Origin: Streptomyces jeddahensis
Lineage (GTDB): Bacteria > Actinomycetota > Actinomycetes > Streptomycetales > Streptomycetaceae
Direction: 5' to 3'
Assembly (NCBI RefSeq): GCF_001642995.1
Contig: NZ_LOHS01000092.1
Location: forward strand, 1-64,000
DNA: 64,000 nt
Positions 1-64,000 of the stretch are shown here, one piece after another (position 1 is the first letter of the stretch; each line of letters starts with the position of its first letter). A program made the translations under genes and the position numbers. Under the pieces are notes generated by a model. It worked only from the letters and a program-made list of their open reading frames with translations, ran no database searches and was not told where the DNA came from.

Positions 1-107
1 CGCCCGGGCTCGACCGAGTTCGGAGTGGAGAGGGCGTCAGGCCGCCCGGAGGTCGACCTGCTCAGCCGGCTACTCCCGCTCCCTGCCAGCCGCGCCGAAA
101 GCGGCCC

Positions 108-1067
108 TCAAGACCCCGGGACGACCGCGATACGACCGGTCGTGACGCCGTCGGCGACGCGTTGTACGGCCTCGGCCGCGGCCGTGAGTGGCACGCGGTC
201 GCTGACGAGCGGCTTGATCGCGCCCTTCGCGGCGAGCTCGGTCAGCTGCTCGTCGCAGTGCAGGACCGCTTGCGGGTCCTTCGTGTTGTACAGGCCCCAG
301 TGCAGGCCGAGGATCGAGTAGTTCTTCACGAGCGCGTGGTTGAGCGCGGGTGACGGAATCGTGCCGCTCGCGAAGCCCACGATGACGATCCGGCCTTCGA
401 AGGCCACGCACTTGGCCGACTGCGCGTAGGCGTCGCCGCCCACGGGGTCGTAGATCACGTCCGCGCCCCGGCCACCGGTGGCCTCCTTGACGGCGGCGAC
501 GACATCGTCATTGTGCCGGTCGAGCACGAGGTCGCATCCCAGCTCTCGGGCGACCTTCGCCTTCTCCGCGCCGCCCGCGACGCCGATGACGGTGGCACCC
601 GCGGCCTTTCCGAGCTGCACGGCCGCGCTGCCGACGCCGCCCGCGGCCGCGTGCACGAGCAGCGTCTCGCCCGCCTGGATGCGGGCGCGGCGATGCAGGC
701 CGAACCAGCCCGTCTGGTAGCCGATGTGCAGTGCCGCCGCCTCGGCGTCGTCCAGCGCGTCGGGCGCGGGCAGCAGGGCGGCCGCATCGGCGACGGCGTA
801 CTCGGCGAAACCGCCGTACGGGAGCACGGGGTTCGCGAGGACGCGGCGGCCGTCCTCGGTCTCGCCGCAGATCTCCACACCGGGCGTGAACGGCAGCGCG
901 GGCCGGATCTGGTACTGCCCGCGGCACAGGAGCGCATCGGGGAAGTTGACGTTCGCGGCCCGCACCCTGAGGAGGACCTGGCCCTCGCCGGGTACCGGTT
1001 CGGGCGTCTCCTCGAGGCGCATCACCTCCCGCGGCTCGCCGTTCTCGTGCACGTGCCATGCCTGCAT
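108..1067 (-). CDS. NADPH:quinone oxidoreductase-like zinc-independent MDR protein
   Basis: A 319-residue medium-chain dehydrogenase/reductase of the quinone oxidoreductase type. The N-terminal GroES-like half (about residues 1-120) includes NVNFPDALLCRGQY. The Rossmann half begins after GYQTGWFGLHRRA and carries the nucleotide-binding loop AAAGGVGSAAVQLGKAAGA (about 140-158). The structural zinc cysteines of alcohol dehydrogenases are missing, which fits the NADPH-dependent quinone/enoyl reductase branch. It is expected to be cytosolic and to reduce quinones or alpha,beta-unsaturated carbonyls; the substrate cannot be read from the sequence. The gene stands alone, and the neighbouring PIG-L gene lies 169 bp away on the same strand. 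Confidence 0.85.
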   Translation of the reverse strand: MQAWHVHENGEPREVMRLEETPEPVPGEGQVLLRVRAANVNFPDALLCRGQYQIRPALPFTPGVEICGETEDGRRVLANPVLPYGGFAEYAVADAAALLPAPDALDDAEAAALHIGYQTGWFGLHRRARIQAGETLLVHAAAGGVGSAAVQLGKAAGATVIGVAGGAEKAKVARELGCDLVLDRHNDDVVAAVKEATGGRGADVIYDPVGGDAYAQSAKCVAFEGRIVIVGFASGTIPSPALNHALVKNYSILGLHWGLYNTKDPQAVLHCDEQLTELAAKGAIKPLVSDRVPLTAAAEAVQRVADGVTTGRIAVVPGS

Positions 1068-1236
1068 GCGGGGCCTCCACGGGAGTGTTCGCAGAACCGG
1101 ACTGAGAACCGCATACTAAGCAGTTGCTTGGACATGTGGGAACCGTCGCGTCCGTCACTGGGCGCGAGAGCTGCAGGATCCGAGGATCCGAGGGGGCCCA
1201 TGGCGGCGCGAGCGCCGCCCACCCCGGGCCCGGGCC

Positions 1237-2019
1237 TCAACGGCTGAACAGCTCGAACGCCACCGCGGGCTTTCCGCCGAAGCGCCGGCCCGTGGCCTCG
1301 GCGTTGCCGAGGAGGAAGGTGCGGCAGTACGTCTCCGGGTCCTCGTCCGTGAGCGCCTCGATGTAGGTGCGGTGTTCGAGCAGGGAGCGGACCGACCGCT
1401 CGAGACCGGGCGTGGCGTCCACGGCGTGGGTCGGCTGGGCGGATCCGGCGACGGCCACCCAGCGCACACCGTTCCACGGTTCGAGGCCCTGGTCGGCCAG
1501 CTCCGGGAAGATCCAGCGGTTGCCGGCGTCCGAAGCGGCGTCGAGCGTGGCGCGCCCGACGGCGACATGGTCCGGCGTGTTCCAGGCGACGCCGCCCCAG
1601 GTGTCGCGGTGGTTGAGGGTGATGACCAGCTCGGGCCGGTGGCGCCGGATGGCCGCGGCGATGTCCCGGCGCAGCCGGAGCCCGTACTCGATCACGCCGT
1701 CCTTGTGGTCGAGGAACTCCACACTCGACACCCCGACGACGGCGGCACTCGCCCGCTGCTCCTGTTCCCGCAGGGGGCCGCATGTGGCGGGCTCCAGCGT
1801 GTCGATGCCCGCCTCGCCGCGAGTGGCCAGGACGTACGTGATCTCGCGTCCGGCGTCGGTCCATCCGGCGACCGCGGCCGCGCAGCCGTACTCCAGATCG
1901 TCGGGGTGGGCCACGACGGCGAGGGCGCGTTGCCAGTCGGTGGGCATGGGTTCGAGCGGGGGCTCGGTCGCCGGGCCGTTGTGCGGCTCGGTCGTCAGGT
2001 CGGGCTGCGGCTCGGTCAT
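1237..2019 (-). CDS. PIG-L family N-acetyl-sugar deacetylase
   Basis: About 260 residues with the PIG-L/LmbE zinc signature AHPDDLEYGCAAAVAGW near the N-terminus and a downstream ITLNHRDTWGG segment that supplies further metal ligands. Family members (MshB, Mca, antibiotic deacetylases) remove acetyl groups from GlcNAc-like substrates or cleave amides. I chose the ATG at 2019 (MTEPQPD), because the seven residues upstream of it add nothing conserved; an in-frame ATG at 2040 is possible. No mycothiol or antibiotic genes lie nearby, so the substrate is unknown. It is divergent from the cupin gene at 2143. Confidence 0.85.
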   Translation of the reverse strand: MTEPQPDLTTEPHNGPATEPPLEPMPTDWQRALAVVAHPDDLEYGCAAAVAGWTDAGREITYVLATRGEAGIDTLEPATCGPLREQEQRASAAVVGVSSVEFLDHKDGVIEYGLRLRRDIAAAIRRHRPELVITLNHRDTWGGVAWNTPDHVAVGRATLDAASDAGNRWIFPELADQGLEPWNGVRWVAVAGSAQPTHAVDATPGLERSVRSLLEHRTYIEALTDEDPETYCRTFLLGNAEATGRRFGGKPAVAFELFSR

Positions 2020-2104
2020 GGAACGGAGCCTATGCGCCACGGCCGGTCGGGAGTGCCTGTCCCGAGTACCTTCGCACTACAGGTAACATCCGCCTCCGCG
2101 CATC

Positions 2105-2131
2105 CTGTACCTGCTGTAGCTGCTGTACCTG
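2105..2131 (+). repeat. Three 9-nt tandem repeats upstream of the cupin gene
   Basis: CTGTACCTG, CTGTAGCTG and CTGTACCTG lie head to tail directly before the ribosome-binding site of the gene at 2143. An inverted relative, CTACAGGTA, lies at about 2079-2087. The array may be an operator, but it could also be chance slippage. Confidence 0.5.
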
Positions 2132-2142
2132 GGAGGAAATCG

Positions 2143-2712
2143 GTGGCCCCGCCCTCGGAACCCGGCGTGCTCGCCCGGATGGCCGATCTGCTCGGTGAGA
2201 CGCCCGCGGAACAGGGCGGCGCCGTGTGGCGGCTGGCCGGCCCGGGACGGCAGTTGGACGCGAACGTGGTGCGTCTGGCGCCCGGGGCCGATGTCGGCGC
2301 GCACGCCGAGCCGGATCTCGACGTCCTGCTGTACGTGACGGACGGCGGCGGGCGACTCGACATCGACGGCGGGCGGCACACGCTGGGGCCGGGAAGCCTC
2401 ACCTGGCTGCCGCGCGGCACGAGCCGGTCGCTGTCGGCGGGTCCGGACGGCATGGTCTATCTCACCGTGCACCGCCGCAGGCCCGGCCTCAGGATCCGTT
2501 CGGCCGCACCGGAGCACGAGCCGCAGCGCGAGCCGCGGCGGCAGATCGAGCCGCAGCTCGAGGGCGGACCACAGCCGAAGGGCGGGCCGCAGCCGGAGGG
2601 CGGCGAGGCCGCCTGCCTGCTGCACCGTGTCTGCCCCGACTGCGGGCGCCTGGCGCCGGAACGCGACGCCCTGTACTGCAGCCGGTGCGGCACCCGCCTG
2701 CCGTCGGAGTGA
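2143..2712 (+). CDS. Cupin-domain protein with C-terminal zinc ribbon
   Basis: A 189-residue protein read from the GTG at 2143, chosen because GGGAGGA at 2131-2137 is a good ribosome-binding site; the frame stays open far upstream without one. Residues about 15-115 are a small cupin barrel (GADVGAHAEPDLDVLLYVTDGGG, then a glycine-rich turn and TWLPRGTSRSL). A low-complexity linker rich in E, P, Q and G follows (about 120-155, QPKGGPQPEGG). The tail, CPDCGRL then YCSRCGTRL, is a four-Cys zinc ribbon. The function is unknown; the shape suggests a ligand-sensing barrel tethered to a protein- or nucleic-acid-binding knuckle. The stop codon lies in the first unit of a tandem repeat. Confidence 0.75.
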   Translation: MAPPSEPGVLARMADLLGETPAEQGGAVWRLAGPGRQLDANVVRLAPGADVGAHAEPDLDVLLYVTDGGGRLDIDGGRHTLGPGSLTWLPRGTSRSLSAGPDGMVYLTVHRRRPGLRIRSAAPEHEPQREPRRQIEPQLEGGPQPKGGPQPEGGEAACLLHRVCPDCGRLAPERDALYCSRCGTRLPSE

Positions 2713-2790
2713 CGCCCCGGCCGGCGTCAGCGCGCGTGACCGCCCCGCCCGACGCCAGCGCGTGACTGCCCCGCCCGGCGTCAGCGCGCG
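2709..2790. repeat. Three imperfect 26-28 nt tandem repeats between convergent genes
   Basis: Units begin GTGACGCCCC, GTGACCGCCC and GTGACTGCCC, and each ends CAGCGCG-like. The first unit contains the cupin stop codon. The last contains the stop of the LacI gene (SAR, then TGA on the minus strand). The repeat is therefore a tandem amplification of the end of the LacI reading frame. Confidence 0.7.
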
Positions 2791-3806
2791 GACAGGCTGG
2801 AGCGGCGCACCACGAGCTCCGGCTGGAGCACGACCCGCCTGTGCTCGTGCGGCGCCGACGCCGTCTCCGCCTCCGTCTCCTCGAGCAGGAGCTCGGCGGC
2901 CAGCGCGCCCAGGGTCACCGCGGGCTGGCGGACCGAGGTGAGCGGTACGGCAGCGGCGGCCGCGAACTCGATGTCGTCGTAGCCGACGATCGCCAGGTCG
3001 TCCGGCACGCTCACGCCGGCCGCGAACATGGCCTGCAGGACACCGAGCGCGAGCAGGTCGTTGGCGCAGAACACGGCCGTCGGGCGATCGGCGAGCCCGA
3101 GCAGCCGGGCCCCGGCGTCACGGCCCGCGGCCACGTCGAGCCGCTCGGTGGGCAGTTCGCGCAGCGCGTCGGGACCCAGGCCGGCCTCGGCGAGCGCATT
3201 GAGGGCACCTGTCCGGCGGTCCGCGACCTGGTTGAGTCCGGGCGGCCCGCTCACATACGCGATGGAGCGGTGCCCCGCGTCGACGAGATGCCGTACGGCC
3301 AGCGCGCCGCCCACCACGTCGTCGACCGAGACCGAGCACTCGGTGGTGCCCTCGGCGACCCGGTCGACGAGCACGAACGGGATGCCGTGGCGGCGGAACG
3401 TCTCGATGTTGCGTCCCGTCGCGTCGGCAGGCGTCAGCAGCACGCCGCGCACCCGCTGCTCGGCGAAGAGCGACAGGTACTCGGCCTCCTCGCCTGCGCT
3501 CTGCGCGCTGTTGCAGACCATGACACCAAGACCGGCGTCCCGCGCGGCCCGCTCGGCGCCACGTGCCACGTCCACGAAGAAGGGGTTGCCCATGTCGAGG
3601 ACGAGCAGGCCCATGATCCGGCTGCGGCCGGCCCGCAACTGGCGGGCCGACTCGCTGCGCACATAGCCGAGCCGGTCTATCGCGGACAGCACCCGCGCCC
3701 GGGTCTCCGATGCGACGCTGTCCGGACGGTTGATGACGTTCGAGACCGTGCCGACGGACACTCCGGCGGCGCGGGCGACGTCCTTGATACCCACCGACTG
3801 GGCCAT
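2781..3806 (-). CDS. LacI-family transcriptional regulator, probable rhamnose regulator
   Basis: 341 residues. The N-terminal LacI helix-turn-helix reads IKDVARAAGVSVGTVSNVIN (about residues 7-26), with the hinge at RSESARQLRAGRS (about 53-65). A periplasmic-binding-protein-like effector domain follows (GLLVLDMGNPFFVDVARGAE through IVGYDDIEFAAAAAVPLTSVRQP). It ends the minus-strand block that carries the rhamnose transporter and mutarotase, which makes it the likely rhamnose-responsive repressor (RhaR-type). LacI-type palindromes stand between the two divergent rhamnose units (10501-10523 and 10675-10688). A hairpin at 3837-3876 separates it from the gene upstream, so it may be transcribed partly on its own. 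The effector is inferred from context only. Confidence 0.85.
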   Translation of the reverse strand: MAQSVGIKDVARAAGVSVGTVSNVINRPDSVASETRARVLSAIDRLGYVRSESARQLRAGRSRIMGLLVLDMGNPFFVDVARGAERAARDAGLGVMVCNSAQSAGEEAEYLSLFAEQRVRGVLLTPADATGRNIETFRRHGIPFVLVDRVAEGTTECSVSVDDVVGGALAVRHLVDAGHRSIAYVSGPPGLNQVADRRTGALNALAEAGLGPDALRELPTERLDVAAGRDAGARLLGLADRPTAVFCANDLLALGVLQAMFAAGVSVPDDLAIVGYDDIEFAAAAAVPLTSVRQPAVTLGALAAELLLEETEAETASAPHEHRRVVLQPELVVRRSSLSAR

Positions 3807-3836
3807 CGGGCGAGGACCTCCAAGAGGATGCGGAGC

Positions 3837-3876
3837 GGCGGGTGCGCGTTCACATTACCTTCGTGGCGCACCCGCC
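3837..3876 (-). terminator. Hairpin upstream of the LacI gene
   Basis: An 11-bp perfect stem, GGCGGGTGCGC at 3837-3847 pairing with GCGCACCCGCC at 3866-3876, with an 18-nt loop. It lies between the stop of the secreted BNR protein and the start of the LacI gene. It is a likely partial terminator or processing site; no U-tract follows. Confidence 0.55.
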
Positions 3877-3918
3877 ACGGTCACGCCGGTCACGGTTTCC
3901 CGATCACGACGTTTCCGT

Positions 3919-5346
3919 TCAGGTGGGCAGGCGGAAGTTGAGGTTGCGCAGCGCCGAGGGCGTCGTACCGCTGGACTTCTCCTGGTACATGATCGACAGG
4001 AAGTTGTCCTGCGCGATCCGCGTCTCGTCGATCACGACCTCGCCGAAGGCGTTGAGCCCGGCACTGACGCCGTCGTACAAGATCGTCCAGTCCGTGTACC
4101 CGGACGCCTTGGACGCTCCGGCTATACGGCAGAAGGGGAAGATCGCGTACGCGTTGTCGTACTTGTCGAGGATCAGCTTGGTGCGCTGGCTGGAGTTCAG
4201 CGGGACCGGGATCTCGGTCTTCTGCCAGGTGCCGGAGGAGTTCTTGCGGACGTGGAAGGCACGGCCGTTGGCGGTGCGATCGGCAACGTAGTTCGTCGTG
4301 CACTGACCGAACCGGCCGGGCACATAGCTGATGATCGCGTGCGGCAGACCGGCCGAGTCGGTGAACTGGCTCTCCTGGTTCATCAGCGAGTGGTCCGGGT
4401 TGAGCGGGTCCACGACCAGCCCGGAGTCGGTGACGGCGACCTTGTCGGAGCCGCCGGTGGTGCCCACGACGGTGCCCGCGTTGTTGCGCCAGGTGCGGCC
4501 GCGGTCGTCGGAGTAGACGTAGCCGGTGTCGTGGTTGGTGATGCCGCCGCTGCTGCACATCACTGCGCCGTTCTGCTCGCGCCACGTGAAGAAGGAGTGC
4601 AGGCGGCCGTTCCTGTCGTAGTCGATGCCGTGCAGGTACATGTTGCGGGCCGTGCTGGAGCCGTGCTCGCTGGTGTACGTGCCGGTGGAGCTGGTCCACT
4701 CGCCGAGGTTGGTCCAGGACGTGCCGTCGTACTCGGCGAGGGCGTTGCGGCCGTTGCCGGAGATGGCGACGCGGTAGCTCAGCTGGAGCTTGCCCTCGGG
4801 CGTCGAGATGAACTGCGGGTAGGTGAACTGCGAGGTGAGCGCGAGTCCGTCGAGGGTGGACTGCGGTGCGCCGAAGCGGCTCGCGGTCCAGCTCAGTCCG
4901 GACGGGTTGTCCACGAGCCCGGCCACCGACTTGACGTAGGTGAAGCCATCGCTGTGGGAGTCCATGTTGAGGTGCAGCCGACCGTCGACCTTGGAGATCC
5001 CCATGGAGATGACATTGTGGGAGTCGTTGTACCGCAGGGTGTGGCCCACCTTGACGGTGGACCAGGTGCTCGAACCGAGCACACGGCGGCCCACGACGGC
5101 GTTCCGGTCGGCGGTGTACCAGACGGCGTACTGGTAGCCCTTGTAGGTCAGCAGCCCGTTCTTCTGGAACGAGTTGTTGTTGACCAGGCCGTCGTAGGAA
5201 ACGAAGTAGATGGCCTGGGTGTCGAGTGTGGTGCTCCCGGTCAGGGTGACCGAGGGGCCGGGGTCGGCGGCCCGTGCCGTGCTAGTGACTGCCACGGCAC
5301 TGAGCCCCGACGCGAGAGCGGTGGCCAGCAGGGTACGTCGTCTCAT
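3919..5346 (-). CDS. Secreted BNR-repeat (BNR_4-type) beta-propeller protein, putative rhamnoside-active enzyme
   Basis: 475 residues from the ATG at 5346; the open frame continues upstream into rhaM territory but lacks a signal there. The N-terminus MRRRTLLATALASGLSAVAV, cut near ARA-ADPG, is a twin-arginine-like signal peptide. The body has repeated propeller-blade motifs typical of BNR_4 proteins: VWYTADRNAVVGRR, SHNVISMGISKVDGRLHLNM, GIDYDRNGRLHSFFTWRE and YVYSDDRGRTWRNNAG. Related seven-bladed propellers in CAZy act on L-rhamnose linked to uronic acids (GH145/PL42, ulvan lyases PL24/PL25). Its position among rhamnose transport and mutarotase genes makes release of rhamnose from plant or algal polysaccharide the natural hypothesis. 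The exact activity is not provable from the sequence. Confidence 0.75.
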   Translation of the reverse strand: MRRRTLLATALASGLSAVAVTSTARAADPGPSVTLTGSTTLDTQAIYFVSYDGLVNNNSFQKNGLLTYKGYQYAVWYTADRNAVVGRRVLGSSTWSTVKVGHTLRYNDSHNVISMGISKVDGRLHLNMDSHSDGFTYVKSVAGLVDNPSGLSWTASRFGAPQSTLDGLALTSQFTYPQFISTPEGKLQLSYRVAISGNGRNALAEYDGTSWTNLGEWTSSTGTYTSEHGSSTARNMYLHGIDYDRNGRLHSFFTWREQNGAVMCSSGGITNHDTGYVYSDDRGRTWRNNAGTVVGTTGGSDKVAVTDSGLVVDPLNPDHSLMNQESQFTDSAGLPHAIISYVPGRFGQCTTNYVADRTANGRAFHVRKNSSGTWQKTEIPVPLNSSQRTKLILDKYDNAYAIFPFCRIAGASKASGYTDWTILYDGVSAGLNAFGEVVIDETRIAQDNFLSIMYQEKSSGTTPSALRNLNFRLPT

Positions 5347-5375
5347 GTCCGCTTGCTCCTGAGATGCGGGGTGTG

Positions 5376-5699
5376 TCAGGCAAGGTGGAACACTTCGGTG
5401 AGGGGTTTCATGGCCTCGTCGGGCCGGGCGCCGTCCAACGACTCGAAGAACGGCGCCATCTCCGCCTGCCAGCGGGCGTTGACGTCGGTGGCCTCCATGC
5501 CGGCCTGGGCGGCCGCGAAGTCCTCGGTCTCCAGATAGCCGACCAGCAGGCCGTCCTCGCGCAGGAACAGCGAGTAGTTGTGCCAGCCGGTGGCCGAGAG
5601 CGCTTCGAGCATCTCGGGCCACACGGCGGCGTGCCTCTCGCGGTACTCGTCGAGGCGGTCCGCCCGGACCTTCAGCAGAAAGCACACGCGCTGCATCAA
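5376..5699 (-). CDS. rhaM: L-rhamnose mutarotase
   Basis: 107 residues, the standard length of the RhaM/RhaU family. It interconverts the alpha and beta anomers of L-rhamnose in the cytosol, feeding the isomerase. Visible family residues include Tyr19 and His23 (DEYRERHAAVWPEM), GWHNYSLFLRED, and the Trp in NARWQAEMAPFFE. Two Met codons open the frame, and the second may be the true start. It sits 42 bp downstream of rhaS and 29 bp upstream of the secreted propeller gene, so all are probably cotranscribed. Confidence 0.93.
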   Translation of the reverse strand: MMQRVCFLLKVRADRLDEYRERHAAVWPEMLEALSATGWHNYSLFLREDGLLVGYLETEDFAAAQAGMEATDVNARWQAEMAPFFESLDGARPDEAMKPLTEVFHLA

Positions 5700-5710
5700 C
5701 GACCCTCCGG

Positions 5711-5752
5711 GTCCTAGAAGGTGAGTCCTAGTGGGTGAGGCCTAGAAGTTGA
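5711..5752. repeat. Three 14-nt tandem repeats over the rhaS stop codon
   Basis: GTCCTAGAAGGTGA, GTCCTAGTGGGTGA and GGCCTAGAAGTTGA are head to tail. The third unit contains the rhaS stop (TAG on the minus strand at 5742-5744) and the other two copy it. This is a tandem triplication of the gene end. Confidence 0.75.
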
Positions 5753-6824
5753 ACTGGTCGATGTTCTTCTTGTCGAACACGGTCGGCTTGCCGAGGCTGA
5801 TCACGCCGTCCTTGCCGATGGTGAACGTCCCCATGTCACCGGCCTTGAAGGTCTCGCCCTCCTTGCCCGTGATCTGCCCGGAGACCAGGGCGACGGCGGT
5901 GCGGGCGGCGAGCTCGCCGAGCTTGGCCGGGTCCCACAGCTCGAACGCCTCGACGGTGCCGTTCTTGACGTACTTGCGCATGTCGTTCGGGGTGCCGAGG
6001 CCGGTCAGCTTGACCTTGCCCTTGTACTTCGAGCCGGACAGGTACTGGGCCGCGGCCTTGATGCCGACCGTGGTCGGGGAGATGATCCCCTTCAGGTTCG
6101 GGTACTCCTGGAGCAGGCCCTGGGTCTGCTGGAAGGACTGCTGGGCGTCGTCGTTGCCGTACGCGACCTTGACCAGCTTGATGTCCTTGTACTTGGGGTC
6201 CTTCAGCTCGTCCTTCATGTAGTCGATCCAGAGGTTCTGGTTCGTCGCGGTCTGCGCGGCGGAGAGGATCGCGATCTCGCCCTTGTAGCCGATCTGCTCG
6301 GCGAGCAGCTGCACCTCGGTGCGGCCCAGGTCCTCGGCGGATGCCTGCGACACGAAGGCGTTACGGCAGTCGGCCTTGGTGTCGGAGTCGTACGTGACGA
6401 CCTTGATGCCGTTCTTCATGGCCTGCTTGAGCGCGGTGCACAGGGCGCCCGGGTCCTGCGCGGAGACGGCCATCGCGTCGACCTGCTGCTGGGTGAGCGT
6501 GTTGACGTAGGAGACCTGTCCGGAGGTGTCGGTGGCGCTGCTCGGCCCGACCTCCTTGTAGGTGGAGCCCAGCTCCTTGAGGGCCGCCTCGCCGCCCTTG
6601 TCGGCGGAGGTGAAGTACGGGTTGTTGACCTGCTTGGGCAGGAACCCGACGGTCAGGCCCTTCTTGAGCTCCGCGTTCGGGTCGGCCTTGCCGGCGGAGG
6701 CGGAGGAGCCACTGTCGTTCTTGACGTCGTTCTTGGTGGTGCCGCCGCAGGCGGTGGCCGCGAGGGCGAGGGAGGTGACGGCGGCGAGGGCCGCGCAGGT
6801 ACGGCGGATGGATGCCTTGCGCAT
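5742..6824 (-). CDS. rhaS: Rhamnose ABC transporter substrate-binding lipoprotein
   Basis: 360 residues. A lipoprotein signal ends in the lipobox LAATAC, with Cys26 as lipidated residue; a Ser/Ala/Asp-rich spacer follows. The mature protein is a periplasmic-binding-protein type 1 fold (TVGFLPKQVNNPYFTSADKGGEAALKELG, MAVSAQDPGALCTALKQA, VVTYDSDTKADCRNAF), as in the RhaS/AI-2/ribose group. It should capture L-rhamnose outside the membrane and deliver it to the RhaP/RhaQ permeases. AAAGGA 13-18 nt upstream serves as a distant ribosome-binding site. A Streptomyces-type intergenic repeat separates it from rhaQ. Confidence 0.92.
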   Translation of the reverse strand: MRKASIRRTCAALAAVTSLALAATACGGTTKNDVKNDSGSSASAGKADPNAELKKGLTVGFLPKQVNNPYFTSADKGGEAALKELGSTYKEVGPSSATDTSGQVSYVNTLTQQQVDAMAVSAQDPGALCTALKQAMKNGIKVVTYDSDTKADCRNAFVSQASAEDLGRTEVQLLAEQIGYKGEIAILSAAQTATNQNLWIDYMKDELKDPKYKDIKLVKVAYGNDDAQQSFQQTQGLLQEYPNLKGIISPTTVGIKAAAQYLSGSKYKGKVKLTGLGTPNDMRKYVKNGTVEAFELWDPAKLGELAARTAVALVSGQITGKEGETFKAGDMGTFTIGKDGVISLGKPTVFDKKNIDQFNF

Positions 6825-6852
6825 GACGGGGTCCTTTACGGGGTGAGTGGGT

Positions 6853-6929
6853 GCGCCCCAAAGGGGCGCGGGGCGGTATCGATATGCGGCTCCGCCGCGC
6901 GGGCGCGACCAGCCACAGACGGCCCGCAG
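6853..6929. repeat. Dispersed intergenic repeat, copy 1
   Basis: Begins with a perfect hairpin GCGCCCC-AAA-GGGGCGC (6853-6869) and ends GCGCGACCAGCCAC...CGGCCCGCAG. The element at 11928-11980 is the same sequence in the opposite orientation. This GGGGCGCGGGG...GCGCGACCAGCC motif is familiar from many Streptomyces intergenic regions. It sits inside the rhamnose transport unit between rhaQ and rhaS, where the hairpin could lower or stabilise part of the message. Confidence 0.7.
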
Positions 6930-6942
6930 ATTTTCGAACTGC

Positions 6943-7920
6943 CTATCCAGCGGAGCGTGCCGCCCTCGCGACCGAGATCTGACGTGCGACCCGGGGGCCG
7001 AGCACGGAGAGGACGAGCAGGACGCCGGTGACGACGATCTGCGACTGGGCGGAGACGTCCTGGAGACTCATCACGTTCTGCAGCGCGCCGAGCAGGAAGA
7101 CTCCCGCGATTGCACCGCCGAGCGTGCCCTTGCCGCCGTCGAAGTCGATGCCGCCGAGGAGCACCGCGGCGATGACGGCCAGTTCGAGGCCGGTGGCGTT
7201 GTCGTAGCGGGCGCTGGCGTAGTGCAGCGCCCAGAAGACACCGGTGAGCGAGGCCATCAGGCCGGTCATGGTGAACAGGATCAGCTTCTGCCGCTTGACG
7301 CGGATGCCCGCGAACCGGGCGGCCTCCTCGCTGGCGCCGATGGCGAACAGCGACCGGCCGAACGGGGTTGCGTGCAGCACGACCACGGCGATCGCCAGCA
7401 GCACCAGGAAGGGCAGGAACGCGTACGGGATGAAGGTGTCGCCGATGCGTCCGGCCGCGAAGTCCAGGTACTGCGTGGGGAAGTCGGTCACGGCGTCCGA
7501 GCCGAGGACGATCTGGGCGATGCCGCGGTAGGCGGCGAGCGTACCGATCGTGACGGCGAGAGACGGCAGCCCGAGCCGGGTCACGAGCAGGCCGTTGATC
7601 AGACCGCACACCGCACCGAGCAGCAGGCACAGCGGGATGATCGTCTCGATCGTCATCCCCTGGTTCCACAGCGCGCCCATCACAGCGCCCGACAGTCCGG
7701 CCGTGGAGGCGACGGAGAGGTCGATCTCGCCGGAGACCACGAGCAGGGTCATCGGCAGGGCGATCAGCGCGATCGGCAGCGTGTTGCCGATCAGGAACGA
7801 CAGGTTGAGGGCGTTGCCGAATCCGTCGACGAAGCCGAAGGACAACAGGAGCACGACGATGAGGAGGGCGCCGACGACCGTGTCCCAGCGGACGGCGCGC
7901 GCGAGCGACGAGTCAGCCAT
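6943..7920 (-). CDS. rhaQ: Rhamnose ABC transporter permease
   Basis: 325 residues, almost wholly hydrophobic, with the BPD_transp_2 (RbsC-like) pattern: LPIALIALPMTLLVVSGEIDLSVAS, GLPSLAVTIGTLAAYRGIAQ, and the cytoplasmic EAA-like loop IGASEEAARFAGIRVKRQKL. It pairs with the permease at 7913-8953 as a heterodimeric channel for L-rhamnose. It overlaps the upstream permease by 8 bp, which suggests translational coupling. Confidence 0.9.
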   Translation of the reverse strand: MADSSLARAVRWDTVVGALLIVVLLLSFGFVDGFGNALNLSFLIGNTLPIALIALPMTLLVVSGEIDLSVASTAGLSGAVMGALWNQGMTIETIIPLCLLLGAVCGLINGLLVTRLGLPSLAVTIGTLAAYRGIAQIVLGSDAVTDFPTQYLDFAAGRIGDTFIPYAFLPFLVLLAIAVVVLHATPFGRSLFAIGASEEAARFAGIRVKRQKLILFTMTGLMASLTGVFWALHYASARYDNATGLELAVIAAVLLGGIDFDGGKGTLGGAIAGVFLLGALQNVMSLQDVSAQSQIVVTGVLLVLSVLGPRVARQISVARAARSAG

Positions 7921-8953
7921 GGCGGGCGTTCCTCTTCTTCAGGGCGGACGCCACGCGCAGTGCGACCACACGGTCCACGGCGATGGCGAGGATGAGCAGG
8001 ATGCCGTTGATGGCGAGCACCCAGACGGAGCTGACGCCGAGGGCGGGCAGCACGCTGTTGATCGAGGTCAGCAGCAGCGCGCCGAGGGCGGCGCCGTAGA
8101 CGCTGCCGGACCCGCCGGTGAAGACGACGCCGCCGACCACGACCGCGCTGACGACGGTGAGTTCGTAGCCGTTGCCCGTGCCGGAGTCCACGTTGCCGAA
8201 CCGGGCGAGGTACATCGCGCCCGCGAGGCCGGCGAGGGCTCCGCAGAAGGTGTACGCGGCCAGGATCCGCTTGCGGACCGGGATGCCGGCGAGCCGCGCG
8301 GCCTCCGGGTTGGAACCGAGAGCGTACAGCTCTCGTCCGCTGCCGAAGTGCTTGAGGTAGTACGCGGTGGCGACCAGGACCGCGAGGGCGATCAGCGCCA
8401 GGTACGGCACAGCGGAGATGCCGCCGGAGCCGAAGTCGACGAATCCGCCCGGGAGGTCGGCCGCGGTGATCTGGCGGGAGCCGACCCAGATGGAGTCGAT
8501 GCCGCGGATGATGTAGAGCGTGCCGAGGGTGACGACGAGCGCGGGCACCTGGCCGAGGCTGACGAGCAGCCCGTTCAGGAGGCCGAAGCCGACGCCGAGC
8601 AGCACCGCCAGGACGATCGCCACGACGGAGTTCCCGCCGCCCTGGAGATAGGTGCCGGCCGCGAAGGCGCTGATGCCGAGCGTCGAGCCGACCGAGAGGT
8701 CGACGTTCCGGGTGATCACGACCAGCGACTGGCCGGTGGCGACCAGCACCAGGATGGTCGCGTTCAGCAGCAGGTCCTTGATGCCCTGCTCGGACAGGAA
8801 CTCGCTGTTGCCCGCCTGAGTGATGGCGATCATCACCAGGAAGACCAGCAGGATGGCGAGTTCGCGCATCTTGAAGACGCGGTCGACGAGGCGGGTGCCG
8901 CTGGACTTGGGTATCTCGGCTGCGGGTGCGGGGTTGGGAGCGGTCACCGTCAC
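7913..8953 (-). CDS. rhaP: Rhamnose ABC transporter permease
   Basis: 346 residues from the GTG at 8953, whose GTGA overlaps the stop of the ATPase gene; a second GTG at 8947 is possible. It is a BPD_transp_2 permease: [65 protein letters not shown] and the EAA-like loop [20 protein letters not shown]. The substrate is inferred from the rhamnose genes around it. RhaP and RhaQ names are assigned by gene order, not by diagnostic residues. Confidence 0.9.
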
Positions 8954-10467
8954 GCGGCTGCCCTCCCGGTTGCTGCGGCCATCACGGATTCCTCGGTGGC
9001 TTCGGAGCGTGGGATCTCGGCGGTCAGCCGGCCCTCGTGCATCACGAGCACGCGGTCGGCCATGCCGAGGACCTCGGGCAGGTCGGAGGAGATCATCAGG
9101 ACGGCGACCCCGTCGGCCGCCAGCTGGCTGAGCAGGCGGTGCACCTCGGCCTTCGTGCCGACGTCGATGCCGCGGGTCGGCTCGTCGACGATCAGCACCT
9201 TGGGGCCGGTGGCCAGCCACTTGGCGAGGACGACCTTCTGCTGGTTGCCGCCGGACAGCGTGGACACCGCGTCGGCGATCCGCGCGTACTTCACCTGCAG
9301 CTTGACCGCCCAGTCGAGGGAGCGGCTGCGCTCGGCGCCCCGGTTCATCAGGCCGGCCTTCACGGTCGTGCGCAGGCCGGTGAGCCCGATGTTCCGCTCT
9401 ATGGACATGTCCATCACCAGGCCCTGGGCGCGCCGGTCCTCGGGCACGAGGGCCAGCCCGGCGGCCATGGCGGTGGACGGTGCGCCGTTCGTCAGTGCCT
9501 TGCCGTCGACCTCGACCTCACCGGCGTCCCAGCGGTCGACGCCGAAGACGGCCCGGGCGACCTCGGTGCGGCCGGCGCCGACGAGCCCGGCGAGGCCGAC
9601 GATCTCACCGCGCCGCACCTCGAAGGAGACGTCGGTGAACACGCCCTCGCGGGTCAGACGGCGCACGCTCAGCGCCACCTCGCCCGCCTGCACCTCCTGC
9701 TTGGGGTACAGCTCGTCGAGATCGCGCCCGACCATCCGCCGTACGAGGTCGTCCTCCGTCATGCCGTCCAGCAGCTCGCTGGAGATCCAGGCGCCGTCCC
9801 GCAGGGTCGTGACCCGCTGGCAGATCTGGAAGATCTCCTCCAGGCGGTGCGAGATGAACAGCACCGCGGCGCCCTGCTCGCGCAGGGTGCGGACGACGCC
9901 GAAGAGGCGTGCCACCTCGCTGCCGGTGAGGGCGGCCGTCGGCTCGTCCATGATCAGGACGCGGGCGTCGAAGGAGAGCGCCTTGGCGATCTCGACGATC
10001 TGCTGGTCGGCGATGGACAGGCCGCGCGCCGGGCGATCGGGGTCGAGTTCGACACCGAGGCGCTGCATCAGGGCCAGGGTCGCGGCGTTCGTGGCCTTGT
10101 GGTCGATGCGTCCGAGGGCGCGCCGGGGCTGGCGGCCCATGAAGATGTTCTCGGCGATCGACAGGTCGGGGAAGAGCGTGGGCTCCTGGTAGATCACGGC
10201 GATGCCCGCGTCGCGGGCGTCGGCCGGACCGTGGAAGACGGTGGGCTCGCCGTCCAGCAGCACCTGACCGGCGTCCGGTCGGTGGACGCCGGCGAGCGTC
10301 TTGATGAGAGTCGACTTGCCCGCGCCGTTCTCGCCGGCGAGTGCGTGCACCTCGCCGGGGAACAGTTCCAGGGACACGTCCCGCAGAGCGCGCACGGCGC
10401 CGAAGGACTTGGACACGTCCTTGAGCGCCAGCACGGGGGACGGACCCGTGTCGGACCGTTGGGTCAT
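8950..10467 (-). CDS. rhaT: Rhamnose ABC transporter ATP-binding protein (two ABC domains)
   Basis: 505 residues, the usual size for tandem-domain sugar ATPases such as RbsA. The first cassette has Walker [10 protein letters not shown] (residues 45-53) and Walker [14 protein letters not shown]. The second has the degenerate P-loop GLVGAGRTE typical of this family, signature LSGGNQQKV and Walker [15 protein letters not shown]. It energises rhamnose import at the inner face of the membrane. It is the first gene of the minus-strand unit, with the palindromes at 10501-10523 only 34-56 bp upstream of the ATG. Confidence 0.92.
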
Positions 10468-10500
10468 GGGGGGCTCCTCAACGACGCGGGCGGAGCGGCC

Positions 10501-10523
10501 TCACGACGTCGTGAAAGGTTTCA
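10501..10523. promoter_or_regulatory. Overlapping palindromes upstream of rhaT, probable operator
   Basis: TCACGACGTCGTGA (10501-10514) is a perfect 14-bp palindrome. It overlaps TGAAAGGTTTCA (10512-10523), a 5+2+5 inverted repeat. The second resembles LacI-family operators and is related to the palindrome at 10675-10688. Its position just before rhaT suits repression of the transport unit. Confidence 0.5.
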
Positions 10524-10639
10524 ACTAGGTTGCCGGGACGTTAGGCATGCCCTGGAGGTCGCGTCAATGGGTCCGAGTCCAAATTTTCGACGCCATAAGG
10601 TCACAAGGGAGTCACGAAGGCCCGTCTTTGCCAGAAGGG

Positions 10640-10668
10640 TTGACAGCCCCTCGGGGTGCTCATAGCTT
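10640..10668 (+). promoter_or_regulatory. Promoter of the rhamnose catabolic unit
   Basis: TTGACA at 10640-10645, a 17-bp spacer, and TAGCTT at 10663-10668 (fits TANNNT). Predicted transcription start is at about 10674-10676, the left edge of the operator palindrome. Confidence 0.6.
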
Positions 10669-10674
10669 CCCTCT

Positions 10675-10688
10675 CTGAATCGATTCAG
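10675..10688. promoter_or_regulatory. LacI-type operator overlapping the rhamnose catabolic start site
   Basis: CTGAATCGATTCAG is a perfect 14-bp palindrome with the central CG usual for LacI-family operators. It lies 6 bp after the -10 element, where bound repressor would block initiation. The regulator at 2781-3806 is the obvious candidate. Confidence 0.65.
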
Positions 10689-10735
10689 ATTATTCAGAAT
10701 GCGTCTTCCAGACCCGACGTCACAGGAGCCCCGAA

Positions 10736-11896
10736 GTGACCGAGCTCGCCGCGGTGAAGGCCGCGCTCAAGACCCAGGCCGTCGAGACGCCGTCGTGGGC
10801 GTACGGGAACTCAGGGACCCGCTTCAAGGTGTTCGCCCAGCCCGGGGTCCCACGGAATCCGCGGGAGAAGCTGGACGACGCGGCGAAGGTGCACGAGTTC
10901 ACGGGGGTCGCGCCCACCGTGGCTCTGCACATCCCGTGGGACAAGGTCGACGACTACGGGGCTCTTGCGAAGCACGCGGAGGAGCGCGGCCTGAAGCTGG
11001 GCGCGATCAACTCCAACACCTTCCAGGACGACGACTACAAGCTCGGCAGCATCTGCCACCCCGATGCGGCGGTGCGCCGGAAGGCCGTTGATCACCTGCT
11101 GGAGTGCGTCGACATCATGGACGCCACCGGGTCGAAGGACCTGAAGCTGTGGTTCGCGGACGGCACGAACTATCCCGGCCAGGACGACGTCCGCGAGCGC
11201 CAGGACCGCCTCGCGGAGGGCCTGGCCGAGGTCTACGAGCGGCTCGGCGACGACCAGCGCATGCTGCTCGAGTACAAGTTCTTCGAGCCCGCCTTCTACA
11301 CGACGGACGTCCCGGACTGGGGCACGGCGTACGCGCACTGCCTCAAGCTCGGCCCGAAGGCGCAGGTCGTCGTGGACACCGGGCACCACGCGCCCGGCAC
11401 CAACATCGAGTTCATCGTCGCCACGCTGCTGCGCGAGGGGAAGCTCGGCGGCTTCGACTTCAATTCCCGCTTCTACGCGGACGACGACCTGATGGTGGGC
11501 GCCGCGGACCCGTTCCAGCTGTTCCGGATCATGTACGAGGTGGTGCGGGGCGGGGGGTTCACGCCTGATGTGGCCTTCATGCTCGACCAGTGCCACAACA
11601 TCGAGGCGAAGATCCCGGCGATCATCCGGTCGGTGATGAACGTGCAGGAGGCGACGGCGAAGGCTCTGCTCGTCGATCGCGAGGCGCTCGCCGCGGCTCA
11701 GCGGTCCGGTGACGTGCTGGGGGCGAACGCCGTGCTGATGGACGCGTACAACACGGACGTGCGGCCGCTGCTGCGCGAGGTCCGCGAGGAGATGGGGCTG
11801 GACGCCGACCCCATCGCGGCGTATCTCGCCTCCGGCTGGGCGGAGAAGATCGCCGAGGAGCGCGTCGGAGGGCAGCAGGCGGGTTGGGGAGCCTGA
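10736..11896 (+). CDS. rhaI: L-rhamnose isomerase
   Basis: 386 residues from the GTG at 10736, with CAGGAG at 10723-10728 as ribosome-binding site. It converts L-rhamnose to L-rhamnulose. It is a TIM-barrel isomerase of the RhaI (Pseudomonas stutzeri-like) group rather than the E. coli RhaA group. Visible segments are [54 protein letters not shown] (metal-binding Glu), [16 protein letters not shown] and [20 protein letters not shown]. The Glu, Asp and His residues expected of the two-metal site are present. First gene of the plus-strand rhamnose catabolic unit. Confidence 0.93.
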
Positions 11897-11927
11897 TCTT
11901 CGTCTGCCGGGTCAGGCCGGTGGCAGT

Positions 11928-11980
11928 CTGCGGGCCGTGTCTGGCTGGTCGCGCAGTTCCCCGCGCCCCTATAGGGCGCC
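11928..11980. repeat. Dispersed intergenic repeat, copy 2 (inverted)
   Basis: CTGCGGGCCGTGTCTGGCTGGTCGCGC... ending in GCGCCC-CTATA-GGGCGC (hairpin 11963-11979). It is the reverse complement of the element at 6853-6929. It lies between rhaI and the aldolase/dehydrogenase gene, so the two copies face each other across most of the rhamnose transport genes. Confidence 0.7.
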
Positions 11981-12040
11981 CTCTCTCAGAGCGCATCTGA
12001 GCACACGTACCCACGTTTCATGAAGGACTGATCACACACC

Positions 12041-14080
12041 ATGGCACCCCACCCCGAAGCCGCCGCCCTCCTGGCGCGGTCCCATCGGCTTGGCTCCGAC
12101 CCTCGCAACACCAACTACGCCGGCGGCAACGCCTCCGCGAAGGGCACCGACACCGATCCCGTGACCGGCGGTGACGTCGAGCTGATGTGGGTCAAGGGTT
12201 CGGGCGGCGACCTCGGCACGCTCACCGAGGCGGGCCTGGCCGTGCTGCGGCTGGACCGGCTGCGCGCGCTCGTCGACGTCTACCCGGGTGTCGAGCGCGA
12301 GGACGAGATGGTCGCCGCGTTCGACTACTGCCTGCACGGCAAGGGCGGCGCCGCCCCGTCCATCGACACCGCGATGCACGGCCTGGTGGACGCGGCCCAT
12401 GTCGACCACCTCCACCCCGACTCCGGTATCGCACTCGCCTGCGCCGCCGACGGCGAGAAGCTGACCGCCGAGTGCTTCGGCGACAGCGTGGTCTGGGTGC
12501 CGTGGCGCCGGCCCGGGTTCCAGCTCGGCCTGGACATCGCGGCGGTCAAGGAGGCCAACCCGCAGGCCATCGGCTGCATCCTCGGCGGGCACGGCATCAC
12601 GGCGTGGGGCGCCACGGCCGAGGAGTGTGAGCGCAACTCGCTGCACATGATCCGCACCGCCGAGGCGTTCCTCACCGAGCGCGGGAAGGCCGAGCCGTTC
12701 GGTCCGGTCATCGAGGGATACGAGGCGCTGTCCGAGAGCGAGCGCCGTGAGCGGGCGGCGGCCCTGGCGCCGTACGTCCGGGCCGTCGCATCGCAGGACC
12801 GCCCGCAGGTCGGCCACTTCACCGACTCCGACGTCGTCCTCGACTTCCTCGCGCGCGCCGAGCACCCGCGCCTCGCGGCCCTCGGCACGTCCTGCCCGGA
12901 CCACTTCCTCCGTACGAAGGTCAGGCCGCTCGTCCTCGACCTGCCGCCGACCGCTCCCCTCGACGAGGCGATCGCCCGCCTCAAGGAGCTGCACGCCGAG
13001 TACCGCGAGGAGTACGCGGCCTACTACGAGCGGCACGCGGAGCCCGACTCGCCCGCGATGCGCGGCGCGGACCCGGCGATCGTGCTGGTCCCGGGCGTGG
13101 GCATGTTCTCGTTCGGCAAGGACAAGCAGACGGCCCGCGTGGCCGGCGAGTTCTACGTCAACGCGATCAACGTGATGCGGGGCGCCGAGGCCGTCTCGAC
13201 GTACGCGCCGATCGAGGAGTCGGAGAAGTTCCGCATCGAGTACTGGGCCCTTGAGGAGGCGAAGCTCCGGCGGATGCCGAAGCCCAAGCCGCTCGCCACG
13301 CGCGTGGCGCTCGTGACCGGCGCGGGCAGCGGCATCGGCAAGGCGATCGCGCACCGGCTGGCCGCGGAGGGCGCGTGCGTGGTGGTCGCGGACCTCAACG
13401 CGGAGAACGCGGCCGCCGTCGCCGAGGAGCTGGGCGGTCCCGACAAGGCCGTCGCCGTCACCGTCGACGTGACCAGCGAGGAGCAGATCGCCGAGGCGTT
13501 CAAGGCCGCGCTGCTCGCCTTCGGCGGCGTCGACCTCGTCGTCAACAACGCCGGTATCTCGATCTCCAAGCCGCTCCTCGAGACCACGGCCAAGGACTGG
13601 GACCTGCAGCACGACATCATGGCGCGGGGTTCGTTCCTGGTCTCCCGCGAGGCGGCGCGCGTCATGCGGGACCAGGGCCTGGGCGGCGACATCGTCTACA
13701 TCGCCTCCAAGAACGCGGTCTTCGCCGGCCCGAACAACATCGCGTACTCCGCGACCAAGGCCGACCAGGCCCACCAGGTGCGGCTCCTTGCGGCCGAGCT
13801 GGGCGAGCACGGCATCCGCGTCAACGGCGTCAACCCCGACGGTGTGGTGCGCGGCTCCGGCATCTTCGCCGGCGGCTGGGGCGCACAGCGCGCGGCGACG
13901 TACGGGATCGAGGAGGAGAAGCTCGGCGAGTTCTACGCCCAGCGCACCATCCTCAAGCGCGAGGTGCTGCCCGAGCACGTGGCGAACGCCGTGTTCGCGC
14001 TGACGGGCGGGGACCTGACGCACACGACCGGGCTGCACATCCCCGTGGACGCGGGTGTCGCGGCCGCCTTCCTGCGATGA
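12041..14080 (+). CDS. rhaEW: Bifunctional rhamnulose-1-phosphate aldolase / L-lactaldehyde dehydrogenase
   Basis: 679 residues in two domains. Residues about 1-400 are a class II aldolase/adducin domain (RLGSDPRNTNYAGGNASAKG, VDHLHPDSGIALA with metal-binding His, ILGGHGITAWG). It should split rhamnulose-1-phosphate into dihydroxyacetone phosphate and L-lactaldehyde. Residues about 420-679 are a short-chain dehydrogenase with VTGAGSGIGKAIAH, VVNNAGIS and the catalytic YSATK, oxidising lactaldehyde to L-lactate with NAD. This fused arrangement is known for rhamnose pathways of actinobacteria and bacilli. It ends in ATGA, overlapping the kinase gene. Confidence 0.93.
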   Translation: MAPHPEAAALLARSHRLGSDPRNTNYAGGNASAKGTDTDPVTGGDVELMWVKGSGGDLGTLTEAGLAVLRLDRLRALVDVYPGVEREDEMVAAFDYCLHGKGGAAPSIDTAMHGLVDAAHVDHLHPDSGIALACAADGEKLTAECFGDSVVWVPWRRPGFQLGLDIAAVKEANPQAIGCILGGHGITAWGATAEECERNSLHMIRTAEAFLTERGKAEPFGPVIEGYEALSESERRERAAALAPYVRAVASQDRPQVGHFTDSDVVLDFLARAEHPRLAALGTSCPDHFLRTKVRPLVLDLPPTAPLDEAIARLKELHAEYREEYAAYYERHAEPDSPAMRGADPAIVLVPGVGMFSFGKDKQTARVAGEFYVNAINVMRGAEAVSTYAPIEESEKFRIEYWALEEAKLRRMPKPKPLATRVALVTGAGSGIGKAIAHRLAAEGACVVVADLNAENAAAVAEELGGPDKAVAVTVDVTSEEQIAEAFKAALLAFGGVDLVVNNAGISISKPLLETTAKDWDLQHDIMARGSFLVSREAARVMRDQGLGGDIVYIASKNAVFAGPNNIAYSATKADQAHQVRLLAAELGEHGIRVNGVNPDGVVRGSGIFAGGWGAQRAATYGIEEEKLGEFYAQRTILKREVLPEHVANAVFALTGGDLTHTTGLHIPVDAGVAAAFLR

Positions 14081-15528
14081 GCGCGAGGACGGCGGGGTCG
14101 TTCGCCGCGGTCGACCTGGGCGCGTCCAGCGGACGCGTCATGGTCGGCCGCGTCGGCCCCGGCACCCTGGAGCTGACGGAGGTCCACCGCTTCCCCAACC
14201 GGCCGGTGCGGCTGGCCGAGGGGCTGCGGTGGGACATCCTCGCCCTGTACGCGGGCGTGCTGGACGGTCTGCGGGCGGCCGGGCAGATCGACTCGGTCGG
14301 CATCGACAGCTGGGCTGTCGACTACGGGCTGCTGGACGCGGACGGCGCGCTGCTCGGCAACCCGGTGCACTACCGCGACTCCCGTACCGAGGGCATTGCG
14401 GAGAAGGTGTGGGCGACGGTCCCGGCGGACGAGCTGTACGCGGCGACCGGGCTGCAGTACGCGCCCTTCAACACGCTGTACCAGCTGGTGGCGGCCCGGG
14501 ACACCGCTCAACTCGCCGCCGCCGAACGCCTGTTGTTGATCCCCGACCTGATCTCGTACTGGATGACCGGCGAGGCGGGCACGGAGCTCACCAACGCCTC
14601 CACCACGCAGCTGATCGATCCACGCACGCGTGACTGGTCGTATGACACGGCGGCCCGGCTCGGCATCGACCTCGGCCTCTTCGCCCCGCTCCGGAACCCC
14701 GGCGACCCGGCGGGCCAGCTGCTGCTGCACGTCCTGGAGGAGACGGGGCTGACCGGCCCGGTGCCGGTGACCGCGGTCGGCTCGCACGACACCGCGTCCG
14801 CCGTGGCCGCAGTACCTGCGACGACGGACCGGTTCGCCTACATCTGCACCGGCACCTGGTCGCTGGCCGGCCTGGAGCTCGACGCGCCCGTGCTGACCGA
14901 GGCGAGCCGCGCGGCGAACTTCACCAACGAGCTCGGGCTCGACGGCACGGTCCGCTACCTGCGCAACATCATGGGCCTGTGGCTGCTGCAGGAGTGCCTC
15001 CGCTCCTGGGGCAATCCGGATCTGACCGCGCTGTTGCGGGATGCGGCCGCGGTGGAACCGCTGCAGGCGGTCGTGGACGCGGGGGACGCCGTGTTCCTCG
15101 CCCCGGGGCGGATGCCGGAGCGGATCGCCGACGCCTGCCGGGCGACCGGCCAACCGGTGCCCGCGACGCCCGCCGAGACCACGCGCTGCATCCTCGACTC
15201 ACTCGCCCTCGCCCACCGCCGGGCGATCGCGGAGGCCCAGCAACTCGCCGACCGCCCCGTCGACGTCGTGCACATCGTGGGCGGCGGCGCGCACAACGAG
15301 CTGCTGTGCCAGCTGACGGCCGACGCGTGCGGGCTGCCGGTGGTGGCGGGCCCGGCGGAGGCCGCAGCACTCGGCAACGTCCTGGTGCAGGCGCGGGCCC
15401 ACGGCCTCGTCGGCGACCGCACGGCAATGCGTGAACTCCTCGCTCGTACACAGCCGTTGCGGCGCTACGAGCCCATGGGCGACGCTGCCGCGTGGCGTGC
15501 GGCGGAGGCCAGGATCGCCGCACCGTGA
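14077..15528 (+). CDS. rhaB: Rhamnulokinase
   Basis: 483 residues from the ATG at 14077, which overlaps the aldolase stop by 4 bp. The FGGY-kinase fold shows the N-terminal phosphate loop AAVDLGASSGRVMVG, GIDSWAVDYGLLDADG, VTAVGSHDTASAVAAVP, and the C-terminal nucleotide-binding part VHIVGGGAHNELLCQLTADA with AAALGNVLVQA. It phosphorylates L-rhamnulose at C1 with ATP, giving the substrate of the preceding aldolase. A strong hairpin follows the gene. Confidence 0.93.
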   Translation: MSARTAGSFAAVDLGASSGRVMVGRVGPGTLELTEVHRFPNRPVRLAEGLRWDILALYAGVLDGLRAAGQIDSVGIDSWAVDYGLLDADGALLGNPVHYRDSRTEGIAEKVWATVPADELYAATGLQYAPFNTLYQLVAARDTAQLAAAERLLLIPDLISYWMTGEAGTELTNASTTQLIDPRTRDWSYDTAARLGIDLGLFAPLRNPGDPAGQLLLHVLEETGLTGPVPVTAVGSHDTASAVAAVPATTDRFAYICTGTWSLAGLELDAPVLTEASRAANFTNELGLDGTVRYLRNIMGLWLLQECLRSWGNPDLTALLRDAAAVEPLQAVVDAGDAVFLAPGRMPERIADACRATGQPVPATPAETTRCILDSLALAHRRAIAEAQQLADRPVDVVHIVGGGAHNELLCQLTADACGLPVVAGPAEAAALGNVLVQARAHGLVGDRTAMRELLARTQPLRRYEPMGDAAAWRAAEARIAAP

Positions 15529-15547
15529 CTCGGGGAACAGGAGGGGA

Positions 15548-15593
15548 CGGCGGGAGGGTGTCACAGCGGGTCTCCCGCGGCACCCTCCCGCCG
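15548..15593 (+). terminator. Strong hairpin after rhaB
   Basis: A perfect 13-bp stem, CGGCGGGAGGGTG (15548-15560) with CACCCTCCCGCCG (15581-15593), 20-nt loop. No U-tract follows, which is common in Streptomyces. It separates the rhamnose catabolic genes from lutABC and could be a full or partial terminator. Confidence 0.7.
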
Positions 15594-15646
15594 CGTACTC
15601 TGCACTCATCCGATGATCCATTTCAGAGGAACACGAAGGAGCCGCG

Positions 15647-16402
15647 ATGCGTGTCGCACTGTTCCTGACCTGTGTCAACGACACGCTGTATCCGGATACC
15701 GGCCGCGCCGTGGTGAAGCTGCTGACCAGGCTCGGTTGCCAGGTCGACTTCCCGATGGCGCAGACATGCTGCGGGCAGGCGCACTACAACACCGGGTACC
15801 GGCATGAGGCCGAGCCCCTCGCCCGGCATTTCTCCGATGTCTTCCGCGACTACGACGCGATCGTGACGCCGTCCGGCTCCTGCGGGGCGATGGTGCGCGA
15901 GCTGTATCCGCGGATGGGTGAACGGGCGCGGGCGGAGGGCCGCGGCGACGGACTCGCGACCGCGCTGGCACCGGTGGTCCCCAAGACGTACGAGCTCACC
16001 GAGTTCCTGGTGGACGTCCTGAAGGTGACGGACGTGGGCGCGTACTACCCGCACAAGGTCACGTACCACCCGACCTGTCATGGTCTGCGCGGTCTCGGCC
16101 TGGGCGATCGGCCGCACAGGCTCCTGCAGGCCGTCAAGGGGCTGGAGCTGGTCGAGCTGCCCGGCGCCGAGGAATGCTGCGGCTTCGGCGGCACCTTCGC
16201 GCTGAAGAACTCCGACGTGTCGGCCGCGATGGGTGCCGACAAGGTGCGCAACGCCGAGTCCACGGGTGCCGAGGTGCTGTGCGCGGCGGACAACTCGTGC
16301 CTCATGCACATCGGCGGCACGATGGGACGGCTGCGTACGGCGATGCGTCCGGTCCACATCGCGGAGATCCTGGCGAGCACGGAAGAGGAGCCCCTGGCAT
16401 GA
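15647..16402 (+). CDS. lutA: Lactate utilisation protein A, (Fe-S)-binding
   Basis: 251 residues with the two cysteine-rich CCG domains of the LutA/GlpC/HdrB type: TCCGQAHYNTG (about residues 43-53) and the second Cys cluster around TYHPTCHGLRGLG and ECCGFGGTFALKN. With LutB and LutC it forms an iron-sulfur complex that oxidises L-lactate to pyruvate, passing electrons to the respiratory chain. GAAGGAG precedes the ATG. It begins a three-gene operon joined by 4-bp overlaps. In this context it would consume the lactate released from rhamnose. Confidence 0.92.
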   Translation: MRVALFLTCVNDTLYPDTGRAVVKLLTRLGCQVDFPMAQTCCGQAHYNTGYRHEAEPLARHFSDVFRDYDAIVTPSGSCGAMVRELYPRMGERARAEGRGDGLATALAPVVPKTYELTEFLVDVLKVTDVGAYYPHKVTYHPTCHGLRGLGLGDRPHRLLQAVKGLELVELPGAEECCGFGGTFALKNSDVSAAMGADKVRNAESTGAEVLCAADNSCLMHIGGTMGRLRTAMRPVHIAEILASTEEEPLA

Positions 16403-17877
16403 GCGGGACCTTCGTAGGCATGCCCGCGTTTCCGAAAGCCGCGCACGACGCCGTGCGCAACAAGACCCTGCGCGGCAATCTGCGGCACGCGACGCACACC
16501 ATCCGCGACAAGCGCGCCCGCGCCGTCACCGAACTCGAGGACTGGGCGCGGCTGCGCGAGGCGGGCAAGCAGATCAAGGACCACACGCTGCGCCATCTCG
16601 ACCGCTACCTCGTGCAGTTGGAGGAGGCGGTCACCGCGGCGGGCGGCATCGTCCACTGGGCGGCCGACGCCGACGAGGCCAACCGCATCGTCACGTACCT
16701 CGTGAAGGCCACCGGCGAGACCGAGGTCGTCAAGGTCAAGTCGATGGCGACCCAGGAGATCGGGCTGAACGAGGCCCTCGAGGCCGAGGGCATCCACGCC
16801 TACGAGACCGACCTGGCCGAACTCATCGTGCAGCTCGGCAAGGACCGCCCCTCGCACATCCTCGTCCCGGCCATCCACCGCAACCGGGGCGAGATCCGCG
16901 ACATCTTCAAGCGCGAGATGGGCGAGTGGGGCCGACCGGCCCCCGAGGGCCTCACCGACACACCCGCCGAACTCGCCGAAGCCGCCCGCCTGCACCTGCG
17001 GGAGAAGTTCCTGCGCGCCAAGGTCGGCATCTCCGGCGCCAACTTCATGGTCGCCGAGACCGGCACCCTCGTGGTCGTCGAGTCCGAGGGCAACGGCCGT
17101 ATGTGCCTGACCCTCCCCGAGACGCTGATCTCGGTCGTCGGCATCGAGAAGATCGTGCCCACCTGGCAGGACCTGGAGGTGTTCCTCCAGACCCTCCCCC
17201 GCTCGTCGACGGCCGAGCGCATGAACCCGTACACGTCGATGTGGACCGGCACCACGGACGGGGACGGACCTCAGACCTTCCATCTGGTCCTGATCGACAA
17301 CGGCCGCACCGACACGCTCGCCGACCAGGTCGGCCGCCAGGCGCTGCGCTGCATCCGCTGCTCGGCGTGTCTCAACGTCTGCCCGGTGTACGAGCGGGCG
17401 GGCGGCCATGCGTACGGCTCGGTGTATCCAGGCCCGATCGGCGCGATCCTGAGCCCGCAACTGCGCGGCACGGAGAGCGAGATCGACGCCTCGCTGCCGT
17501 ACGCCTCGTCGCTGTGCGGCGCCTGCTACGAGGTGTGCCCGGTGGCGATCGACATCCCGGAGGTGCTGGTGCATCTGCGGGAGCGCGTGGTCGAGGGCGG
17601 CCCGGTCACCCGGAAGGGTGCGAAGGTCGTGCTGAAGCCCGCGAAGGGGCACGCCGCCGAGCGGGCGGCGATGCGTGCGGCACGCTGGGCGTTCAGCCAC
17701 CCGGGCGCGCTGCGCACGGGTCAGCGGCTGGCCTCGCGCACGCGCCGGCTCCATCCGCGGTCGCTCCCGGGCCCTGGCCAGGCATGGAGCGCGAGCCGGG
17801 ACATTCCGGCGGTACCCGCGGAGCCGTTCCGCGACTGGTGGCAGCGTACGCACGGTGGGAAGGACGACGCGAAGTGA
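16399..17877 (+). CDS. lutB: Lactate utilisation protein B, ferredoxin-domain protein
   Basis: 492 residues from the ATG at 16399 (ATGA overlap with lutA). An N-terminal LUD domain (about 60-300, EVVKVKSMATQEIGLNEALE, GISGANFMVAETGTLVVVESEGN) is followed by a two-cluster 4Fe-4S ferredoxin region: CIRCSACLNVCPVYE and SLCGACYEVCPVAIDIPE. A LutB-type C-terminal extension follows. It transfers electrons between the lactate-oxidising centre and its partner subunits. Overlaps lutC by GTGA. Confidence 0.93.
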   Translation: MSGTFVGMPAFPKAAHDAVRNKTLRGNLRHATHTIRDKRARAVTELEDWARLREAGKQIKDHTLRHLDRYLVQLEEAVTAAGGIVHWAADADEANRIVTYLVKATGETEVVKVKSMATQEIGLNEALEAEGIHAYETDLAELIVQLGKDRPSHILVPAIHRNRGEIRDIFKREMGEWGRPAPEGLTDTPAELAEAARLHLREKFLRAKVGISGANFMVAETGTLVVVESEGNGRMCLTLPETLISVVGIEKIVPTWQDLEVFLQTLPRSSTAERMNPYTSMWTGTTDGDGPQTFHLVLIDNGRTDTLADQVGRQALRCIRCSACLNVCPVYERAGGHAYGSVYPGPIGAILSPQLRGTESEIDASLPYASSLCGACYEVCPVAIDIPEVLVHLRERVVEGGPVTRKGAKVVLKPAKGHAAERAAMRAARWAFSHPGALRTGQRLASRTRRLHPRSLPGPGQAWSASRDIPAVPAEPFRDWWQRTHGGKDDAK

Positions 17878-18524
17878 GCAGCAGGGACCTGATCCTGGGC
17901 CGGGTGCGTCGCGCGCTGGCCGACGTGCCGCAGGACGACACGCCGTACGAGCAGGCCATCGACCGAGCGTATCTGCGCGAGCACGGCGACCGCACGACGG
18001 AACAGACCGTCGACCTGCTCGCCGAGAACCTCGCGGACTACCGGGCGATCGTGCACCGCACTGACGCCGACGGCCTGCCCGGTCTGATCGCGCGGCTGCT
18101 CGCCGAGCGCGGCTCGCGGACGGTCCTGGTGCCGGACGGCCTGCCCCCGCAGTGGCTGACCGAGGCGGCCGACGCGACGCGTGTCCCCGACCGCGCGGCG
18201 AGCACCCCGCACGAGCTGGACGAGATCGACAGCGTCGTCACCGGCTGCGCGGTGGCCGTCGCCGAGACCGGCACGATCGTTCTCGACGGGGGCCCCGACC
18301 AGGGCCGCCGCCGTATCACCCTCGTCCCCGACCACCACGTCTGCGTCGTACGCGTGCCCGGCCAGGTCGTCTCCTCGGTCCCCCAGGCCCTGGAGCGGCT
18401 GACCCCGGGGCGTCCGCAGACCTGGATCTCCGGTCCGTCCGCGACCAGCGACATCGAACTGGACCGGGTGGAGGGCGTACACGGTCCGCGGGCGCTGGAG
18501 GTCGTGCTGGTCAGCGAGGAGTGA
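17874..18524 (+). CDS. lutC: Lactate utilisation protein C
   Basis: 216 residues from the GTG at 17874, overlapping the lutB stop. A single LUD domain: SSRDLILGRVRRALADVP at the start, then GCAVAVAETGTIVLDGG and the terminal LVPDHHVCVVRVPGQVVSSVPQA and SGPSATSDIELDRVEGVHGPR. It is the third subunit of the LutABC L-lactate oxidising complex. No LldR-type regulator or lactate permease lies alongside, so expression may follow the upstream rhamnose unit. Confidence 0.92.
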   Translation: MSSRDLILGRVRRALADVPQDDTPYEQAIDRAYLREHGDRTTEQTVDLLAENLADYRAIVHRTDADGLPGLIARLLAERGSRTVLVPDGLPPQWLTEAADATRVPDRAASTPHELDEIDSVVTGCAVAVAETGTIVLDGGPDQGRRRITLVPDHHVCVVRVPGQVVSSVPQALERLTPGRPQTWISGPSATSDIELDRVEGVHGPRALEVVLVSEE

Positions 18525-18693
18525 CGACGCGGCCGACCACGACGTCCTCACCGAATGTGCCACTCTGGTGTGTAGGTGCCCTACCAGTCCTGGACGGCTG
18601 GTCCCCCAGCGCAGGGGTTCGGCGCCCTCACCGTCGCCGAGTGTGTCCGGGACCTCCACCTGCCGATACTGACGGCATCGGACGGGAGGCAAC

Positions 18694-19773
18694 ATGAGGA
18701 CCCGCAGGTTGCACGCCATCGCCGCCATGGCCGCGGGACTCATGGTCACAGCCCTCGCAGGCTGCGGTGGAAACGGCGGGGCAGGCGGTGACAGCTTCAC
18801 GATCGGCCTGCTGCTTCCGAGCTACGGGCGCCCTCGTTTCGATCACTTCGACCGGCCCCTGATCGAGAAGAGGCTGAAGGAACTGTGCGCTCGTTGCAAG
18901 GTCGAGTACGCCAACGCCGGCGACGATGCGGCAGTCCAGCGGCGCCAGATCGACACCATGATCACCAAAGGTGCGAGCGTCCTGATCCTCGATGTCGTCG
19001 ACCCGAAGGCGCTCCGCTCCTCGGTCGAGGCGGCCCACAAGTCGGGTGTCCCGGTCGTCGCCTACGACCGGCTCGCCCAGGGCCCTGTCTCGGGCGTGGT
19101 CACCTTCGACGGTATGCAGGTCGGCAGGCTGCAGGGTGAGGCGCTGCTCAAGGCCCTCGGCGACAAGGCGGACCGCAGCCAGATCGTCATGATGAACGGC
19201 GATCCGACCGGCCCCAACGCGGAGTGGTTCAAGAGGGGCGCACTGTCCGTCCTCCAGGGCAAGGTGAAGATCGGCAAGTCCTACGACACCGTCGACTGGC
19301 AGTCGGAGAACGCCCACGACAACATGTCCCGCGCCCTGGCCGCCCTGGGCCCGGGCGGGATCGACGGCGTCCTGGCGGCCAGCGACTCCATCGCCACCGG
19401 CGCCATCTCGGCGCTCAAGGGGGCCCACGTCACACCGCTGCCGCCTGTCACAGGTCAGGACGCCGACCTGGACGCTGTGCGGCGCCTCGTCAGCGGTGAG
19501 CAGTACATGACGGTGTACAAGCCCTTCAGGAACCAGGCCGGCGCCGCTGCCGCCATGGCCGTCGCCCTGGGGCGCGGCGATGACGTGGGCGGCATCGCCA
19601 CAGGCACCATCGACAACGCCACCACCAAGGACATCCCGAGCGTACTGCTCACCCCTGTCCCCGTGACCGTCCGCGACATCAAGGACACCCTCATCAAGGA
19701 CGGCCTGTACACGATCGACCAGATCTGCATCCCCAAGCTCCGGGCCGCCTGCGACAAGGCCGGGCTCACCTGA
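18694..19773 (+). CDS. Orphan sugar ABC transporter substrate-binding lipoprotein
   Basis: 359 residues. The signal peptide ends in lipobox LAGC with Cys24 lipidated. The mature part is a type 1 periplasmic-binding fold nearest the xylose/ribose binders: FTIGLLLPSYGRPRFDHFDRP, LILDVVDPKALRSSVEAAHKSG, VVAYDRLAQGPVSGVVTFDG, and VLAASDSIATGAISALKG. No permease or ATPase gene adjoins it, so it either uses components elsewhere or acts as a sensor. An extra Cys pair (LCARCK) and two more near the C-terminus could form disulfides. The substrate is not determinable. Confidence 0.8.
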   Translation: MRTRRLHAIAAMAAGLMVTALAGCGGNGGAGGDSFTIGLLLPSYGRPRFDHFDRPLIEKRLKELCARCKVEYANAGDDAAVQRRQIDTMITKGASVLILDVVDPKALRSSVEAAHKSGVPVVAYDRLAQGPVSGVVTFDGMQVGRLQGEALLKALGDKADRSQIVMMNGDPTGPNAEWFKRGALSVLQGKVKIGKSYDTVDWQSENAHDNMSRALAALGPGGIDGVLAASDSIATGAISALKGAHVTPLPPVTGQDADLDAVRRLVSGEQYMTVYKPFRNQAGAAAAMAVALGRGDDVGGIATGTIDNATTKDIPSVLLTPVPVTVRDIKDTLIKDGLYTIDQICIPKLRAACDKAGLT

Positions 19774-19804
19774 CACCACATACCCGGGAACAGGCCACCG
19801 CCGT

Positions 19805-20848
19805 TCAGGCGGCTGCCCGCCAGCCGAGTGCCGGGCCCAGCTTGGTGGCGATGTCGGTGAGGATCTGCACGTAGTCGTCGTGGTCGAAGGTGAACGGCAG
19901 CGCGAACGCGACCTCTTCGATCTCCCGGAACGCGGCGTGGGCGTAGAGCTGCTCGGCGATCTCCGCGGACGTGCCGACGAGGTCGGGCGCGAACATCATG
20001 CGCGCCGGGCCCTGGGGCGCCGCGGTTCGCGGCATCCGCTTCTCGGCGTACGCCTCGTACTTCGCGCGCTGTTCCGGCGATGCGGAGTCGGTGGGGATGA
20101 CGACGAGTCCCTGTGAGACCCGGGCCCGGTCGCCGTCGGGGTGGTGGGCGCGGAAGGTCCGGATGTGCGACAGCTGGGTCTCGGCGAAGTCCTCGGACTC
20201 CTCCGCCTTGACGACGCTGCTGGTCAGGAGGTTCATGCCGTGCTCACCGGCCCACTGAGCCGACCGGAGGCTGCCACCGCCATACCACATGCGGCGGCCC
20301 AGGCCGGCGGAGTGCGGCTGGACGCGGTCCGAGAAGACCTCGAACCCCTCGACGCCGCTGAAGTCGGTGGCGGGCTTGCCGCGCACGAAGTCCAGCAGCC
20401 GCTGCACGCGGTCGTAGCTGAAGTCCTCGATGTCGGCGGTGTCTGGGTAGAGCGCGTGCTTGACCTGGTCGTAGTGCATCGGCGGGCCCACGCTGACGCC
20501 CGGATTGAGGCGGCCCCCGGACAGGATGTCGACCGTCGCGAGGTCCTCGGCCAGGCGCAGCGGGTTCTCCCAGCCCAGGGGGATGACCGCTGTGCCGAGC
20601 TCGATGCGGCTGGTGCGCTGTGAGGCCGCCGCCAGGACGGCGACGGGCGAGGAGATGCCGTACTGCAGGTGACGGTGGCGCACCCAAGCGCTGTCGAAGC
20701 CCAGCTGCTCACCCAGTTCGATGATCTCGAGTGTCGACTCGTGGCCGCGGCGGGGGTCGCCCTCGTCGAACAGCCCGATGGTCAAGAAGCCCAGCTTCCG
20801 CAGGGGTTCCGAGGTCGGCGGCACGGGCTCCTCCATCGTCCGCGGCAT
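19805..20848 (-). CDS. LLM-class flavin-dependent oxidoreductase
   Basis: About 347 residues from the ATG at 20848 (MPRTMEEP); a start 12 nt further in is also possible, and the upstream frame looks non-coding. Bacterial luciferase-like fold: LGFLTIGLFDEG, ELGEQLGFDSAWVRHRHLQYG, SRIELGTAVIPLGWENPLRLAEDLATVDILSGGRLNPGVSVG. It uses reduced FMN or F420 to oxidise an unknown small molecule. It stands alone, convergent with the binding-protein gene. Unlike the two monooxygenases at 26.5-29.1 kb, it belongs to the shorter luciferase-like subgroup and has no sulfur-cluster context. Confidence 0.85.
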   Translation of the reverse strand: MPRTMEEPVPPTSEPLRKLGFLTIGLFDEGDPRRGHESTLEIIELGEQLGFDSAWVRHRHLQYGISSPVAVLAAASQRTSRIELGTAVIPLGWENPLRLAEDLATVDILSGGRLNPGVSVGPPMHYDQVKHALYPDTADIEDFSYDRVQRLLDFVRGKPATDFSGVEGFEVFSDRVQPHSAGLGRRMWYGGGSLRSAQWAGEHGMNLLTSSVVKAEESEDFAETQLSHIRTFRAHHPDGDRARVSQGLVVIPTDSASPEQRAKYEAYAEKRMPRTAAPQGPARMMFAPDLVGTSAEIAEQLYAHAAFREIEEVAFALPFTFDHDDYVQILTDIATKLGPALGWRAAA

Positions 20849-21048
20849 GTTCGTACACCAGTGCAGTGCAGTACTGTGCCGATTCTGGCAGGCCGTCCCG
20901 GCGGGGACCCACGCGGAATCCATCGCTTCATCGTCTATTCATATTTCACACCTTGCATGGTTATGCGTGTTAATGCGTGTCGCAGTGGTGCATCTCCAGG
21001 TGCGGTCGTAGCGTCGACACAGGAGCCAAGCTGTGGAGGGGAGCCACC

Positions 21049-21495
21049 ATGCAGACACACAAGCGGAGGACAGCGGCCACGCTCTGTGCGGCTGCCGCAC
21101 TCGCAGCAGTCGTGCCGGCATCCGCCTCCGCAGGAGCATCGTCACCACCGCCCGAACCCGATCCGGTCCTGGTCGACTGCTTCTTCGACCCGCAGGTCCG
21201 CCCCGAGGACTTCATCCTCGCCTGCGGGGACGGCAACAACCGGCTCGTCGACCTCCGATGGTCGGCCTGGGGACCGGCGTTCGCCGAAGCCCGCGGGGTC
21301 GACCTCGTGAACGACTGCCAGCCGTACTGCGCAGCGGGCAAGTTCCACGCCTACCCGGTCACCGTGCGGCTCGACCGCCCCCAGCCGTGGGAGAGGGATC
21401 CCCAGCAGGATCGCTACACCCGGATGCGTCTCGTGTACACGGACGACAGGCCGGCTCAGGCGCAGAAGGAAGAGACGTTCAAACTCTGGGACTGA
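21049..21495 (+). CDS. Small secreted protein of unknown function
   Basis: 148 residues from the ATG at 21049. The N-terminus MQTHKRRTAATLCAAAALAAVVPASASA is a Sec signal peptide cleaved near ASA-GAS. The mature protein of about 120 residues has four cysteines (DCFF, ACGDG, NDCQPYC) that could form two disulfides, a DLRWSAWGPAFAEARG motif and an alternating hydrophobic C-terminal strand pattern (YPVTVRLDRP, TRMRLVYTDD). It matches a type of secreted protein common in Streptomyces with no assigned role. No operon partner. Confidence 0.75.
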   Translation: MQTHKRRTAATLCAAAALAAVVPASASAGASSPPPEPDPVLVDCFFDPQVRPEDFILACGDGNNRLVDLRWSAWGPAFAEARGVDLVNDCQPYCAAGKFHAYPVTVRLDRPQPWERDPQQDRYTRMRLVYTDDRPAQAQKEETFKLWD

Positions 21496-21504
21496 CGCAG
21501 GCCC

Positions 21505-22527
21505 TCACGTGGATCGAGGTGAGTCCGGAGCGGTGGCCGTGCGCTGCGCGGCCGCGGCACGGTGCCGGAAGACGTGGCGGTACGCCTGCGGCGAGATGGT
21601 GGTGAGGCGCCCGAAGTGGTGCCGCAGGTTGGCCGCGGTGCCGAAGCCGGTGCGCCGGGCGATGGACTCCACGGGGTCGTCGGTGGTCTCGAGGAGTTCC
21701 TGGGCCAGCCGTACCCGCTCCTGGAGGATCCACTGCAGCGGGGTGGTGCCGAGCACCTCGCGGAAACGGCGGGCGAAGGTCCGCTCGCTGAGGTGCGCGG
21801 CGCGGGCGAGCCCGGCGACGGTCAGCGGCTCGTGCAGGCGCTCGCGTGCCCACTCCAGTACGGGCGCGAGGCTGTCGTTCTTGCGTTCACGGGCCAGCGG
21901 CTTGGCGTACTGGGTCTGGCCTCCCTCGCGGTGCGGCGGTACGACCATGCGGCGCGCGACCTCGTTGGCGACCGCGGAACCGTGGTCGAGCCGGACCAGA
22001 TGCAGGCAGAGGTCGATGACGGCGCCCGTGCCGGCCGAGGTGTAGACGGTGCCGTCCTCGATGTAGAGCGCAGTCGGGTCGTACTGGACGTCGGGGAAGC
22101 GGTGCCCGAAGTCGACGGCGTTCATCCAGTGGGTGGTCGCCCGCCGGCCGTCGAGGAGCCCGGCGGCGGCGAGCACGTACGCGCCGCTGCACAGGGACAC
22201 GATGCGCCGGCCCCGCTCGTGAGCCGTACGGACCGCCTCCACCAAAGGCCCCGGTGGGGCGGTCTGGACGCGGCGGGAGCAGGCGGCCACGACGACGGTG
22301 TCGGCCCCGATGAGATCGTCGAGGCCGTAGGGGGTGTCCAGGCTCAGTCCGGCCGTGGTGCGCAGCGGACCCGGTTCGGCGGCGCACAGCCGCAGGTCGT
22401 ACCACGGGTCGGCGATGTCGCTGCGGTCGGTGCCGAAGACCTCGCAGGGCACGGCGAGTTCGAAGGTGGGGGCGGCGTCGGTCACCGCGACGGCCACGAC
22501 GTGCCGCATGGGCCGGTCGGCGTTCAT
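21505..22527 (-). CDS. GlxA-type AraC-family regulator with DJ-1/PfpI domain
   Basis: 340 residues. Residues about 8-180 are a DJ-1/PfpI class I glutamine-amidotransferase-like fold with the nucleophile elbow SLCSGAYVLAAAGLLDGRRA. The C-terminal third is an AraC double helix-turn-helix: PLTVAGLARAAHLSERTFARRF and ETTDDPVESIARRTGFGTAANLRHHFGR. Such regulators usually sense metabolites through the N-terminal domain, which is not normally catalytic. It is divergent from the APC permease at 22600 across 72 bp, so it probably controls that gene and itself. Confidence 0.9.
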   Translation of the reverse strand: MNADRPMRHVVAVAVTDAAPTFELAVPCEVFGTDRSDIADPWYDLRLCAAEPGPLRTTAGLSLDTPYGLDDLIGADTVVVAACSRRVQTAPPGPLVEAVRTAHERGRRIVSLCSGAYVLAAAGLLDGRRATTHWMNAVDFGHRFPDVQYDPTALYIEDGTVYTSAGTGAVIDLCLHLVRLDHGSAVANEVARRMVVPPHREGGQTQYAKPLARERKNDSLAPVLEWARERLHEPLTVAGLARAAHLSERTFARRFREVLGTTPLQWILQERVRLAQELLETTDDPVESIARRTGFGTAANLRHHFGRLTTISPQAYRHVFRHRAAAAQRTATAPDSPRST

Positions 22528-22599
22528 GGCAGGAATTTAGCGTATACCGGCGTTTCTGCCGATGGCCGACGAGGACCGGTGCCCGCGAGGCTGATCGGC

Positions 22600-23973
22600 A
22601 TGCAGAACACAACGATCAGTGCCACGCGGGGGCGGCTCACCGCGGTCCAGGGCACCGCGCTCTACGTCGGCGCGGTACTCGGCACCGGCGTCATCGCCCT
22701 GCCCGCGCTCGCCGCCGAGGTCGCTGGTCCGGCCTCGCTGCTGGCCTGGCTCGGACTCGTCGTCCTGTCCGCGCCGCTGGCCGCGGCCTTCGCCGCCCTG
22801 GGCGCGCGGCACCCGGACGCGGGCGGCGTGTCGACGTACGCCCGGCTGGCGTTCGGCGAGCGGACCGCGGCGGTGGTGGGCTGGTGCTTTTACCTGGCGA
22901 TACCTCCGGGCGCGACGGCCGCCGCTCTCTTCGGCGGGTCGTATGTCGCCGCGGCCCTGGGCGGAGGGACGGTGACCACGGTGGTCACGGGTGGCGTGCT
23001 GATGAGCACTGTCACGGCGATCAACATGGCCGGGGTGCGGATGACCGGCCGCCTGCAGTCCGTGCTCTTCGGACTGCTCATCGCCCTGTTGGCGGCCGCC
23101 GTCGTGCTGTCCCTGCCGCACGCGAAGACGGAGAACCTGCAGCCGTTCGCGCCGCACGGCTGGGCGGCCGTCGGGCCCGCCGCGGTCCTGCTGGTGTTCA
23201 GCTTCGCGGGATGGGAGGCGATCGCGCATCTGGCCGGGGAGTTCCGCGACCCGGCCCGCGATCTTCCGCGGGCCACCTCCTTCGCGGTCGTGATCGTGGG
23301 CGTGCTGTATCTGGCGGTGGCGTGCGCCGTGATCGCGGTGCTCGGCAGCGGCGCGGCCCGGTCCGACGCGCCGCTCGGCGACCTCATGGCCCGCGGCCTA
23401 GGCGGCGGCGCCCGCCCCCTCGCCGCGCTGGCCGCCGTACTGCTCACCCTCGGCACCATGAACGCGTACTACGCCAGCGCGGCCAAGCTCGGAGCGGCCC
23501 TCGGGCGGGACGGCGTGCTGCCCGGCTGGTTCGCGCGGGGCAGTACGGCCGGCGAGACACCGCGCCGCAGCCTCGGCTTCGTCTCCGCCCTCGCCTTCCT
23601 CGCCCTGCTCGCGGTGACGGTGACGGGTGTGGGCGCGCGGCCGGTGGTGCTGCTGTCGACGGGCTCCTTCGTCGCGGTGTACGCGATCGGCGTGGCCGCC
23701 GCGATCCGCCTGCTGCCGCGGCGCAGTGCGGGACGTGCGGCGGCCTGGGCCGCGCTTGCCGCCGTGGCGCTGCTGCTTGCCCTGTCCGGCGTCTACCTGA
23801 TCTGGCCCCTGCTGGTGGCAGGCGCCGCCCTGCTGTCCGTGCGTCTGAACCGCAAACGGCGACGCCCGGCCCTCCTTCCCGACGCCGACACCGACTCCGA
23901 CACCGATCGCGACACCGGTCCGCTGGGGACCACCGACGACGATCCCGTACGGATGGCCGACCCCTGCCCATGA
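22600..23973 (+). CDS. APC-family amino-acid permease
   Basis: 457 residues from the ATG at 22600; the frame is open upstream but lies antisense to the regulator. About 12 hydrophobic segments. The APC hallmark is in TM1, LTAVQGTALYVGAVLGTGVIALPAL, followed by FAALGARHPDAGGVSTYARLAFG and FSFAGWEAIAHLAGEFRDPARDLPRAT. It imports or exports an amino acid or amine across the cytoplasmic membrane; the substrate is unknown. The C-terminus ends in an unusual acidic DADTDSDTDRDT tail after a basic cluster (NRKRRRPA). Likely regulated by the divergent GlxA-type protein. Confidence 0.88.
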   Translation: MQNTTISATRGRLTAVQGTALYVGAVLGTGVIALPALAAEVAGPASLLAWLGLVVLSAPLAAAFAALGARHPDAGGVSTYARLAFGERTAAVVGWCFYLAIPPGATAAALFGGSYVAAALGGGTVTTVVTGGVLMSTVTAINMAGVRMTGRLQSVLFGLLIALLAAAVVLSLPHAKTENLQPFAPHGWAAVGPAAVLLVFSFAGWEAIAHLAGEFRDPARDLPRATSFAVVIVGVLYLAVACAVIAVLGSGAARSDAPLGDLMARGLGGGARPLAALAAVLLTLGTMNAYYASAAKLGAALGRDGVLPGWFARGSTAGETPRRSLGFVSALAFLALLAVTVTGVGARPVVLLSTGSFVAVYAIGVAAAIRLLPRRSAGRAAAWAALAAVALLLALSGVYLIWPLLVAGAALLSVRLNRKRRRPALLPDADTDSDTDRDTGPLGTTDDDPVRMADPCP

Positions 23974-23986
23974 ACACCCGTCAGAG

Positions 23987-24751
23987 TCAGACAGGCAGTC
24001 GCGGCACGCTCTCCACCAGACGACGGGTGTAGGGGTGAGCGGGAGCGCCCAGCACCTGTGCTGTGTCGCCCTGTTCGACGATGCGGCCACGCTCGAGGAC
24101 CGCAGTGCGTTCGCACAGCGAGGCGACCACCGACAGGTCGTGGGAGACCATGACGAGGGTCAGGCCGCGCTCTTCCTTCAACTCGCCCAGCAGCTCGACG
24201 ACTTTGACGCGGGTCGTGACGTCGAGTGCGCTGACGGGTTCGTCCGCGAGCAGTACGCGCGGGTCGCAGACGGTGGCGCGGGCGATGGCGATGCGCTGCC
24301 GCTGGCCGCCGGAGAACTCGTGGGGATACCGCTCGGCGGCGTCGGCGGGCAGCCCGACCCGCTCCAGCGCCTCGGCCACCTTCAGCACGGCCGTCCGCCG
24401 GCTGTCGATGCCGAGGGAATGCAGTGGTTCCGACACGATGTCGCCGACGCGCCGGCGCGGGTCGAGCGACGAGTACGGATCCTGGAACACGCACTGCACG
24501 CTGCGCCTGAAGCGGCGCATCTGTGCGCGGTCGCGCAGGTTCAGCCGGTCGCCGTCGAAGCGGACGGCGCCCGCGGTGGGCCGGGCGGGCCCGAGCAGCA
24601 GCCGCAGCAGAGTCGTCTTGCCCGCGCCCGACTCGCCGACGAGGGCAAGGCTCTGCCCGGCCGCTACGCTCAGGGAGACGTCCTCGACGACGGGCGCGGC
24701 GCTTCCCCGGTAGGCGAAGGAGGCGGCGCTCAGCTCCAGTACGGGCGTCAT
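23987..24751 (-). CDS. Peptide ABC transporter ATP-binding protein (DppF/OppF-like), orphaned
   Basis: 254 residues with a complete cassette: Walker A GESGAGKTT, Q-loop QCVFQDPYSSLDP, signature FSGGQRQRIAIA, Walker B VLLADEPVSALD and the H-loop SHDLSVV. The DppF/OppF family energises peptide or nickel uptake together with a DppD partner and two permeases. Here the partner ATPase is decapitated and the permeases are missing, so this intact gene has probably lost its job. ATGA overlap with the upstream pseudogene preserves the old operon structure. Confidence 0.85.
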   Translation of the reverse strand: MTPVLELSAASFAYRGSAAPVVEDVSLSVAAGQSLALVGESGAGKTTLLRLLLGPARPTAGAVRFDGDRLNLRDRAQMRRFRRSVQCVFQDPYSSLDPRRRVGDIVSEPLHSLGIDSRRTAVLKVAEALERVGLPADAAERYPHEFSGGQRQRIAIARATVCDPRVLLADEPVSALDVTTRVKVVELLGELKEERGLTLVMVSHDLSVVASLCERTAVLERGRIVEQGDTAQVLGAPAHPYTRRLVESVPRLPV

Positions 24752-25423
24752 CGCACGCTCCCCAGGTCAAGGGCCGATTCCAGTTGCCGCGCGCTGGCCA
24801 CCAGCGCCCGGGTGTACTCCTCGCGCGGGGCCCGCACGATCTCGCGCACGCCGCCTTCCTCCACAGCGCGGCCGTCCTTCATCACCAGGACGCGGTCGGT
24901 GACCTTCGAGACGACGGCGAGGTCGTGGCTGACGAAGAGGACGGCCATCTCCCGTTCTCGTACGAGGGTGTCGAGCAGGTCGAGCATCTCGGACTGCACC
25001 GTGACATCGAGGGCGGTGGTGGGCTCGTCCGCGATGAGCAGCTTCGGGTCGCAGGCCAGCGCCATGGCGAGCGCGGCGCGCTGCCGCTGGCCGCCGGAGA
25101 TCTCGTGCGGGAAGGCCCGGGCGATGCGGTCGGGCTCGGGCAGCCGCACCTGCTCCAGCGCTTCTGCCACGGCCCGCTTGAGCGCGGTGCCCTTCAACTC
25201 GCGCCTTCTGGCGAGCGGTTCGGCGATCTGCTTGCCGACGCGCATCAGCGGGTCGAGTGCGGTGAGCGGCTCCTGGAAGACGATGGCGGCGTCCCGGCCG
25301 CGTACGCCGGTGAGCTGCTTCTCGCTCGCGCCCACGATCTGGGTGCCGGCGAGTTCGACGCTGCCGGTGGCCTTCATCCCATCGGGCAGCAGGCCGAGCA
25401 CGGCGAGCGTGGTCAGCGACTTT
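24748..25423 (-). pseudogene. 5'-truncated peptide ABC ATPase (DppD-like)
   Basis: What remains begins inside the P-loop (GKS-LTTLAVLGLLPDGM, frame entering near 25423) and runs to the natural C-terminus. It keeps Q-loop VFQEPLTALDP, signature ISGGQRQRAALA, Walker B LLIADEPTTALDV and H-loop SHDLAVV. The first roughly 45 residues, including most of Walker A, are replaced by the 5' end of a binding-protein gene in another reading frame. The first in-frame ATG is at 25401. Without Walker A the product cannot bind ATP normally. Confidence 0.85.
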
Positions 25424-25648
25424 GCCGTTGAGGGCCTCGGTGACGCCCTGGCCGCCGCCGGCGGTGTTGTCGACGTTCTGCGGCTCGTAGAGGAAGCCGA
25501 TGTTGACGGTGGCGTTCTTGTCGTACGTGCCGCCGGAGCCGTCGCCGCTGCCGGAGCCCCCGCCGCACGCGGTGAGAGTCAGGGCGAGGGTGGCGGCCGT
25601 GGCGGTGCCGTACAGGGAGGTCTTCTTGCGGCTCAAGGTGATGCTCAT
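25424..25648 (-). pseudogene. 3'-truncated peptide-binding lipoprotein gene (DppA/OppA-like)
   Basis: The ATG at 25648 opens MSITLSRKKTSLYG, a lipoprotein signal ending LTLTACGGG, then NATVNIGFLYEPQNVDNTAGGGQGVTEALNG. This is the start of a family 5 extracellular solute-binding protein, which normally runs to over 500 residues. After about 75 residues it jumps into the ATPase gene at 25420-25426 (GGCAA microhomology). The rest of the binding protein and both permeases are gone, so one deletion removed the centre of a peptide uptake operon. Confidence 0.85.
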
Positions 25649-25712
25649 GGCGGAACGCACGCTTTCGTACTGCGAGGACGTGAAGGGCGGGGGGTGATCA
25701 GCGCTGCGGTGG

Positions 25713-26150
25713 TCAGTGCTGCGCGAGGAAGCCGCCGCGGAAGACGGGGCGCTTCTCGCCAGCCTCGACGGGCAGGTGGAAGCGGTTCTGCCGCGGCGGC
25801 ATCGGACAGTTGTACTGATCGGAGAATCCGCAGGGCGGTACGAAGGCACGGTTGAAGTCGAGGAGGACGCGGCCCTCGCCGGCGGTGCGCTCCACGAAGA
25901 GGAAGCGCCCGGCGCCGTAGGTGCTGTCACCGTTGGTGGGGTCGCCGAAGACGAGCAGCAGGGTGCCGTCGTCGTCGAAGGCGCTCAGCGTGTAGTCGCG
26001 GCCGTCCACGGCGAGAGAGATGTCACCGGGCACGACGAGGACGCGGGTGCCGCCGCTGTCCCGGATGTGCTCGAACGCGACGCGCCGGGCACCCGGCACC
26101 GGGGTGTAGGCGGCCTCCAGGACCCACGCCGGGTCGTACGGGAAGGCGTC
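25713..26150 (-). pseudogene. 5'-truncated DUF1684 gene
   Basis: The C-terminal part of a DUF1684 protein: PYDPAWVLEAAYTPVPGARRV, then TLLLVFGDPTNGDSTYG and the family end block AFVPPCGFSDQYNCPMPPRQ, NRFHLPVEAGEKRP. Family members are usually about twice this length. The N-terminal half is missing; at about 26150-26163 the sequence changes to a tnpB fragment on the other strand. A nearby ATG could still allow translation, but the domain is incomplete. A short direct repeat (TCAGCGCTGCG / TCAGTGCTGCG) covers the stop codon. Confidence 0.7.
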
Positions 26151-26163
26151 GATGCAGCACGCA

Positions 26164-26316
26164 CTGCGTGAGCGCACCTACACCTGCACCGCCTGCGGAA
26201 CCGTGTCCCCACGGGACAAGAACTCCGCACACGTGATGCTCGTCCGGGCTGGTCTCAACCCGGCTGGTGCTGACGGCGGAAGACCTCCCGGAGCGCTGCT
26301 CCAGGAGGCAGCCTGA
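26164..26316 (+). pseudogene. 3' fragment of IS200/IS605-family tnpB
   Basis: Fifty codons ending in TGA translate to the C-terminus of a TnpB/OrfB protein. The fragment reads LRERTYTCTACGTVSPRDKN, with the second zinc-finger Cys pair, then SAHVMLVRAGLNPAGADGG containing the RuvC-III-like region, and ends GALLQEAA. The rest of the RNA-guided nuclease gene is absent. It abuts the truncated DUF1684 gene on its left and the IS right end on its right. Confidence 0.85.
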
Positions 26317-26360
26317 GCCAGGAATCCCCTCCCTTCAGGGAGCGGAGGTTTCAATCATTC
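26317..26360 (+). mobile_element. Right-end remnant of an IS200/IS605-type element
   Basis: Directly after the tnpB stop comes GGAATCCCCTCCCTTCAGGG then AGCGGAGGTTTCAATCATTC. The hairpin CTCCC-TTCA-GGGAG (26329-26342) and the terminal TCAA are typical of the imperfect-palindromic right end of IS605-group elements and of the 3' region of the associated guide (omega) RNA. No left end is visible. Confidence 0.75.
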
Positions 26361-26488
26361 ACGTAGGCGTTCGTCGGCAGTCACGCCACGACTGTCACGC
26401 TGCGTGAAATTGATGCCCAAAGCACCTTCTTTATCTCCGCAAAGCCAAGCTAATGTCAAATCGAGCCCCCGGGTGTGCCCCGCGCGCG

Positions 26489-27874
26489 TCACGACGCCAC
26501 CCGCTCACCCGGCGCGCCGGCGTCGGGGTGTGCGACGCCGAGGTGGTCGCGCAGCGTGGTGCCCTCGTACTCGGTGCGGAACACGCCGCGCTCCTGCAGC
26601 AGCGGCACGACGGTGTCGGCGAAGATGTCGAGACCGCCCGGCGTGATGTGCGGGACGAGGATGAAGCCGTCGCTGGCGTCGGCTTGCACGAAGTCGTCGA
26701 TCGTCTTGGCGACGGTGGCCGGGGAGCCGACGAAGGCCTGGCGGTTGCCGGTCTCGATGACCAGGTCGCGGATCGACCACTTGTTGGCGGCCGCGAGCTC
26801 CCGCCATTCGCGGGCGATGGCCAGCGGGTCGCGGTACATCCGCACCTGGGCGCGGCCGCGGGCGATGGTGTGCTCGCCGGGGTCGGGGTCGATGTCGGGA
26901 AGCGGGCCGTCCGGGTCGTACGCGGACAGGTCGCGGTTCCAGACGAACTCCAGGTGCTTGATCGCGGTGGCGCCGCTGACCTGCTGCCGGCGTACCTCGT
27001 GGGCCAGCTCCTGCGCCTCGGCGTCGGTGTCGCCGAGGACGAAGGTGGCGGCGGGCAGGATCAGCAGCTGGTCGTGCGTGCGGCCGTACTCCGCGAGGCG
27101 GCCCTTGACGTCCGCGTAGAACGCCTGGCCTTCCTTGAGGGTGCTGTACCTGCTGAAGATCGCGTCCGCGCTGGACGCGGCGAATTCCCGGCCCTCGTCC
27201 GAATCGCCCGCCTGGAAGATCACCGGGCGGCCCTGCGGACTGCGCGGGACGTTGAACTGCCCCTCGATGTCGAAGTGGTAGCCCTGGTGCACGAAGGCTC
27301 CGGCCTTCGCGTCCCGGAGGAAGGTGCCGGTCGCCTGGTCGGCGATGATCTCGTCCCCGTGCCAGGAGTCGAAGAGTTCGTTCGCCGTGCTGAGGAACTC
27401 CTTGGCCCTCGAGTACCGCTCCTCCTGCGGGAGGAAGCCGCCACGGCGGAAGTTCTCGCCGGTGAAGGCGTCCCACGAGGTGACGACGTTCCAGGCGGCG
27501 CGCCCGCCGGAGAGGTGGTCGAGGCTGGCGAACTGGCGGGCCACCTCGTAAGGCTCGTTGAAGGTGGAGTTGATGGTGCCGGTCAGGCCGAGACGTTCCG
27601 TGACGGCGGCCAGGGCGGACAGGACGGTGAAGGTGTCGGGGCGTCCCACGACGTCCAAGTCGTAGATATTTCCGCCCTGTTCGCGCAGCCGGAGTCCCTC
27701 GGCGAGGAACAGGAAGTCGAACTTGGCGCGTTCGGCGGTCCGCGCGAAGTGCGCGAAGGAGCTGAACTCGATGTGGCTGCCGGCCTCGGGGTCGCTCCAC
27801 ACGGTGGTGTTGTTGACGCCGGGGAAGTGGGCGGCCAGATGGATCTGCTTCAGCGGCTTGCTCGGCTTGCTCAT
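26489..27874 (-). CDS. NtaA/SnaA/DmoA-type FMN-dependent monooxygenase
   Basis: 461 residues from the ATG at 27874 (MSKPSKPLKQ). The full-length NtaA/SnaA/DszA/DmoA flavin monooxygenase pattern is visible: IHLAAHFPGVNNTTVWSDPE, RAKFDFLFLAEGLRLREQGG, LGLTGTINSTFNEPYEVARQFASLDHLSGGRAAWNVVTSW, GRPVIFQAGDSDEGREFAA and DGFILVPHITPGGLDIFADTV. Family members use reduced FMN and oxygen to oxidise organosulfur, sulfone or amine substrates. It lies 20 bp downstream of a second monooxygenase in a unit with a Cys-rich leader peptide, which points to a sulfur source. The substrate is not known. Confidence 0.9.
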   Translation of the reverse strand: MSKPSKPLKQIHLAAHFPGVNNTTVWSDPEAGSHIEFSSFAHFARTAERAKFDFLFLAEGLRLREQGGNIYDLDVVGRPDTFTVLSALAAVTERLGLTGTINSTFNEPYEVARQFASLDHLSGGRAAWNVVTSWDAFTGENFRRGGFLPQEERYSRAKEFLSTANELFDSWHGDEIIADQATGTFLRDAKAGAFVHQGYHFDIEGQFNVPRSPQGRPVIFQAGDSDEGREFAASSADAIFSRYSTLKEGQAFYADVKGRLAEYGRTHDQLLILPAATFVLGDTDAEAQELAHEVRRQQVSGATAIKHLEFVWNRDLSAYDPDGPLPDIDPDPGEHTIARGRAQVRMYRDPLAIAREWRELAAANKWSIRDLVIETGNRQAFVGSPATVAKTIDDFVQADASDGFILVPHITPGGLDIFADTVVPLLQERGVFRTEYEGTTLRDHLGVAHPDAGAPGERVAS

Positions 27875-27894
27875 GGTCGTACGGTCCCTCCGGC

Positions 27895-29139
27895 TCAGGC
27901 GGTGGCAGCGGCTGCATAGCGGTTGGCAGGGCGGGCGAGTCCGAGGAGCCCGCGGAGGGTGTCGGCCTCGTACGCGGTCCGGAAGGCGCCGCGGCGCTGG
28001 AGTTCGGGGACCAGGCCCCGGGTGATCTTCGGGAGGTCGTGGCCGACGACGGCCGGGCGCAGCCGGAAGCCGGTCAGTCCAGCGGCCGCCAATTCCTGTA
28101 TCAGATCGGCGAGTTCCCCCGGCGTTCCGGTGAAGATCCGGGCATCGCTGGTGTACGGCTGGCCCGCGAGCTCGTCGAGGCGAGCACGGCGGGCGGCCGC
28201 CTCGGCCGGGTCGTCGTCCAGGAAGACCACGAGGTCCCCGAAGACGTGCACCGGCTCGTCGGCTCGCCCCGCCGCCTGCTGTTCGCCGCGGATCTCGTCG
28301 ACGATGGCGCGGGCCTGCGCGGTGTTGTGTGGGGTGACGTACCCGATGTCGGCTGAGCGCCCGATCAACCGATACGGGACGGTCTCGTGCCCCAGCGCGC
28401 TGACAATGGGCTGTCCCTGAGGCGGGCGAGGGGTGATGGAGGGTCCCTTGACGCTGAAGTGCCGCCCCTCGAAGTCGATGTAGTGCAGCTTGTCCCGGTC
28501 GATGAAGCGGCCGGTGGCGACGTCGCGGATCTCGGCGTCGTCCTCCCAGCTGTCCCACAGCCGACGGACCACCTCGACGTAGTCGGCGGCCTCGTCGAAG
28601 AGTTCGGCGACCAACTCCCGTATGCCGGGCATGTCCAGATCCTCGATGCCGAATCGCGGAAACGTACGGCGGCCGAAGTGGGCCGCCTCGTTCTGCCGCC
28701 CCGACACCTGGATACGCAGCCCCGCGCGACCGGTGCTGACGTAGTCGAGTGTGGCGATGGCCTTGGAGATGTGGAACGGCTCGGTGTGGGTGGCCACCAC
28801 AGTCGGTACGAGTCCTATGTGCCGCGTGAGCGGAGCGACACGGGCGGCGATGAGTACCGCGTCGAGCCGACCACGCACCTGGTCGGTACGACCGTCCGGC
28901 TCCGCGAAGTGTGAGGACTGGAGCCCGAGGCCGTCCTCGAACGTCACGAAGTCGAGCAGGCCGCGCTCGGCCTCGATGACCAGGTCGGCCCAGTATCCGG
29001 CGGTGAACAGGTCCAGCGGCCGGGCCTCCGGCTCGCGCCAGGCAGCCGGGTGCCAGCCTGCGCCGTCGAGCGCGACGGCGAGGTGGAGAGAAGTGGAGGA
29101 CAGGGGTGAAGCAGGCAGCGAAGAAGACGATGAGGACAC
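27895..29139 (-). CDS. LLM-class FMN-dependent monooxygenase
   Basis: 414 residues from the GTG at 29139; AGGAAGG lies a proper distance upstream. After a Ser-rich start come LHLAVALDGAGWHPAAWREP, LLDFVTFEDGLGLQ, RHIGLVPTVVATHTEPFHISKAIATLDYVSTGRAGLRIQ and IVSALGHETVPYRLIGRSADIGYV, a two-component alkanesulfonate/nitrilotriacetate monooxygenase-like luciferase fold. It is the first structural gene behind leader peptide 1 and a hairpin at 29172-29199. Paired monooxygenases with a GNAT gene and amino-acid transporters recall the Bacillus yxe and ytm operons for cysteine derivatives. Confidence 0.9.
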   Translation of the reverse strand: MSSSSSSLPASPLSSTSLHLAVALDGAGWHPAAWREPEARPLDLFTAGYWADLVIEAERGLLDFVTFEDGLGLQSSHFAEPDGRTDQVRGRLDAVLIAARVAPLTRHIGLVPTVVATHTEPFHISKAIATLDYVSTGRAGLRIQVSGRQNEAAHFGRRTFPRFGIEDLDMPGIRELVAELFDEAADYVEVVRRLWDSWEDDAEIRDVATGRFIDRDKLHYIDFEGRHFSVKGPSITPRPPQGQPIVSALGHETVPYRLIGRSADIGYVTPHNTAQARAIVDEIRGEQQAAGRADEPVHVFGDLVVFLDDDPAEAAARRARLDELAGQPYTSDARIFTGTPGELADLIQELAAAGLTGFRLRPAVVGHDLPKITRGLVPELQRRGAFRTAYEADTLRGLLGLARPANRYAAAATA

Positions 29140-29171
29140 GGGAAGTGCCTTCCTGATCGATCGTACGAGAG

Positions 29172-29199
29172 AGCCGAACCTCACGCGCCGGGTTCGGCT
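29172..29199 (-). promoter_or_regulatory. Attenuator-like hairpin after leader peptide 1
   Basis: A perfect 9-bp stem AGCCGAACC (29172-29180) / GGTTCGGCT (29191-29199) with a 10-nt loop. It lies 14 nt after the leader stop and 33 nt before the monooxygenase start, correctly placed for translation-coupled attenuation. Confidence 0.6.
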
Positions 29200-29212
29200 T
29201 CGAGGCAACAGG

Positions 29213-29302
29213 TCAGGAGCAACAGAGCGCGCCGGCCACACGCTGCAGGTCGATGTGGGGCCGGGAGTACAGACGAAGGCGGTGGCGCGGGGCGAGTTTC
29301 AT
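29213..29302 (-). CDS. Cys-containing leader peptide 1 (29 aa)
   Basis: A 29-residue ORF, MKLAPRHRLRLYSR then PHIDLQRVAGALCCS. The H(I/V)DLxRVxxALC core with a terminal Cys pair is the pattern of the putative leader peptides seen upstream of sulfur-metabolism operons in Streptomyces. It occupies the gap between the GNAT gene and the paired monooxygenases. Ribosome stalling at the tandem Cys codons when charged Cys-tRNA is scarce would alter folding of the hairpin at 29172-29199. Function is inferred; the peptide and its location are read directly. Confidence 0.75.
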   Translation of the reverse strand: MKLAPRHRLRLYSRPHIDLQRVAGALCCS

Positions 29303-29393
29303 GACGCGGCGGCAGGAAGCGAGTCGCACGTGCGTCACCTCCGCCCTTCGGGATCGGTGGGGCATCGCGCCCCGCCTGCAGAGAACAGCACGA

Positions 29394-30131
29394 CTACGCC
29401 GTTTGTTCCGGGTGGGCGCCCGGAGTCCGCAGGAACAGGAAGTGGGGGCGTCGGCGCAGGGTGAAGCCGATCGACTCGTAGAGGCGGATCGCGTTGGTGT
29501 TGCTTGCGGCCGCGTGCAGGAAGGGCGTGTCGCCGCGTTCCCTGATGCCCGCCGCGACCGCACGCACAAGGCGGGTCGCGAGCCCCCGGCCGCGGTGGTC
29601 GGGGTGGGTGCACACCGCGCTGATCTCCGTCCAGCCGGGCGGGCGGAGCCGTTCGCCCGCCATGGCGATGAGCCGCCCATGGTGGCGGATGCCGAGGTAG
29701 GTGCCGAGTTCGACGGTGCGGGGCAGGAAGGGGCCCGGCTTGGTCAGGGCGATCAGCCCCAGGATCTCGGGCACGTCGTCGAGGCCGAGCCGCACCGCTG
29801 CCGCCGTCGGTTCGGCGTGCAGTGCCGTGTCGACGAGTTGCACGCCCTGACCGCTCTCCACGACCTCCCACCCGTCCGGAGGGCCCTGTACTCCGGTGAC
29901 CGCCACAGAGGTGCCCGGTCCGACGAGGGCGGCCAGGTCGTCCCAGGCGCCCGGGTCGTCCGGGTCGGCCAGGGCGGTGAACGGGGATACGTCCGCGGGG
30001 TAGCGGGCGGCGCGGCCGACGCGCTCGGCGAACAAGGCGTGGGGGCCGGTCAGTGCGGCCCAGGCGGGGTTGTCCAGGATGTGCGGTGCCGCGGGGCTCT
30101 GCGCCTCGGCCGGGTGGACGCTGGTGGACAT
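29394..30131 (-). CDS. GNAT-family N-acetyltransferase
   Basis: 245 residues. The C-terminal half (about 110-235) is a GNAT/FR47-like fold with EISAVCTHPDHRGRGLATRL as acetyl-CoA-binding motif A and HAAASNTNAIRLYESIGFTLRRRP as motif B. The N-terminal half is a degenerate second GNAT-like region. It should acetylate an amine with acetyl-CoA in the cytosol. In Bacillus the comparable GNAT of the yxe operon acetylates S-(2-succino)cysteine before a monooxygenase opens it, and that role would fit here. A terminator-like hairpin (30174-30221) separates it from the upstream binding protein. Confidence 0.85.
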   Translation of the reverse strand: MSTSVHPAEAQSPAAPHILDNPAWAALTGPHALFAERVGRAARYPADVSPFTALADPDDPGAWDDLAALVGPGTSVAVTGVQGPPDGWEVVESGQGVQLVDTALHAEPTAAAVRLGLDDVPEILGLIALTKPGPFLPRTVELGTYLGIRHHGRLIAMAGERLRPPGWTEISAVCTHPDHRGRGLATRLVRAVAAGIRERGDTPFLHAAASNTNAIRLYESIGFTLRRRPHFLFLRTPGAHPEQTA

Positions 30132-30173
30132 GGCGGTTCGGGTCTCCGTATGCGACGTGTGGGGAGCATCCCC

Positions 30174-30221
30174 ACGGCCCCGCCACCGGCGATGGTCGTC
30201 GTGCCACGGTGGCGGGGCCGT
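30174..30221 (-). terminator. Strong hairpin between binding protein and GNAT genes
   Basis: A perfect 14-bp stem ACGGCCCCGCCACC (30174-30187) / GGTGGCGGGGCCGT (30208-30221), 20-nt loop, 33 bp after the stop of the binding-protein gene on the minus strand. It probably ends the transporter transcript. Confidence 0.7.
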
Positions 30222-30253
30222 TCAACGGGCTGCACGAGTCATGCGATGGGCTG

Positions 30254-31279
30254 TCAGGAGTTGTCGAGGGGCAGTCCGGGCGGGTTGACCTCTGCCTTCT
30301 CGACGGCCTCGTTGGACAGGTTCCAGGCGGCCAGCCACTTCGCGTACTGACCGTTCTTGATCAGGTGGTTGATGGCGTCGGTGACCGGCTTGGCGATCCC
30401 GCTGTCCTTCTTCGTGGTCGCCGCGATCAGGCCCTGGAGCGTGGCGCCGGCGCCGGAGAAGGTGCCCGCGCTGCGCGTCGGGTTGGGTGACTTGGCGGTC
30501 TGCGTGATGTGGTAGGCGACGCCGGGGTTGGCGGCGAAGTAGGCGTCGATCTTCCCGCCCGTCAGCGCCAGGTAGGTGCTGTTCTTGCTGGCGAAGTGCT
30601 TGACGGTGAGCTTCTTGCCCTCCTTCTTCAGCTTCGCCTGCCACTCGAGGAGGATCTTCTCCTGGTTGGTGCCGTTGTCGACGGCGACGGTCTTCCCGGC
30701 GAGGTTTTCGTAGTCGCCGTCGAAGTTCCACGTGCTCGACTTCAGCACCTCGAAGCCGACGTTGTCCTTCCGGTAGGAGGCGAAGTCGTACTTCCGCTTG
30801 CGCTCCTCGGTGTCGGTGATGTTGGAGAAGGCGACGTCGACCTTGCCGCTGTCGATGCCGACGAACATGTTCTCCCACGTGGAGTTCTTCAGCTCCGGCT
30901 GCAGCCCGAGGACCGCGGCGACCAGGCGGCCGAAGTCGGGTTCGGCGCCGGTGAGGGTCTTCTGGTCCGAGCCGACGTAGGCGAGAGGCGGGAAGCCGTC
31001 GGGCAGGGCGCCGACACCGATCACGAGCTTGCCGCTCTTGCGGACGGACTCCGGTAGCTCGGCGCTGATCGACTTGACCTCGGAGACCTTCAACTCGGCC
31101 TGCTGTGCGGCCCGGTTGGACAGCTGACCCACGGTCACGGTGCCCGTGGCGGCGGCATCGGTGGTGGTGGCGGCATCGCTGTCTCCCCCGCAGGCGGTGA
31201 GACCGGTGGCGAGGGTGGCCACGGCGGTCGCCGCGGTGATGCCGCGCAGCAGGCTGCGTCGAGAGAAGTGGGTAGGCAT
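30254..31279 (-). CDS. Polar amino-acid ABC transporter substrate-binding lipoprotein (set 1)
   Basis: 341 residues. SRRSLLRGITAATAV carries a twin-arginine motif, and the signal ends in lipobox LTAC with Cys30 lipidated. The mature domain is a family 3 solute-binding fold: GKLVIGVGALPDGFPPLAYVG, LTGAEPDFGRLVAAVLGLQPE, VDVAFSNITDTEERKRKYDFASY and the hinge KTVAVDNGTNQEKIL. It binds a polar amino acid or derivative outside the cell and works with the permease and ATPase immediately upstream. Sulfur-compound specificity is inferred from the cluster. It resembles the set 2 binding protein at 34340-35308. Confidence 0.88.
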   Translation of the reverse strand: MPTHFSRRSLLRGITAATAVATLATGLTACGGDSDAATTTDAAATGTVTVGQLSNRAAQQAELKVSEVKSISAELPESVRKSGKLVIGVGALPDGFPPLAYVGSDQKTLTGAEPDFGRLVAAVLGLQPELKNSTWENMFVGIDSGKVDVAFSNITDTEERKRKYDFASYRKDNVGFEVLKSSTWNFDGDYENLAGKTVAVDNGTNQEKILLEWQAKLKKEGKKLTVKHFASKNSTYLALTGGKIDAYFAANPGVAYHITQTAKSPNPTRSAGTFSGAGATLQGLIAATTKKDSGIAKPVTDAINHLIKNGQYAKWLAAWNLSNEAVEKAEVNPPGLPLDNS

Positions 31280-31357
31280 GGCTGTCCTTGTCGCTGAGTA
31301 AAGGCGGTGGAAGGGGTACGGAGGTTGTTGCGGGGAGTACGGGGATACGGAGGCGGG

Positions 31358-32152
31358 TCAGAGCACCTTGCTGAGGAAGTCCCTGGTCCGCTCGTGCCGC
31401 GGGTTGTCCAGCGCCTCGGCGGGCGGGCCCTGTTCGACGATGCGGCCGCCGTCGATGAAGACGACCCGGTCGGCGACCTCGCGGGCGAAGCCGATCTCGT
31501 GGGTGACGATGACGAGGGTGGTGCCGCTGGTCGCCAGGTCCTTGATGACCTCCAGGACCTCGCCGACGAGTTCGGGGTCGAGCGCCGACGTGGGCTCGTC
31601 GAACAGGATGATTCCCGGGCGCAGGGCGAGTGCGCGGGCGATGGCCACCCTCTGCTGCTGCCCGCCGGACAGCTGCCGCGGGTAGGCATCGGTCTTGTCG
31701 CCGAGGCCCACGCGGCCCAGCAGTTCGCGCGCCAGCTCCTGAGCCTCGGGCCTGGTGAGCTTCCTGGTGGCCACGGGTGCGGCAGCGACGTTGTCCATGA
31801 CGGTCAGATGCGGGAAGAGGTTGAAATTATGGAAAACGAAGCCGATCCGGCTGCGCTGGGCGAGGATGGCCCGTTCGCTGAGCTCCTTCAGCCGCTCGCC
31901 GTGCCGCCGTACGCCGATCAGCTCGCCGTTGACGCTGACGTAGCCGATCTCGGGCTTCTCCAGGTGGTTGATGACCCGCAGCAGGGTGGACTTGCCGGAG
32001 CCGGACGGGCCGAGGATCACGGTGACCTCGCCGGGCTGCACGGTCAGGTCGATGCCGTCCAGCACCCGGTGGGCGCCGTACCACTTGTGCACGTCGTGCA
32101 CCTCGACGGCGGCGGGGCGTATCGCCGGCGTCTCGAGCGTCTCGGCGGTCAT
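31358..32152 (-). CDS. Polar amino-acid ABC transporter ATP-binding protein (set 1)
   Basis: 264 residues from the ATG at 32152 (ATGA overlap with the permease stop). Walker [10 protein letters not shown] (residues 48-56), Q-loop [14 protein letters not shown], signature [12 protein letters not shown], Walker [15 protein letters not shown] and H-loop VTHEIGFA are all intact. It belongs to the GlnQ/TcyC-type ATPases of polar amino-acid uptake. It is closely related to the set 2 ATPase at 33576-34340, so the two sets may be old duplicates. Confidence 0.9.
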   Translation of the reverse strand: MTAETLETPAIRPAAVEVHDVHKWYGAHRVLDGIDLTVQPGEVTVILGPSGSGKSTLLRVINHLEKPEIGYVSVNGELIGVRRHGERLKELSERAILAQRSRIGFVFHNFNLFPHLTVMDNVAAAPVATRKLTRPEAQELARELLGRVGLGDKTDAYPRQLSGGQQQRVAIARALALRPGIILFDEPTSALDPELVGEVLEVIKDLATSGTTLVIVTHEIGFAREVADRVVFIDGGRIVEQGPPAEALDNPRHERTRDFLSKVL

Positions 32153-33213
32153 ACGGCGGCCTCCTTGCGCGCACGCTCCCGCAGGCCGGTGCGCAGCTTC
32201 TGCAACGGAGTCGGCGGCAGGGTGCGCGTGGCGCCCCGGGCGAAGTGCCGCTCGACGTAGAACTGGACGACGGACACGGCGCTGGTGAGGATCAGGTACC
32301 ACACGGTGGCGACAAGGAGCAGCGGCACGATGTCGCCGGGATAGGTGCTGCCCATCGTCTGCACCGAGCCGAACAGGTCGAGCAGCGACACGTAGAAGAC
32401 CAGGGACGTGCCCTTGATGAGGCCGATCAGCTGGTTGACGTAGTTGGGGGTGATGGAGCGCAGGGCCTGCGGGAAGACGATCCGGGCGAACTGGTAGCGC
32501 TTCGGCAGCCCCAGCGCGGCTGCCGCCTCGTGCTGTCCCTGGTCGACCGAGAGGATGCCGGCCCGCACCACCTCTGCGGCGTAGGCGGCCTCGTTGAGGC
32601 TCAGTCCGACGACCGCCACGACGATGTCGGTGGCCAGCCGCGACTCGTCGAAGGTGAAGAAGGCCGGCCCGAACGGCACGCCGATGCTCAACGTCTTGTA
32701 CAGCGCACTGAAGTTGTAGAGGAAGATCAGTACGACGATCAGCGGTATCGAGCGGAACAGCCAGGTGTACACCCAGCTGACGGCCCGTAGCACCGGACTG
32801 CCGGAGAGCCTGCCGAGCGCGATCAGGATGCCGCCGAGCAGCCCCAGCACGGCGCTGTACGCCGTCACTTCAAGGGTGATGACCAGGCCGTCGAGGATCA
32901 CCGGGCGCAGGAACCAGTACTGGAAACGGTCCCACTGGTAGAAGGGGTTGGTCAGCAGCCCGTGGCCGATCTGGGCGACCAGTACCAGCACGACCGCCGT
33001 GGCGATCCACCGGCCGGGGCGCCTGAGGGGAAGCACCCGCTGCGCCGACAGCAGCCGCGTCTGGGCGTCGCCGCCGGACCCTTCGGTCTCTTCAGCGGGG
33101 CCCTGAGACCGCGGTGCGGTGTGCAGCACGGCGGAGGAGGGTTCAGGGCGGGGTATCGCCTCGGCGGGGGGTGCTGAGCCGGAGGACACAGCAGAGCCGG
33201 GACGTTCACTCAT
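32149..33213 (-). CDS. Polar amino-acid ABC transporter permease (set 1)
   Basis: 354 residues. A roughly 75-residue cytoplasmic N-terminal extension of low complexity precedes a HisM/GlnP-type permease with about five membrane segments (WIATAVVLVLVAQIGHGLLT, GLVITLEVTAYSAVLGLLGG). The ATPase-docking loop reads GQHEAAAALGLPKRYQFARIVFPQALRSITPNYVNQLIGLIKGTSL. It forms the channel for the set 1 transporter. It is the first structural gene after leader peptide 2, which is separated from it by a 190-nt untranslated stretch with competing stem segments. Confidence 0.9.
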   Translation of the reverse strand: MSERPGSAVSSGSAPPAEAIPRPEPSSAVLHTAPRSQGPAEETEGSGGDAQTRLLSAQRVLPLRRPGRWIATAVVLVLVAQIGHGLLTNPFYQWDRFQYWFLRPVILDGLVITLEVTAYSAVLGLLGGILIALGRLSGSPVLRAVSWVYTWLFRSIPLIVVLIFLYNFSALYKTLSIGVPFGPAFFTFDESRLATDIVVAVVGLSLNEAAYAAEVVRAGILSVDQGQHEAAAALGLPKRYQFARIVFPQALRSITPNYVNQLIGLIKGTSLVFYVSLLDLFGSVQTMGSTYPGDIVPLLLVATVWYLILTSAVSVVQFYVERHFARGATRTLPPTPLQKLRTGLRERARKEAAV

Positions 33214-33373
33214 GGAGGACTCCAGCAGATTCGGACACCCGGACCCGCAGGCGACTACGGCGCGGCAGAGCGGGAGGATCTCTGCGCGACGAAGCGCACT
33301 GGAGCGGGCGGAACCGGGGGTGGTTCGGGGGAGAGAACGCCGCGACGGCGGCGAACGTCAGTGATGCAGCAAG

Positions 33374-33406
33374 CCGTCAGCGGTGACGGGATTCAAAAAG
33401 CCGTCA
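33374..33406 (-). promoter_or_regulatory. Mutually exclusive RNA stems after leader peptide 2
   Basis: On the minus-strand transcript, segment 1 (TGACGG, 33401-33406, overlapping the leader stop codon) and segment 3 (TGACGG, 33374-33379) can each pair with segment 2 (CCGTCA, 33384-33389), but not together. The 1:2 and 2:3 pairings are alternatives, so a ribosome at the stop codon would mask segment 1 and favour 2:3. The segments are short (6 nt), so the switch is a hypothesis. Confidence 0.5.
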
Positions 33407-33520
33407 GCCCTGACAGAGAACGCGACAGGGGACGCAACACAGTGCACTGTTGACGCGGAGCAGATCGACGGGACGGTTGGCATACGTCGACACGCGACCG
33501 TGGCGCCGCCAAGCGGCCAT
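33404..33520 (-). CDS. Cys-rich leader peptide 2 (38 aa)
   Basis: A 38-residue ORF, MAAWRRHGRVSTYAN then RPVDLLRVNSALCCVPC and RVLCQG. The PVDLLRVxSALCC core matches the other two leaders in the cluster, and four Cys codons fall in the last 11. An in-frame ATG at 33550 would add ten residues. It sits only 55 bp after the set 2 ATPase stop, inside the minus-strand block, so it may attenuate read-through between the two transporter sets rather than mark a new promoter. Confidence 0.75.
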   Translation of the reverse strand: MAAWRRHGRVSTYANRPVDLLRVNSALCCVPCRVLCQG

Positions 33521-33575
33521 CCCCGGAGCTGCGTACGTCGCCGTCACCATCAGCTCGACCCAGCGGCGAGAGCGC

Positions 33576-34340
33576 TCACAGGACCTTGGAGAGGAAGGCC
33601 CGGGTGCGCTCTTGCCGCGGATCGTCCAGGACGGCCGCGGGCGGTCCCTGCTCCACGACCACTCCCCCGTCCATGAACACCACGGTGTCGGCGACCTCGC
33701 GGGCGAACCCGATCTCATGGGTCACCACGATCATGGTGGTCCCGGTGAGGGCCAAGTCCTTGATGACATCCAGTACTTCGCCGACCAGCTCCGGGTCGAG
33801 CGCGGAGGTGGGCTCGTCGAACAGCAGCACCTTCGGTTCGAGGGCGAGGGCGCGGGCGATGGCCACCCGCTGCTGCTGCCCGCCGGACAGCTGGCGCGGG
33901 TAGACATCGGCCTTGTCGGCGAGACCGACCCGCTCCAGCAACCTCCCGGCCGCCGCCACCGCGTCCTTGCGTGGGCGTCGCAGCGCCGACACCGGGGCCT
34001 CGACGAGGTTCTCGAGCACGGTGAGGTGCGGGAAGAGGTTGAAGTTCTGGAAGACGAACCCGATATGGGTACGTTGCTTCAGAACCTCCTTCTCCTTCAG
34101 TTCGTGCAGCTTGCCGCCGGACCGGCGGTAGCCGATCAGCTCCCCGTCGATGCTGATCCAGCCGCGGTTCAGCTTCTCCAGGTGGTTGATGGTGCGCAGC
34201 AGCGTGGACTTCCCCGAGCCGGACGGGCCGAGGATCACGGTGACCTCGCCCGCCCGGACCTGCAGGTCGACGCCGCGCAGCACCTCGAGCGGCCCGAAGC
34301 TCTTGTGGACGCCGTGCACGTCCACCATGACGTCGCTCAT
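33576..34340 (-). CDS. Polar amino-acid ABC transporter ATP-binding protein (set 2)
   Basis: 254 residues from the ATG at 34340, in a TGATG junction with the binding-protein stop; the open frame continues upstream as a shadow. Walker [10 protein letters not shown] (38-46), Q-loop [14 protein letters not shown], signature [12 protein letters not shown], Walker [15 protein letters not shown] and H-loop VTHEIGFA are present. A GlnQ/TcyC-like ATPase, closely similar to the set 1 copy. It may serve the divergent permease at 36005-37099. Confidence 0.9.
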
Positions 34341-35308
34341 CACCTCTCCTCGGGCGGGTTGATCCGCGATTCCTCGATCGCGGAGGCCGACGTGCCCCAC
34401 TTCTTGAGGATCCTGTCGTACGTGCCGTCCTTGATCAGCTGGTTGACCGCGGCCTGGAAGGCGGGGGTGAGCTTGGAGCCCTTCTTGAAGGCGAAGCCGA
34501 CGTCGAGCCGGTGGAACTCGCCGAGGAAGGTGGTCCCGGCGGCGGGCTGAGCGGCCTGGTAGCGCAGGCCGTTGATGGTGGACATGATCACGTCGATCCG
34601 GCCCTGCTGGAGCGCGGTGAGGGTCGCAGCGTTCTCCGAGAAGACCTTCACGTCGTACGGCTTCTTGCCCGCCTTGGCGCAGACGCCCTTCTGCGCCTCG
34701 AGCGTCGCCTCGAACGTGGTGCCGGCGCCGGTGCCGATGGTCAGCCCGCACAGTTGCGTGAGTCCGGTGACCTTCGTTCCCAGCTTCGTGTCGCCCTTCT
34801 TCACGGCGAAGCCCTGGCCGTCGTTGATGTAGGTGACGAAGTCGATGGTCTTCAGGCGTTCGGCGGTGACGCCGAAGTTGCCGGTCCCGAAGTCGTACTT
34901 GCCGCTGCCGAGGGCCGGCAGGATCGTCTCGAAGGAGGCGTCCTGGCGCTCCAGTCTGACGCCGAGGACCTTGGCCACGGCGTTCGCGATGTCGATGTCC
35001 TGGCCTGCGGGGGGCTTGCCCGTCCCGTCCGGGTAGTACGCCGCGGGCGGGGTTCCGGTCGAGCTGCCGACGCGCAGGGTGCCCGCCTTGCGTACGTCGG
35101 CGGGCAGCAGGGCGGCGATGGAGTCCACCTTCTGGACGGAGGCGACCGGGTTGTCGCTGGGCGCGGGTGAGGCCTTGGCACCAGCCGCCGACGCGGCTGC
35201 AGTGTCGTCGGCCGTTCCCGAGCCGCACGCGGTCAGTGCCAGCAGGGGCAGCAGCGCGACGGAGGCGGCGAGCAGGCGCAGAGGGGTTCTGATCCCTGGG
35301 AGGTTCAC
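34340..35308 (-). CDS. Polar amino-acid ABC transporter substrate-binding lipoprotein (set 2)
   Basis: 322 residues. The signal peptide ends in lipobox LTAC (Cys28), followed by an Ala/Ser-rich spacer. Family 3 solute-binding domain: [77 protein letters not shown] and [26 protein letters not shown]. It captures an amino acid or related anion outside the membrane. It is the first structural gene behind leader peptide 3, with which it shares a 241-bp untranslated region carrying a strong hairpin. Confidence 0.88.
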
Positions 35309-35437
35309 GGAGCCGGGAGCCTTTCAGGTGCGTATGTGCGTATGCCTGTGGCGGAGTGGGTCCAGCAGTGATGACGCCTGGGGCATGGGCCTCGGGCGGA
35401 GGTGGTGAGGCGGCAGCGTGCGCCCGGCTGCGCAGAA

Positions 35438-35473
35438 CCGCCGGTACGACGTGTCAGCGCACGTGTACGGCGG
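35438..35473 (-). promoter_or_regulatory. Attenuator-like hairpin after leader peptide 3
   Basis: A long interrupted stem: CCGCC (35438-35442), GTAC (35444-35447) and CGTG (35450-35453) pair with CACG (35460-35463), GTAC (35465-35468) and GGCGG (35469-35473) around a 6-nt loop. It lies about 77 nt after the leader stop and 130 nt before the binding-protein start on the minus strand. Confidence 0.55.
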
Positions 35474-35549
35474 CGGTGCGAGGGCAGAACTCGGCCCGCG
35501 ACGGGTTCACCGAGGGAGGGAAGGGCCGGTCAGACAGCCCGCTGCCGGG

Positions 35550-35627
35550 TCAGGCGCAACACGCTGCAGACCACACTCGACCGAAGTCGATGTGATCGCG
35601 CGTGACCAGACGCTGATCGGCATTCAT
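35550..35627 (-). CDS. Cys-containing leader peptide 3 (25 aa)
   Basis: A 25-residue ORF, MNADQRLVTR then DHIDFGRVWSAACCA. The HID(F/L)xRVxSAxCC core is shared with leaders 1 and 2. A possible promoter on the minus strand (TTGACG at 35658-35663, 17-bp spacer, CTCAAT at 35635-35640) would start transcription at or within a base or two of the ATG, giving a leaderless mRNA. Likely role: sensing cysteine through tandem Cys codons to control the set 2 binding protein and ATPase. Confidence 0.75.
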   Translation of the reverse strand: MNADQRLVTRDHIDFGRVWSAACCA

Positions 35628-35634
35628 GCGGCCA

Positions 35635-35663
35635 ATTGAGCAGTACATTCGGCGTCCCGTCAA
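35635..35663 (-). promoter_or_regulatory. Possible promoter for leader peptide 3
   Basis: Minus-strand TTGACG (35658-35663), 17-bp spacer, CTCAAT (35635-35640). The -35 is good and the -10 is weak. The predicted start coincides with the leader ATG at 35627. Confidence 0.35.
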
Positions 35664-35721
35664 CCAGTGCCCGGATGCCGGACGGGAGTTGACCGGTTCC
35701 CGGGCCCTCTTCCCGGGCTCT

Positions 35722-35771
35722 GTTGACACATCCATGGCGGTTGACAGATCCATGCTGGCGGCACATACGAT
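35722..35771 (+). promoter_or_regulatory. Direct repeats and possible promoter for the plus-strand permease
   Basis: GTTGACACATCCATGGCG (35722-35739) and GTTGACAGATCCATGCTGGCG (35740-35760) are tandem near-copies, each with a TTGACA -35 box. TACGAT at 35766-35771 could be the -10 for the second (19-bp spacer). The tandem spacing also suits a regulator. The rest of the 377-bp gap up to 36004 shows no convincing gene or Cys-rich leader on the plus strand. Confidence 0.4.
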
Positions 35772-36004
35772 CGAGGGCGGACCGGCTCCGCCTCGCGCGG
35801 GGCCCCTCCGGCCGCGTTGAGGGACGCGGCGAACGTGATGACGCCGGCACCCGGTCGCACACCGTACGCGGGCAGTGTCGCCTGCACCGTATCCGCGCAG
35901 TGTCCGCCTGCTCCGATGCCTGCTCGTATCCGCGCGATGTCTGCGTACGTGTGCCACCGCATGGTCACCCACGCCCCGCCACTCCCTCTCCCGGAGAACC
36001 TCCG

Positions 36005-37099
36005 ATGGTCTCGCCTTCCGAAGTCACCACTGCTCAGGCCGAATCCATCCCGGCCGCAATCCCGGCCGCAACAGGCATTGCCGCCAAAGGCATGGGCACC
36101 AAGGGCCCGGCTGCCGAAGACCCCGCCACGCATGACCTGACGGCCGTCACCCCCGGCCGCGACGACCTGCCGCGGATCGTGCCGCGCCGCCGCGTCGGCC
36201 GCTGGCTCGCGGCCGCCGCGGCTCTGCTGGTCTTCGCGATGGTAGTCAACTCCGTCGTGCGCAACCCCGCGTTCCAATGGGGCGTGGTGGGCCGGTACTT
36301 CACCACGAGTGCCGTGCTCGATGGGCTACTGCTGACGCTGTGGCTGACCGGCGCGGTGATGGTGCTCGGCTTTCTGCTCGGCACGCCGCTGGCGGTGATG
36401 CGACTCTCCGGCAACCCGGTGCTGCGCACGCTCAGTTGGGGCTATGTGTGGATCTTCCGCTCCACCCCGCTCCTTGTGCAGCTGCTGTTCTGGTTCAACA
36501 TCGGCGCGCTCTACCCGACGCTCGGCTTCGGCATCCCCTTCGGCCCGGAGTTCGTCACCGTCAAGACGGTGAACCTGCTCGGTCCCACGCTCACCGCCGT
36601 GATCGGACTCACCCTGCACGAGGCGGCGTACGCGGCCGAGGTGGTGCGCGGCGGCATCCTCTCCGTGGACTCCGGCCAGACGGAGGCCGCCCAGGCTCTC
36701 GGTCTCAGCAGGGCGCGCACACTGCGCCGGATCGTGATCCCGCAGGCGATGCGGTCGATCGTGCCGACCGCCGGCAACATGCTGATCGGCACGCTCAAGG
36801 GCACCAGCATCGTCAGCGTGCTGGCCGTGCACGACCTGCTGTACTCGGTGCAGCTGGTCTACAACCAGACGTACCAGGTCATCCCGCTGCTCATGGTCGC
36901 CACCCTCTGGTACATCGCCGTGACGACGGTGCTGAGCGCGGGGCAGTTCTACGTCGAGCGGTACTACGCGCGCGGCAATGCCCGGGAGCTGCCGCCCACC
37001 CCGCTGCAACGGCTGCGCGGGCAGCTGGCCGCCGTACGCATCCGGCTGCGCGCGGCGACCGCCGCCGACGCCCGGCCCGCGACCGGCGGTGACCGGTGA
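36005..37099 (+). CDS. Polar amino-acid ABC transporter permease (set 2)
   Basis: 364 residues from the ATG at 36005 (MVSPSEVTTAQ). A roughly 70-residue hydrophilic N-terminal extension precedes a HisM/GlnP-type permease: RWLAAAAALLVFAMVVNSVV, GLLLTLWLTGAVMVLGFLLG, FRSTPLLVQLLFWFNIGALY and the ATPase-docking loop GQTEAAQALGLSRARTLRRIVIPQAMRSIV. It completes the set 2 transporter, whose binding protein and ATPase are encoded divergently. GTGA overlap with the following FAD protein gene links transport directly to catabolism. Confidence 0.9.
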   Translation: MVSPSEVTTAQAESIPAAIPAATGIAAKGMGTKGPAAEDPATHDLTAVTPGRDDLPRIVPRRRVGRWLAAAAALLVFAMVVNSVVRNPAFQWGVVGRYFTTSAVLDGLLLTLWLTGAVMVLGFLLGTPLAVMRLSGNPVLRTLSWGYVWIFRSTPLLVQLLFWFNIGALYPTLGFGIPFGPEFVTVKTVNLLGPTLTAVIGLTLHEAAYAAEVVRGGILSVDSGQTEAAQALGLSRARTLRRIVIPQAMRSIVPTAGNMLIGTLKGTSIVSVLAVHDLLYSVQLVYNQTYQVIPLLMVATLWYIAVTTVLSAGQFYVERYYARGNARELPPTPLQRLRGQLAAVRIRLRAATAADARPATGGDR

Positions 37100-39156
37100 C
37101 CGACGCGCCAGTGACCGACGTACCGGTGACCGACGCACCAGTGATCACCGCACCGGCAGCCACCTGGCCCGCCGCCGTCCTTGCCGTCGTCGGCGCGGGC
37201 CCGCGCGCCACGGGCGTACTGGAACGCATCGCCGCCAATGCGCCCGAGCTGTGGGATGGCCGGCCCCTGCACATCCACCTGATCGACCCTCACCCACCGG
37301 GGCCCGGCAGAGTATGGCGGCACGAGCAGTCGCCGCTGCTGCGGATGAACTCCATGGCCGAGGACGTCACCATGTTCACCGACGAGTCCTCGGTCATCGA
37401 CGGTCCGGTGCGGCCTGGTCCGACGCTGGCCGAGTGGGCTGCCCAGTTCTCCGGTGGCGACGTGCGTTTCGCGCCGTACGCGGAGCCCGCCGATCCGGAC
37501 GTCCTCGGCGAACTGCGCGAGCTCACCGGGACCGACTTCGCCACCCGGCGCGCCCAAAGTGCCTATCTGGACTGGGTCTTCCGGCGGACGCTGACCGAAC
37601 TGCCGCCGTACGTCACGATCGAGTGGCACCGCACCACGGCGACCGCCGTCACCGGCACGCCGGACGGCCCGCAGCAGGTACACCTGGCCGACAGTGCGAC
37701 ACCGGTCGAGGCCGACCTGGTCCTCCTCACCCAGGGGCACCTGGATGCCGTGCCCGACGCCGGGCACCGCAAACTGACCCGGTTCGCCCGCCGCCACGGG
37801 CGCTTCCACCTTCCGCCGGCGTTCTCGTCCGATGTCGACCTGTCGGCGCTGCGGCCGGGCGAGACCGTCATCCTGCGAGGCTTCGGGCTGGCCTTCGTCG
37901 ACCTCATGGTGCTGCTGACCGAGGGACGCGGCGGCACGTACCGCACGGAGGCCGACGGCAGCCTCACATATCTGGCCTCGGGCCACGAGCCCGTCCTGTA
38001 CGTCGGGTCGCGCCGGGGCGTCCCGTACCACTCCAAGACCCGCTACCAGCTCCAGGGCCCGCGGCCGCCCCTGCCGCGCCACTTCGGGCCCGATGCCGTA
38101 GACGCCCTGCTCGCCTTGGGCCGTCCGCTCGACCTGCGCCGCGACGTGTGGCCGCTGATGGCCAAGGAGATCGGCTTCGCCCATTACCACGAGCTGTTCC
38201 ACGCCCACCCCGAGCGCACCGCACTGCCGTGGCCGGAGTTCCTCGCCGCGTACGACCGCCTCGGCTGGTACTCCGACGAGATGACCACACTCGTCGCCCG
38301 GGCCGTGCCCGATCCGGCGGACCGTCTGGACTTCGAGGCGCTGGACCGTCCGCTCGATGGCCTGGCCTTCGCCACGCCGGACGCCTTCCAGGAGCACCTG
38401 CGCGACTACATCGCCCAGGACGTCGCCCGCCGCGAGGACAGCGCCCACAGTGCCGACCTCGGTGCGTTCCTCGCCCTGCTCTCCGTCTACGGGCAGCTGC
38501 CCCGCCTTGTCGACTCGGGACGGCTGACCGCCCGTTCCCTCGCCGAGGGGCTGGACGGCTGGTGGCACGGTTTCTTCAGTTTCCTGGCGTCCGGGCCGCC
38601 CGGCTTCCGGCTGCGCGAACTGCTCGCCCTGTCCCGGGCGGGTGTCGTCCGCTTCCTCGGTGCGGGCCTGCGGGTCGGCACCGACGAGGACAGCGGCACC
38701 TTCACCGCGTCCAGCCCCACCGTTCCCGGGCACACCGTCACGGCGACCGCGCTGATCGAGGCGTACCTTCCGGGCGCCTCCCTCGGCCGTACCGAGGACC
38801 CGCTGCTGCGGGGCCTGCACCGTGCAGGCGCCCTCAGCGAGGAGGTCATCAGCGACTCCACGCACACCCACCGTTCCGGTCTGCTGACGGTCACGACAGA
38901 CGGCGCGAGCCATGTCGTCGACCCCACGCTCGGCGGCCCTCATCCCCGCCGGATCGCGCTCGGCGCCCCGACGAACGTCCGCGGCGTCGCCGCCTTCGCC
39001 CGTCCCCGCACCAACGCCCCGGCCTTCCGGCAGAACGACGCCGCGGCACGCGCCTTGTTGAGGGCGCTGTCCGCGGGGCGCGGTGAGGACCTCGACCCGA
39101 CCGGAGCAGGACCGGTGACCTCGTGGCCGCCCCCGGGACGCGTGCTGTCCGAGTAG
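37096..39156 (+). CDS. Large FAD/NAD(P)-binding protein
   Basis: 686 residues from the GTG at 37096. The first 16 residues are a repeat (MTDAPVTDVPVTDAPV) from an 18-nt-scale tandem DNA repeat. The FAD/NAD(P)-binding domain (NAD_binding_9 type) begins VLAVVGAGPRATGVLERIAANAPE and continues with HLIDPHPPGPGRVWRHEQSPLLRMNSMAEDVTMF. A second dinucleotide loop is suggested near VILRGFGLAFVDLMVLLTEGRGG. Its coupling to an amino-acid permease and its place in a sulfur-type cluster suggest an oxygenase or oxidase for the imported compound. The exact reaction is unknown. Confidence 0.8.
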   Translation: MTDAPVTDVPVTDAPVITAPAATWPAAVLAVVGAGPRATGVLERIAANAPELWDGRPLHIHLIDPHPPGPGRVWRHEQSPLLRMNSMAEDVTMFTDESSVIDGPVRPGPTLAEWAAQFSGGDVRFAPYAEPADPDVLGELRELTGTDFATRRAQSAYLDWVFRRTLTELPPYVTIEWHRTTATAVTGTPDGPQQVHLADSATPVEADLVLLTQGHLDAVPDAGHRKLTRFARRHGRFHLPPAFSSDVDLSALRPGETVILRGFGLAFVDLMVLLTEGRGGTYRTEADGSLTYLASGHEPVLYVGSRRGVPYHSKTRYQLQGPRPPLPRHFGPDAVDALLALGRPLDLRRDVWPLMAKEIGFAHYHELFHAHPERTALPWPEFLAAYDRLGWYSDEMTTLVARAVPDPADRLDFEALDRPLDGLAFATPDAFQEHLRDYIAQDVARREDSAHSADLGAFLALLSVYGQLPRLVDSGRLTARSLAEGLDGWWHGFFSFLASGPPGFRLRELLALSRAGVVRFLGAGLRVGTDEDSGTFTASSPTVPGHTVTATALIEAYLPGASLGRTEDPLLRGLHRAGALSEEVISDSTHTHRSGLLTVTTDGASHVVDPTLGGPHPRRIALGAPTNVRGVAAFARPRTNAPAFRQNDAAARALLRALSAGRGEDLDPTGAGPVTSWPPPGRVLSE

Positions 39157-39161
39157 CCCGG

Positions 39162-40334
39162 TCAGCGCTTGGCTCGCTCCGTGGGCAGCTCTTCCGCGGG
39201 CCACTTCTCGGGGCCCTTGTCCGTCGAGTCCGTGCTGATGACGGCCATCGAAGCGCGGACCGTGCCGGGCTGGAAGCCCTTGGTCCACTTGTCGTCCGGC
39301 TTCACCACCACCGTCTCGTAGGCCAGCCCTGCGGAGGTGGTCTCGTCGAAGACCAGCCGGTTCTCGACCTGCCCGCCGTCCTTTCCGCCGCTGCTCGCCT
39401 TCAGGGCGACGGCCGTGCCCGAACGGCCTTGGGCGTCCTTGACGTGGTCGATGACGGTGAGCCCCTTCAGCCCGCTGAGCATCCGGAAGGTCGCGGCCCT
39501 CACGTCCGGTGTGACGGGAAGGTCGAGGACCAGACCTTGAGACACGGAGAACAGCCACTCGTTCCTGGACTGCCCCTGTGCCGCCTCACGGTCGTATCCC
39601 TTGAGCAGTTCGGCCTTGAGTCGCTGCGGATCGGTGGGCAGGGAACGCAGCGCCTTCAGCGACACGAAGCGCCCGATGTAATACGGTTTCAGGTTCTTGG
39701 GCGTGGTGATGTGCGGGGAGCGGTTGGAAGCGTAGTCAGGTTCCTTCAGCCGCAGGTTGGCCTTTCCGAAGGGCGCCCAGATCTTGATCCGCTCCGGCGA
39801 TCCGGCTCGCTTCCACGCCGCCACGTCCGCTGGTCCGGTCGGGCTGAAGCCCAGGTCGTAGCTGGTCTGGAAGCTGCGGCCCGTTTTGGTGTCGGTCCAC
39901 TCCGTCGCACGGTGCCCTCCCTTGATGGTGTACGGGTCGTCCTCGGCCACCGCCGCCGTCAGGTACCGCTCGATGCGCACCGCCTTCCAGTAGCGCCCGT
40001 CGAGTTCCGGCTGCCGGCTCGCTCGCTCCGCGGCGGCGAGCAGGACGCGCGTGGCCGGGCTCGCCTGCGCGGCCCCGCCGGGGTCTCCCGTCCGGCTCGG
40101 GTGGGTGGCCGTGGTAGCCACCACCAGAGCCGCGGCGGCCGCCGCGCCCACCAGGCCCAGCCCCCAACCCGGCCTGGCGAAGCGCCACATCGTGCGCGGC
40201 AGTGACCTGCGGCGGCGTGGCTGCGCCAGCGCTCGGGCGAGCTCCGTGCGCCGCGTGGCCTCGTCCACGGGGCGATCGGGGTCCAGATACGCGGGCCGGG
40301 CAGCGGCGAGCAGCCCCATCACGTCCTCGTCCAT
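39162..40334 (-). CDS. CU044_5270-type membrane protein, sigma-factor partner
   Basis: 390 residues. A cytoplasmic N-terminus with a short basic stretch (RRRRSLPRTMWRFARPGWG) precedes one membrane segment, LGLVGAAAAAALVVATTAT (about residues 57-75), and a roughly 310-residue extracytoplasmic part (RYWKAVRIERYL, ITTPKNLKPYYIGRFVSLKALRSLPTD, GLVFDLPVTPDV-like segment). This layout matches the CU044_5270 family found next to ECF sigma genes in actinobacteria. It may act as an anti-sigma or surface sensor. It is joined to the sigma gene by a TGATG overlap. No zinc-anti-sigma motif is visible. Confidence 0.75.
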   Translation of the reverse strand: MDEDVMGLLAAARPAYLDPDRPVDEATRRTELARALAQPRRRRSLPRTMWRFARPGWGLGLVGAAAAAALVVATTATHPSRTGDPGGAAQASPATRVLLAAAERASRQPELDGRYWKAVRIERYLTAAVAEDDPYTIKGGHRATEWTDTKTGRSFQTSYDLGFSPTGPADVAAWKRAGSPERIKIWAPFGKANLRLKEPDYASNRSPHITTPKNLKPYYIGRFVSLKALRSLPTDPQRLKAELLKGYDREAAQGQSRNEWLFSVSQGLVLDLPVTPDVRAATFRMLSGLKGLTVIDHVKDAQGRSGTAVALKASSGGKDGGQVENRLVFDETTSAGLAYETVVVKPDDKWTKGFQPGTVRASMAVISTDSTDKGPEKWPAEELPTERAKR

Positions 40335-40873
40335 CAGGATTCCTCTCCAACTGCGATCCGCACCCGAGCCGTTGTGAGGGTCACTGCACGTGCCGTGTCG
40401 AGCGCCTGCGCGAGCCTCTTGCGCGCCCGGTGCAGCCGGACCCGCATCGTGGTGGCCGAGCAGCCGACGACCTCGGCGGCCTCATGGGAGCGCAGCCCGT
40501 GCCAGGCGACGAGGATGAGCGCCTCGCGGTCGTCCTCGCCGAGTGAGGCCAGAGCGCGCAGAACGAGGTTGCGGTCGGCCACCCCGTCGGCGAAGTCCTC
40601 CTCGGTGAGTTCGGCCCCGCCCTGCAACTCGGCGGTCAGCGCCTCCCGGCGTGCCTGTGCACGGACACTCTCGCGCAGCACGTTGCGGGCCACGCCGAGC
40701 AGCCACGGCAGCGGCGGCTCGGGAACGTCGGCGAACCGCCGCCACGCGACGACGAACGTCTCGCTCACCACCTCGTCGGCGACCTGCCGACCCGCGCGGC
40801 TGGCCGCGTATGCCCATACGTGCTGTCGACAGGCGTCGTACAGCGCCGTGAAGCGCTCTGCCTCGTCGGCCAC
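40334..40873 (-). CDS. ECF RNA polymerase sigma factor
   Basis: 179 residues from the GTG at 40873, chosen because CGGAGG lies 8 nt upstream; the frame is open to an ATG at 40951. Region 2 (about 10-70): FTALYDACRQHVWAYAASRAGRQVADEVVSETFVVAWRRF, then PWLLGVARNVLRESVRAQAR. Region 4 (about 115-165): RALASLGEDDREALILVAWHGLRSHEAAEVVGCSATTMRVRLHRARKRLAQAL. It directs RNA polymerase to a private promoter set, probably including its own. The coupled membrane protein is the likely regulator. Confidence 0.9.
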   Translation of the reverse strand: MADEAERFTALYDACRQHVWAYAASRAGRQVADEVVSETFVVAWRRFADVPEPPLPWLLGVARNVLRESVRAQARREALTAELQGGAELTEEDFADGVADRNLVLRALASLGEDDREALILVAWHGLRSHEAAEVVGCSATTMRVRLHRARKRLAQALDTARAVTLTTARVRIAVGEES

Positions 40874-41035
40874 CGCCTGCACCTCCGTTGGTCCGGGTGT
40901 TGCTGTCGAAAGGTAGTGGTCCGTGAGGCCTGAGGTGTTACAGCCCGCCATGGGGAAATCCGTGGGCAGGCGCCCGAGGATACGACGGGGCTCCCGGGGT
41001 TCCGCACTCGGTTGCGGGGACCCCGCTGTTCGCCG

Positions 41036-42193
41036 TCAGTGGTGGAACAGTCTGAGGCCGGTGCGTGCGAGCGTGATCCCGTGCTCGCGGCAGGCGGCCT
41101 CGACCTCGTCCGACCTGATGGATCCGCCCGGCTCGGCGATGTAGTCGACGCCGTGGCGGCGGGCATGGTCGACGTTGTCACGGAACGGCAGTGCGCCGTC
41201 GGAGGCGAACGCGACGCCGGTGAGACGCCGCCTCCACCGCTCGCGCTCGTCGGCGGTCAGCTCCTCGGCGGGTGTGGACAGCGCCTGAGCGAGACGCACG
41301 CTCTCGTCCGGGGTGAGATCGCCCTCGATGAACCGGATCTGCCAGTTGATGCGGTCCTGGCGCCGGATGCCCGGCCGGAAGGTGAGGCCACGGACGGCCG
41401 GGTGGCGCCGCAGCCACCAGGTGTCGGCCTTGGCCCCGGCAAGACGGGTGCAGTCGACGCGGGACTGCTGACCGGCACCGATCCCCAGCGTCATCCCGCC
41501 GCGCACATAACACACCGAATTGGACTGGGTGTAGCGCAGTACCGCCAGACCCAGCACCAGATCGTCCACGGCGGACCGCGGCAGGACACCGCCCACGGTA
41601 TCGCCGAGCAGGGCGGCGGAGAGTCGCACCGCGTCGCGTTCCTGGGTCAGGCGCAGGCCGAAGACCTCCCGCTCCTCGTGCGGTGGAGGCACGAACGTGT
41701 CGTCCGCCTCCAGGAGCAGGAAGCGGCCGTTCTTCTTCTTGCTGAGCGTTGCCACCGTGCCCGGCGCGTACCCGGGGGCGATGATGCCGTCGCAGACCAC
41801 GCTGGTCAGCAGCTCTGCGAGTTCGGTGTCGACAGGGTGTGAGAGGGCCGCGAAGTCGCCGTAGGACGACTTGGGATCGGCGTCCCGAGCACGCAGATAG
41901 GCGCTGGTCAGGGCGCCGACGCGGTCGCCGGTGACTCCATAGAGCTCTGCCGTGACCTCGTCGACGGGTCCGGAGACGGCGGCGCCGGCGGGTGAGACGT
42001 GCTTGAACGAGGCGGCCGCCGGCCCGCCCAGCGAACGGCTCGCCTCCTGCACGAGCTGGCACCCGTTGAGCGCATCGAGCAGGTTGATGAAGGACGGTTG
42101 TCCATGCAGCACCCGAACCGGCCATCTGCCCTGCGTCACCGGTACGACGCGTGCCGCCGCCTGGTGCGGGTCGGTTCCGTACCGCAGGTCCAT
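41036..42193 (-). CDS. Standalone AICAR transformylase (PurH C-terminal type)
   Basis: 385 residues from the ATG at 42193, preceded by GAGGAGG. MDLRYGTDPHQAAARVVP opens an AICARFT domain, and SFKHVSPAGAAV carries the catalytic Lys-His pair of phosphoribosylaminoimidazolecarboxamide formyltransferase. Further family segments are SYGDFAALSHPVDTELAELL, VVCDGIIAPGY, TQSNSVCYVRGG, GIGAGQQSRVDCTRLAG and ASDGALPFRDNVD. PurH is normally fused to an IMP cyclohydrolase (MGS) domain, which is absent here. The enzyme formylates AICAR to FAICAR; it may back up PurH, detoxify AICAR or serve a special pathway. No purine genes adjoin it. Confidence 0.88.
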   Translation of the reverse strand: MDLRYGTDPHQAAARVVPVTQGRWPVRVLHGQPSFINLLDALNGCQLVQEASRSLGGPAAASFKHVSPAGAAVSGPVDEVTAELYGVTGDRVGALTSAYLRARDADPKSSYGDFAALSHPVDTELAELLTSVVCDGIIAPGYAPGTVATLSKKKNGRFLLLEADDTFVPPPHEEREVFGLRLTQERDAVRLSAALLGDTVGGVLPRSAVDDLVLGLAVLRYTQSNSVCYVRGGMTLGIGAGQQSRVDCTRLAGAKADTWWLRRHPAVRGLTFRPGIRRQDRINWQIRFIEGDLTPDESVRLAQALSTPAEELTADERERWRRRLTGVAFASDGALPFRDNVDHARRHGVDYIAEPGGSIRSDEVEAACREHGITLARTGLRLFHH

Positions 42194-42354
42194 GTCTGGC
42201 CTCCTCAGCGGGACTTCGCTGACGGAGGCGCCCAGGCGGTCGACGCTCACATCGGATCGGGCCGCTCCCCGGTGGTCGTCCACCCTCGCCAGTCGCGGCC
42301 GGGCACAAGTGTATCGGCGTACCGGCGGTGGCGGCAGTGGCGGGCAGTGGCGGT

Positions 42355-43014
42355 CTACGCCACCGGCGCGGACCGGATCGCGGAGATGTCGAACTGCAGC
42401 CGGATCTTCTCGCTGACCATGGTTCCGCCCGCCTCCAGCCTCTGGTTGTAGACCAGACCCCACTCGGTGCGGTCGATGGTGGTCGTACCGTCGAAACCGG
42501 CGCGTTCGAAACCGAACGGGTCCACGACCGAGCCGAGGTAGGTGAGGTCGAGCTCGACGGGCCTGGTGATGTTGCGGATGGTCAGGTCCCCGGTCATGCG
42601 GTAGCTGTCATCGCCTGCGTGCACCGTGGAGGTGCTGCGGAAGACCATCTCCGGGTACCTGTTCGCGTCGAAGAAGTCGGCGCCGACCAGATGCGCGTCG
42701 CGCTGTTCCACACCGGTGTCCACGCTGGCGACCTGGATCACCAGCTCGGCACGGGACCGGGAAGGCTGCTCACCGTCGAAGTACAGAGCGCTCCGGTAGT
42801 CGGCGAACGCCCCGCGCACGGTGGTGACCATGGCGTGGCGCACCGAGAAACCGATCCTGCTGTGCGGGCGGTCGATGGTCCAGTGGCCGGTCAGCGCCGC
42901 GAGTGCCGGGTCCAGGACGGCGGCAGCCGCGCCGGGGGCTGCGGGAGCGGTACGAGGGCCGACAGCCGGCGAAGACTCGGTGGTGGCGCTATGGCGACGG
43001 CTGAAGAAACCCAT
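42355..43014 (-). CDS. YceI-family lipocalin-like protein
   Basis: 219 residues from the ATG at 43014 (MGFFSRRHS), with AAGGAG upstream. After an Ala/Pro-rich 40-residue lead, the YceI barrel reads LTGHWTIDRPHSRIGFSVRHAMVTTVRG, VASVDTGVEQRDAHLVGADFFDANRYPEMVFRS, TGDLTIRNITRPVELDLTYLG and DRTEWGLVYN. YceI proteins bind isoprenoids or fatty-acid-like molecules. There is no clear signal peptide, so it is probably cytosolic. It is divergent from the inositol binding-protein gene, but the inositol operator lies over 290 bp away. Confidence 0.9.
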   Translation of the reverse strand: MGFFSRRHSATTESSPAVGPRTAPAAPGAAAAVLDPALAALTGHWTIDRPHSRIGFSVRHAMVTTVRGAFADYRSALYFDGEQPSRSRAELVIQVASVDTGVEQRDAHLVGADFFDANRYPEMVFRSTSTVHAGDDSYRMTGDLTIRNITRPVELDLTYLGSVVDPFGFERAGFDGTTTIDRTEWGLVYNQRLEAGGTMVSEKIRLQFDISAIRSAPVA

Positions 43015-43275
43015 GATGACGTCGTCTCCTTCTGATGTGATCACCACCGTGCTATCACGCCCTCGCTCTCACCCTCGGTACGGGATGGGGCCGTCGTCCG
43101 GATTCCAGGGCTCCGCCTGCAAAGATCCACAGCATCGACACGATTTTCCCTTCGGGGACCCTCGGGGACGGCAGCCATGACGCTCATGGATGGCAGTCGG
43201 CGGCGCCTCCTGATTCCGGCCTCGCGACGCACTCTCCTCACCCGCGTGGCTTTGTGGAAAGTCATGACAAAGCAG
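43015..43275. other. Intergenic stretch with no gene seen
   Basis: The left part of the 517-bp gap between the YceI gene and the inositol binding protein. Small open frames here lack ribosome-binding sites and family features. The recognisable elements, a promoter and an operator, lie just to the right (43276-43338). Confidence 0.5.
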
Positions 43276-43304
43276 TTGACATCCCCTCTGGGCCACCTCA
43301 TAGT
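43276..43304 (+). promoter_or_regulatory. Promoter of the inositol binding-protein gene
   Basis: TTGACA at 43276-43281, 17-bp spacer, CATAGT at 43299-43304. Predicted start is about 43311, the left edge of the operator. The 5' untranslated region would be about 220 nt. Confidence 0.6.
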
Positions 43305-43311
43305 ACGTGCC

Positions 43312-43338
43312 ACTAGAGCGCGCTAATAAAGCGCTCTA
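43312..43338. promoter_or_regulatory. Paired LacI-type operator (inositol regulator)
   Basis: CTAGAGCGCGCTAATAAAGC followed by GCTCTAG forms a large inverted repeat: CTAGAGCGC and GCGCTCTAG arms around a 9-nt centre. Each arm is itself a LacI-like site (TAGAGCGCGCTA; AAGCGCTCTAG). The same motif occurs at 45763-45788 before iolC. Confidence 0.65.
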
Positions 43339-43531
43339 GTGACGCCAGCAGGTGGTCGTACCCGTGACCGCCTCAGACAGCGCTCGCCGCACAAGGCATC
43401 CCCACTGCACCGCTCGCTCACGCCGACTCAGCGGGCCCTGCCACCGACACCCCATGACCTGCCCCGACTTGCCCCTTTCTGACATCCACCTCTGACACCC
43501 ACCCCGACCAGTACAGCGAGGTACAAGGGAC

Positions 43532-44536
43532 ATGCACAGACACCACCGAGCCGCCACCCTGACCGCCACCGTCCTCGTGGGCACCCTGCTCGCCGCCGGC
43601 TGCTCCAGCAGCTCCGGCGGCAAGAAGTCCGAGGAAGGCGGTGCGGACGCCTCGGCGGGTAAGGCCAGCACTCCTCGCATGACCGTGGCCATGGTCACCC
43701 ACGCGGCCCCCGGCGACACCTTCTGGGATCTCATCCGCAAGGGTGCCCAGGCCGCCGCCGCCAAGGACAACATCAAGCTCGTCTACTCCAGCGACCCCAG
43801 CGCGGGCAACCAGGCCAACCTTGTGCAGAACGCCATCGACCAGAAAGTCGACGGCATCGCGCTCACCGCGGCCAAGCCGGACGCCATGAAGGAGGTCGTG
43901 GCCAAGGCCAAGGCGGCTGGCATCCCGGTCGTCGGCTTCAACTCCGGCCTGGACGACTGGAAGAAGCTCGGCATGCTCGAGTACTTCGGCCAGGACGAGA
44001 ACATCGCAGGCCAGGCCTTCGGCCAGCGGCTCAACAAGCTCGGCGCCAAGCACGCTGTGTGCGTCATCCAGGAGCAGGGGCAGGTCGCTCTGGAGGCCCG
44101 CTGCGCGGGCCTGAAGAAGGGCTTCGACGGCAAGACGGAGACCCTGTACGTCAACGGCACCGACATGCCGTCCGTGAAGTCGACGATCACCGCCAAGCTC
44201 AAGCAGGACAGCTCCATCGACCAGGTGGTCACGCTCGGCGCGCCGTTCGCGCTGACCGCCGTGCAGTCGGTGTCCGACGCGGGCAGCAAGGCCAAGGTCG
44301 CGACGTTCGACCTCAACAAGGACCTGGTGAAGGCCGTCCAGGACGGCCAGGTCGAGTTCGCGGTCGACCAGCAGCCGTACCTGCAGGGCTACCTCGCCGT
44401 CGACGCCCTGTGGCTGTACAAGACCAACGGAAACTTCAGCGGCGGCGGCACCGCTCCCGTCCTCACCGGTCCGGCCTTCGTCACCAAGGACAACATCGAC
44501 GACATCGCCGAGTTCGCCGCGAAGGGCACGCGGTAA
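43532..44536 (+). CDS. Sugar/inositol ABC transporter substrate-binding lipoprotein
   Basis: 334 residues. The signal ends in lipobox LAAGC (Cys24), followed by a Ser/Gly/Lys spacer. Type 1 periplasmic-binding fold: MTVAMVTHAAPGDTFWDLIRKGAQAAA, VDGIALTAAKPDAMKEVVAKAKAAGIPVVGFNSG, and a C-terminal QQPYLQGYLAVDALWLY. It binds a sugar-like ligand, most likely myo-inositol, since its promoter carries the same operator pair as the iol genes. No permease or ATPase gene adjoins it; an MFS inositol porter lies further along. Confidence 0.87.
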   Translation: MHRHHRAATLTATVLVGTLLAAGCSSSSGGKKSEEGGADASAGKASTPRMTVAMVTHAAPGDTFWDLIRKGAQAAAAKDNIKLVYSSDPSAGNQANLVQNAIDQKVDGIALTAAKPDAMKEVVAKAKAAGIPVVGFNSGLDDWKKLGMLEYFGQDENIAGQAFGQRLNKLGAKHAVCVIQEQGQVALEARCAGLKKGFDGKTETLYVNGTDMPSVKSTITAKLKQDSSIDQVVTLGAPFALTAVQSVSDAGSKAKVATFDLNKDLVKAVQDGQVEFAVDQQPYLQGYLAVDALWLYKTNGNFSGGGTAPVLTGPAFVTKDNIDDIAEFAAKGTR

Positions 44537-44569
44537 CCGTCAGGAACACGTTCACACAGACATCCGTTT

Positions 44570-44607
44570 GACCAGGCCGGCATCGCCTCCATGGTGCCGG
44601 CCTGGTC
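44570..44607. terminator. Bidirectional terminator hairpin
   Basis: A perfect 13-bp stem GACCAGGCCGGCA (44570-44582) / TGCCGGCCTGGTC (44595-44607) with a 12-nt loop, between the convergent binding-protein and LacI genes. Confidence 0.8.
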
Positions 44608-44627
44608 TTACGGTTCGTTCTGTGGTC

Positions 44628-45671
44628 TCAGGCCGACGCCTCCGGAGCCGGTCCGCTGGACCCCCGTACCACCAGCTTCGGATCCAGCACCGCCTCCCGC
44701 GGCTCCAACGCGTCGTTCTCCAGCCGCTCCACGGCGAACCGCACCGCGTGCTCCGCCATGAGGATCGCGTCCTGGCGGACGGTGGTCAGGCCGATCGGCA
44801 TCAGGTGCGCGAGGTGGCTGTCGTCGTAGCCGACGACCGACATGTCGCGCGGGACGTCGACGCCCGCCCGGGTCAGGGCCATCAGGAGGCCCCACGCACA
44901 ACGGTCGTTGCCCGCGAGGACCGCCGTCGGCAGGGGGTGCCCCTGGTCGCGCTCCGCCAGGAGCAGGCGGCCCGCCTCGATGCCCGACTCCTCGGTGTGG
45001 TCGCCGGGGATCACCCGCAGCTCGGACTCCAGCCCGTGGCGGCGCATCGCGGCACGGTAGGCCCGCCGCCGCTCGGACGAGCCGGGGCCCCGGCCGCCGT
45101 CTATGTGCACGATCCGGCGGTGCCCCAGTTCGAGGAGGTGCTCCATGGCCTGCCGTACACCCTTGCCCTCGGCGGAGTGCACGAAGTCGACGTGGGCCTG
45201 GGGCACGCGGCGGCTGACCGAGACGGCGACCGTGCGCCGTCCGAGCTCGTCGAGGTAGGCGGGCTCCGAGTCGGGGCCGAGCAGGATCACCGCCTCGCAG
45301 CGGTGGCTGAGCAGCGCCTCGACGGCCTGGCTCTCGCTGCGGCCCTTGGTGGCCCCGGAGAGCAGTACGTCGTAGCCGAGGCGTTCGGCCTCCGGATAGA
45401 TGCCCTCGATGAGGTCCGTGTGGAAGGTCTGGTGGACGGTGAACATCACGCCGAGCGTGCGGCTGCGGCCGCGGGCCAGCAGCCGGGCCGCACCGTCGGG
45501 GCGGTAGCCGATCTCGTCGGCGACGCGCAGCACCCGCTCGCGGGTCTCCTGGCTCGCCCCCGGCTGGCCGCGGAAGATGATCGAGACGAGCGCCCTGGAC
45601 ACGCCCGCCTTCGCGGCGACGTCCGCCATCGTGGGCCGTTGCCTGCCCGATGCATCCACCTGTGACCCCAC
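44628..45671 (-). CDS. iolR: LacI-family regulator of inositol catabolism
   Basis: 347 residues. Helix-turn-helix at about 14-34 (TMADVAAKAGVSRALVSIIF), hinge GAARLLARGRSRTLGVMF, then a periplasmic-binding-like sensor domain (GYDVLLSGATKGRSESQAVEALL, VVGYDDSHLAHLMPIGLTTVRQ). Divergent from iolC across 170 bp, with CTAGAGCGCTCTAG and a variant near the predicted iolC start. The same motif controls the binding-protein promoter. It should repress both units until an inositol-derived inducer appears. Its own promoter probably lies in the same gap, allowing autoregulation. Confidence 0.88.
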   Translation of the reverse strand: MGSQVDASGRQRPTMADVAAKAGVSRALVSIIFRGQPGASQETRERVLRVADEIGYRPDGAARLLARGRSRTLGVMFTVHQTFHTDLIEGIYPEAERLGYDVLLSGATKGRSESQAVEALLSHRCEAVILLGPDSEPAYLDELGRRTVAVSVSRRVPQAHVDFVHSAEGKGVRQAMEHLLELGHRRIVHIDGGRGPGSSERRRAYRAAMRRHGLESELRVIPGDHTEESGIEAGRLLLAERDQGHPLPTAVLAGNDRCAWGLLMALTRAGVDVPRDMSVVGYDDSHLAHLMPIGLTTVRQDAILMAEHAVRFAVERLENDALEPREAVLDPKLVVRGSSGPAPEASA

Positions 45672-45726
45672 CTTTCGACGCCGCCCACCTTACGGGCCGT
45701 CGTTGAAATCTCCCGGCAACAAGCTA

Positions 45727-45756
45727 TTGACATGACATTTGGACAGGGCTCATCGT
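45727..45756 (+). promoter_or_regulatory. Promoter of the iolC unit
   Basis: TTGACA at 45727-45732, about 18-bp spacer, CATCGT at 45751-45756. The -35 is consensus and the -10 weak. The predicted start falls on the operator at 45763. Confidence 0.5.
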
Positions 45757-45762
45757 ACTCGT

Positions 45763-45788
45763 CTAGAGCGCTCTAGTAGAGCGCGCCA
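45763..45788. promoter_or_regulatory. Paired LacI-type operator before iolC
   Basis: CTAGAGCGCTCTAG (45763-45776) is a perfect 14-bp palindrome. It is followed immediately by TAGAGCGCGCCA (45777-45788), a degraded second site. Same motif as at 43312-43338. Confidence 0.7.
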
Positions 45789-45841
45789 GTCGCATCGTCC
45801 CCCAAAACTCCCCGGAGTCTCCGGAGCGAAGGGAAGCCAGC

Positions 45842-46828
45842 GTGATCCCGTTCGAAGTGCTGACCATGGGCCGCGTGGGAGTGGATGTGTATCCGCTCCA
45901 GACAGGCGTGGGGCTGGCGGAGGTCACCTCGTTCGGCAAGTACCTGGGCGGCAGCCCGACGAACGTGGCCGTCGCCGCCGCCCGCTACGGGCACTCCGCG
46001 GCCGTGATCACCAAGACGGGCCGCGACCCGTTCGGGGACTTCGTCCGCACGGCCCTGGACGGCTACGGCGTCAACAGCCGCTTCGTCGGTACGTCGGACA
46101 TCGCGCCGACCCCGGTGACCTTCTGCGAGATCTTTCCGCCGGACGACTTCCCGCTGTACTTCTACCGGCTTCCGAAGGCCCCCGATTTGGACATCCAGCC
46201 GGGCGAACTGGACCTGGACGCCGTGCGCGACGCGCGGATCTTCTGGGTCACCGGCACCGGCCTGAGCGAGGAGCCGAGCCGCTCGGCCACCCTCGCCGCC
46301 CTGGCGCACCGGGCGAAGTCCGGCCCGACCGTCTTCGACCTCGACTGGCGGCCGATGTTCTGGAAGGACCCGGCCGAGGCCCGTGCGTGCTACGCCGAGG
46401 CCCTGCGCCACACCACTGTCGCCGTGGGCAACCTCGACGAGTGCGAGGTCGCCACCGGTGAACGCGAGCCGTATGCCGCCGCGAAGGCGCTGCTCGCCGC
46501 CGGTGTCGAGCTGGCGGTGGTGAAGCAGGGGCCGAAGGGCGTCCTGGCCGTGGACCGGGACGGCTCGGCCGCCGAGATCCCGCCGGTCCCGGTGGACGTC
46601 GTCAACGGCCTCGGCGCCGGTGACGCCTTCGGCGGCGCGCTCTGCCACGGCCTGCTGTCCGGCTGGGACACCCGCCGCACGGTGACCTTCGCCAACGCCG
46701 CCGGCGCCATCGTCGCGTCCCGGCTGTCCTGCTCCGACGCCATGCCGACCGAAGCCGAGGTGGCGGCGAAGCTGCGCGCGACGGGGCCCGGCGACGGGGC
46801 GACCGGCGACTCCGACCGAGAGGTGTGA
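45842..46828 (+). CDS. iolC: 5-dehydro-2-deoxygluconokinase
   Basis: 328 residues from the GTG at 45842. PfkB/ribokinase fold with the substrate-side motif YLGGSPTNVAVAAARYGHSAAVI and the C-terminal anion-hole/catalytic motif VVNGLGAGDAFGGALCHGLL. It phosphorylates 5-dehydro-2-deoxy-D-gluconate at C6 in the inositol pathway. It leads a plus-strand operon of inositol genes; four bases separate it from the next gene. Confidence 0.9.
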   Translation: MIPFEVLTMGRVGVDVYPLQTGVGLAEVTSFGKYLGGSPTNVAVAAARYGHSAAVITKTGRDPFGDFVRTALDGYGVNSRFVGTSDIAPTPVTFCEIFPPDDFPLYFYRLPKAPDLDIQPGELDLDAVRDARIFWVTGTGLSEEPSRSATLAALAHRAKSGPTVFDLDWRPMFWKDPAEARACYAEALRHTTVAVGNLDECEVATGEREPYAAAKALLAAGVELAVVKQGPKGVLAVDRDGSAAEIPPVPVDVVNGLGAGDAFGGALCHGLLSGWDTRRTVTFANAAGAIVASRLSCSDAMPTEAEVAAKLRATGPGDGATGDSDREV

Positions 46829-46832
46829 CGAC

Positions 46833-47705
46833 GTGCTGTCCGACAACATGAGCCGGATCGTGGACGCCCGGGTCAACGACCCCGGCGCCGTCGCGGCGGC
46901 GGCCGCACGCCGTGTCAAGGCCGCCTCGCTGCTCGGCGAGCACGGCAAGGCGATGATCATCGCCGCCGACCATCCGGCGCGCGGCGCCAACGGCGTCGGC
47001 GCCGACCCCACCGCCATGGCCGACCGCTTCCAGCTGCTCGACCGCCTGTGCGTCGCCCTGGAACGGCCCGGCGTGACCGGCGTCCTGGCCACCGCCGACA
47101 TCCTCGAGGACCTGCTGCTGCTCGGCGTCCTGGACGGCAAGAGCGTCTTCGGCTCCATGAACCGCGCCGGACTCGCGGGCTCCGTCTTCGAGATCGACGA
47201 CCGCTTCACCGGCTACGACGCCGAGACGATCGCCGCGATGCGCTTCGACGGCGGCAAGATGCTCACCCGCATTGCCCTCGACGACCCGGCGACCCCGTCC
47301 GCCCTGGAGAACACCGCCCGCGCCGTCGACGAACTGAACGACCGTCGCCTCATCGCGATGGTCGAGCCGTTCATGTCGGTGTGGCAGGACGGCAGGATCC
47401 GCAACGATCTCTCCCCCGACGCCGTCGTCAAGTCCATCACCATCGCCTCGGGCCTCGGCCGCCGCACCGCCTACACCTGGCTGAAGCTGCCGGTCGTCGA
47501 CGACATGGAACGCGTCCTGGCCTCCTCCACACTGCCGGCCCTCCTGCTCGGCGGCGAGGTCACCGACCCCGACACGGCCTTCGCCTCCTGGGGCAAGGCC
47601 CTCAAACTCCCCACCGCGCAGGGGCTCGTCGTGGGCCGCTCCCTGCTCTACCCCGCGGACGGCGACGTCGCCGGCGCCGTGGACCGGGCGGTGAGCCTGC
47701 TGTGA
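46833..47705 (+). CDS. Cgl0159-type (beta/alpha)8 aldolase of the inositol cluster
   Basis: 290 residues from the GTG at 46833. HGKAMIIAADHPARGANGVG, RPGVTGVLATADILEDLLLLGVLDGKSVFGSMNRAGLAG, GKMLTRIALDDPATPSALENTARAV and LKLPVVDDMERVLASSTLPALLLGGEV fit the class I aldolase-like family typified by Corynebacterium Cgl0159. It is thought to cleave 2-deoxy-5-keto-gluconate-6-phosphate, in place of IolJ, to dihydroxyacetone phosphate and malonic semialdehyde. Its stop codon overlaps a GTG that opens the short ORF at 47702. Confidence 0.85.
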   Translation: MLSDNMSRIVDARVNDPGAVAAAAARRVKAASLLGEHGKAMIIAADHPARGANGVGADPTAMADRFQLLDRLCVALERPGVTGVLATADILEDLLLLGVLDGKSVFGSMNRAGLAGSVFEIDDRFTGYDAETIAAMRFDGGKMLTRIALDDPATPSALENTARAVDELNDRRLIAMVEPFMSVWQDGRIRNDLSPDAVVKSITIASGLGRRTAYTWLKLPVVDDMERVLASSTLPALLLGGEVTDPDTAFASWGKALKLPTAQGLVVGRSLLYPADGDVAGAVDRAVSLL

Positions 47706-47785
47706 CCGACACCTCCACGTACCGCCTGCCCTTCAGGGCCTTCAGCGCCTTCAGTGCCTTCGGGGCCAAGGAGAACGACCGATGA
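47702..47785 (+). pseudogene. 27-codon ORF coupled at both ends, possible in-frame remnant of iolB
   Basis: GTG at 47702 overlaps the stop of the preceding gene (GTGA), and its TGA overlaps the iolD ATG (ATGA). The peptide is MTDTSTYRLPFRAFSAFSAFGAKENDR by translation: an opening MTDTSTYRLP that would suit an IolB N-terminus, then a Phe-Ser-Ala repeat. No iolB (5-deoxyglucuronate isomerase) exists elsewhere in the window. The simplest reading is an in-frame internal deletion that kept operon coupling. A de novo spacer ORF is the alternative. The DNA contains four 9-10 nt CTTCAG-type repeats. Confidence 0.5.
47730..47768 (+). repeat. Short tandem repeat inside the micro-ORF
   Basis: CCTTCAGGG, CCTTCAGCG, CCTTCAGTG and CCTTCGGGG follow one another and encode the Phe-Ser-Ala repeat. 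The tract stands where the body of iolB would be expected. Confidence 0.6.
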
Positions 47786-49671
47786 CCGAGACGACCGTCC
47801 GCCTCACCACCGCCCAGGCCCTCGTGCGCTTCCTCGCGAACCAGTACAGCGAGCGCGACGGCCAGGAGCAGCGGCTGATCCCCGGTGTGTGGGGGATCTT
47901 CGGGCACGGCAACGTGGCCGGGATCGGCCAGGCGCTCCTGCAGGCCGCCGTCACCGGTGAGGCCGACCTGCCGTACTACCTGGCCCGCAACGAGCAGGGC
48001 ATGGTGCACGCGTCGGTGGCGTACGCGAAGATGCGCGACCGGCTGGCGACCTTCGCCTGTACGGCGTCGACCGGCCCCGGTTCGACGAACATGATCACGG
48101 GTGCGGCGCTCGCCACCACCAACCGCCTGCCCGTGCTCCTGCTGCCCAGCGACATGTTCGCCACCCGCGCCGCCGATCCGGTGCTGCAGCAGCTGGAGGA
48201 CACCCGCGGCGGGGACGTCACCGTCAACGACGCTTTCCGGGCCGTATCGAAGTACTTCGACCGCGTCTCGCGTCCCGAGCAGCTGATCCCGGCCGCGCTG
48301 GCCGCGATGCGGGTGCTGACCGACCCGGTGGAGACCGGCGCCGTCACGATCGCGCTGCCGCAGGACGTCCAGGCGGAGGCGTACGACTGGCCGGTGTCGT
48401 TCTTCCGGCGCCGGGTGTGGCACATCGGCCGTCCGGTGCCGGAGCCGGCCGCCGTCGAACGGGCCGCACGTCTGCTGCGCGGCGCCCGCAGGCCGTTGAT
48501 CGTGGCCGGTGGCGGGACCGTGTACTCGGGCGCCGAGACCCAGTTGCGCGCCTTCGCCGAGGCCACCGGTATCCCGGTCGCGGACACGCACGCCGGCAAG
48601 GGCGCGGTGCCCTGGGACCACCCGTGCGCGGTCGGCGGTATCGGCTCCACCGGCTCCTACGCGGCCAACGAACTGGCTCGCGAGGCCGACGTCGTCCTCG
48701 GCATCGGCACGCGGTACTCCGACTTCACCACCGCCAGCCACACCATCTTCGCCAACCCTGACGTCACGTTCGTCAACCTCAACGTGGCCCGCCTGGACGC
48801 GGTCAAGCACTCGGCCGAGCCGCTGGTGGCCGACGCCCGGCTGGGCGTCGAAGCCCTCGCGGGAGCGCTGGCGGACTGGGAGGTCGACCGGTCCTACCGT
48901 GCCCGCACCCACGAACTGATCGCCCGCACACGGGAGATCGAGGATGAGTGCTTCGACCCCGACCGGAACACCGGCGACCTCCCCGCACAGACCCAGATCC
49001 TCGGCGCACTCAACGACGTGCTCGACGATCGCGCCGTCGTGATCAACGCGGCCGGTTCCATGCCCGGTGACCTGCAGCAGCTGTGGCGGGCCCGGGACCC
49101 GAAGGCCTACCACGTGGAGTACGCCTACTCCTGCATGGGTTACGAGGTCGCCGCGGGCGTCGGTGCGAAGATGGCCGCCCCGTCGCGCGAGGTCGTCGTC
49201 CTCGTCGGCGACGGCTCGTATCTGATGATGGCTCAGGAGATCGTGACCATGGTCGCCGAGGGCCTGAAGGTCATCATCGTCCTCGTCCAGAACCACGGCT
49301 TCGCCTCCATCGGCTCGCTGTCGGAGGCGCTTGGCTCGCAGCGGTTCGGCACCAAGTACCGCTTCCGCGACGGCGATTCGGGTCTGCTCGACGGCGATGT
49401 CCTCCCCGTCGACCTGGCCGCCAACGCCTCCTCGCTGGGCGCCGACGTCCTGCACGCCTCCTCCGTGGAGGAGTTCCGTACGGCGATCGAGAAGGCGACG
49501 GCAGCCGACCGCACCACCGTCGTGCACGTCGAGACGGACCTGTACGGGCCCAACCCGCCCGGCCACGGCTGGTGGGACGTCCCGGTCAGCCAGACCTCCT
49601 CTCTGGACTCCACCCAGGCCGCCTACGCGACGTACGCCGCCCACAAGCAGGCCCAGCGCCACTACCTGTAA
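47782..49671 (+). CDS. iolD: 3D-(3,5/4)-trihydroxycyclohexane-1,2-dione hydrolase
   Basis: 629 residues, normal for IolD. A thiamine-diphosphate enzyme: N-terminal Pyr domain with LIPGVWGIFGHGNVAGIGQAL and the activating Glu region, central domain PLIVAGGGTVYSGAETQLRAFAEATGIPVADTHAGKGAVPWDHP, and C-terminal PP domain with the ThDP-Mg motif GDGSYLMMAQEIVTMVAEGLKVIIVLVQNHGF. It opens the ring of the trihydroxy-dione to 5-deoxyglucuronate. That product needs IolB next, and IolB is not seen. Translationally coupled to the micro-ORF upstream. Confidence 0.94.
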   Translation: MTETTVRLTTAQALVRFLANQYSERDGQEQRLIPGVWGIFGHGNVAGIGQALLQAAVTGEADLPYYLARNEQGMVHASVAYAKMRDRLATFACTASTGPGSTNMITGAALATTNRLPVLLLPSDMFATRAADPVLQQLEDTRGGDVTVNDAFRAVSKYFDRVSRPEQLIPAALAAMRVLTDPVETGAVTIALPQDVQAEAYDWPVSFFRRRVWHIGRPVPEPAAVERAARLLRGARRPLIVAGGGTVYSGAETQLRAFAEATGIPVADTHAGKGAVPWDHPCAVGGIGSTGSYAANELAREADVVLGIGTRYSDFTTASHTIFANPDVTFVNLNVARLDAVKHSAEPLVADARLGVEALAGALADWEVDRSYRARTHELIARTREIEDECFDPDRNTGDLPAQTQILGALNDVLDDRAVVINAAGSMPGDLQQLWRARDPKAYHVEYAYSCMGYEVAAGVGAKMAAPSREVVVLVGDGSYLMMAQEIVTMVAEGLKVIIVLVQNHGFASIGSLSEALGSQRFGTKYRFRDGDSGLLDGDVLPVDLAANASSLGADVLHASSVEEFRTAIEKATAADRTTVVHVETDLYGPNPPGHGWWDVPVSQTSSLDSTQAAYATYAAHKQAQRHYL

Positions 49672-49698
49672 GCCCCGGCTGCAAAGGAAACCCTCACC

Positions 49699-51189
49699 GT
49701 GAAGACCATTCCGCACTGGATCGACGGCTCGCCCGTCCTGGGCACGGACACCGCTCCGGTGTTCAACCCAGCCACCGGCCAGGAGCAGGCCCGGGTCGTG
49801 CTCGGCGGGTCCACCGACGTGGACACCGCCGTCGCGGCCGCCGCTCGGGCCTTCGAGACCTGGTCCGAGTCGTCCCTGACCCAGCGCACCCAGGTGATGT
49901 TCGCCTTCCGCCAGCTCCTCGTCGAGCACGAGGAAGAACTCGGCCGGATCATCAGCGCCGAGCACGGCAAGACGGTCGACGACGCCCGCGGCGAGATCGT
50001 GCGCGGCCGTGAGGTGGTGGAGTTCGCCTGCGGCCTCGGCGACGTCCTCAAGGGGTCCTTCTCGGACCAGGTCTCGCGCGGTGTGGACGTGCACAACTTC
50101 CGCCAGCCGCTGGGCGTGGTCGCGGGCATCACGCCCTTCAACTTCCCCGCGATGGTGCCGCTGTGGATGCACCCGATCGCCATCGCCACCGGCAACACCT
50201 TCATCCTCAAGCCCAGCGAGCGCGACCCCTCGGCCGCCAACTTCGCCGCCGAGCTGTACAAGAAGGCCGGGCTGCCGGACGGCGTCTTCAACGTCGTGCA
50301 CGGCGGCAAGGACGCGGTCGACGCGATCCTCGCCCACCCCGGCATCGAAGCGGTGTCCTTCGTCGGGTCGACGCCGATCGCCAAGTACGTGCACGAGCAG
50401 GCCACCGCCTGCGGCAAGCGCGTCCAGGCACTCGGCGGCGCCAAGAACCACGCCGTCGTCCTGCCCGACGCCGACCTCGAGTTCGCCGCCAACCACATCA
50501 CCGCGGGCGCCTACGGTTCCGCCGGTGAGCGCTGCATGGCCGTGTCGGTGGCCGTCGCGGTCGGCTCGGCGGCCGACGGGCTGGTCGAGGTCCTGGAGCG
50601 CAAGGCCCGCGAGGTGAAGGTCGGCCCCGGTGACGCCCCCGGCACCGAGATGGGTCCGCTGGTCACCAAGGCCGCCCAGGAGCGCGTCGAGAACGCCGTC
50701 GGCACGGCCGCCACGCAGGGCGCCACCGTCGTCGTCGACGGCCGCGGCCTGAAGATCGACGGCCACGAAGAGGGCTTCTTCACCGGCCCCTCCCTTCTCG
50801 ACCACGTCACGACTGACATGGACGCCTACAAGGAGGAGCTGTTCGGCCCGGTCCTCGCCATCGTCCGCGTCGACACGCTCGACGCGGCCATCGACCTCAT
50901 CAACGCCAACCCCTACGGCAACGGCACCGCCCTGTTCACCGGCTCCGGCGAGGCCGCCCGCCGCTTCCAGCGCAAGGTCAAGGTCGGCATGATCGGCGTC
51001 AACGTGCCGGTGCCCGTGCCCATGTCGTACTACTCCTTCGGCGGCTGGAAGGACTCGCTCATCGGCGACTCCCCCATCCACGGCCCTGAAGGCGTCCGCT
51101 TCTACACCCGCCCCAAGGTCGTCACCACCCGCTGGCCGCAGCCCGCCCAGCACGTCGCCGCCGGGTTCACCTTCCCCACCTCCAGCTGA
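49699..51189 (+). CDS. mmsA/iolA: CoA-acylating (methyl)malonate-semialdehyde dehydrogenase
   Basis: 496 residues. Aldehyde-dehydrogenase fold with GVVAGITPFNFPAMVPLWMHPIAIATGNTFILKPSERDPS and the catalytic Cys in GSAGERCMAVS (about residue 280). The general-base Glu of ordinary aldehyde dehydrogenases is replaced, as usual in the CoA-dependent MmsA/IolA group (ALGGAKNHAVV). It converts malonate semialdehyde, the end product of inositol breakdown, to acetyl-CoA and CO2 with NAD and CoA. 27 bp after iolD. Confidence 0.93.
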   Translation: MKTIPHWIDGSPVLGTDTAPVFNPATGQEQARVVLGGSTDVDTAVAAAARAFETWSESSLTQRTQVMFAFRQLLVEHEEELGRIISAEHGKTVDDARGEIVRGREVVEFACGLGDVLKGSFSDQVSRGVDVHNFRQPLGVVAGITPFNFPAMVPLWMHPIAIATGNTFILKPSERDPSAANFAAELYKKAGLPDGVFNVVHGGKDAVDAILAHPGIEAVSFVGSTPIAKYVHEQATACGKRVQALGGAKNHAVVLPDADLEFAANHITAGAYGSAGERCMAVSVAVAVGSAADGLVEVLERKAREVKVGPGDAPGTEMGPLVTKAAQERVENAVGTAATQGATVVVDGRGLKIDGHEEGFFTGPSLLDHVTTDMDAYKEELFGPVLAIVRVDTLDAAIDLINANPYGNGTALFTGSGEAARRFQRKVKVGMIGVNVPVPVPMSYYSFGGWKDSLIGDSPIHGPEGVRFYTRPKVVTTRWPQPAQHVAAGFTFPTSS

Positions 51190-51233
51190 GCACCAGCGGA
51201 ATTCATCCCGTCCCCTCCCTCGAAGGACACGTC

Positions 51234-52184
51234 ATGGCAACGGCGCCCATCCCGCTCCGCACCACCGCAGGCAACCTGTGCCTGGGCTCCGCCCCCGACT
51301 CCTGGGGCGTCTGGTTCCCCGAGGACGAGCACCAGGTGTCGTACACCCGCTTCCTCGACGAGCTGGCCGAGGCCGGCTACAAGTGGCTCGAACTCGGCCC
51401 GTACGGCTATCTCCCCACCGACCCGGAGCGGCTGAAGGAGGAGCTGGCCGTTCGCGGGCTGCAGGTCTCCGGCGGGACCGTGTTCGGCGCACTGCACCGC
51501 CCGGAGGCCTGGGACGACATGCTCGCCCATGTCCGGCAGGTGGCCGCGCTGACCGCCGCCGCGGGCGCCCACCACCTCGTCCTCATCCCGCCGATGTACC
51601 GGGACGAGAAGACCGGCGCGTTCACCGAGTCGCCGGAGCTGACCGCCGAGCAGTGGGCGGGCTTCGGCCGGGCCGCCGTCCGGCTGGGCAAGCTGCTTCT
51701 CGACGAGTACGACGTACGGCTCGTCATCCACCCGCACGCCGACAGCCACATCCAGACCCAGCCGGAGATCGAGCGGCTGCTGAACGAGTCCGACAGCCGC
51801 TACACGAACCTGTGCCTGGACACCGGTCACGTCGCCTACGGCGGCGGTGACAACCTCGACCTGATCCGCCGCTTCGGCGAGCGCGTCGGCTACGTCCACA
51901 TCAAGCAGATGGACCCGGAGATCCTCGCCCAGGTCGCCGCCGAGAACCTCTCCTTCGGCGAGGCCGTCAAGCGCGGCGTGTGCGTCTCCCCGCCCGCGGG
52001 CGCACCCAAGCCCGCCGACGTGGTGGCGGAACTCGCCCGGCTCGACGCCGAGTTGTTCGTGATCGTCGAGCAGGACCTGTACCCGTGCGCTCCCGACGTG
52101 CCGCTGCCCATCGCCGTCCGCACGCGTGAGCACCTGGCCGGCTGCGGCCTCACCGGAACCCAACGCCCGCACATCGATCGCTAG
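51234..52184 (+). CDS. iolE: IolE-like inosose dehydratase / TIM-barrel isomerase
   Basis: 316 residues. AP endonuclease 2-like TIM barrel with the IolE-style opening LCLGSAPDSWGVWFPEDEHQ, GYKWLELGPYGYLPTDPERLKEEL, VIHPHADSHIQTQPEIERLL, TNLCLDTGHVAYGGGDNLDL and GYVHIKQMDPEIL. The metal-binding His, Glu and Asp set is visible. It should dehydrate 2-keto-myo-inositol to the trihydroxy-dione used by IolD. A related IolH-type barrel lies at 54692-55561; of the two, this better fits IolE because of its PDSWG motif. Confidence 0.8.
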   Translation: MATAPIPLRTTAGNLCLGSAPDSWGVWFPEDEHQVSYTRFLDELAEAGYKWLELGPYGYLPTDPERLKEELAVRGLQVSGGTVFGALHRPEAWDDMLAHVRQVAALTAAAGAHHLVLIPPMYRDEKTGAFTESPELTAEQWAGFGRAAVRLGKLLLDEYDVRLVIHPHADSHIQTQPEIERLLNESDSRYTNLCLDTGHVAYGGGDNLDLIRRFGERVGYVHIKQMDPEILAQVAAENLSFGEAVKRGVCVSPPAGAPKPADVVAELARLDAELFVIVEQDLYPCAPDVPLPIAVRTREHLAGCGLTGTQRPHIDR

Positions 52185-52193
52185 GAGACGGCC

Positions 52194-53627
52194 ATGGACG
52201 TCAGGGACGACGCGACACAGGCCCCCGGCCCGGCCACCACCGCCACGGACGACGCCCCTCCGGCGGTCTCCCGGCGGCTGCGGCTCATCACCGTCATCGC
52301 CACCTTCGGCGGACTCCTCTTCGGCTACGACACCGGCGTCATCAACGGCGCGCTGCCCTACATGACCGACGACCTGGGCCTGACCCCGGTCACCGAGGGC
52401 ATGGTGACCAGTTCGCTGCTGCTCGGCGCGGCCCTCGGCGCCGTCACCGGCGGCCGTCTGTCGGACGCGCGCGGACGGCGCCGTACGATCCTCGCCCTCG
52501 CCGTGCTGTTCTTCGTCGGGGCGCTCGGCTGCACGCTCGCGCCGACCACCGCGGTCATGGTCGTGGCCCGGTTCGTGCTCGGCCTCGCGGTCGGCGGCGC
52601 GTCGGTGACCGTGCCGGTCTACCTCGCGGAGGTGTCCCCTGCCGAGCGGCGCGGTGCACTCGTGACCCGTAACGAACTCATGATCGTCAGTGGTCAGTTG
52701 CTGGCCTTCACCAGCAACGCGATCATCGCCGACGTGGGCGGCGAGTCGGGTGGCGTGTGGCGCTGGATGCTGGTGGTCGCCACCCTGCCGGCGGTCGTGC
52801 TGTGGTTCGGCATGCTGGTGATGCCGGAGAGCCCGCGCTGGCTGGCCTCCCAGAGCCGCTTCAGCGACGCCCTGGAGGTGCTCAAGCAGGTGCGGTCGCA
52901 GGCGCGGGCCGAGGCCGAGCTGAGCGAGGTGTCCGCGCTGGCCGTCAAGGAGGAGCAGCAGAAGCTCGGCGGCTGGCAGGACATGAAGGCCACGCCCTGG
53001 GTGCGCAAGCTGATGTTCGTGGGCTTCGGCATCGCGATCGTGCAGCAGATCACCGGGGTCAACACGATCATGTACTACGGCACGCAGATCCTCACCGACG
53101 CCGGCTTCACCTCGGACAGCGCCCTGACGGCGAACATCGCCAACGGCGTGATCTCGGTGCTGGCCACCTTCGTCGGCATCTGGCTGCTCGGCCGGGTCAA
53201 TCGCCGCCCGATGCTGATGACGGGTCAGATCGGTACGACCGCCGCCCTGCTGCTGATCGGCGTCTTCTCGCTGGCCCTGCCTGCCGGTGAAGGCCGTGCG
53301 TACGCCGTGCTGGCGATGACCGTCACCTTCCTCGCGTTCCAGCAGGGCGCGATATCGCCGGTGACCTGGCTGATGCTGTCGGAGATCTTCCCGATGCGGA
53401 TGCGCGGCTTCGGCATGGGTGTCGCGGCCGTCGTGCTGTGGCTGACCAACTTCGTGATCGGCCTCGTCTTCCCGTCCCTGGTCTCCGGCATCGGGATCTC
53501 CAACACCTTCTTCCTCTTCGTGGCGGCGGGTGTCCTCTCGATCACCTTCGTCAAGCTCTTCGTCCCCGAGACCAAGGGCCGCACGCTCGAAACCCTCGAA
53601 ACGGAACTCCGGGCCCGCTTCTCCTGA
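52194..53627 (+). CDS. iolT: MFS sugar/inositol porter
   Basis: 477 residues, about 12 membrane segments. Sugar-porter signatures: FGGLLFGYDTGVINGALPYM (TM1), GGRLSDARGRRRTILALAV (loop 2-3), PESPRWLASQSR (after TM6), GVNTIMYYGTQIL (TM7) and PETKGRTLETLE at the end. It is a proton-coupled importer, most likely of myo-inositol given its place between iolE and iolG. With the orphan binding protein at 43532, this may be the cluster's real uptake route. Nine bp after iolE. Confidence 0.87.
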   Translation: MDVRDDATQAPGPATTATDDAPPAVSRRLRLITVIATFGGLLFGYDTGVINGALPYMTDDLGLTPVTEGMVTSSLLLGAALGAVTGGRLSDARGRRRTILALAVLFFVGALGCTLAPTTAVMVVARFVLGLAVGGASVTVPVYLAEVSPAERRGALVTRNELMIVSGQLLAFTSNAIIADVGGESGGVWRWMLVVATLPAVVLWFGMLVMPESPRWLASQSRFSDALEVLKQVRSQARAEAELSEVSALAVKEEQQKLGGWQDMKATPWVRKLMFVGFGIAIVQQITGVNTIMYYGTQILTDAGFTSDSALTANIANGVISVLATFVGIWLLGRVNRRPMLMTGQIGTTAALLLIGVFSLALPAGEGRAYAVLAMTVTFLAFQQGAISPVTWLMLSEIFPMRMRGFGMGVAAVVLWLTNFVIGLVFPSLVSGIGISNTFFLFVAAGVLSITFVKLFVPETKGRTLETLETELRARFS

Positions 53628-53678
53628 ACCGCCTGCCCCGGGCCGACGGCGGCCCGGGGCCGTAGAAAGGACCAACCC

Positions 53679-54695
53679 ATGACTGTGCGCGTAGGCGTCA
53701 TCGGCGCCGGCTGGATCGGCAAGGAGCACATCCGGCGCCTGACCGACACCGTCACCGGCGCCCGCGTCACCGCGGTCACCGACATCGACGCCGCCCGTGC
53801 CGAGGAGGCCGCGGCTCCGATCGGCGCCCGAGTGCTGCCCGGCGGTGCGGCCGTGGTCGCGGCGGACGACGTCGACGCCGTCCTCGTGACGTCCTGGGGC
53901 CCGACCCACGCCGAACACGTGCTGAACGCGATAGCCGCCGGAAAGCCCGTGTTCTGCGAGAAGCCGCTGGCCACCACGGCCGAGGACTGCCTGAAGATCA
54001 TCGAGGCCGAGGTCGCCCACGGCCGCCGCCTGGTGCAGGTCGGCTTCATGCGCCGCTACGACGCCGGCTACCGGCAGATGAAGCAGGTCATCGACTCCGG
54101 CCGCATCGGTGAGCCGCTGATCGTGCACTGCGCCCACCGCAACCCGACCGTCCCGGAGTCGTACACCTCCGGCATGGCCGCCCTGGACACGGCGGTGCAC
54201 GAGGTGGACGTGCTGCGCTGGCTGCTGGACGACGAGATCGTCTCCACCCAGGTGATCACCCCGCGCCCCACGAGCAAGCGGTTCGAGCACCTCAAGGACC
54301 CGCAGATCATGCTCTTCGAGACGGCCAAGGGCGTCCGCATCGATCTGGAGGTCTTCGTCAACTGCCAGTACGGCTACGACATCCAGTGCGAGGCCGTCGG
54401 CGAGGAGGGCCTGGTCCGGCTGCCCGACCCGGCCGCCGTCGGTGTCCGCACCGCAGCCCAGCACAGCACCGAAGTCCTCACGGACTGGGTGGGCCGCTTC
54501 CGGGACGCCTTCGACACCGAGTTCCGCGAGTGGATCGCGAACCTCGCCGCCGGCAACGAGCCCACCGGGCCCTCGGCCTGGGACGGCTACGCCGCCACCG
54601 TCATCACCGCCGCGACCGTCGAGGCCCTGGAGTCGGGCCGCGTCGTCGCCACGGACCTCAAGCCCCGCCCTGCCTTCTACGGAGGTGCCGCGTGA
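53679..54695 (+). CDS. iolG: Inositol 2-dehydrogenase
   Basis: 338 residues. Gfo/Idh/MocA family: N-terminal Rossmann motif [17 protein letters not shown], substrate/nicotinamide site [18 protein letters not shown], catalytic region [18 protein letters not shown]. It oxidises myo-inositol to 2-keto-myo-inositol with NAD, the first step of the pathway. Its stop overlaps the GTG of the IolH-like gene. Confidence 0.92.
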
Positions 54696-55561
54696 AGATC
54701 GCCCTCGACCCGTACATGTTCCGCGCACTGCCCATCGACGACATGGTGCGCACGGTCGCCGAACTCGGCTACCAGTACATCGAGTTGTCGCCGCGCGACG
54801 ACTTCATGCCGTTCTTCCTGCACCCGCGGGCGGACGACGAGCGCATCGCCGCGCTCAAGAAGTCCCTGCGCACCCATGGCGTCCAACTGTCCTCGGTCCT
54901 CCCGCTGTACAAGTGGTCGTCGCCCGACGAGACCGAGCGGCAGGCCGCCGTCCGCTACTGGAAGCGGATGATCGAGATCACCGCGGAGCTCGAATGCCCG
55001 CTGATGAACTCGGAGTTCAACGGACGCCCCGAGCGCGCCGCCGAGAGCGAGGCCGCCTTCTGGCGCTCGATGGAGGAGCTGCTGCCGCTGTTCGAACGGG
55101 AGGGCATCGCGCTCAACCTGGAGGCCCACCCGGACGACTTCTGCGAGGAGAACACGCCCGCGGTCGACCTCGTCCGCGCGATCAACAAGCCCTGGGTGAA
55201 CTACCTCTACTGCGCCCCGCACTCCTTCCACCTCTCCGGCACGTCGGAAGTCGGCGCCGACATCGCGCAGATGATGCGCTACGCGGGCGACAAGCTGCAG
55301 CACGTGCACATCGCGGACTCCTTCAACCACAAGGGGTCGTCCGGCCTGCGGTACATCCTCAACCCGCCCGGCACCCCGGCCCGTATCCACCAGCACCTGG
55401 ACATCGGCCAGGGCGAGGTCGACTGGGACGCCTTCTTCGGCACCCTGCGCGAGCTGAAGTTCGACGGCGTCGCCACGGCGTGCGTTTTCGCCTGGGAGGA
55501 ACGGGCCTGGGAGTCCTCGGCGTTCATGCTGGACCGCATCACCAAGGAGCTCGCCGTGTGA
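54692..55561 (+). CDS. iolH: IolH-like sugar phosphate isomerase/epimerase
   Basis: 289 residues from the GTG at 54692 (GTGA overlap with iolG). Xylose-isomerase-like TIM barrel: [91 protein letters not shown] and [17 protein letters not shown], with metal-ligand Glu, Asp and His residues. Family placement is good, but the precise reaction in inositol catabolism is not settled. A strong hairpin lies 69 bp after the stop. Confidence 0.8.
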
Positions 55562-55629
55562 GGCGGTGTGCACGGTTCCGGGAGCGGCACCGCGGCCCGT
55601 CCCCGTCGGCGGCCATCTCGTCTACCGAT

Positions 55630-55656
55630 AGCGCCAAGGCTTTCAGCCTTGGCGCT
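55630..55656. terminator. Terminator after the inositol operon
   Basis: A perfect 12-bp stem AGCGCCAAGGCT (55630-55641), loop TTC, AGCCTTGGCGCT (55645-55656). It separates the convergent iolH-like and CPBP genes and overlaps the CPBP stop codon. Confidence 0.85.
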
Positions 55657-56338
55657 AACGCCGTGACACGGCCCAGGCGAGTGCGTAGCCGAACCCGTTG
55701 ACGGCCCAGTGCAGCGCCGCGGGAGCCAGCAGGCTGCCGCTGCGGCGCCGCAGCTCACACAGGACCACCCCGGCGGCCGCCGTGACCGCGATGGCCGCCG
55801 CGACGGTCGGCGCCACACTCGCCGGCCCGCTGCCGAGCGCGGACTGAACGGCGGCGTTGGAGCGGTTGAGTCCCCGGGAGGGCAGCAGATGCCAGAGCCC
55901 GAAGAGCAGTGACGACACCGTAGTCGCCCAGGTGGTGCCGCACCGGCGCCGGATCATGGCCCACAGGACGCCCCGGAAGGCGGTCTCCTCCAGCAGGACG
56001 GTGCCCAGCGGCACACGTACCAGCACGCTCCACAGCAGCTGCTCCACGGACAGACCTGCGGCCCTGTCGTCCCGGAAGGCCTCCCTGCCCGCCGGGACGG
56101 CCAGCGCGAGGAGGAAGGCGGCGAGGACGGCGCCGGCCAGGACGAGCGCCCACCGCAGCCCCCGGCGCAGCGTCGGCGCCCCGAGCCCCAGATCGGCCGG
56201 GGTGAGGCCGTCCCGGCGGGCGATCAGCAGCAGCACGGCAGTGGAGATCACGCACGTGAGCACGTAGGCGCCCGGCGCGAGCCAGTTGTTGAGCAGGTTC
56301 GCGGCGACGAGCACGACGACGACAGACAGACACCGCAT
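55655..56338 (-). CDS. CPBP-family intramembrane glutamic endopeptidase
   Basis: 227 residues with about seven hydrophobic segments. The Abi/CAAX protease motif 1 is EETAFRGVLWAM (Glu-Glu and Arg catalytic/metal region), motif 2 FGLWHLLP and motif 3 AAALHWAVNGFGYA. Family members cleave within membranes in prenylated-peptide processing, bacteriocin immunity or regulation. No bacteriocin or precursor peptide gene lies nearby, so the role is open. Confidence 0.87.
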   Translation of the reverse strand: MRCLSVVVVLVAANLLNNWLAPGAYVLTCVISTAVLLLIARRDGLTPADLGLGAPTLRRGLRWALVLAGAVLAAFLLALAVPAGREAFRDDRAAGLSVEQLLWSVLVRVPLGTVLLEETAFRGVLWAMIRRRCGTTWATTVSSLLFGLWHLLPSRGLNRSNAAVQSALGSGPASVAPTVAAAIAVTAAAGVVLCELRRRSGSLLAPAALHWAVNGFGYALAWAVSRR

Positions 56339-56406
56339 CCTGTTTCCAGGATTCCCCCGTCACCGCCCGAGCGCAGGCGACGGGAGCGGCGCGGTGCAGC
56401 AGTCGC

Positions 56407-56769
56407 TCAGCGGGGGCACGCCCCTGTGCCGCCCTCAGCCTCTGGCAGGTGCTTCTCAGCCCAGACGGCCAGTTCCTTCAGCGCCGGCTCGAGTGCCGTG
56501 CCGGCCTCGGTCAACCGGTACGCGACCCGCAGGGGCGGCCCCTCGTCCACCTCGCGCACGACGAGTCCCGCTGCGCCCAGTTCGGTCAGCCGGTCCGAGA
56601 GCATGCGCTCGCTGATGCCCGGGATGGCGCGGCGCAGGTCGGCGAAGTGCACCGGGCGCTCCATCAGTACGGCCACGATGAGGCCGGTCCAGCGCTTTCC
56701 GAGCAGCGCGAAGACGCGCGTCATGCCGCTGTCGACGGTCTTGCAGGGGTCTGTGACCGGTTCCCTCAT
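56407..56769 (-). CDS. HxlR-family transcriptional regulator
   Basis: 120 residues, the usual length. Winged helix: CKTVDSGMTRVFALLGKRWTGLIVAVL, FADLRRAIPGISERMLSDRLTELGAAGLVVREV, RVAYRLTEAGTALEPAL. Cys9 is the only upstream cysteine and a second lies near the C-terminus; Cys-based redox or quinone sensing is common in this family. It is divergent from the azoreductase gene, which it probably represses in the absence of quinone or electrophile stress. Confidence 0.9.
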   Translation of the reverse strand: MREPVTDPCKTVDSGMTRVFALLGKRWTGLIVAVLMERPVHFADLRRAIPGISERMLSDRLTELGAAGLVVREVDEGPPLRVAYRLTEAGTALEPALKELAVWAEKHLPEAEGGTGACPR

Positions 56770-56833
56770 GCACGTCAGTGTACTGCGACCGCCATCGTAG
56801 GTGAAAAAAAGTAAGCCCCTGTGTTATGAATAG

Positions 56834-56845
56834 TTCCGAACGGAA
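56834..56845. promoter_or_regulatory. Inverted repeat between the HxlR and azoreductase genes
   Basis: TTCCGAACGGAA, a 5+2+5 inverted repeat, lies centrally in the 132-bp divergent gap. It is a candidate operator for the HxlR-type protein. Confidence 0.4.
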
Positions 56846-56901
56846 TGGCAGCCCTGCCCGTGCTGCCGCTCATTTCGCATACGCATCTTTGGAGACCTCT
56901 C

Positions 56902-57555
56902 ATGGCAACGCTGCTGCACCTGGACTCATCCCTCTGGCCCGAGTCCGCTTCCGCCTCCCGTTCCGTCACGGCCGCCTTCCGCAAGGCATGGGAGGACCAG
57001 CACCCCGACGGCACCGTGATCTACCGCGATCTCAACGCCGACCCGGTGCCACACCTGGACACCCTCACCGCGTCCGCCGGTTTCACGGATCCCGCCGACC
57101 GCAGCCCGGAGCAGGCCGCTGCCTTCGCCGCGCGCCTCAAGCTGATCGAGGAGCTGGAGAACGCGGACGCCGTGCTCATCGGCGCCCCGATGTACAACTT
57201 CACGATCCCGTCCACGCTGAAGGCATGGCTCGACCAGGTGGTGCTCATGGGCCGCACCGCTGGCGTCGAGGAGTCCCCGGTCAAGGGCACCCCGGCGTAC
57301 ATCGTGGCCAGCCGCGGCGGTTCCTACGCCCCCGGCACCCCGCGTGAGGGCTACGAGTACGTCCAGAACTTCCTGAAGGCGATCTTGGCCGACATGCTGG
57401 GCATGGAGGTCGACTTCATCGTTCCCGAGCTCACCATGGCGCACTCGAACCCCGCCATGGCCGAGCTGATCCCGCTTGCGGAGGCCTCCAAGGCCAAGGC
57501 CCACGAGGACGCCGTCACCAAGGGCAAGGCGGCTGCCCTGAGCGCTGCCGCCTGA
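56902..57555 (+). CDS. azoR: FMN-dependent NADH-azoreductase
   Basis: 217 residues from the ATG at 56902 (GGAGA upstream). Flavodoxin-like AzoR fold: ATLLHLDSSLWPESASASRSVTAAF (FMN phosphate loop), DAVLIGAPMYNFTIPSTLKAWLDQV (flavin isoalloxazine contact), and VASRGGSYAPG. It reduces quinones and azo compounds with NADH by two-electron transfer. The divergent HxlR gene matches the known regulation of such reductases. Confidence 0.92.
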   Translation: MATLLHLDSSLWPESASASRSVTAAFRKAWEDQHPDGTVIYRDLNADPVPHLDTLTASAGFTDPADRSPEQAAAFAARLKLIEELENADAVLIGAPMYNFTIPSTLKAWLDQVVLMGRTAGVEESPVKGTPAYIVASRGGSYAPGTPREGYEYVQNFLKAILADMLGMEVDFIVPELTMAHSNPAMAELIPLAEASKAKAHEDAVTKGKAAALSAAA

Positions 57556-57740
57556 CAGGCGGTGCGCCCGGTCCCGGCGGACCCCGGGACCGGGCGAACG
57601 GCGCGAGGCGCGCGGAAGGGCCGCCTCTCAGATGTCCACGGGCAGCCTGCGTTCGGGCGGCGAGCGGCGGCAGCCGGGCTGGTCCATCCGGGAGGCCGGA
57701 CAGGACGAAGCCGCGTCTGCCTATGCGACGAGCCTGCTCG

Positions 57741-58985
57741 TCACAGCCGGACGATGATCAAGGCGGTGTCGTCGCGGCCGCCGCCCGCCAGTCCGAGTCG
57801 GGTCAGCAGGGAGTCGGCCAGGTGCCCCGGGTCCAGTCGGCTGCCCTCGCCGAGGACGCCGGCCAGCCGCGCCAGGCCGGCGTCGATGTCTTCGCCACGG
57901 CGTTCGACCAGGCCGTCGGTGTAGAGGACGAGGGTGTCGCCGGGGCCGTAGGTCGCGGTGGCCTGGGGGCTCGGGACATGCTGGGGCCGGACCGCCAGGG
58001 GCGGATCGGTGGCCCGGTCCAGCAGCTCGCAGCCGCCGTCGGCGTGCACCAGGACCGGGGGCAGGTGGCCCGCGTTGCTGTAGATGATCAGACGGCTCTC
58101 GGGGTCCACCAGCGCCTGGACAGCGGTGGTGTTCAGCGCGCCCTCGACGGAGCGTGCGTACAGGCCCAGGACGTCGAGGGCCTGCGCGGGCCGCTCCAGG
58201 GCGCGGATGGCGGCGCTCAGCGCACTGCGGAGCATCCCCATGACGGCGGCGGCCTCCAGGCCGTGGCCGACGACGTCCCCGACGGCCACGGCGAAGCGGC
58301 CGCCGGGCAGATCGACCATGTCGTACCAGTCGCCGCAGACGTTCAGCGATCCGGTGGCGGGCAGGTAGCGCACGGCGACGTCCTGGTGCCGGGCCAGGTC
58401 GGGGGCCTGCAGCATGGCCTCCTGCAGGGTGACGGCCACCTCGCGCTCGCGGGTGTGGGCCTGCCGCAGTTCCTCGTTCAGCAGCTGCAGTTCCCGGGCC
58501 CGTGCGTACAGCTCGGCTTCCAGGGCCTCCCGCTCGGCGCGCAATGCGATCGGCGTCTGGGCGCGGGTGGCGCGGGCCTTGACGAACGCGGTCACGTCCT
58601 CCACCCGGTGGATGATCCACGCCACCGATCCGTCCGGTCCGAAGACCGGGGTGTTGATGGGCGACCACCACCGCTCCTCGAACGCGTCCGGCCGTCCCAT
58701 GACGGGGATGTCGTATTTCTGCAGCGCCATCGTGTCGGGCACACGCGAGGCCAGAACCCGTTGCAGAGAGGTGTTCAGGTTCCGCACCCCGTCGGCCTCG
58801 GGGTCGGCCGGATTGTCGGGGAAGGCGTCGAAGATGTGCTGCCCGATCAGGTCTTCCCTGGTCCGCATGGTCGCGTCCAGGTACGCCTGGTTGACCTCCA
58901 CGATCACCAGGTCCGGGCCCAGGACCAGATAGGGGCTCGGTGTGGCGGCGAACAGCGCCGCGTAGTCGATCCCCGACACGGCCAC
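57741..58985 (-). CDS. PAS-domain SpoIIE-type protein serine phosphatase
   Basis: 414 residues. N-terminal PAS domain (about 10-130): YAALFAATPSPYLVLGPDLVIVEVNQAYLDATMR, RWWSPINTPVFGPDGSVAWIIHRVEDVTAF. A helical linker (about 135-185, REALEAELYARARELQLLNEELRQA) is probably a coiled coil. C-terminal PP2C/SpoIIE domain: VCGDWYDMVDLPGGRFAVAVGDVVGHGLEAAAVMG (metal-binding Asp residues), YSNAGHLPPVLV, LVLYTDGLVERR, GGRDDTALIIVRL. It should dephosphorylate anti-sigma antagonists in response to a signal bound by the PAS domain. No partner genes adjoin it. Confidence 0.92.
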   Translation of the reverse strand: MAVSGIDYAALFAATPSPYLVLGPDLVIVEVNQAYLDATMRTREDLIGQHIFDAFPDNPADPEADGVRNLNTSLQRVLASRVPDTMALQKYDIPVMGRPDAFEERWWSPINTPVFGPDGSVAWIIHRVEDVTAFVKARATRAQTPIALRAEREALEAELYARARELQLLNEELRQAHTREREVAVTLQEAMLQAPDLARHQDVAVRYLPATGSLNVCGDWYDMVDLPGGRFAVAVGDVVGHGLEAAAVMGMLRSALSAAIRALERPAQALDVLGLYARSVEGALNTTAVQALVDPESRLIIYSNAGHLPPVLVHADGGCELLDRATDPPLAVRPQHVPSPQATATYGPGDTLVLYTDGLVERRGEDIDAGLARLAGVLGEGSRLDPGHLADSLLTRLGLAGGGRDDTALIIVRL

Positions 58986-59105
58986 CGTCCTCCCCCTCCC
59001 TTCCGTCTCGCCCCCTTCGCGGGCCCGCCCCTCCTCTCACGCTAGAGTCCGCCCAGCTCACCCGCCCGTTACGGATGGAGCTTCTCGACCACAGCTTCTT
59101 CTCGA

Positions 59106-59363
59106 CTACAGCTTCTCGAAGAAGAACTCGTGCTTGAGGAAGGAGGTGTCGTACTCGTGCCCAGGGTGGGGCGGGATCAGCTGAGAGGCCTGGAACAGGC
59201 GCCAGCCGTCCTGCAGCGCGGCGAGGCCCGTCTTGTACGGCGGCTCGTCGGCGTCCCCGGTCGTCGGGTGCGTACGGCCTGTGCCGTCGTAGCGGGACCA
59301 GCCCACCACGTCGGAGTCGAGTGCGGACGTGGCGAGGTAGAGCACCAGGACCTGCTGCTTCAT
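59106..59363 (-). CDS. Small hypothetical protein downstream of PhyH gene
   Basis: 85 residues from the ATG at 59363, overlapping the dioxygenase stop by ATGA. MKQQVLVLYLATSALDSDVV, GWSRYDGTGRTH, YKTGLAALQDGWRLFQASQL and YDTSFLKHEFFFEKL. The acidic-aromatic C-terminus and DGWRLFQASQL resemble small actinobacterial proteins of unknown function found as single-domain partners of enzymes. Tight coupling suggests it works with the PhyH protein. No function is assigned. Confidence 0.7.
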   Translation of the reverse strand: MKQQVLVLYLATSALDSDVVGWSRYDGTGRTHPTTGDADEPPYKTGLAALQDGWRLFQASQLIPPHPGHEYDTSFLKHEFFFEKL

Positions 59364-60178
59364 GCGTGGCTCCTCAGGGCGGGTCGGTTGGTGACGCGGG
59401 TGACCCAGTAGTCGATGTCGAACGTGTCGTCTCCGGTGAGCGCGCGCCACAGCAGCACCCGGTTGTGGATCTCCAGCCGGGCGGTGGCCTGCTCGTACCA
59501 CGGGAAGTACGTGTTGAGCTCCGCTGTGACGGCGGGGTCGTGCAGGTCGGAGGTGTCCCAGAGACGGACCTGGGGCACGGTCGGGTTGAGGCGGATCTTG
59601 TACATGTAGCGCCGTCGTCCGGTGTCGTTGCGGCGCCCGCCGTGCCAGATTCCGTGGTGCACCAGGACGACGGTGCCGGCCGGGCAGGTCAGCCGGGTCT
59701 GCCCGCGCAGGTTCTGCACGCGCCCGATGTCGGTCTCGTTGATCCGGCGCAGATGGCTGCCCGGAACGCTGAGGGTGCCGCCCATGTCGGCGGTCACTTC
59801 GTGGGGGTAGTACATGAGCTGGACGTCGAAGGCGTCCGGCCGTACGTCGATGATCGCGTCTCCGTGGAGATCCTGGGCGCTGCCCTCGTGCGGCTCGCGT
59901 ACGTGCACCGCGTGGTGGTCGACCGTCGGCTCCGGGCCGACCAGGCTCTCCAGGGCCCCGGCGACGACAGGGAGGGCGAGCAGGCGGTGGATGAAGGTGT
60001 CCTCCTGGAACGCCTTGGCCAGCGGCGTGCCGTACGACACCGCGGGTATCCCCGCGGACAGGGCCGCGATGGCGTCTTCGTTCAGCTCCTGCGGCACGAC
60101 CCCGTCCAGACGCAGGAAGCCCTGCGCCACGAAGCGCGCCACCTGGACCGATGTGAGCAGCTGTTTGGTGGTTGACAT
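59360..60178 (-). CDS. Phytanoyl-CoA dioxygenase (PhyH)-family protein
   Basis: 272 residues. Fe(II)/2-oxoglutarate dioxygenase fold: VARFVAQGFLRLDGVVPQELNEDAI, LHGDAIIDVRPDAFDVQLMYYPHEVTADMGGTLSVPGSHLRR (HxD iron ligands within this core) and GTVVLVHHGIWHGG with the distal His. It hydroxylates or otherwise oxidises an unknown substrate. It is coupled to the 85-residue protein downstream and divergent from an AraC regulator at 60252, a compact regulator-enzyme-helper module. Confidence 0.85.
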   Translation of the reverse strand: MSTTKQLLTSVQVARFVAQGFLRLDGVVPQELNEDAIAALSAGIPAVSYGTPLAKAFQEDTFIHRLLALPVVAGALESLVGPEPTVDHHAVHVREPHEGSAQDLHGDAIIDVRPDAFDVQLMYYPHEVTADMGGTLSVPGSHLRRINETDIGRVQNLRGQTRLTCPAGTVVLVHHGIWHGGRRNDTGRRRYMYKIRLNPTVPQVRLWDTSDLHDPAVTAELNTYFPWYEQATARLEIHNRVLLWRALTGDDTFDIDYWVTRVTNRPALRSHA

Positions 60179-60251
60179 ACGGCAAACGTAGAGCGCCGGC
60201 CCCTTGCGGTCGTGGGTTGCATTCGCCGACTACTGGTAAATTTCCGCTGTC

Positions 60252-61037
60252 ATGGAGAGTGTGTCCCTGCGGCTGGACGAACCGCCCGAGGTGGTGAACG
60301 CCGGTGTCGGCGTCCACGGCGTCTCCACCGCGTACGAGGTCTTTCGGTTGCCCGACCTGTGGCAACTCCATCTGTACGGCTATGTGGGCGAACTGTCCGT
60401 GGGGGACGCCGTCCACGCCATCCGGCCGGGTCATGTCAGCCTGGTCCCGCCGGACACCGAGGTGGGTTTCCACTACCGCGGCAGGTCCGAGCACCTGTAC
60501 GCCCATCTGCGCCTGCCCGGCGCCGGCGCGCCGCACACCGTCCCGCTGATGCAGGATGCCGCGACCGAGGGCGCGTTGCTGGCCGGCCTGCTCAAGCACG
60601 CGGTCGCCGCCATGCCGGTGTCCCCGACGCGCGCCTCCGCCGAGGTGTGGGCGGTGCTCTGGCACATCACCCAGCTGACCGTGACCGAACAACCTGGACG
60701 GCAGCACCCCGTCGTGGCCGCGGCGCAGGCGTACATCGAGGAGCATCTGGCCGAACCACTGTCCGTGCCCTGCATCGCTCGCGCCGCCCGGGTCTCGCAT
60801 ACGCATCTGACCCGCCTGTTCCGCGCCGAGACCGGCCTCACGGTCGTCGCCTATGTCCGCCGTCGGCGGCTGGAGCGCGCCCGCCATCTCCTGCAGGCCT
60901 CCACCCTCCCCATCCCCGCCGTCGCGGCCGCGGTGGGCATCGCCGATCTGCAGGCGTTCAACAAGGCCTGCCGGCGCGAGCTGGGCGCGGGACCGCGCGC
61001 CGTCCGCGCCGCCGGTGTCCCGGTGGCGCACGGATGA
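60252..61037 (+). CDS. AraC-family transcriptional regulator
   Basis: 261 residues. N-terminal cupin-like sensing part (AYEVFRLPDLWQLHLYGYVGELSVGDAVHAIRPGHVSLVPPDTEVGFHY). C-terminal AraC DNA-binding domain with two helix-turn-helix motifs: LSVPCIARAARVSHTHLTRLF and STLPIPAVAAAVGIADLQAFNKACRRELG. Divergent from the PhyH gene across 73 bp, so it probably controls that gene in response to a small ligand, perhaps a carbohydrate or the dioxygenase substrate. Confidence 0.9.
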   Translation: MESVSLRLDEPPEVVNAGVGVHGVSTAYEVFRLPDLWQLHLYGYVGELSVGDAVHAIRPGHVSLVPPDTEVGFHYRGRSEHLYAHLRLPGAGAPHTVPLMQDAATEGALLAGLLKHAVAAMPVSPTRASAEVWAVLWHITQLTVTEQPGRQHPVVAAAQAYIEEHLAEPLSVPCIARAARVSHTHLTRLFRAETGLTVVAYVRRRRLERARHLLQASTLPIPAVAAAVGIADLQAFNKACRRELGAGPRAVRAAGVPVAHG

Positions 61038-61096
61038 ACGAACCGCCTGACCTACCCAGCGGTTTGCATGGGCACCCGCCGCCGGTCGGCGCGGGT

Positions 61097-63226
61097 CTAT
61101 TCGGCTTGCTCCTGTGCCTGCAACCACAGCAGCAGGTGCCAGTCCTGGTCGTTGGCGAGCGGGTCGGCGGTGTGCGCGGCCCTGCCGTCGACCGTCGAGG
61201 GCATGACGAACGCGCAGGTCGCGGAGCCGTCCTCGCGGTAGTTGGCCATGTTGGCGCGCAGGATCGCCTCGGCGAGGCGGTCCGTGTGCGCGGTGCGCAG
61301 CGTGTCCGGCAGGCGCAGGAGGGTGGCGGCGGTCAGGGTGCTCCAGTAGTGGGGGAAGACGTCCCCCCACAGCCGGTCGGCGCCGAACCAGAAGCCGTCC
61401 CAGTGCCGTATGGCGACGCCGTGCAGCCGGGCGTGGGGCTGGGGACCGCCGAAGGCCAGCAGCCAGGGCAGCCGTTCGGCGATGGCGTCGTGGAAGACGG
61501 GATCGCCGGTGAGGGTATGGGCGTCGCAGAGGAGGTCCACCAGGGGGGCGACGATGGACTGCTCGTAGTTGACCTCGTGTGCGGGCAGCTGCTTGCCCAT
61601 CCGCACGAACTGCCGGGCGCTGTCGACCAGTTGGACCCGTAGGGCTTGGGCGCGGTCGGACTGTCCGGTGGCGTCCAGGCTGCCGCAGATGGCCAGCGTC
61701 GTCGGGGAGAGGTGGATGGACAAGTGCATGGCGCCACCGAGTTCGAAGCTGCGCTCGATGATGCGGGCGGCGCGGTCCAGGTCCTCTGACCTGCCATGAG
61801 CCCGGTACCGGTCGTGGAAGAACTGGGCCAGCCAGGGAGTGTCGTACAGCCGGACGTGGTCGTCCTGCGAGCCGCGTCGCGGGGCGTTGCTCTCGTCGAG
61901 CAGATGGCGGCAGGCGAACCGGGACCAGCCGTCCAGCAGTGGGTCCATCTCGTCGGGGTCCGCGAGGCCGCGGGCGGCGGCGGCCTGGAGCAGCAGCGGC
62001 ATGGCGATCCGCTCGGCTCCGTCCGTCCAGTCTGGCCAGCCGTTGGTCGACTGGGTCAGGCCGGTACGGGTATCCACCGGCACGAAGGCGTGCGCGAGCA
62101 GACCAGGACGCTCCCGGGCCCGCTGGTACTGCGTGATGTACGCGACCCGGCGCCGCACCATCTCCTGAAGCGGCAGATGGAACAACACCTCGGTACGGGC
62201 GCCGTCCCCGATGTCCAGCGGATAGCTGCCGTGACGGGAGGCCTGGACCCGGTACCGGCCATCGGCCTCACGTTCCACCTTCACGCCCGAGTCCGGGCTG
62301 CTCACCGAGGACGCCTCGACGACGATCGGCTCCCCGACCTCGGCGGCGTAGGAGGAGAAGACGGCCGGCGGCGTGGTCGCGGTGGTGAAGTCCTCGACCG
62401 ACGCGTACCAGCCCAGCTCCCACGCCACCGTGGCCGACTCGCCCGGCCCCAGGCGGAGCACCGGCTGGCCGCCGAACGCCTGCGGATTCCGCGCCTGGTC
62501 GGTGACCAGCAGGACCAGGTGACCGCGGACATGGGAATTCGACCTCAGGTTGCGCGACTCCACCGAGTACGCCCGCACGGCCCCCTCCCGCACGATCAGT
62601 CCCAGGCACCGGCCGTCCCCGGACATCGGCTGCGCCAGCGCCCACGCCCACGTGCCCCCGGTGAACAGGTGCGCGTGCACCGCCTGGTCCAGGGACGTCT
62701 CGGCCGTGTCGTACAGGTCGGCGAAAGGTGTCTGCACGCCCAGGCCCGTGATCGTGAGCGGCTCCTGTGCGCTGTTCACGACCGTGTACCGCTCGCGCAG
62801 CAGGTCCCCCTGCACGGAGCGACGCACCTCCACGCGGACCCCCGGAAGCGGCGTGTGCACCGCCTCCATCACCCCGTCCGCCGCCACACGCAGCTCGGCG
62901 GGCGTGTGCCAGCGGGCGCCACCCCGGTCCGTGACCAGATGACCGGAACCCCACTGGTGCTCCACCGAATGCCACACGGTCACATCGGTGTCGAGCAGAA
63001 ACCGGCGCGCCCGGTCCTGCTCGTCCACGAACTGCACAGGGGCGCCCGTGGCCGGGTCGAGCACCGCATGGCCGGAGCCGAAGGCGAGGACATCAGGAAT
63101 CTGAACGGGGTCATCAGGAATCCGAACATCGACAGGAGGCAAGGGAGGAACCTTTCCATACGGCTTTTCCATACGGCTTTTCCAGGGGTTGGGTCGTACG
63201 TCGAGGGCGAACCCCCGGATGGACAC
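61097..63226 (-). CDS. Large glycosidase-like protein of unknown function
   Basis: About 709 residues from a GTG at 63226, or about 691 from the ATG at 63172; the start is uncertain. The N-terminal half (to about 360) is a beta-rich region with WHSVEHQWGSGHLVTDRGG, VEVRRSVQGDLLRERYTVVNSAQEPLTITGL. The C-terminal half has the helical repeats and aromatic pockets of six-hairpin (alpha/alpha) glycosidases: TNGWPDWTDGAERIAMPLLLQAA, VRLYDTPWLAQFFHDRYRAHG, EVNYEQSIVAPLVDLL, WDGFWFGADRLWGDVFPHYWS. No signal peptide is evident, so intracellular processing of imported oligosaccharides is likely. A YesL gene lies 17 bp upstream. A 13-nt tandem duplication sits at the start. Confidence 0.6.
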   Translation of the reverse strand: MSIRGFALDVRPNPWKSRMEKPYGKVPPLPPVDVRIPDDPVQIPDVLAFGSGHAVLDPATGAPVQFVDEQDRARRFLLDTDVTVWHSVEHQWGSGHLVTDRGGARWHTPAELRVAADGVMEAVHTPLPGVRVEVRRSVQGDLLRERYTVVNSAQEPLTITGLGVQTPFADLYDTAETSLDQAVHAHLFTGGTWAWALAQPMSGDGRCLGLIVREGAVRAYSVESRNLRSNSHVRGHLVLLVTDQARNPQAFGGQPVLRLGPGESATVAWELGWYASVEDFTTATTPPAVFSSYAAEVGEPIVVEASSVSSPDSGVKVEREADGRYRVQASRHGSYPLDIGDGARTEVLFHLPLQEMVRRRVAYITQYQRARERPGLLAHAFVPVDTRTGLTQSTNGWPDWTDGAERIAMPLLLQAAAARGLADPDEMDPLLDGWSRFACRHLLDESNAPRRGSQDDHVRLYDTPWLAQFFHDRYRAHGRSEDLDRAARIIERSFELGGAMHLSIHLSPTTLAICGSLDATGQSDRAQALRVQLVDSARQFVRMGKQLPAHEVNYEQSIVAPLVDLLCDAHTLTGDPVFHDAIAERLPWLLAFGGPQPHARLHGVAIRHWDGFWFGADRLWGDVFPHYWSTLTAATLLRLPDTLRTAHTDRLAEAILRANMANYREDGSATCAFVMPSTVDGRAAHTADPLANDQDWHLLLWLQAQEQAE
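63159..63184. repeat. 13-nt tandem duplication at the start of the glycosidase-like gene
   Basis: On the minus strand GGAAAAGCCGTAT occurs twice in tandem, each copy followed by an ATG-forming G. Because 13 is not a multiple of three, the two ATGs read different frames; only the first (63172) enters the 709-residue frame. Confidence 0.65.
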
Positions 63227-63242
63227 GCGGTCGGTGCGTTGA

Positions 63243-63905
63243 TCAGCGGTGCGTGTCCACGAGGTCGCGGTGGCGGTGTATGTGGAGCAGTGCGATCAGT
63301 ACGGGCACGGCCAGTGCGATCCCTGCCAGCGAGATCACGCCGATGAGTGCGACGGCCCCGCATGCGAGCCAGGTCCGCAGGGTCGGTTCCGGGCGACTCA
63401 GGGCGAGGCGTGACGATTGGCGGGCCAGCACAAGGCAGTTCTGGCGAGGGTCGGCGAGAAACAGCGGGCCCCAGTACGTGGCCGACACCGACAGCAGCAG
63501 GGTGACGCTCAGCAGCAGCGGTGTGAGGAGCAGCGTCGCTGCGATCAGGGCGGTGAAGAGCAGGGACAGTGGGCTGAGGGTACGCAGGGCGGGCCGGGCC
63601 AGTTCCTGCGCCAGGTCCCGGGCCAGCGCCACGTCGATCTGCCTGCCCCGGCTCGCTTCGTCTGCGAGGCCGTAGAGGACGGCCGTGGCCGGGGCCAGGG
63701 CAACAGCGGTCGCCAGGATCAGCAATGCCCGTACCGCCGCCGGGAGTTCGGGAACAGCGAGGGCGACAAGAGCGGGCACGAGCACCACCGCACAGGCGAC
63801 ATTGGCCAGGACCAGGCGCTCGACCTGGGTGCCCAGCGTGGCGAACGCGGCCCACACCGGCGGTCGTTCCTCCGCGCGAGGCTCTGTGTCCCACAGGAAC
63901 GGCAC
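63243..63905 (-). CDS. YesL-family (DUF624) membrane protein
   Basis: 220 residues from a GTG at 63905. Several hydrophobic segments (LVLANVACAVVLVPALVALAV, ALLILATAVALAPATAVLYGL, LFTALIAATLLLTPLLLSVTLLLSV, TWLACGAVALIGVISLAGIALAVPVLIALL). The YesL family occurs almost always with oligosaccharide ABC transporters and family glycosidases, in an unknown accessory role. Here it lies between the ABC ATPase and the glycosidase-like gene, which fits. Confidence 0.8.
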   Translation of the reverse strand: MPFLWDTEPRAEERPPVWAAFATLGTQVERLVLANVACAVVLVPALVALAVPELPAAVRALLILATAVALAPATAVLYGLADEASRGRQIDVALARDLAQELARPALRTLSPLSLLFTALIAATLLLTPLLLSVTLLLSVSATYWGPLFLADPRQNCLVLARQSSRLALSRPEPTLRTWLACGAVALIGVISLAGIALAVPVLIALLHIHRHRDLVDTHR

Positions 63906-63911
63906 GCCTTC

Positions 63912-64000
63912 TCACCCCTTTCCCTGCGGACCGTGCAGCAGCGAGTCGCCGGTCTCCGCGTCGAAGAGGTGCACCTTCTCCAGGTCGATGCCGAGCGGAA
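63912..64000 (-). CDS. C-terminus of a sugar ABC transporter ATP-binding protein (partial)
   Basis: The last 28 or so codons of a gene entering from the right: PLGIDLEKVHLFDAETGDSL and LHGPQGKG before the stop at 63912. The VHLFDAETG ending is the C-terminal TOBE region of UgpC/MalK/MsiK-type ATPases. With YesL and the glycosidase-like gene it suggests an oligosaccharide uptake operon. The rest is outside the window. Confidence 0.7.
   Translation of the reverse strand, partial: PLGIDLEKVHLFDAETGDSLLHGPQGKG

What the first reader, a model, noticed from the sequence alone, without database searches (positions are those of the whole stretch)
29172..29302. Unannotated cysteine leader peptide 1 with attenuator ahead of two flavin monooxygenases
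A 29-codon ORF (PHIDLQRVAGALCCS end) lies in the gap before the monooxygenase pair. A perfect 9-bp hairpin (29172-29199) follows its stop and precedes the structural start. The tandem Cys codons at the end and the HIDLxRV core recur in two more leaders of this cluster. Seen directly: peptide, hairpin, spacing. Known: Cys-rich leader ORFs act as cysteine attenuators in mycobacteria, and similar putative leaders precede sulfur operons in Streptomyces. Inferred: ribosome stalling on Cys codons switches the hairpin.
Basis: partly seen in the sequence, partly recalled or inferred. Interest (0 to 1): 0.8.

Follow-up and report, generated by a model that had tools for sequence, protein, structure and literature searches.

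The report
Cysteine leader peptide masking ribosome site
A short upstream reading frame in a soil bacterium probably switches on two sulfur-scavenging enzymes when cysteine runs short; the peptide belongs to an already named family, but the RNA switch proposed here and a nearly invariant choice of one cysteine codon look new and are untested.

Summary
It matches NCBIfam NF042934 'putative leader peptide' (41.5 bits, cut-off 27), and a RefSeq relative is annotated so before the same gene. In 150 genomes of the genus, 45 of 49 close orthologs have an intact leader. The likelier switch is translational: the leader's last codons (UGU...UCCUGA) pair with the next gene's ribosome-binding site (UCAGGAAGGCA); a ribosome stalled on Cys lowers the modelled cost of opening it in 49 of 53 relatives (window 9.4 to 4.0 kcal/mol). 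Unexpected: the conserved Cys codon is UGU in 105 of 109 leaders from 16 genomes of the genus and in 65 of 65 analysed from other genera, while other Cys codons in these leaders are mostly UGC. All is computed from sequence; no experiment backs it.

The parts
29213..29329 (-). leader ORF, 38 codons from GTG 29329 (or 29 from ATG 29302), ...SRPHIDLQRVAGALCCS*
   Evidence: NF042934 41.5 bits over cut-off 27
29338..29342 (-). GGAGG, likely ribosome-binding site of the leader, 8 nt before GTG 29329
   Evidence: read directly; not tested
29222..29224 (-). UGU, the single conserved cysteine codon (proposed sensor codon)
   Evidence: UGU in 54 of 55 leaders before this gene, 105 of 109 family leaders with Cys at this place in 16 genomes of the genus, 65 of 65 from other genera
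29213..29218 (-). UCCUGA (Ser codon and stop), proposed anti-SD
   Evidence: complementary to 29156-29151; CCUG:CAGG pairs kept in 39, 40, 40 and 40 of 40 aligned relatives
29172..29199 (-). 9-bp hairpin between leader and SD: apical stem or spacer of the proposed structure, no sign of a terminator
   Evidence: absent in L134, L138, L366
29148..29154 (-). AGGAAGG, Shine-Dalgarno site of the first monooxygenase gene; overlaps the conserved GGCA (29149-29146)
27895..29139 (-). first LLM flavin monooxygenase gene (GTG 29139), NtaA/DmoA-like
   Evidence: PF00296 8.3e-28; TIGR03860 263 bits, below its cut-off 279.7
26489..27919 (-). second LLM monooxygenase gene, NtaA/DmoA family; nearest solved relatives by sequence YtnJ/MoxC
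   Evidence: TIGR03860 424.7 bits; 1yw1 E 5.4e-87
29394..30131 (-). GNAT acetyltransferase gene upstream of the leader
   Evidence: PF08445, PF00583
33404..33493 (-). leader 3 (VSTYANRPVDLLRVNSALCCVPCRVLCQG*) ahead of permease, ATPase, SBP and GNAT genes
   Evidence: 15.8 bits, below the NF042934 cut-off
35550..35627 (-). leader 2 (MNADQRLVTRDHIDFGRVWSAACCA*) ahead of SBP and ATPase genes
   Evidence: best model NF042936 (Ms4527A) 24 bits, below its cut-off 45

Best explanation
A cysteine-responsive translational attenuator. When cysteine is plentiful the ribosome reads the leader quickly and leaves at UGA 29215-29213; the leader's last codons (UGUUGCUCCUGA) then pair with the Shine-Dalgarno region of the monooxygenase gene (UCAGGAAGGCA) across a variable apical hairpin, so translation of the pair stays low. 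When Cys-tRNA is short the ribosome stops with the UGU codon 29224-29222 in the A site and covers about the next 12 nt, which is the anti-SD; the SD opens and the monooxygenases are made. Shown from sequence: the leader, its conservation, the complementarity, and, in an RNA folding model, sequestration and its partial release. Inferred: that the ribosome stalls there, that cysteine is the signal, and that protein output changes.
For: Leader intact in 45 of 49 orthologs of at least 76% identity (a limit I set afterwards) in 150 genomes: 39 through RNA model R1, 6 more on inspection; 1 decayed, 2 without a leader found, 1 at a contig end. In 53 of 55 relatives (two lacked the SD pattern) the SD pairs with the leader tail with mean probability 0.61, against 0.09 (sd 0.03, highest of 20 rounds 0.14) when the stretch between is shuffled; in the lowest-energy fold at least 3 of 8 SD bases pair with the tail in 47 of 55. 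Masking a ribosome footprint at the Cys codon lowers the cost of opening the SD in 49 of 53, by more than 2 kcal/mol in 32, mean 6.8 to 4.1; window 9.4 to 4.0, or 10.8 to 7.3 with slightly different limits. A consensus of 40 of the 55 keeps exactly CCUG:CAGG and UGUY:GGCA. The last codon changes mostly between Ser and Pro while its second and third letters are CC in 48 of 55, which points to selection on the RNA there. A second leader class has its own exact 8-bp tail:SD match, CCGTCCTG:CAGGACGG, in 12 of 15; the one whose gene I tested is cysteine dioxygenase, with pairing probability 1.00 against 0.10 in shuffles. Seven of the ten leaders over the cut-off in the window's genome have an assigned gene behind them, sulfur-related or plausibly so: ThiS/CysO-like, sulfite reductase, rhodanese, cysteine dioxygenase, two LLM, an NMT1-like binding protein; TauD and flavin reductase follow weaker matches. 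54 orthologous first monooxygenase genes, as far as held, contain 2 Cys codons in all, as expected of proteins made when sulfur is short (recalled).
Against: No compensatory change in the anti-SD helix: both sides hardly vary, so covariation cannot support it; double changes occur only in the apical hairpin, 3 pairs, and 23 of 500 shuffles reach that number. The mean SD unpaired probability rises only from 0.21 to 0.35, in the window from 0.28 to 0.30, because the freed SD finds other partners. In 4 of 53 the opening cost does not fall, and in L028 it rises from 5.1 to 8.4. For the window alone 2 of 60 shuffles pair the SD with the tail as well. Related sequences are not independent trials. 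The consensus of 40 left out 15 of the 55, mainly long or atypical spacers; in 8 of 55 the tail:SD pairing is not in the lowest-energy fold or could not be scored. Of 11 leaders tested in the window's genome only this one and L004 pair directly with the SD, so the device is not general for the family. Cysteine dioxygenase breaks cysteine down, which makes induction on starvation odd for the second class. L026 and L119 keep the gene with a damaged leader.
Confidence: 0.62

Rival explanations
1. Arrest-peptide version: the stall is made by the nascent HxDLxRxxxxxC chain in the exit tunnel together with the UGU codon, so the leader senses cysteine or cysteinyl-tRNA through a peptide-specific pause and not by simple codon hunger. 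The output (SD release) is the same.
For: Asp, Leu and Arg of the core are kept in 114, 111 and 114 of 114 leaders while their codons vary (Arg as CGC, CGT, CGG, AGG, CGA), and the distance from the core to the Cys is fixed (Cys at index 11 in 109 of 114). A plain hungry-codon attenuator does not need this.
Against: The leaders were found with a profile of this core and picked with a pattern that favours these residues, so their constancy is partly by construction; L116 (HIDLLRTAG) and L119 (core lost) were missed by such patterns. No tunnel or stalling data; the core could serve some other purpose. Index 11 is not Cys in 5 of 114.
Confidence: 0.2
2. Classical transcription attenuation: the 9-bp hairpin is a terminator, and a ribosome stalled on Cys lets an antiterminator form.
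For: The hairpin is real and more stable than base shuffles in most relatives (mean z -1.63, below -1 in 38 of 51, above 0 in 6), and has some paired changes. High-GC terminators can lack a U-run (recalled).
Against: No terminator-like call for it; the only such site found, 29402-29390, lies at the end of the GNAT gene. Hairpin absent in L134, L138, L366. The most conserved stretches are the leader end and the SD, not the hairpin. I did not search systematically for an antiterminator.
Confidence: 0.08
3. Rho-dependent or polarity control: a quickly vacated leader exposes RNA to Rho, and stalled ribosomes protect it; the SD pairing is a by-product.
For: Proposed for mycobacterial cys leaders without terminators (PMC1262725, passages).
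Against: The stop-to-start spacer is only 45-48 nt in some relatives (L366, L134, L138), and the SD-centred conservation is unexplained. Not tested directly.
Confidence: 0.06
4. The leader is a decaying remnant or acts only as an upstream translated ORF without cysteine sensing.
For: Three of the 20 closest loci in genome contigs lack it and one is decayed; L119 is decayed too.
Against: High conservation over many species; two of the three leaderless loci (L035, L039) carry a leader further upstream, which fits a moved control point; none was found for L037.
Confidence: 0.04

Closest known systems
NCBIfam NF042934 cis_reg_atten, 'putative leader peptide'
   Same: Leader 1 matches all 19 positions above cut-off; RefSeq NZ_CP108387.1 carries this annotation before the orthologous LLM gene, and NZ_CP030074.1 has it under the match
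   Different: The model is of the peptide; what the tools show of it says nothing about the UGU codon or the SD pairing
Mycobacterial Cys-rich leader uORFs (Canestrari et al. 2020; NCBIfam Ms5788A NF042933, Ms4527A NF042936)
   Same: Cys codons in a uORF before operon genes; described by others as cysteine-responsive translational attenuation (PMC9031893 and PMC13236596, passages). The original paper is not held
   Different: Those are leaderless and poly-Cys by the paper's title; leader 1 has a likely SD and a single conserved Cys, and scores 16 bits against the Ms5788A cut-off 45
Cys leaders without terminators before cys operons in Mycobacterium and P. acnes (PMC1262725)
   Same: Leader peptide with Cys codons, no clear terminator (passages)
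   Different: The passages seen name no Streptomyces cysteine case and suggest Rho, not SD sequestration, for cys
uORFC-8-2 before cysS in Rhodobacterales (PMC8632094)
   Same: Tandem Cys codons in a uORF (passages)
   Different: Intrinsic terminator with U-run; UGC dominates there
Translational attenuators of the ermC/cat type (recalled)
   Same: A stalled ribosome on a leader frees a sequestered SD
   Different: Those answer to antibiotics; here amino-acid supply
B. subtilis ytmI-tcyJKLMN-ytnJ cluster for S-substituted cysteine use (recalled; the paper search listed nothing on ytnJ)
   Same: Acetyltransferase, amino-acid ABC transporter parts and a YtnJ-like monooxygenase together
   Different: Function and orthology not tested here; regulation there is by a protein regulator (recalled)

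Membership tests
NF042934 putative leader peptide | whole-protein score over the curated cut-off (27 bits) | tested here: met
   41.5 bits, E 6.9e-11, positions 1-19 of 19
NF042934 putative leader peptide | short ORF in front of sulfur-related genes (my reading of the family) | tested here: met
   LLM pair here; ThiS/CysO-like, sulfite reductase, cysteine dioxygenase, rhodanese, LLM for paralogs over the cut-off; genes behind L005, L006 and L011 not assigned
Ms5788A family Cys-rich leader (NF042933) | score over cut-off 45 bits | tested here: not met
   16 bits
Cysteine-responsive translational attenuator (Canestrari type) | Cys codons near the end of the leader | tested here: met
   first Cys in 54 of 55, a second in 26 of 55; not poly-Cys
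Cysteine-responsive translational attenuator (Canestrari type) | leader tail sequesters the downstream SD and a stalled ribosome frees it | tested here: inconclusive
   sequestration clear in the folding model; release lowers the opening cost in 49 of 53 but hardly changes the unpaired probability in the window; no covariation; no experiment
Cysteine-responsive translational attenuator (Canestrari type) | leaderless leader ORF | tested here: inconclusive
   GGAGG before GTG 29329 argues against it; no transcription start data
Cysteine-responsive translational attenuator (Canestrari type) | expression of the operon depends on cysteine | not testable with these tools
   no expression data
Transcription attenuator with intrinsic terminator | GC hairpin followed by U-run | tested here: not met
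   hairpin yes, U-run no
Transcription attenuator with intrinsic terminator | hairpin kept in relatives | tested here: not met
   kept in most, but absent in L134, L138, L366
Rfam RNA family | match to any of 4227 models | tested here: not met
   no match up to E 1 in 26000-36400

The most novel reading that the evidence does not exclude
The actinobacterial Cys leaders are one family of cysteine-sensing arrest peptides with a fixed reading head: a conserved nascent chain HxDLxR, a fixed distance, and a sensor codon that must be UGU. The slower wobble-read codon of the single tRNA-Cys sets the threshold of the switch, while the output device differs from operon to operon; at the monooxygenase and cysteine dioxygenase operons it is direct sequestration of the SD by the leader's own last codons.
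Probability: 0.3. Interest if true: 0.78.

Novelty: new member of a known kind. Interest (0 to 1): 0.55.

Why it matters
If right, it gives a worked anatomy for a leader family that NCBI names only 'putative' and that a profile search finds in 154 of 246 sampled genomes of the class, several times in many of them. The UGU rule turns a vague idea (Cys codons cause stalling) into a one-base experiment, UGU to UGC, that leaves the peptide unchanged and so separates codon effects from peptide effects. It also ties a cluster that resembles one for S-substituted cysteine use to cysteine supply.

Tried and rejected
Terminator reading of the hairpin: rejected as the main switch (and hairpin-less relatives). 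Known RNA family: none found. Tandem Cys as the conserved feature: rejected. Stability of the whole leader region as evidence: rejected, z +0.97. Covariation of the anti-SD helix: none to count. The whole-structure counts on 15 sequences exceed shuffles in most measures, but that alignment was folded to the same structure and the helix at issue does not vary, so I give it little weight. Direct SD pairing as a family-wide device: rejected, only 2 of 11 leaders of the genome. UGU as needed for pairing: not supported, since the U pairs with G there and UGC would pair better. Mended on the way: my first scans of the two LLM genes used wrong frames (no hits), corrected; the SD of L004 was placed at the wrong start, corrected. 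Literature: nine searches on leaders showed, in the top rows listed (7 to 20 papers each; none), no paper on Streptomyces cysteine leaders or a UGU rule; one search was on the ytm cluster. The library lacks most subscription papers, so this is weak evidence of absence.

Rows dropped before counts: one search left out L105 (duplicate) and L115 (the window itself), and the pattern missed L108, L116 and L119, read by eye and. and 46 used 53 of 55 (no SD pattern in L041 and L046). Alignment A3 used 40 of 55, A2 15 of the 17. One search left out 2 of 117 places (L107, L137, both TGT) and one duplicate. The 97 background ORFs were picked by GC3 of at least 0.85, which lowers the background share of TGT; seven window genes gave 0 TGT and 15 TGC. 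In one search, 19 further matches at 62-75% identity were not inspected for leaders; none of their genomes has an R1 match except G016, whose better copy was counted, without one.

Full report
What is there. The feature lies on the minus strand between a GNAT acetyltransferase gene (30131-29394) and two luciferase-like monooxygenase genes (29139-27895 and 27919-26489). A short ORF ends at 29213 with HIDLQRVAGALCCS*. The hairpin at 29199-29172 is a perfect 9-bp stem. Seventy-three bases separate leader stop and gene start. That the genome is a Streptomyces is inferred from the best relatives.

It is a member of a named family. The peptide matches NCBIfam NF042934 'putative leader peptide' with 41.5 bits (cut-off 27). 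The window's genome holds 10 leaders over the cut-off. Seven have an assigned gene behind them: this LLM pair, a ThiS/CysO-like, a sulfite reductase, a second LLM, a rhodanese, a cysteine dioxygenase and an NMT1-like binding-protein gene; the genes behind L005, L006 and L011 were not assigned. A TauD and a flavin reductase gene follow weaker matches. In RefSeq record NZ_CP108387.1 a 'putative leader peptide' is annotated directly before the orthologous LLM gene, in the order permease, ATPase, substrate-binding protein, GNAT, leader, four LLM-type genes. NZ_CP109366.1 shows the same order with no leader listed, but that gene table is stated to be incomplete. Leaders 2 (35627-35550) and 3 (33493-33404) of the window are weaker relatives that stay below the cut-offs.

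Conservation. A scan of genome contigs gave 80 relatives of the first monooxygenase (capped at the best 80 of 592). Of the first 20, all Streptomyces, 16 have an intact leader before the gene, L026 has a damaged one, and L035, L037 and L039 have none; in these three the gene directly follows what reads like a substrate-binding-protein gene. L035 and L039 carry a leader further upstream; none was found for L037. Of the next two, L045 lacks it and L046 (Actinacidiphila) has it. Among the 58 more distant relatives the search pattern found leader-like ORFs in 8, mostly of other types and at other distances. Separately, an RNA model built from 15 sequences found one match in each of 41 of 150 genomes of the genus; 40 of the 41 have an intact leader, and L119 has lost the core and the Cys. 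In the same 150 genomes I counted 49 orthologs of at least 76% identity (limit set afterwards): 40 with the RNA match (39 intact leaders, 1 decayed), 6 more with an intact leader on inspection, 2 with none found and 1 at a contig end. The six added leaders and L108 and L116 all have UGU.

What is conserved and what is not. In 55 distinct leaders the first Cys codon is TGT in 54 and CGT in L026; the next codon is Cys in 26 (14 TGT, 12 TGC) and Arg in 27. The intervening hairpin varies in length and sequence; only 9 bases are left for it in L134 and L138, and L366 has a 45-nt spacer without it. By contrast CCUGAC at the leader end and CAGGAAGGC before the start hardly change.

The proposed switch. 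In the window, UCCUGA (29218-29213) is the exact complement of UCAGGA (29156-29151), which overlaps the SD AGGAAGG (29154-29148). In lowest-energy folds at least 3 of 8 SD bases pair with the leader tail in 47 of 55 relatives. In 53 of them the mean probability of this pairing is 0.61, against 0.09 when the stretch between is shuffled; for the window alone 2 of 60 shuffles do as well. Masking the footprint of a ribosome with the Cys codon in its A site lowers the cost of opening the SD in 49 of 53, by more than 2 kcal/mol in 32; in the window from 9.4 to 4.0, or from 10.8 to 7.3 with slightly different limits. Against this, the mean unpaired probability of the SD rises only from 0.21 to 0.35, and from 0.28 to 0.30 in the window. 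The helix itself shows no compensatory changes; the few paired changes lie in the apical stem. I take this as good evidence of sequestration and only modest evidence of efficient release.

A second case. Leaders of the class HMDLxRYAGCVCRPSC precede a cysteine dioxygenase gene in the window's genome (CDO_I, 2.1e-52; the genes of the other 14 were not tested). In 12 of 15 such leaders the codons CCG-UCC-UG are the exact 8-bp complement of CAGGACGG further on; of the other three, two have different 7-bp matches and one a 5-bp match. In L004 this covers the SD, with pairing probability 1.00 against 0.10 in shuffles (0 of 60 as high) and an opening cost of 13.1 that falls to 7.2 with the ribosome on the Cys codon (the value for L004 used a wrong start). 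The other nine leaders tested in the window's genome do not pair with their SD beyond shuffles. So direct SD masking is one output device of the family, not the only one. That an enzyme that breaks cysteine down has it too is unexplained.

The UGU rule. Counting from the H of HxDLxR as 0, the Cys is at index 11. In 16 genomes of the genus the family search gave 117 places; 114 distinct leaders were analysed. Index 11 is Cys in 109, and its codon is TGT in 105 and TGC in 4; other Cys codons in the same leaders are 27 TGT and 96 TGC. The background in 97 ORFs of related loci is 30 TGT and 175 TGC, a set picked for high GC3, so the comparison within the leaders is the fairer one. The share of A or T in the third position is 0.94 at index 11 and 0.01-0.30 at indices 0-10 and 12. 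Of 41 distinct core strings, 37 are TGT throughout and 4 never. From other genera, 65 distinct leaders out of 66 loci (one duplicate) are TGT in 65 of 65, with other Cys codons at 28 TGT and 89 TGC. These 66 come from high-scoring rows, not from a random draw. Related leaders are not independent, so the Fisher values are not probabilities; the spread over core strings and genera is the stronger point. In the Rhodobacterales cysS leader UGC dominates (PMC8632094, passages), so the rule is not general to Cys attenuators. Pairing does not explain it: in the consensus the U faces a G, and C would pair better. A slower wobble-read codon is my preferred explanation; it is inference, and that bacteria have a single tRNA-Cys with anticodon GCA is recalled.

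The peptide core. Asp, Leu and Arg are kept in 114, 111 and 114 of 114 leaders while their codons vary. The profile and my pattern both favour these residues, so the constancy is partly by construction; the codon variety is not. It suggests selection on the peptide ahead of the Cys, at the distance of the upper exit tunnel (recalled). This is more than a plain hungry-codon attenuator needs and is the ground for the arrest-peptide reading.

The genes served. The second monooxygenase is an NtaA/DmoA-family enzyme closest by sequence among solved structures to YtnJ/MoxC; the first is a divergent relative. The substrate-binding proteins match family 3 binding proteins, with cystine-transporter models among the better ones though far below cut-off. 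With the GNAT enzyme this resembles the B. subtilis cluster for S-substituted cysteine use (recalled, untested). In 54 orthologs of the first monooxygenase gene, as far as held, there are 2 Cys codons in all.

What is known. Cys-codon leaders without clear terminators were described for mycobacterial cys operons (PMC1262725, passages), and cysteine-responsive attenuation in M. smegmatis by Canestrari et al. 2020, which I could not read and know from citing passages. Speculation on mycobacterial Cys-rich uORFs is in PMC4633059 (passages). A Streptomyces lividans reannotation lists eight leader peptides, none named for cysteine (PMC8079986, passages). In nine searches on leaders the listed rows held no paper on Streptomyces cysteine leaders or on the UGU codon.

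Verdict. I file it as a new member of a known kind, with an SD-masking anatomy and a codon rule that deserve an experiment.

Noticed in passing
L004:1501-1660 and 14 related loci: Leader class HMDLxRYAGCVCRPSC, in L004 before a cysteine dioxygenase gene; 12 of 15 have an exact 8-bp match CCGTCCTG:CAGGACGG between leader codons and a downstream stretch that in L004 is the SD. Why an enzyme that breaks down cysteine should be induced on starvation is unexplained.
   Followed up: partly
window 29222-29224 and index 11 of the family leaders: The conserved Cys codon is almost always UGU in genomes where UGC is the usual codon.
   Followed up: partly
window 27895-29139 and 54 orthologs: The first monooxygenase is almost free of cysteine: 2 Cys codons in 54 genes.
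   Followed up: no
L011, L219, L227, L232, L245: A leader subclass RRHIDLLRV(C/S)SA without Cys at index 11; four of the five have a Cys at index 7 instead.
   Followed up: no
L005 and L007 (G000:C71:150422-150816): Two family leaders lie divergently about 290 bases apart; behind the L007 one is an LLM monooxygenase gene.
   Followed up: no
window about 26110-26320, plus strand: An open stretch ends ...LRERTYTCTACGTVSPRDKNSAHVMLVRAGLNPAG..., which looks like the zinc-ribbon end of a TnpB-type transposon protein (recalled, not searched); probably a remnant.
   Followed up: no
Streptomyces lividans metL leader, Table 4 of PMC8079986 (passage): The leader named for methionine before metNIQ reads ...GARCMCRRMCAF with three Cys near its end, so it might be a cysteine leader; not examined.
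   Followed up: no
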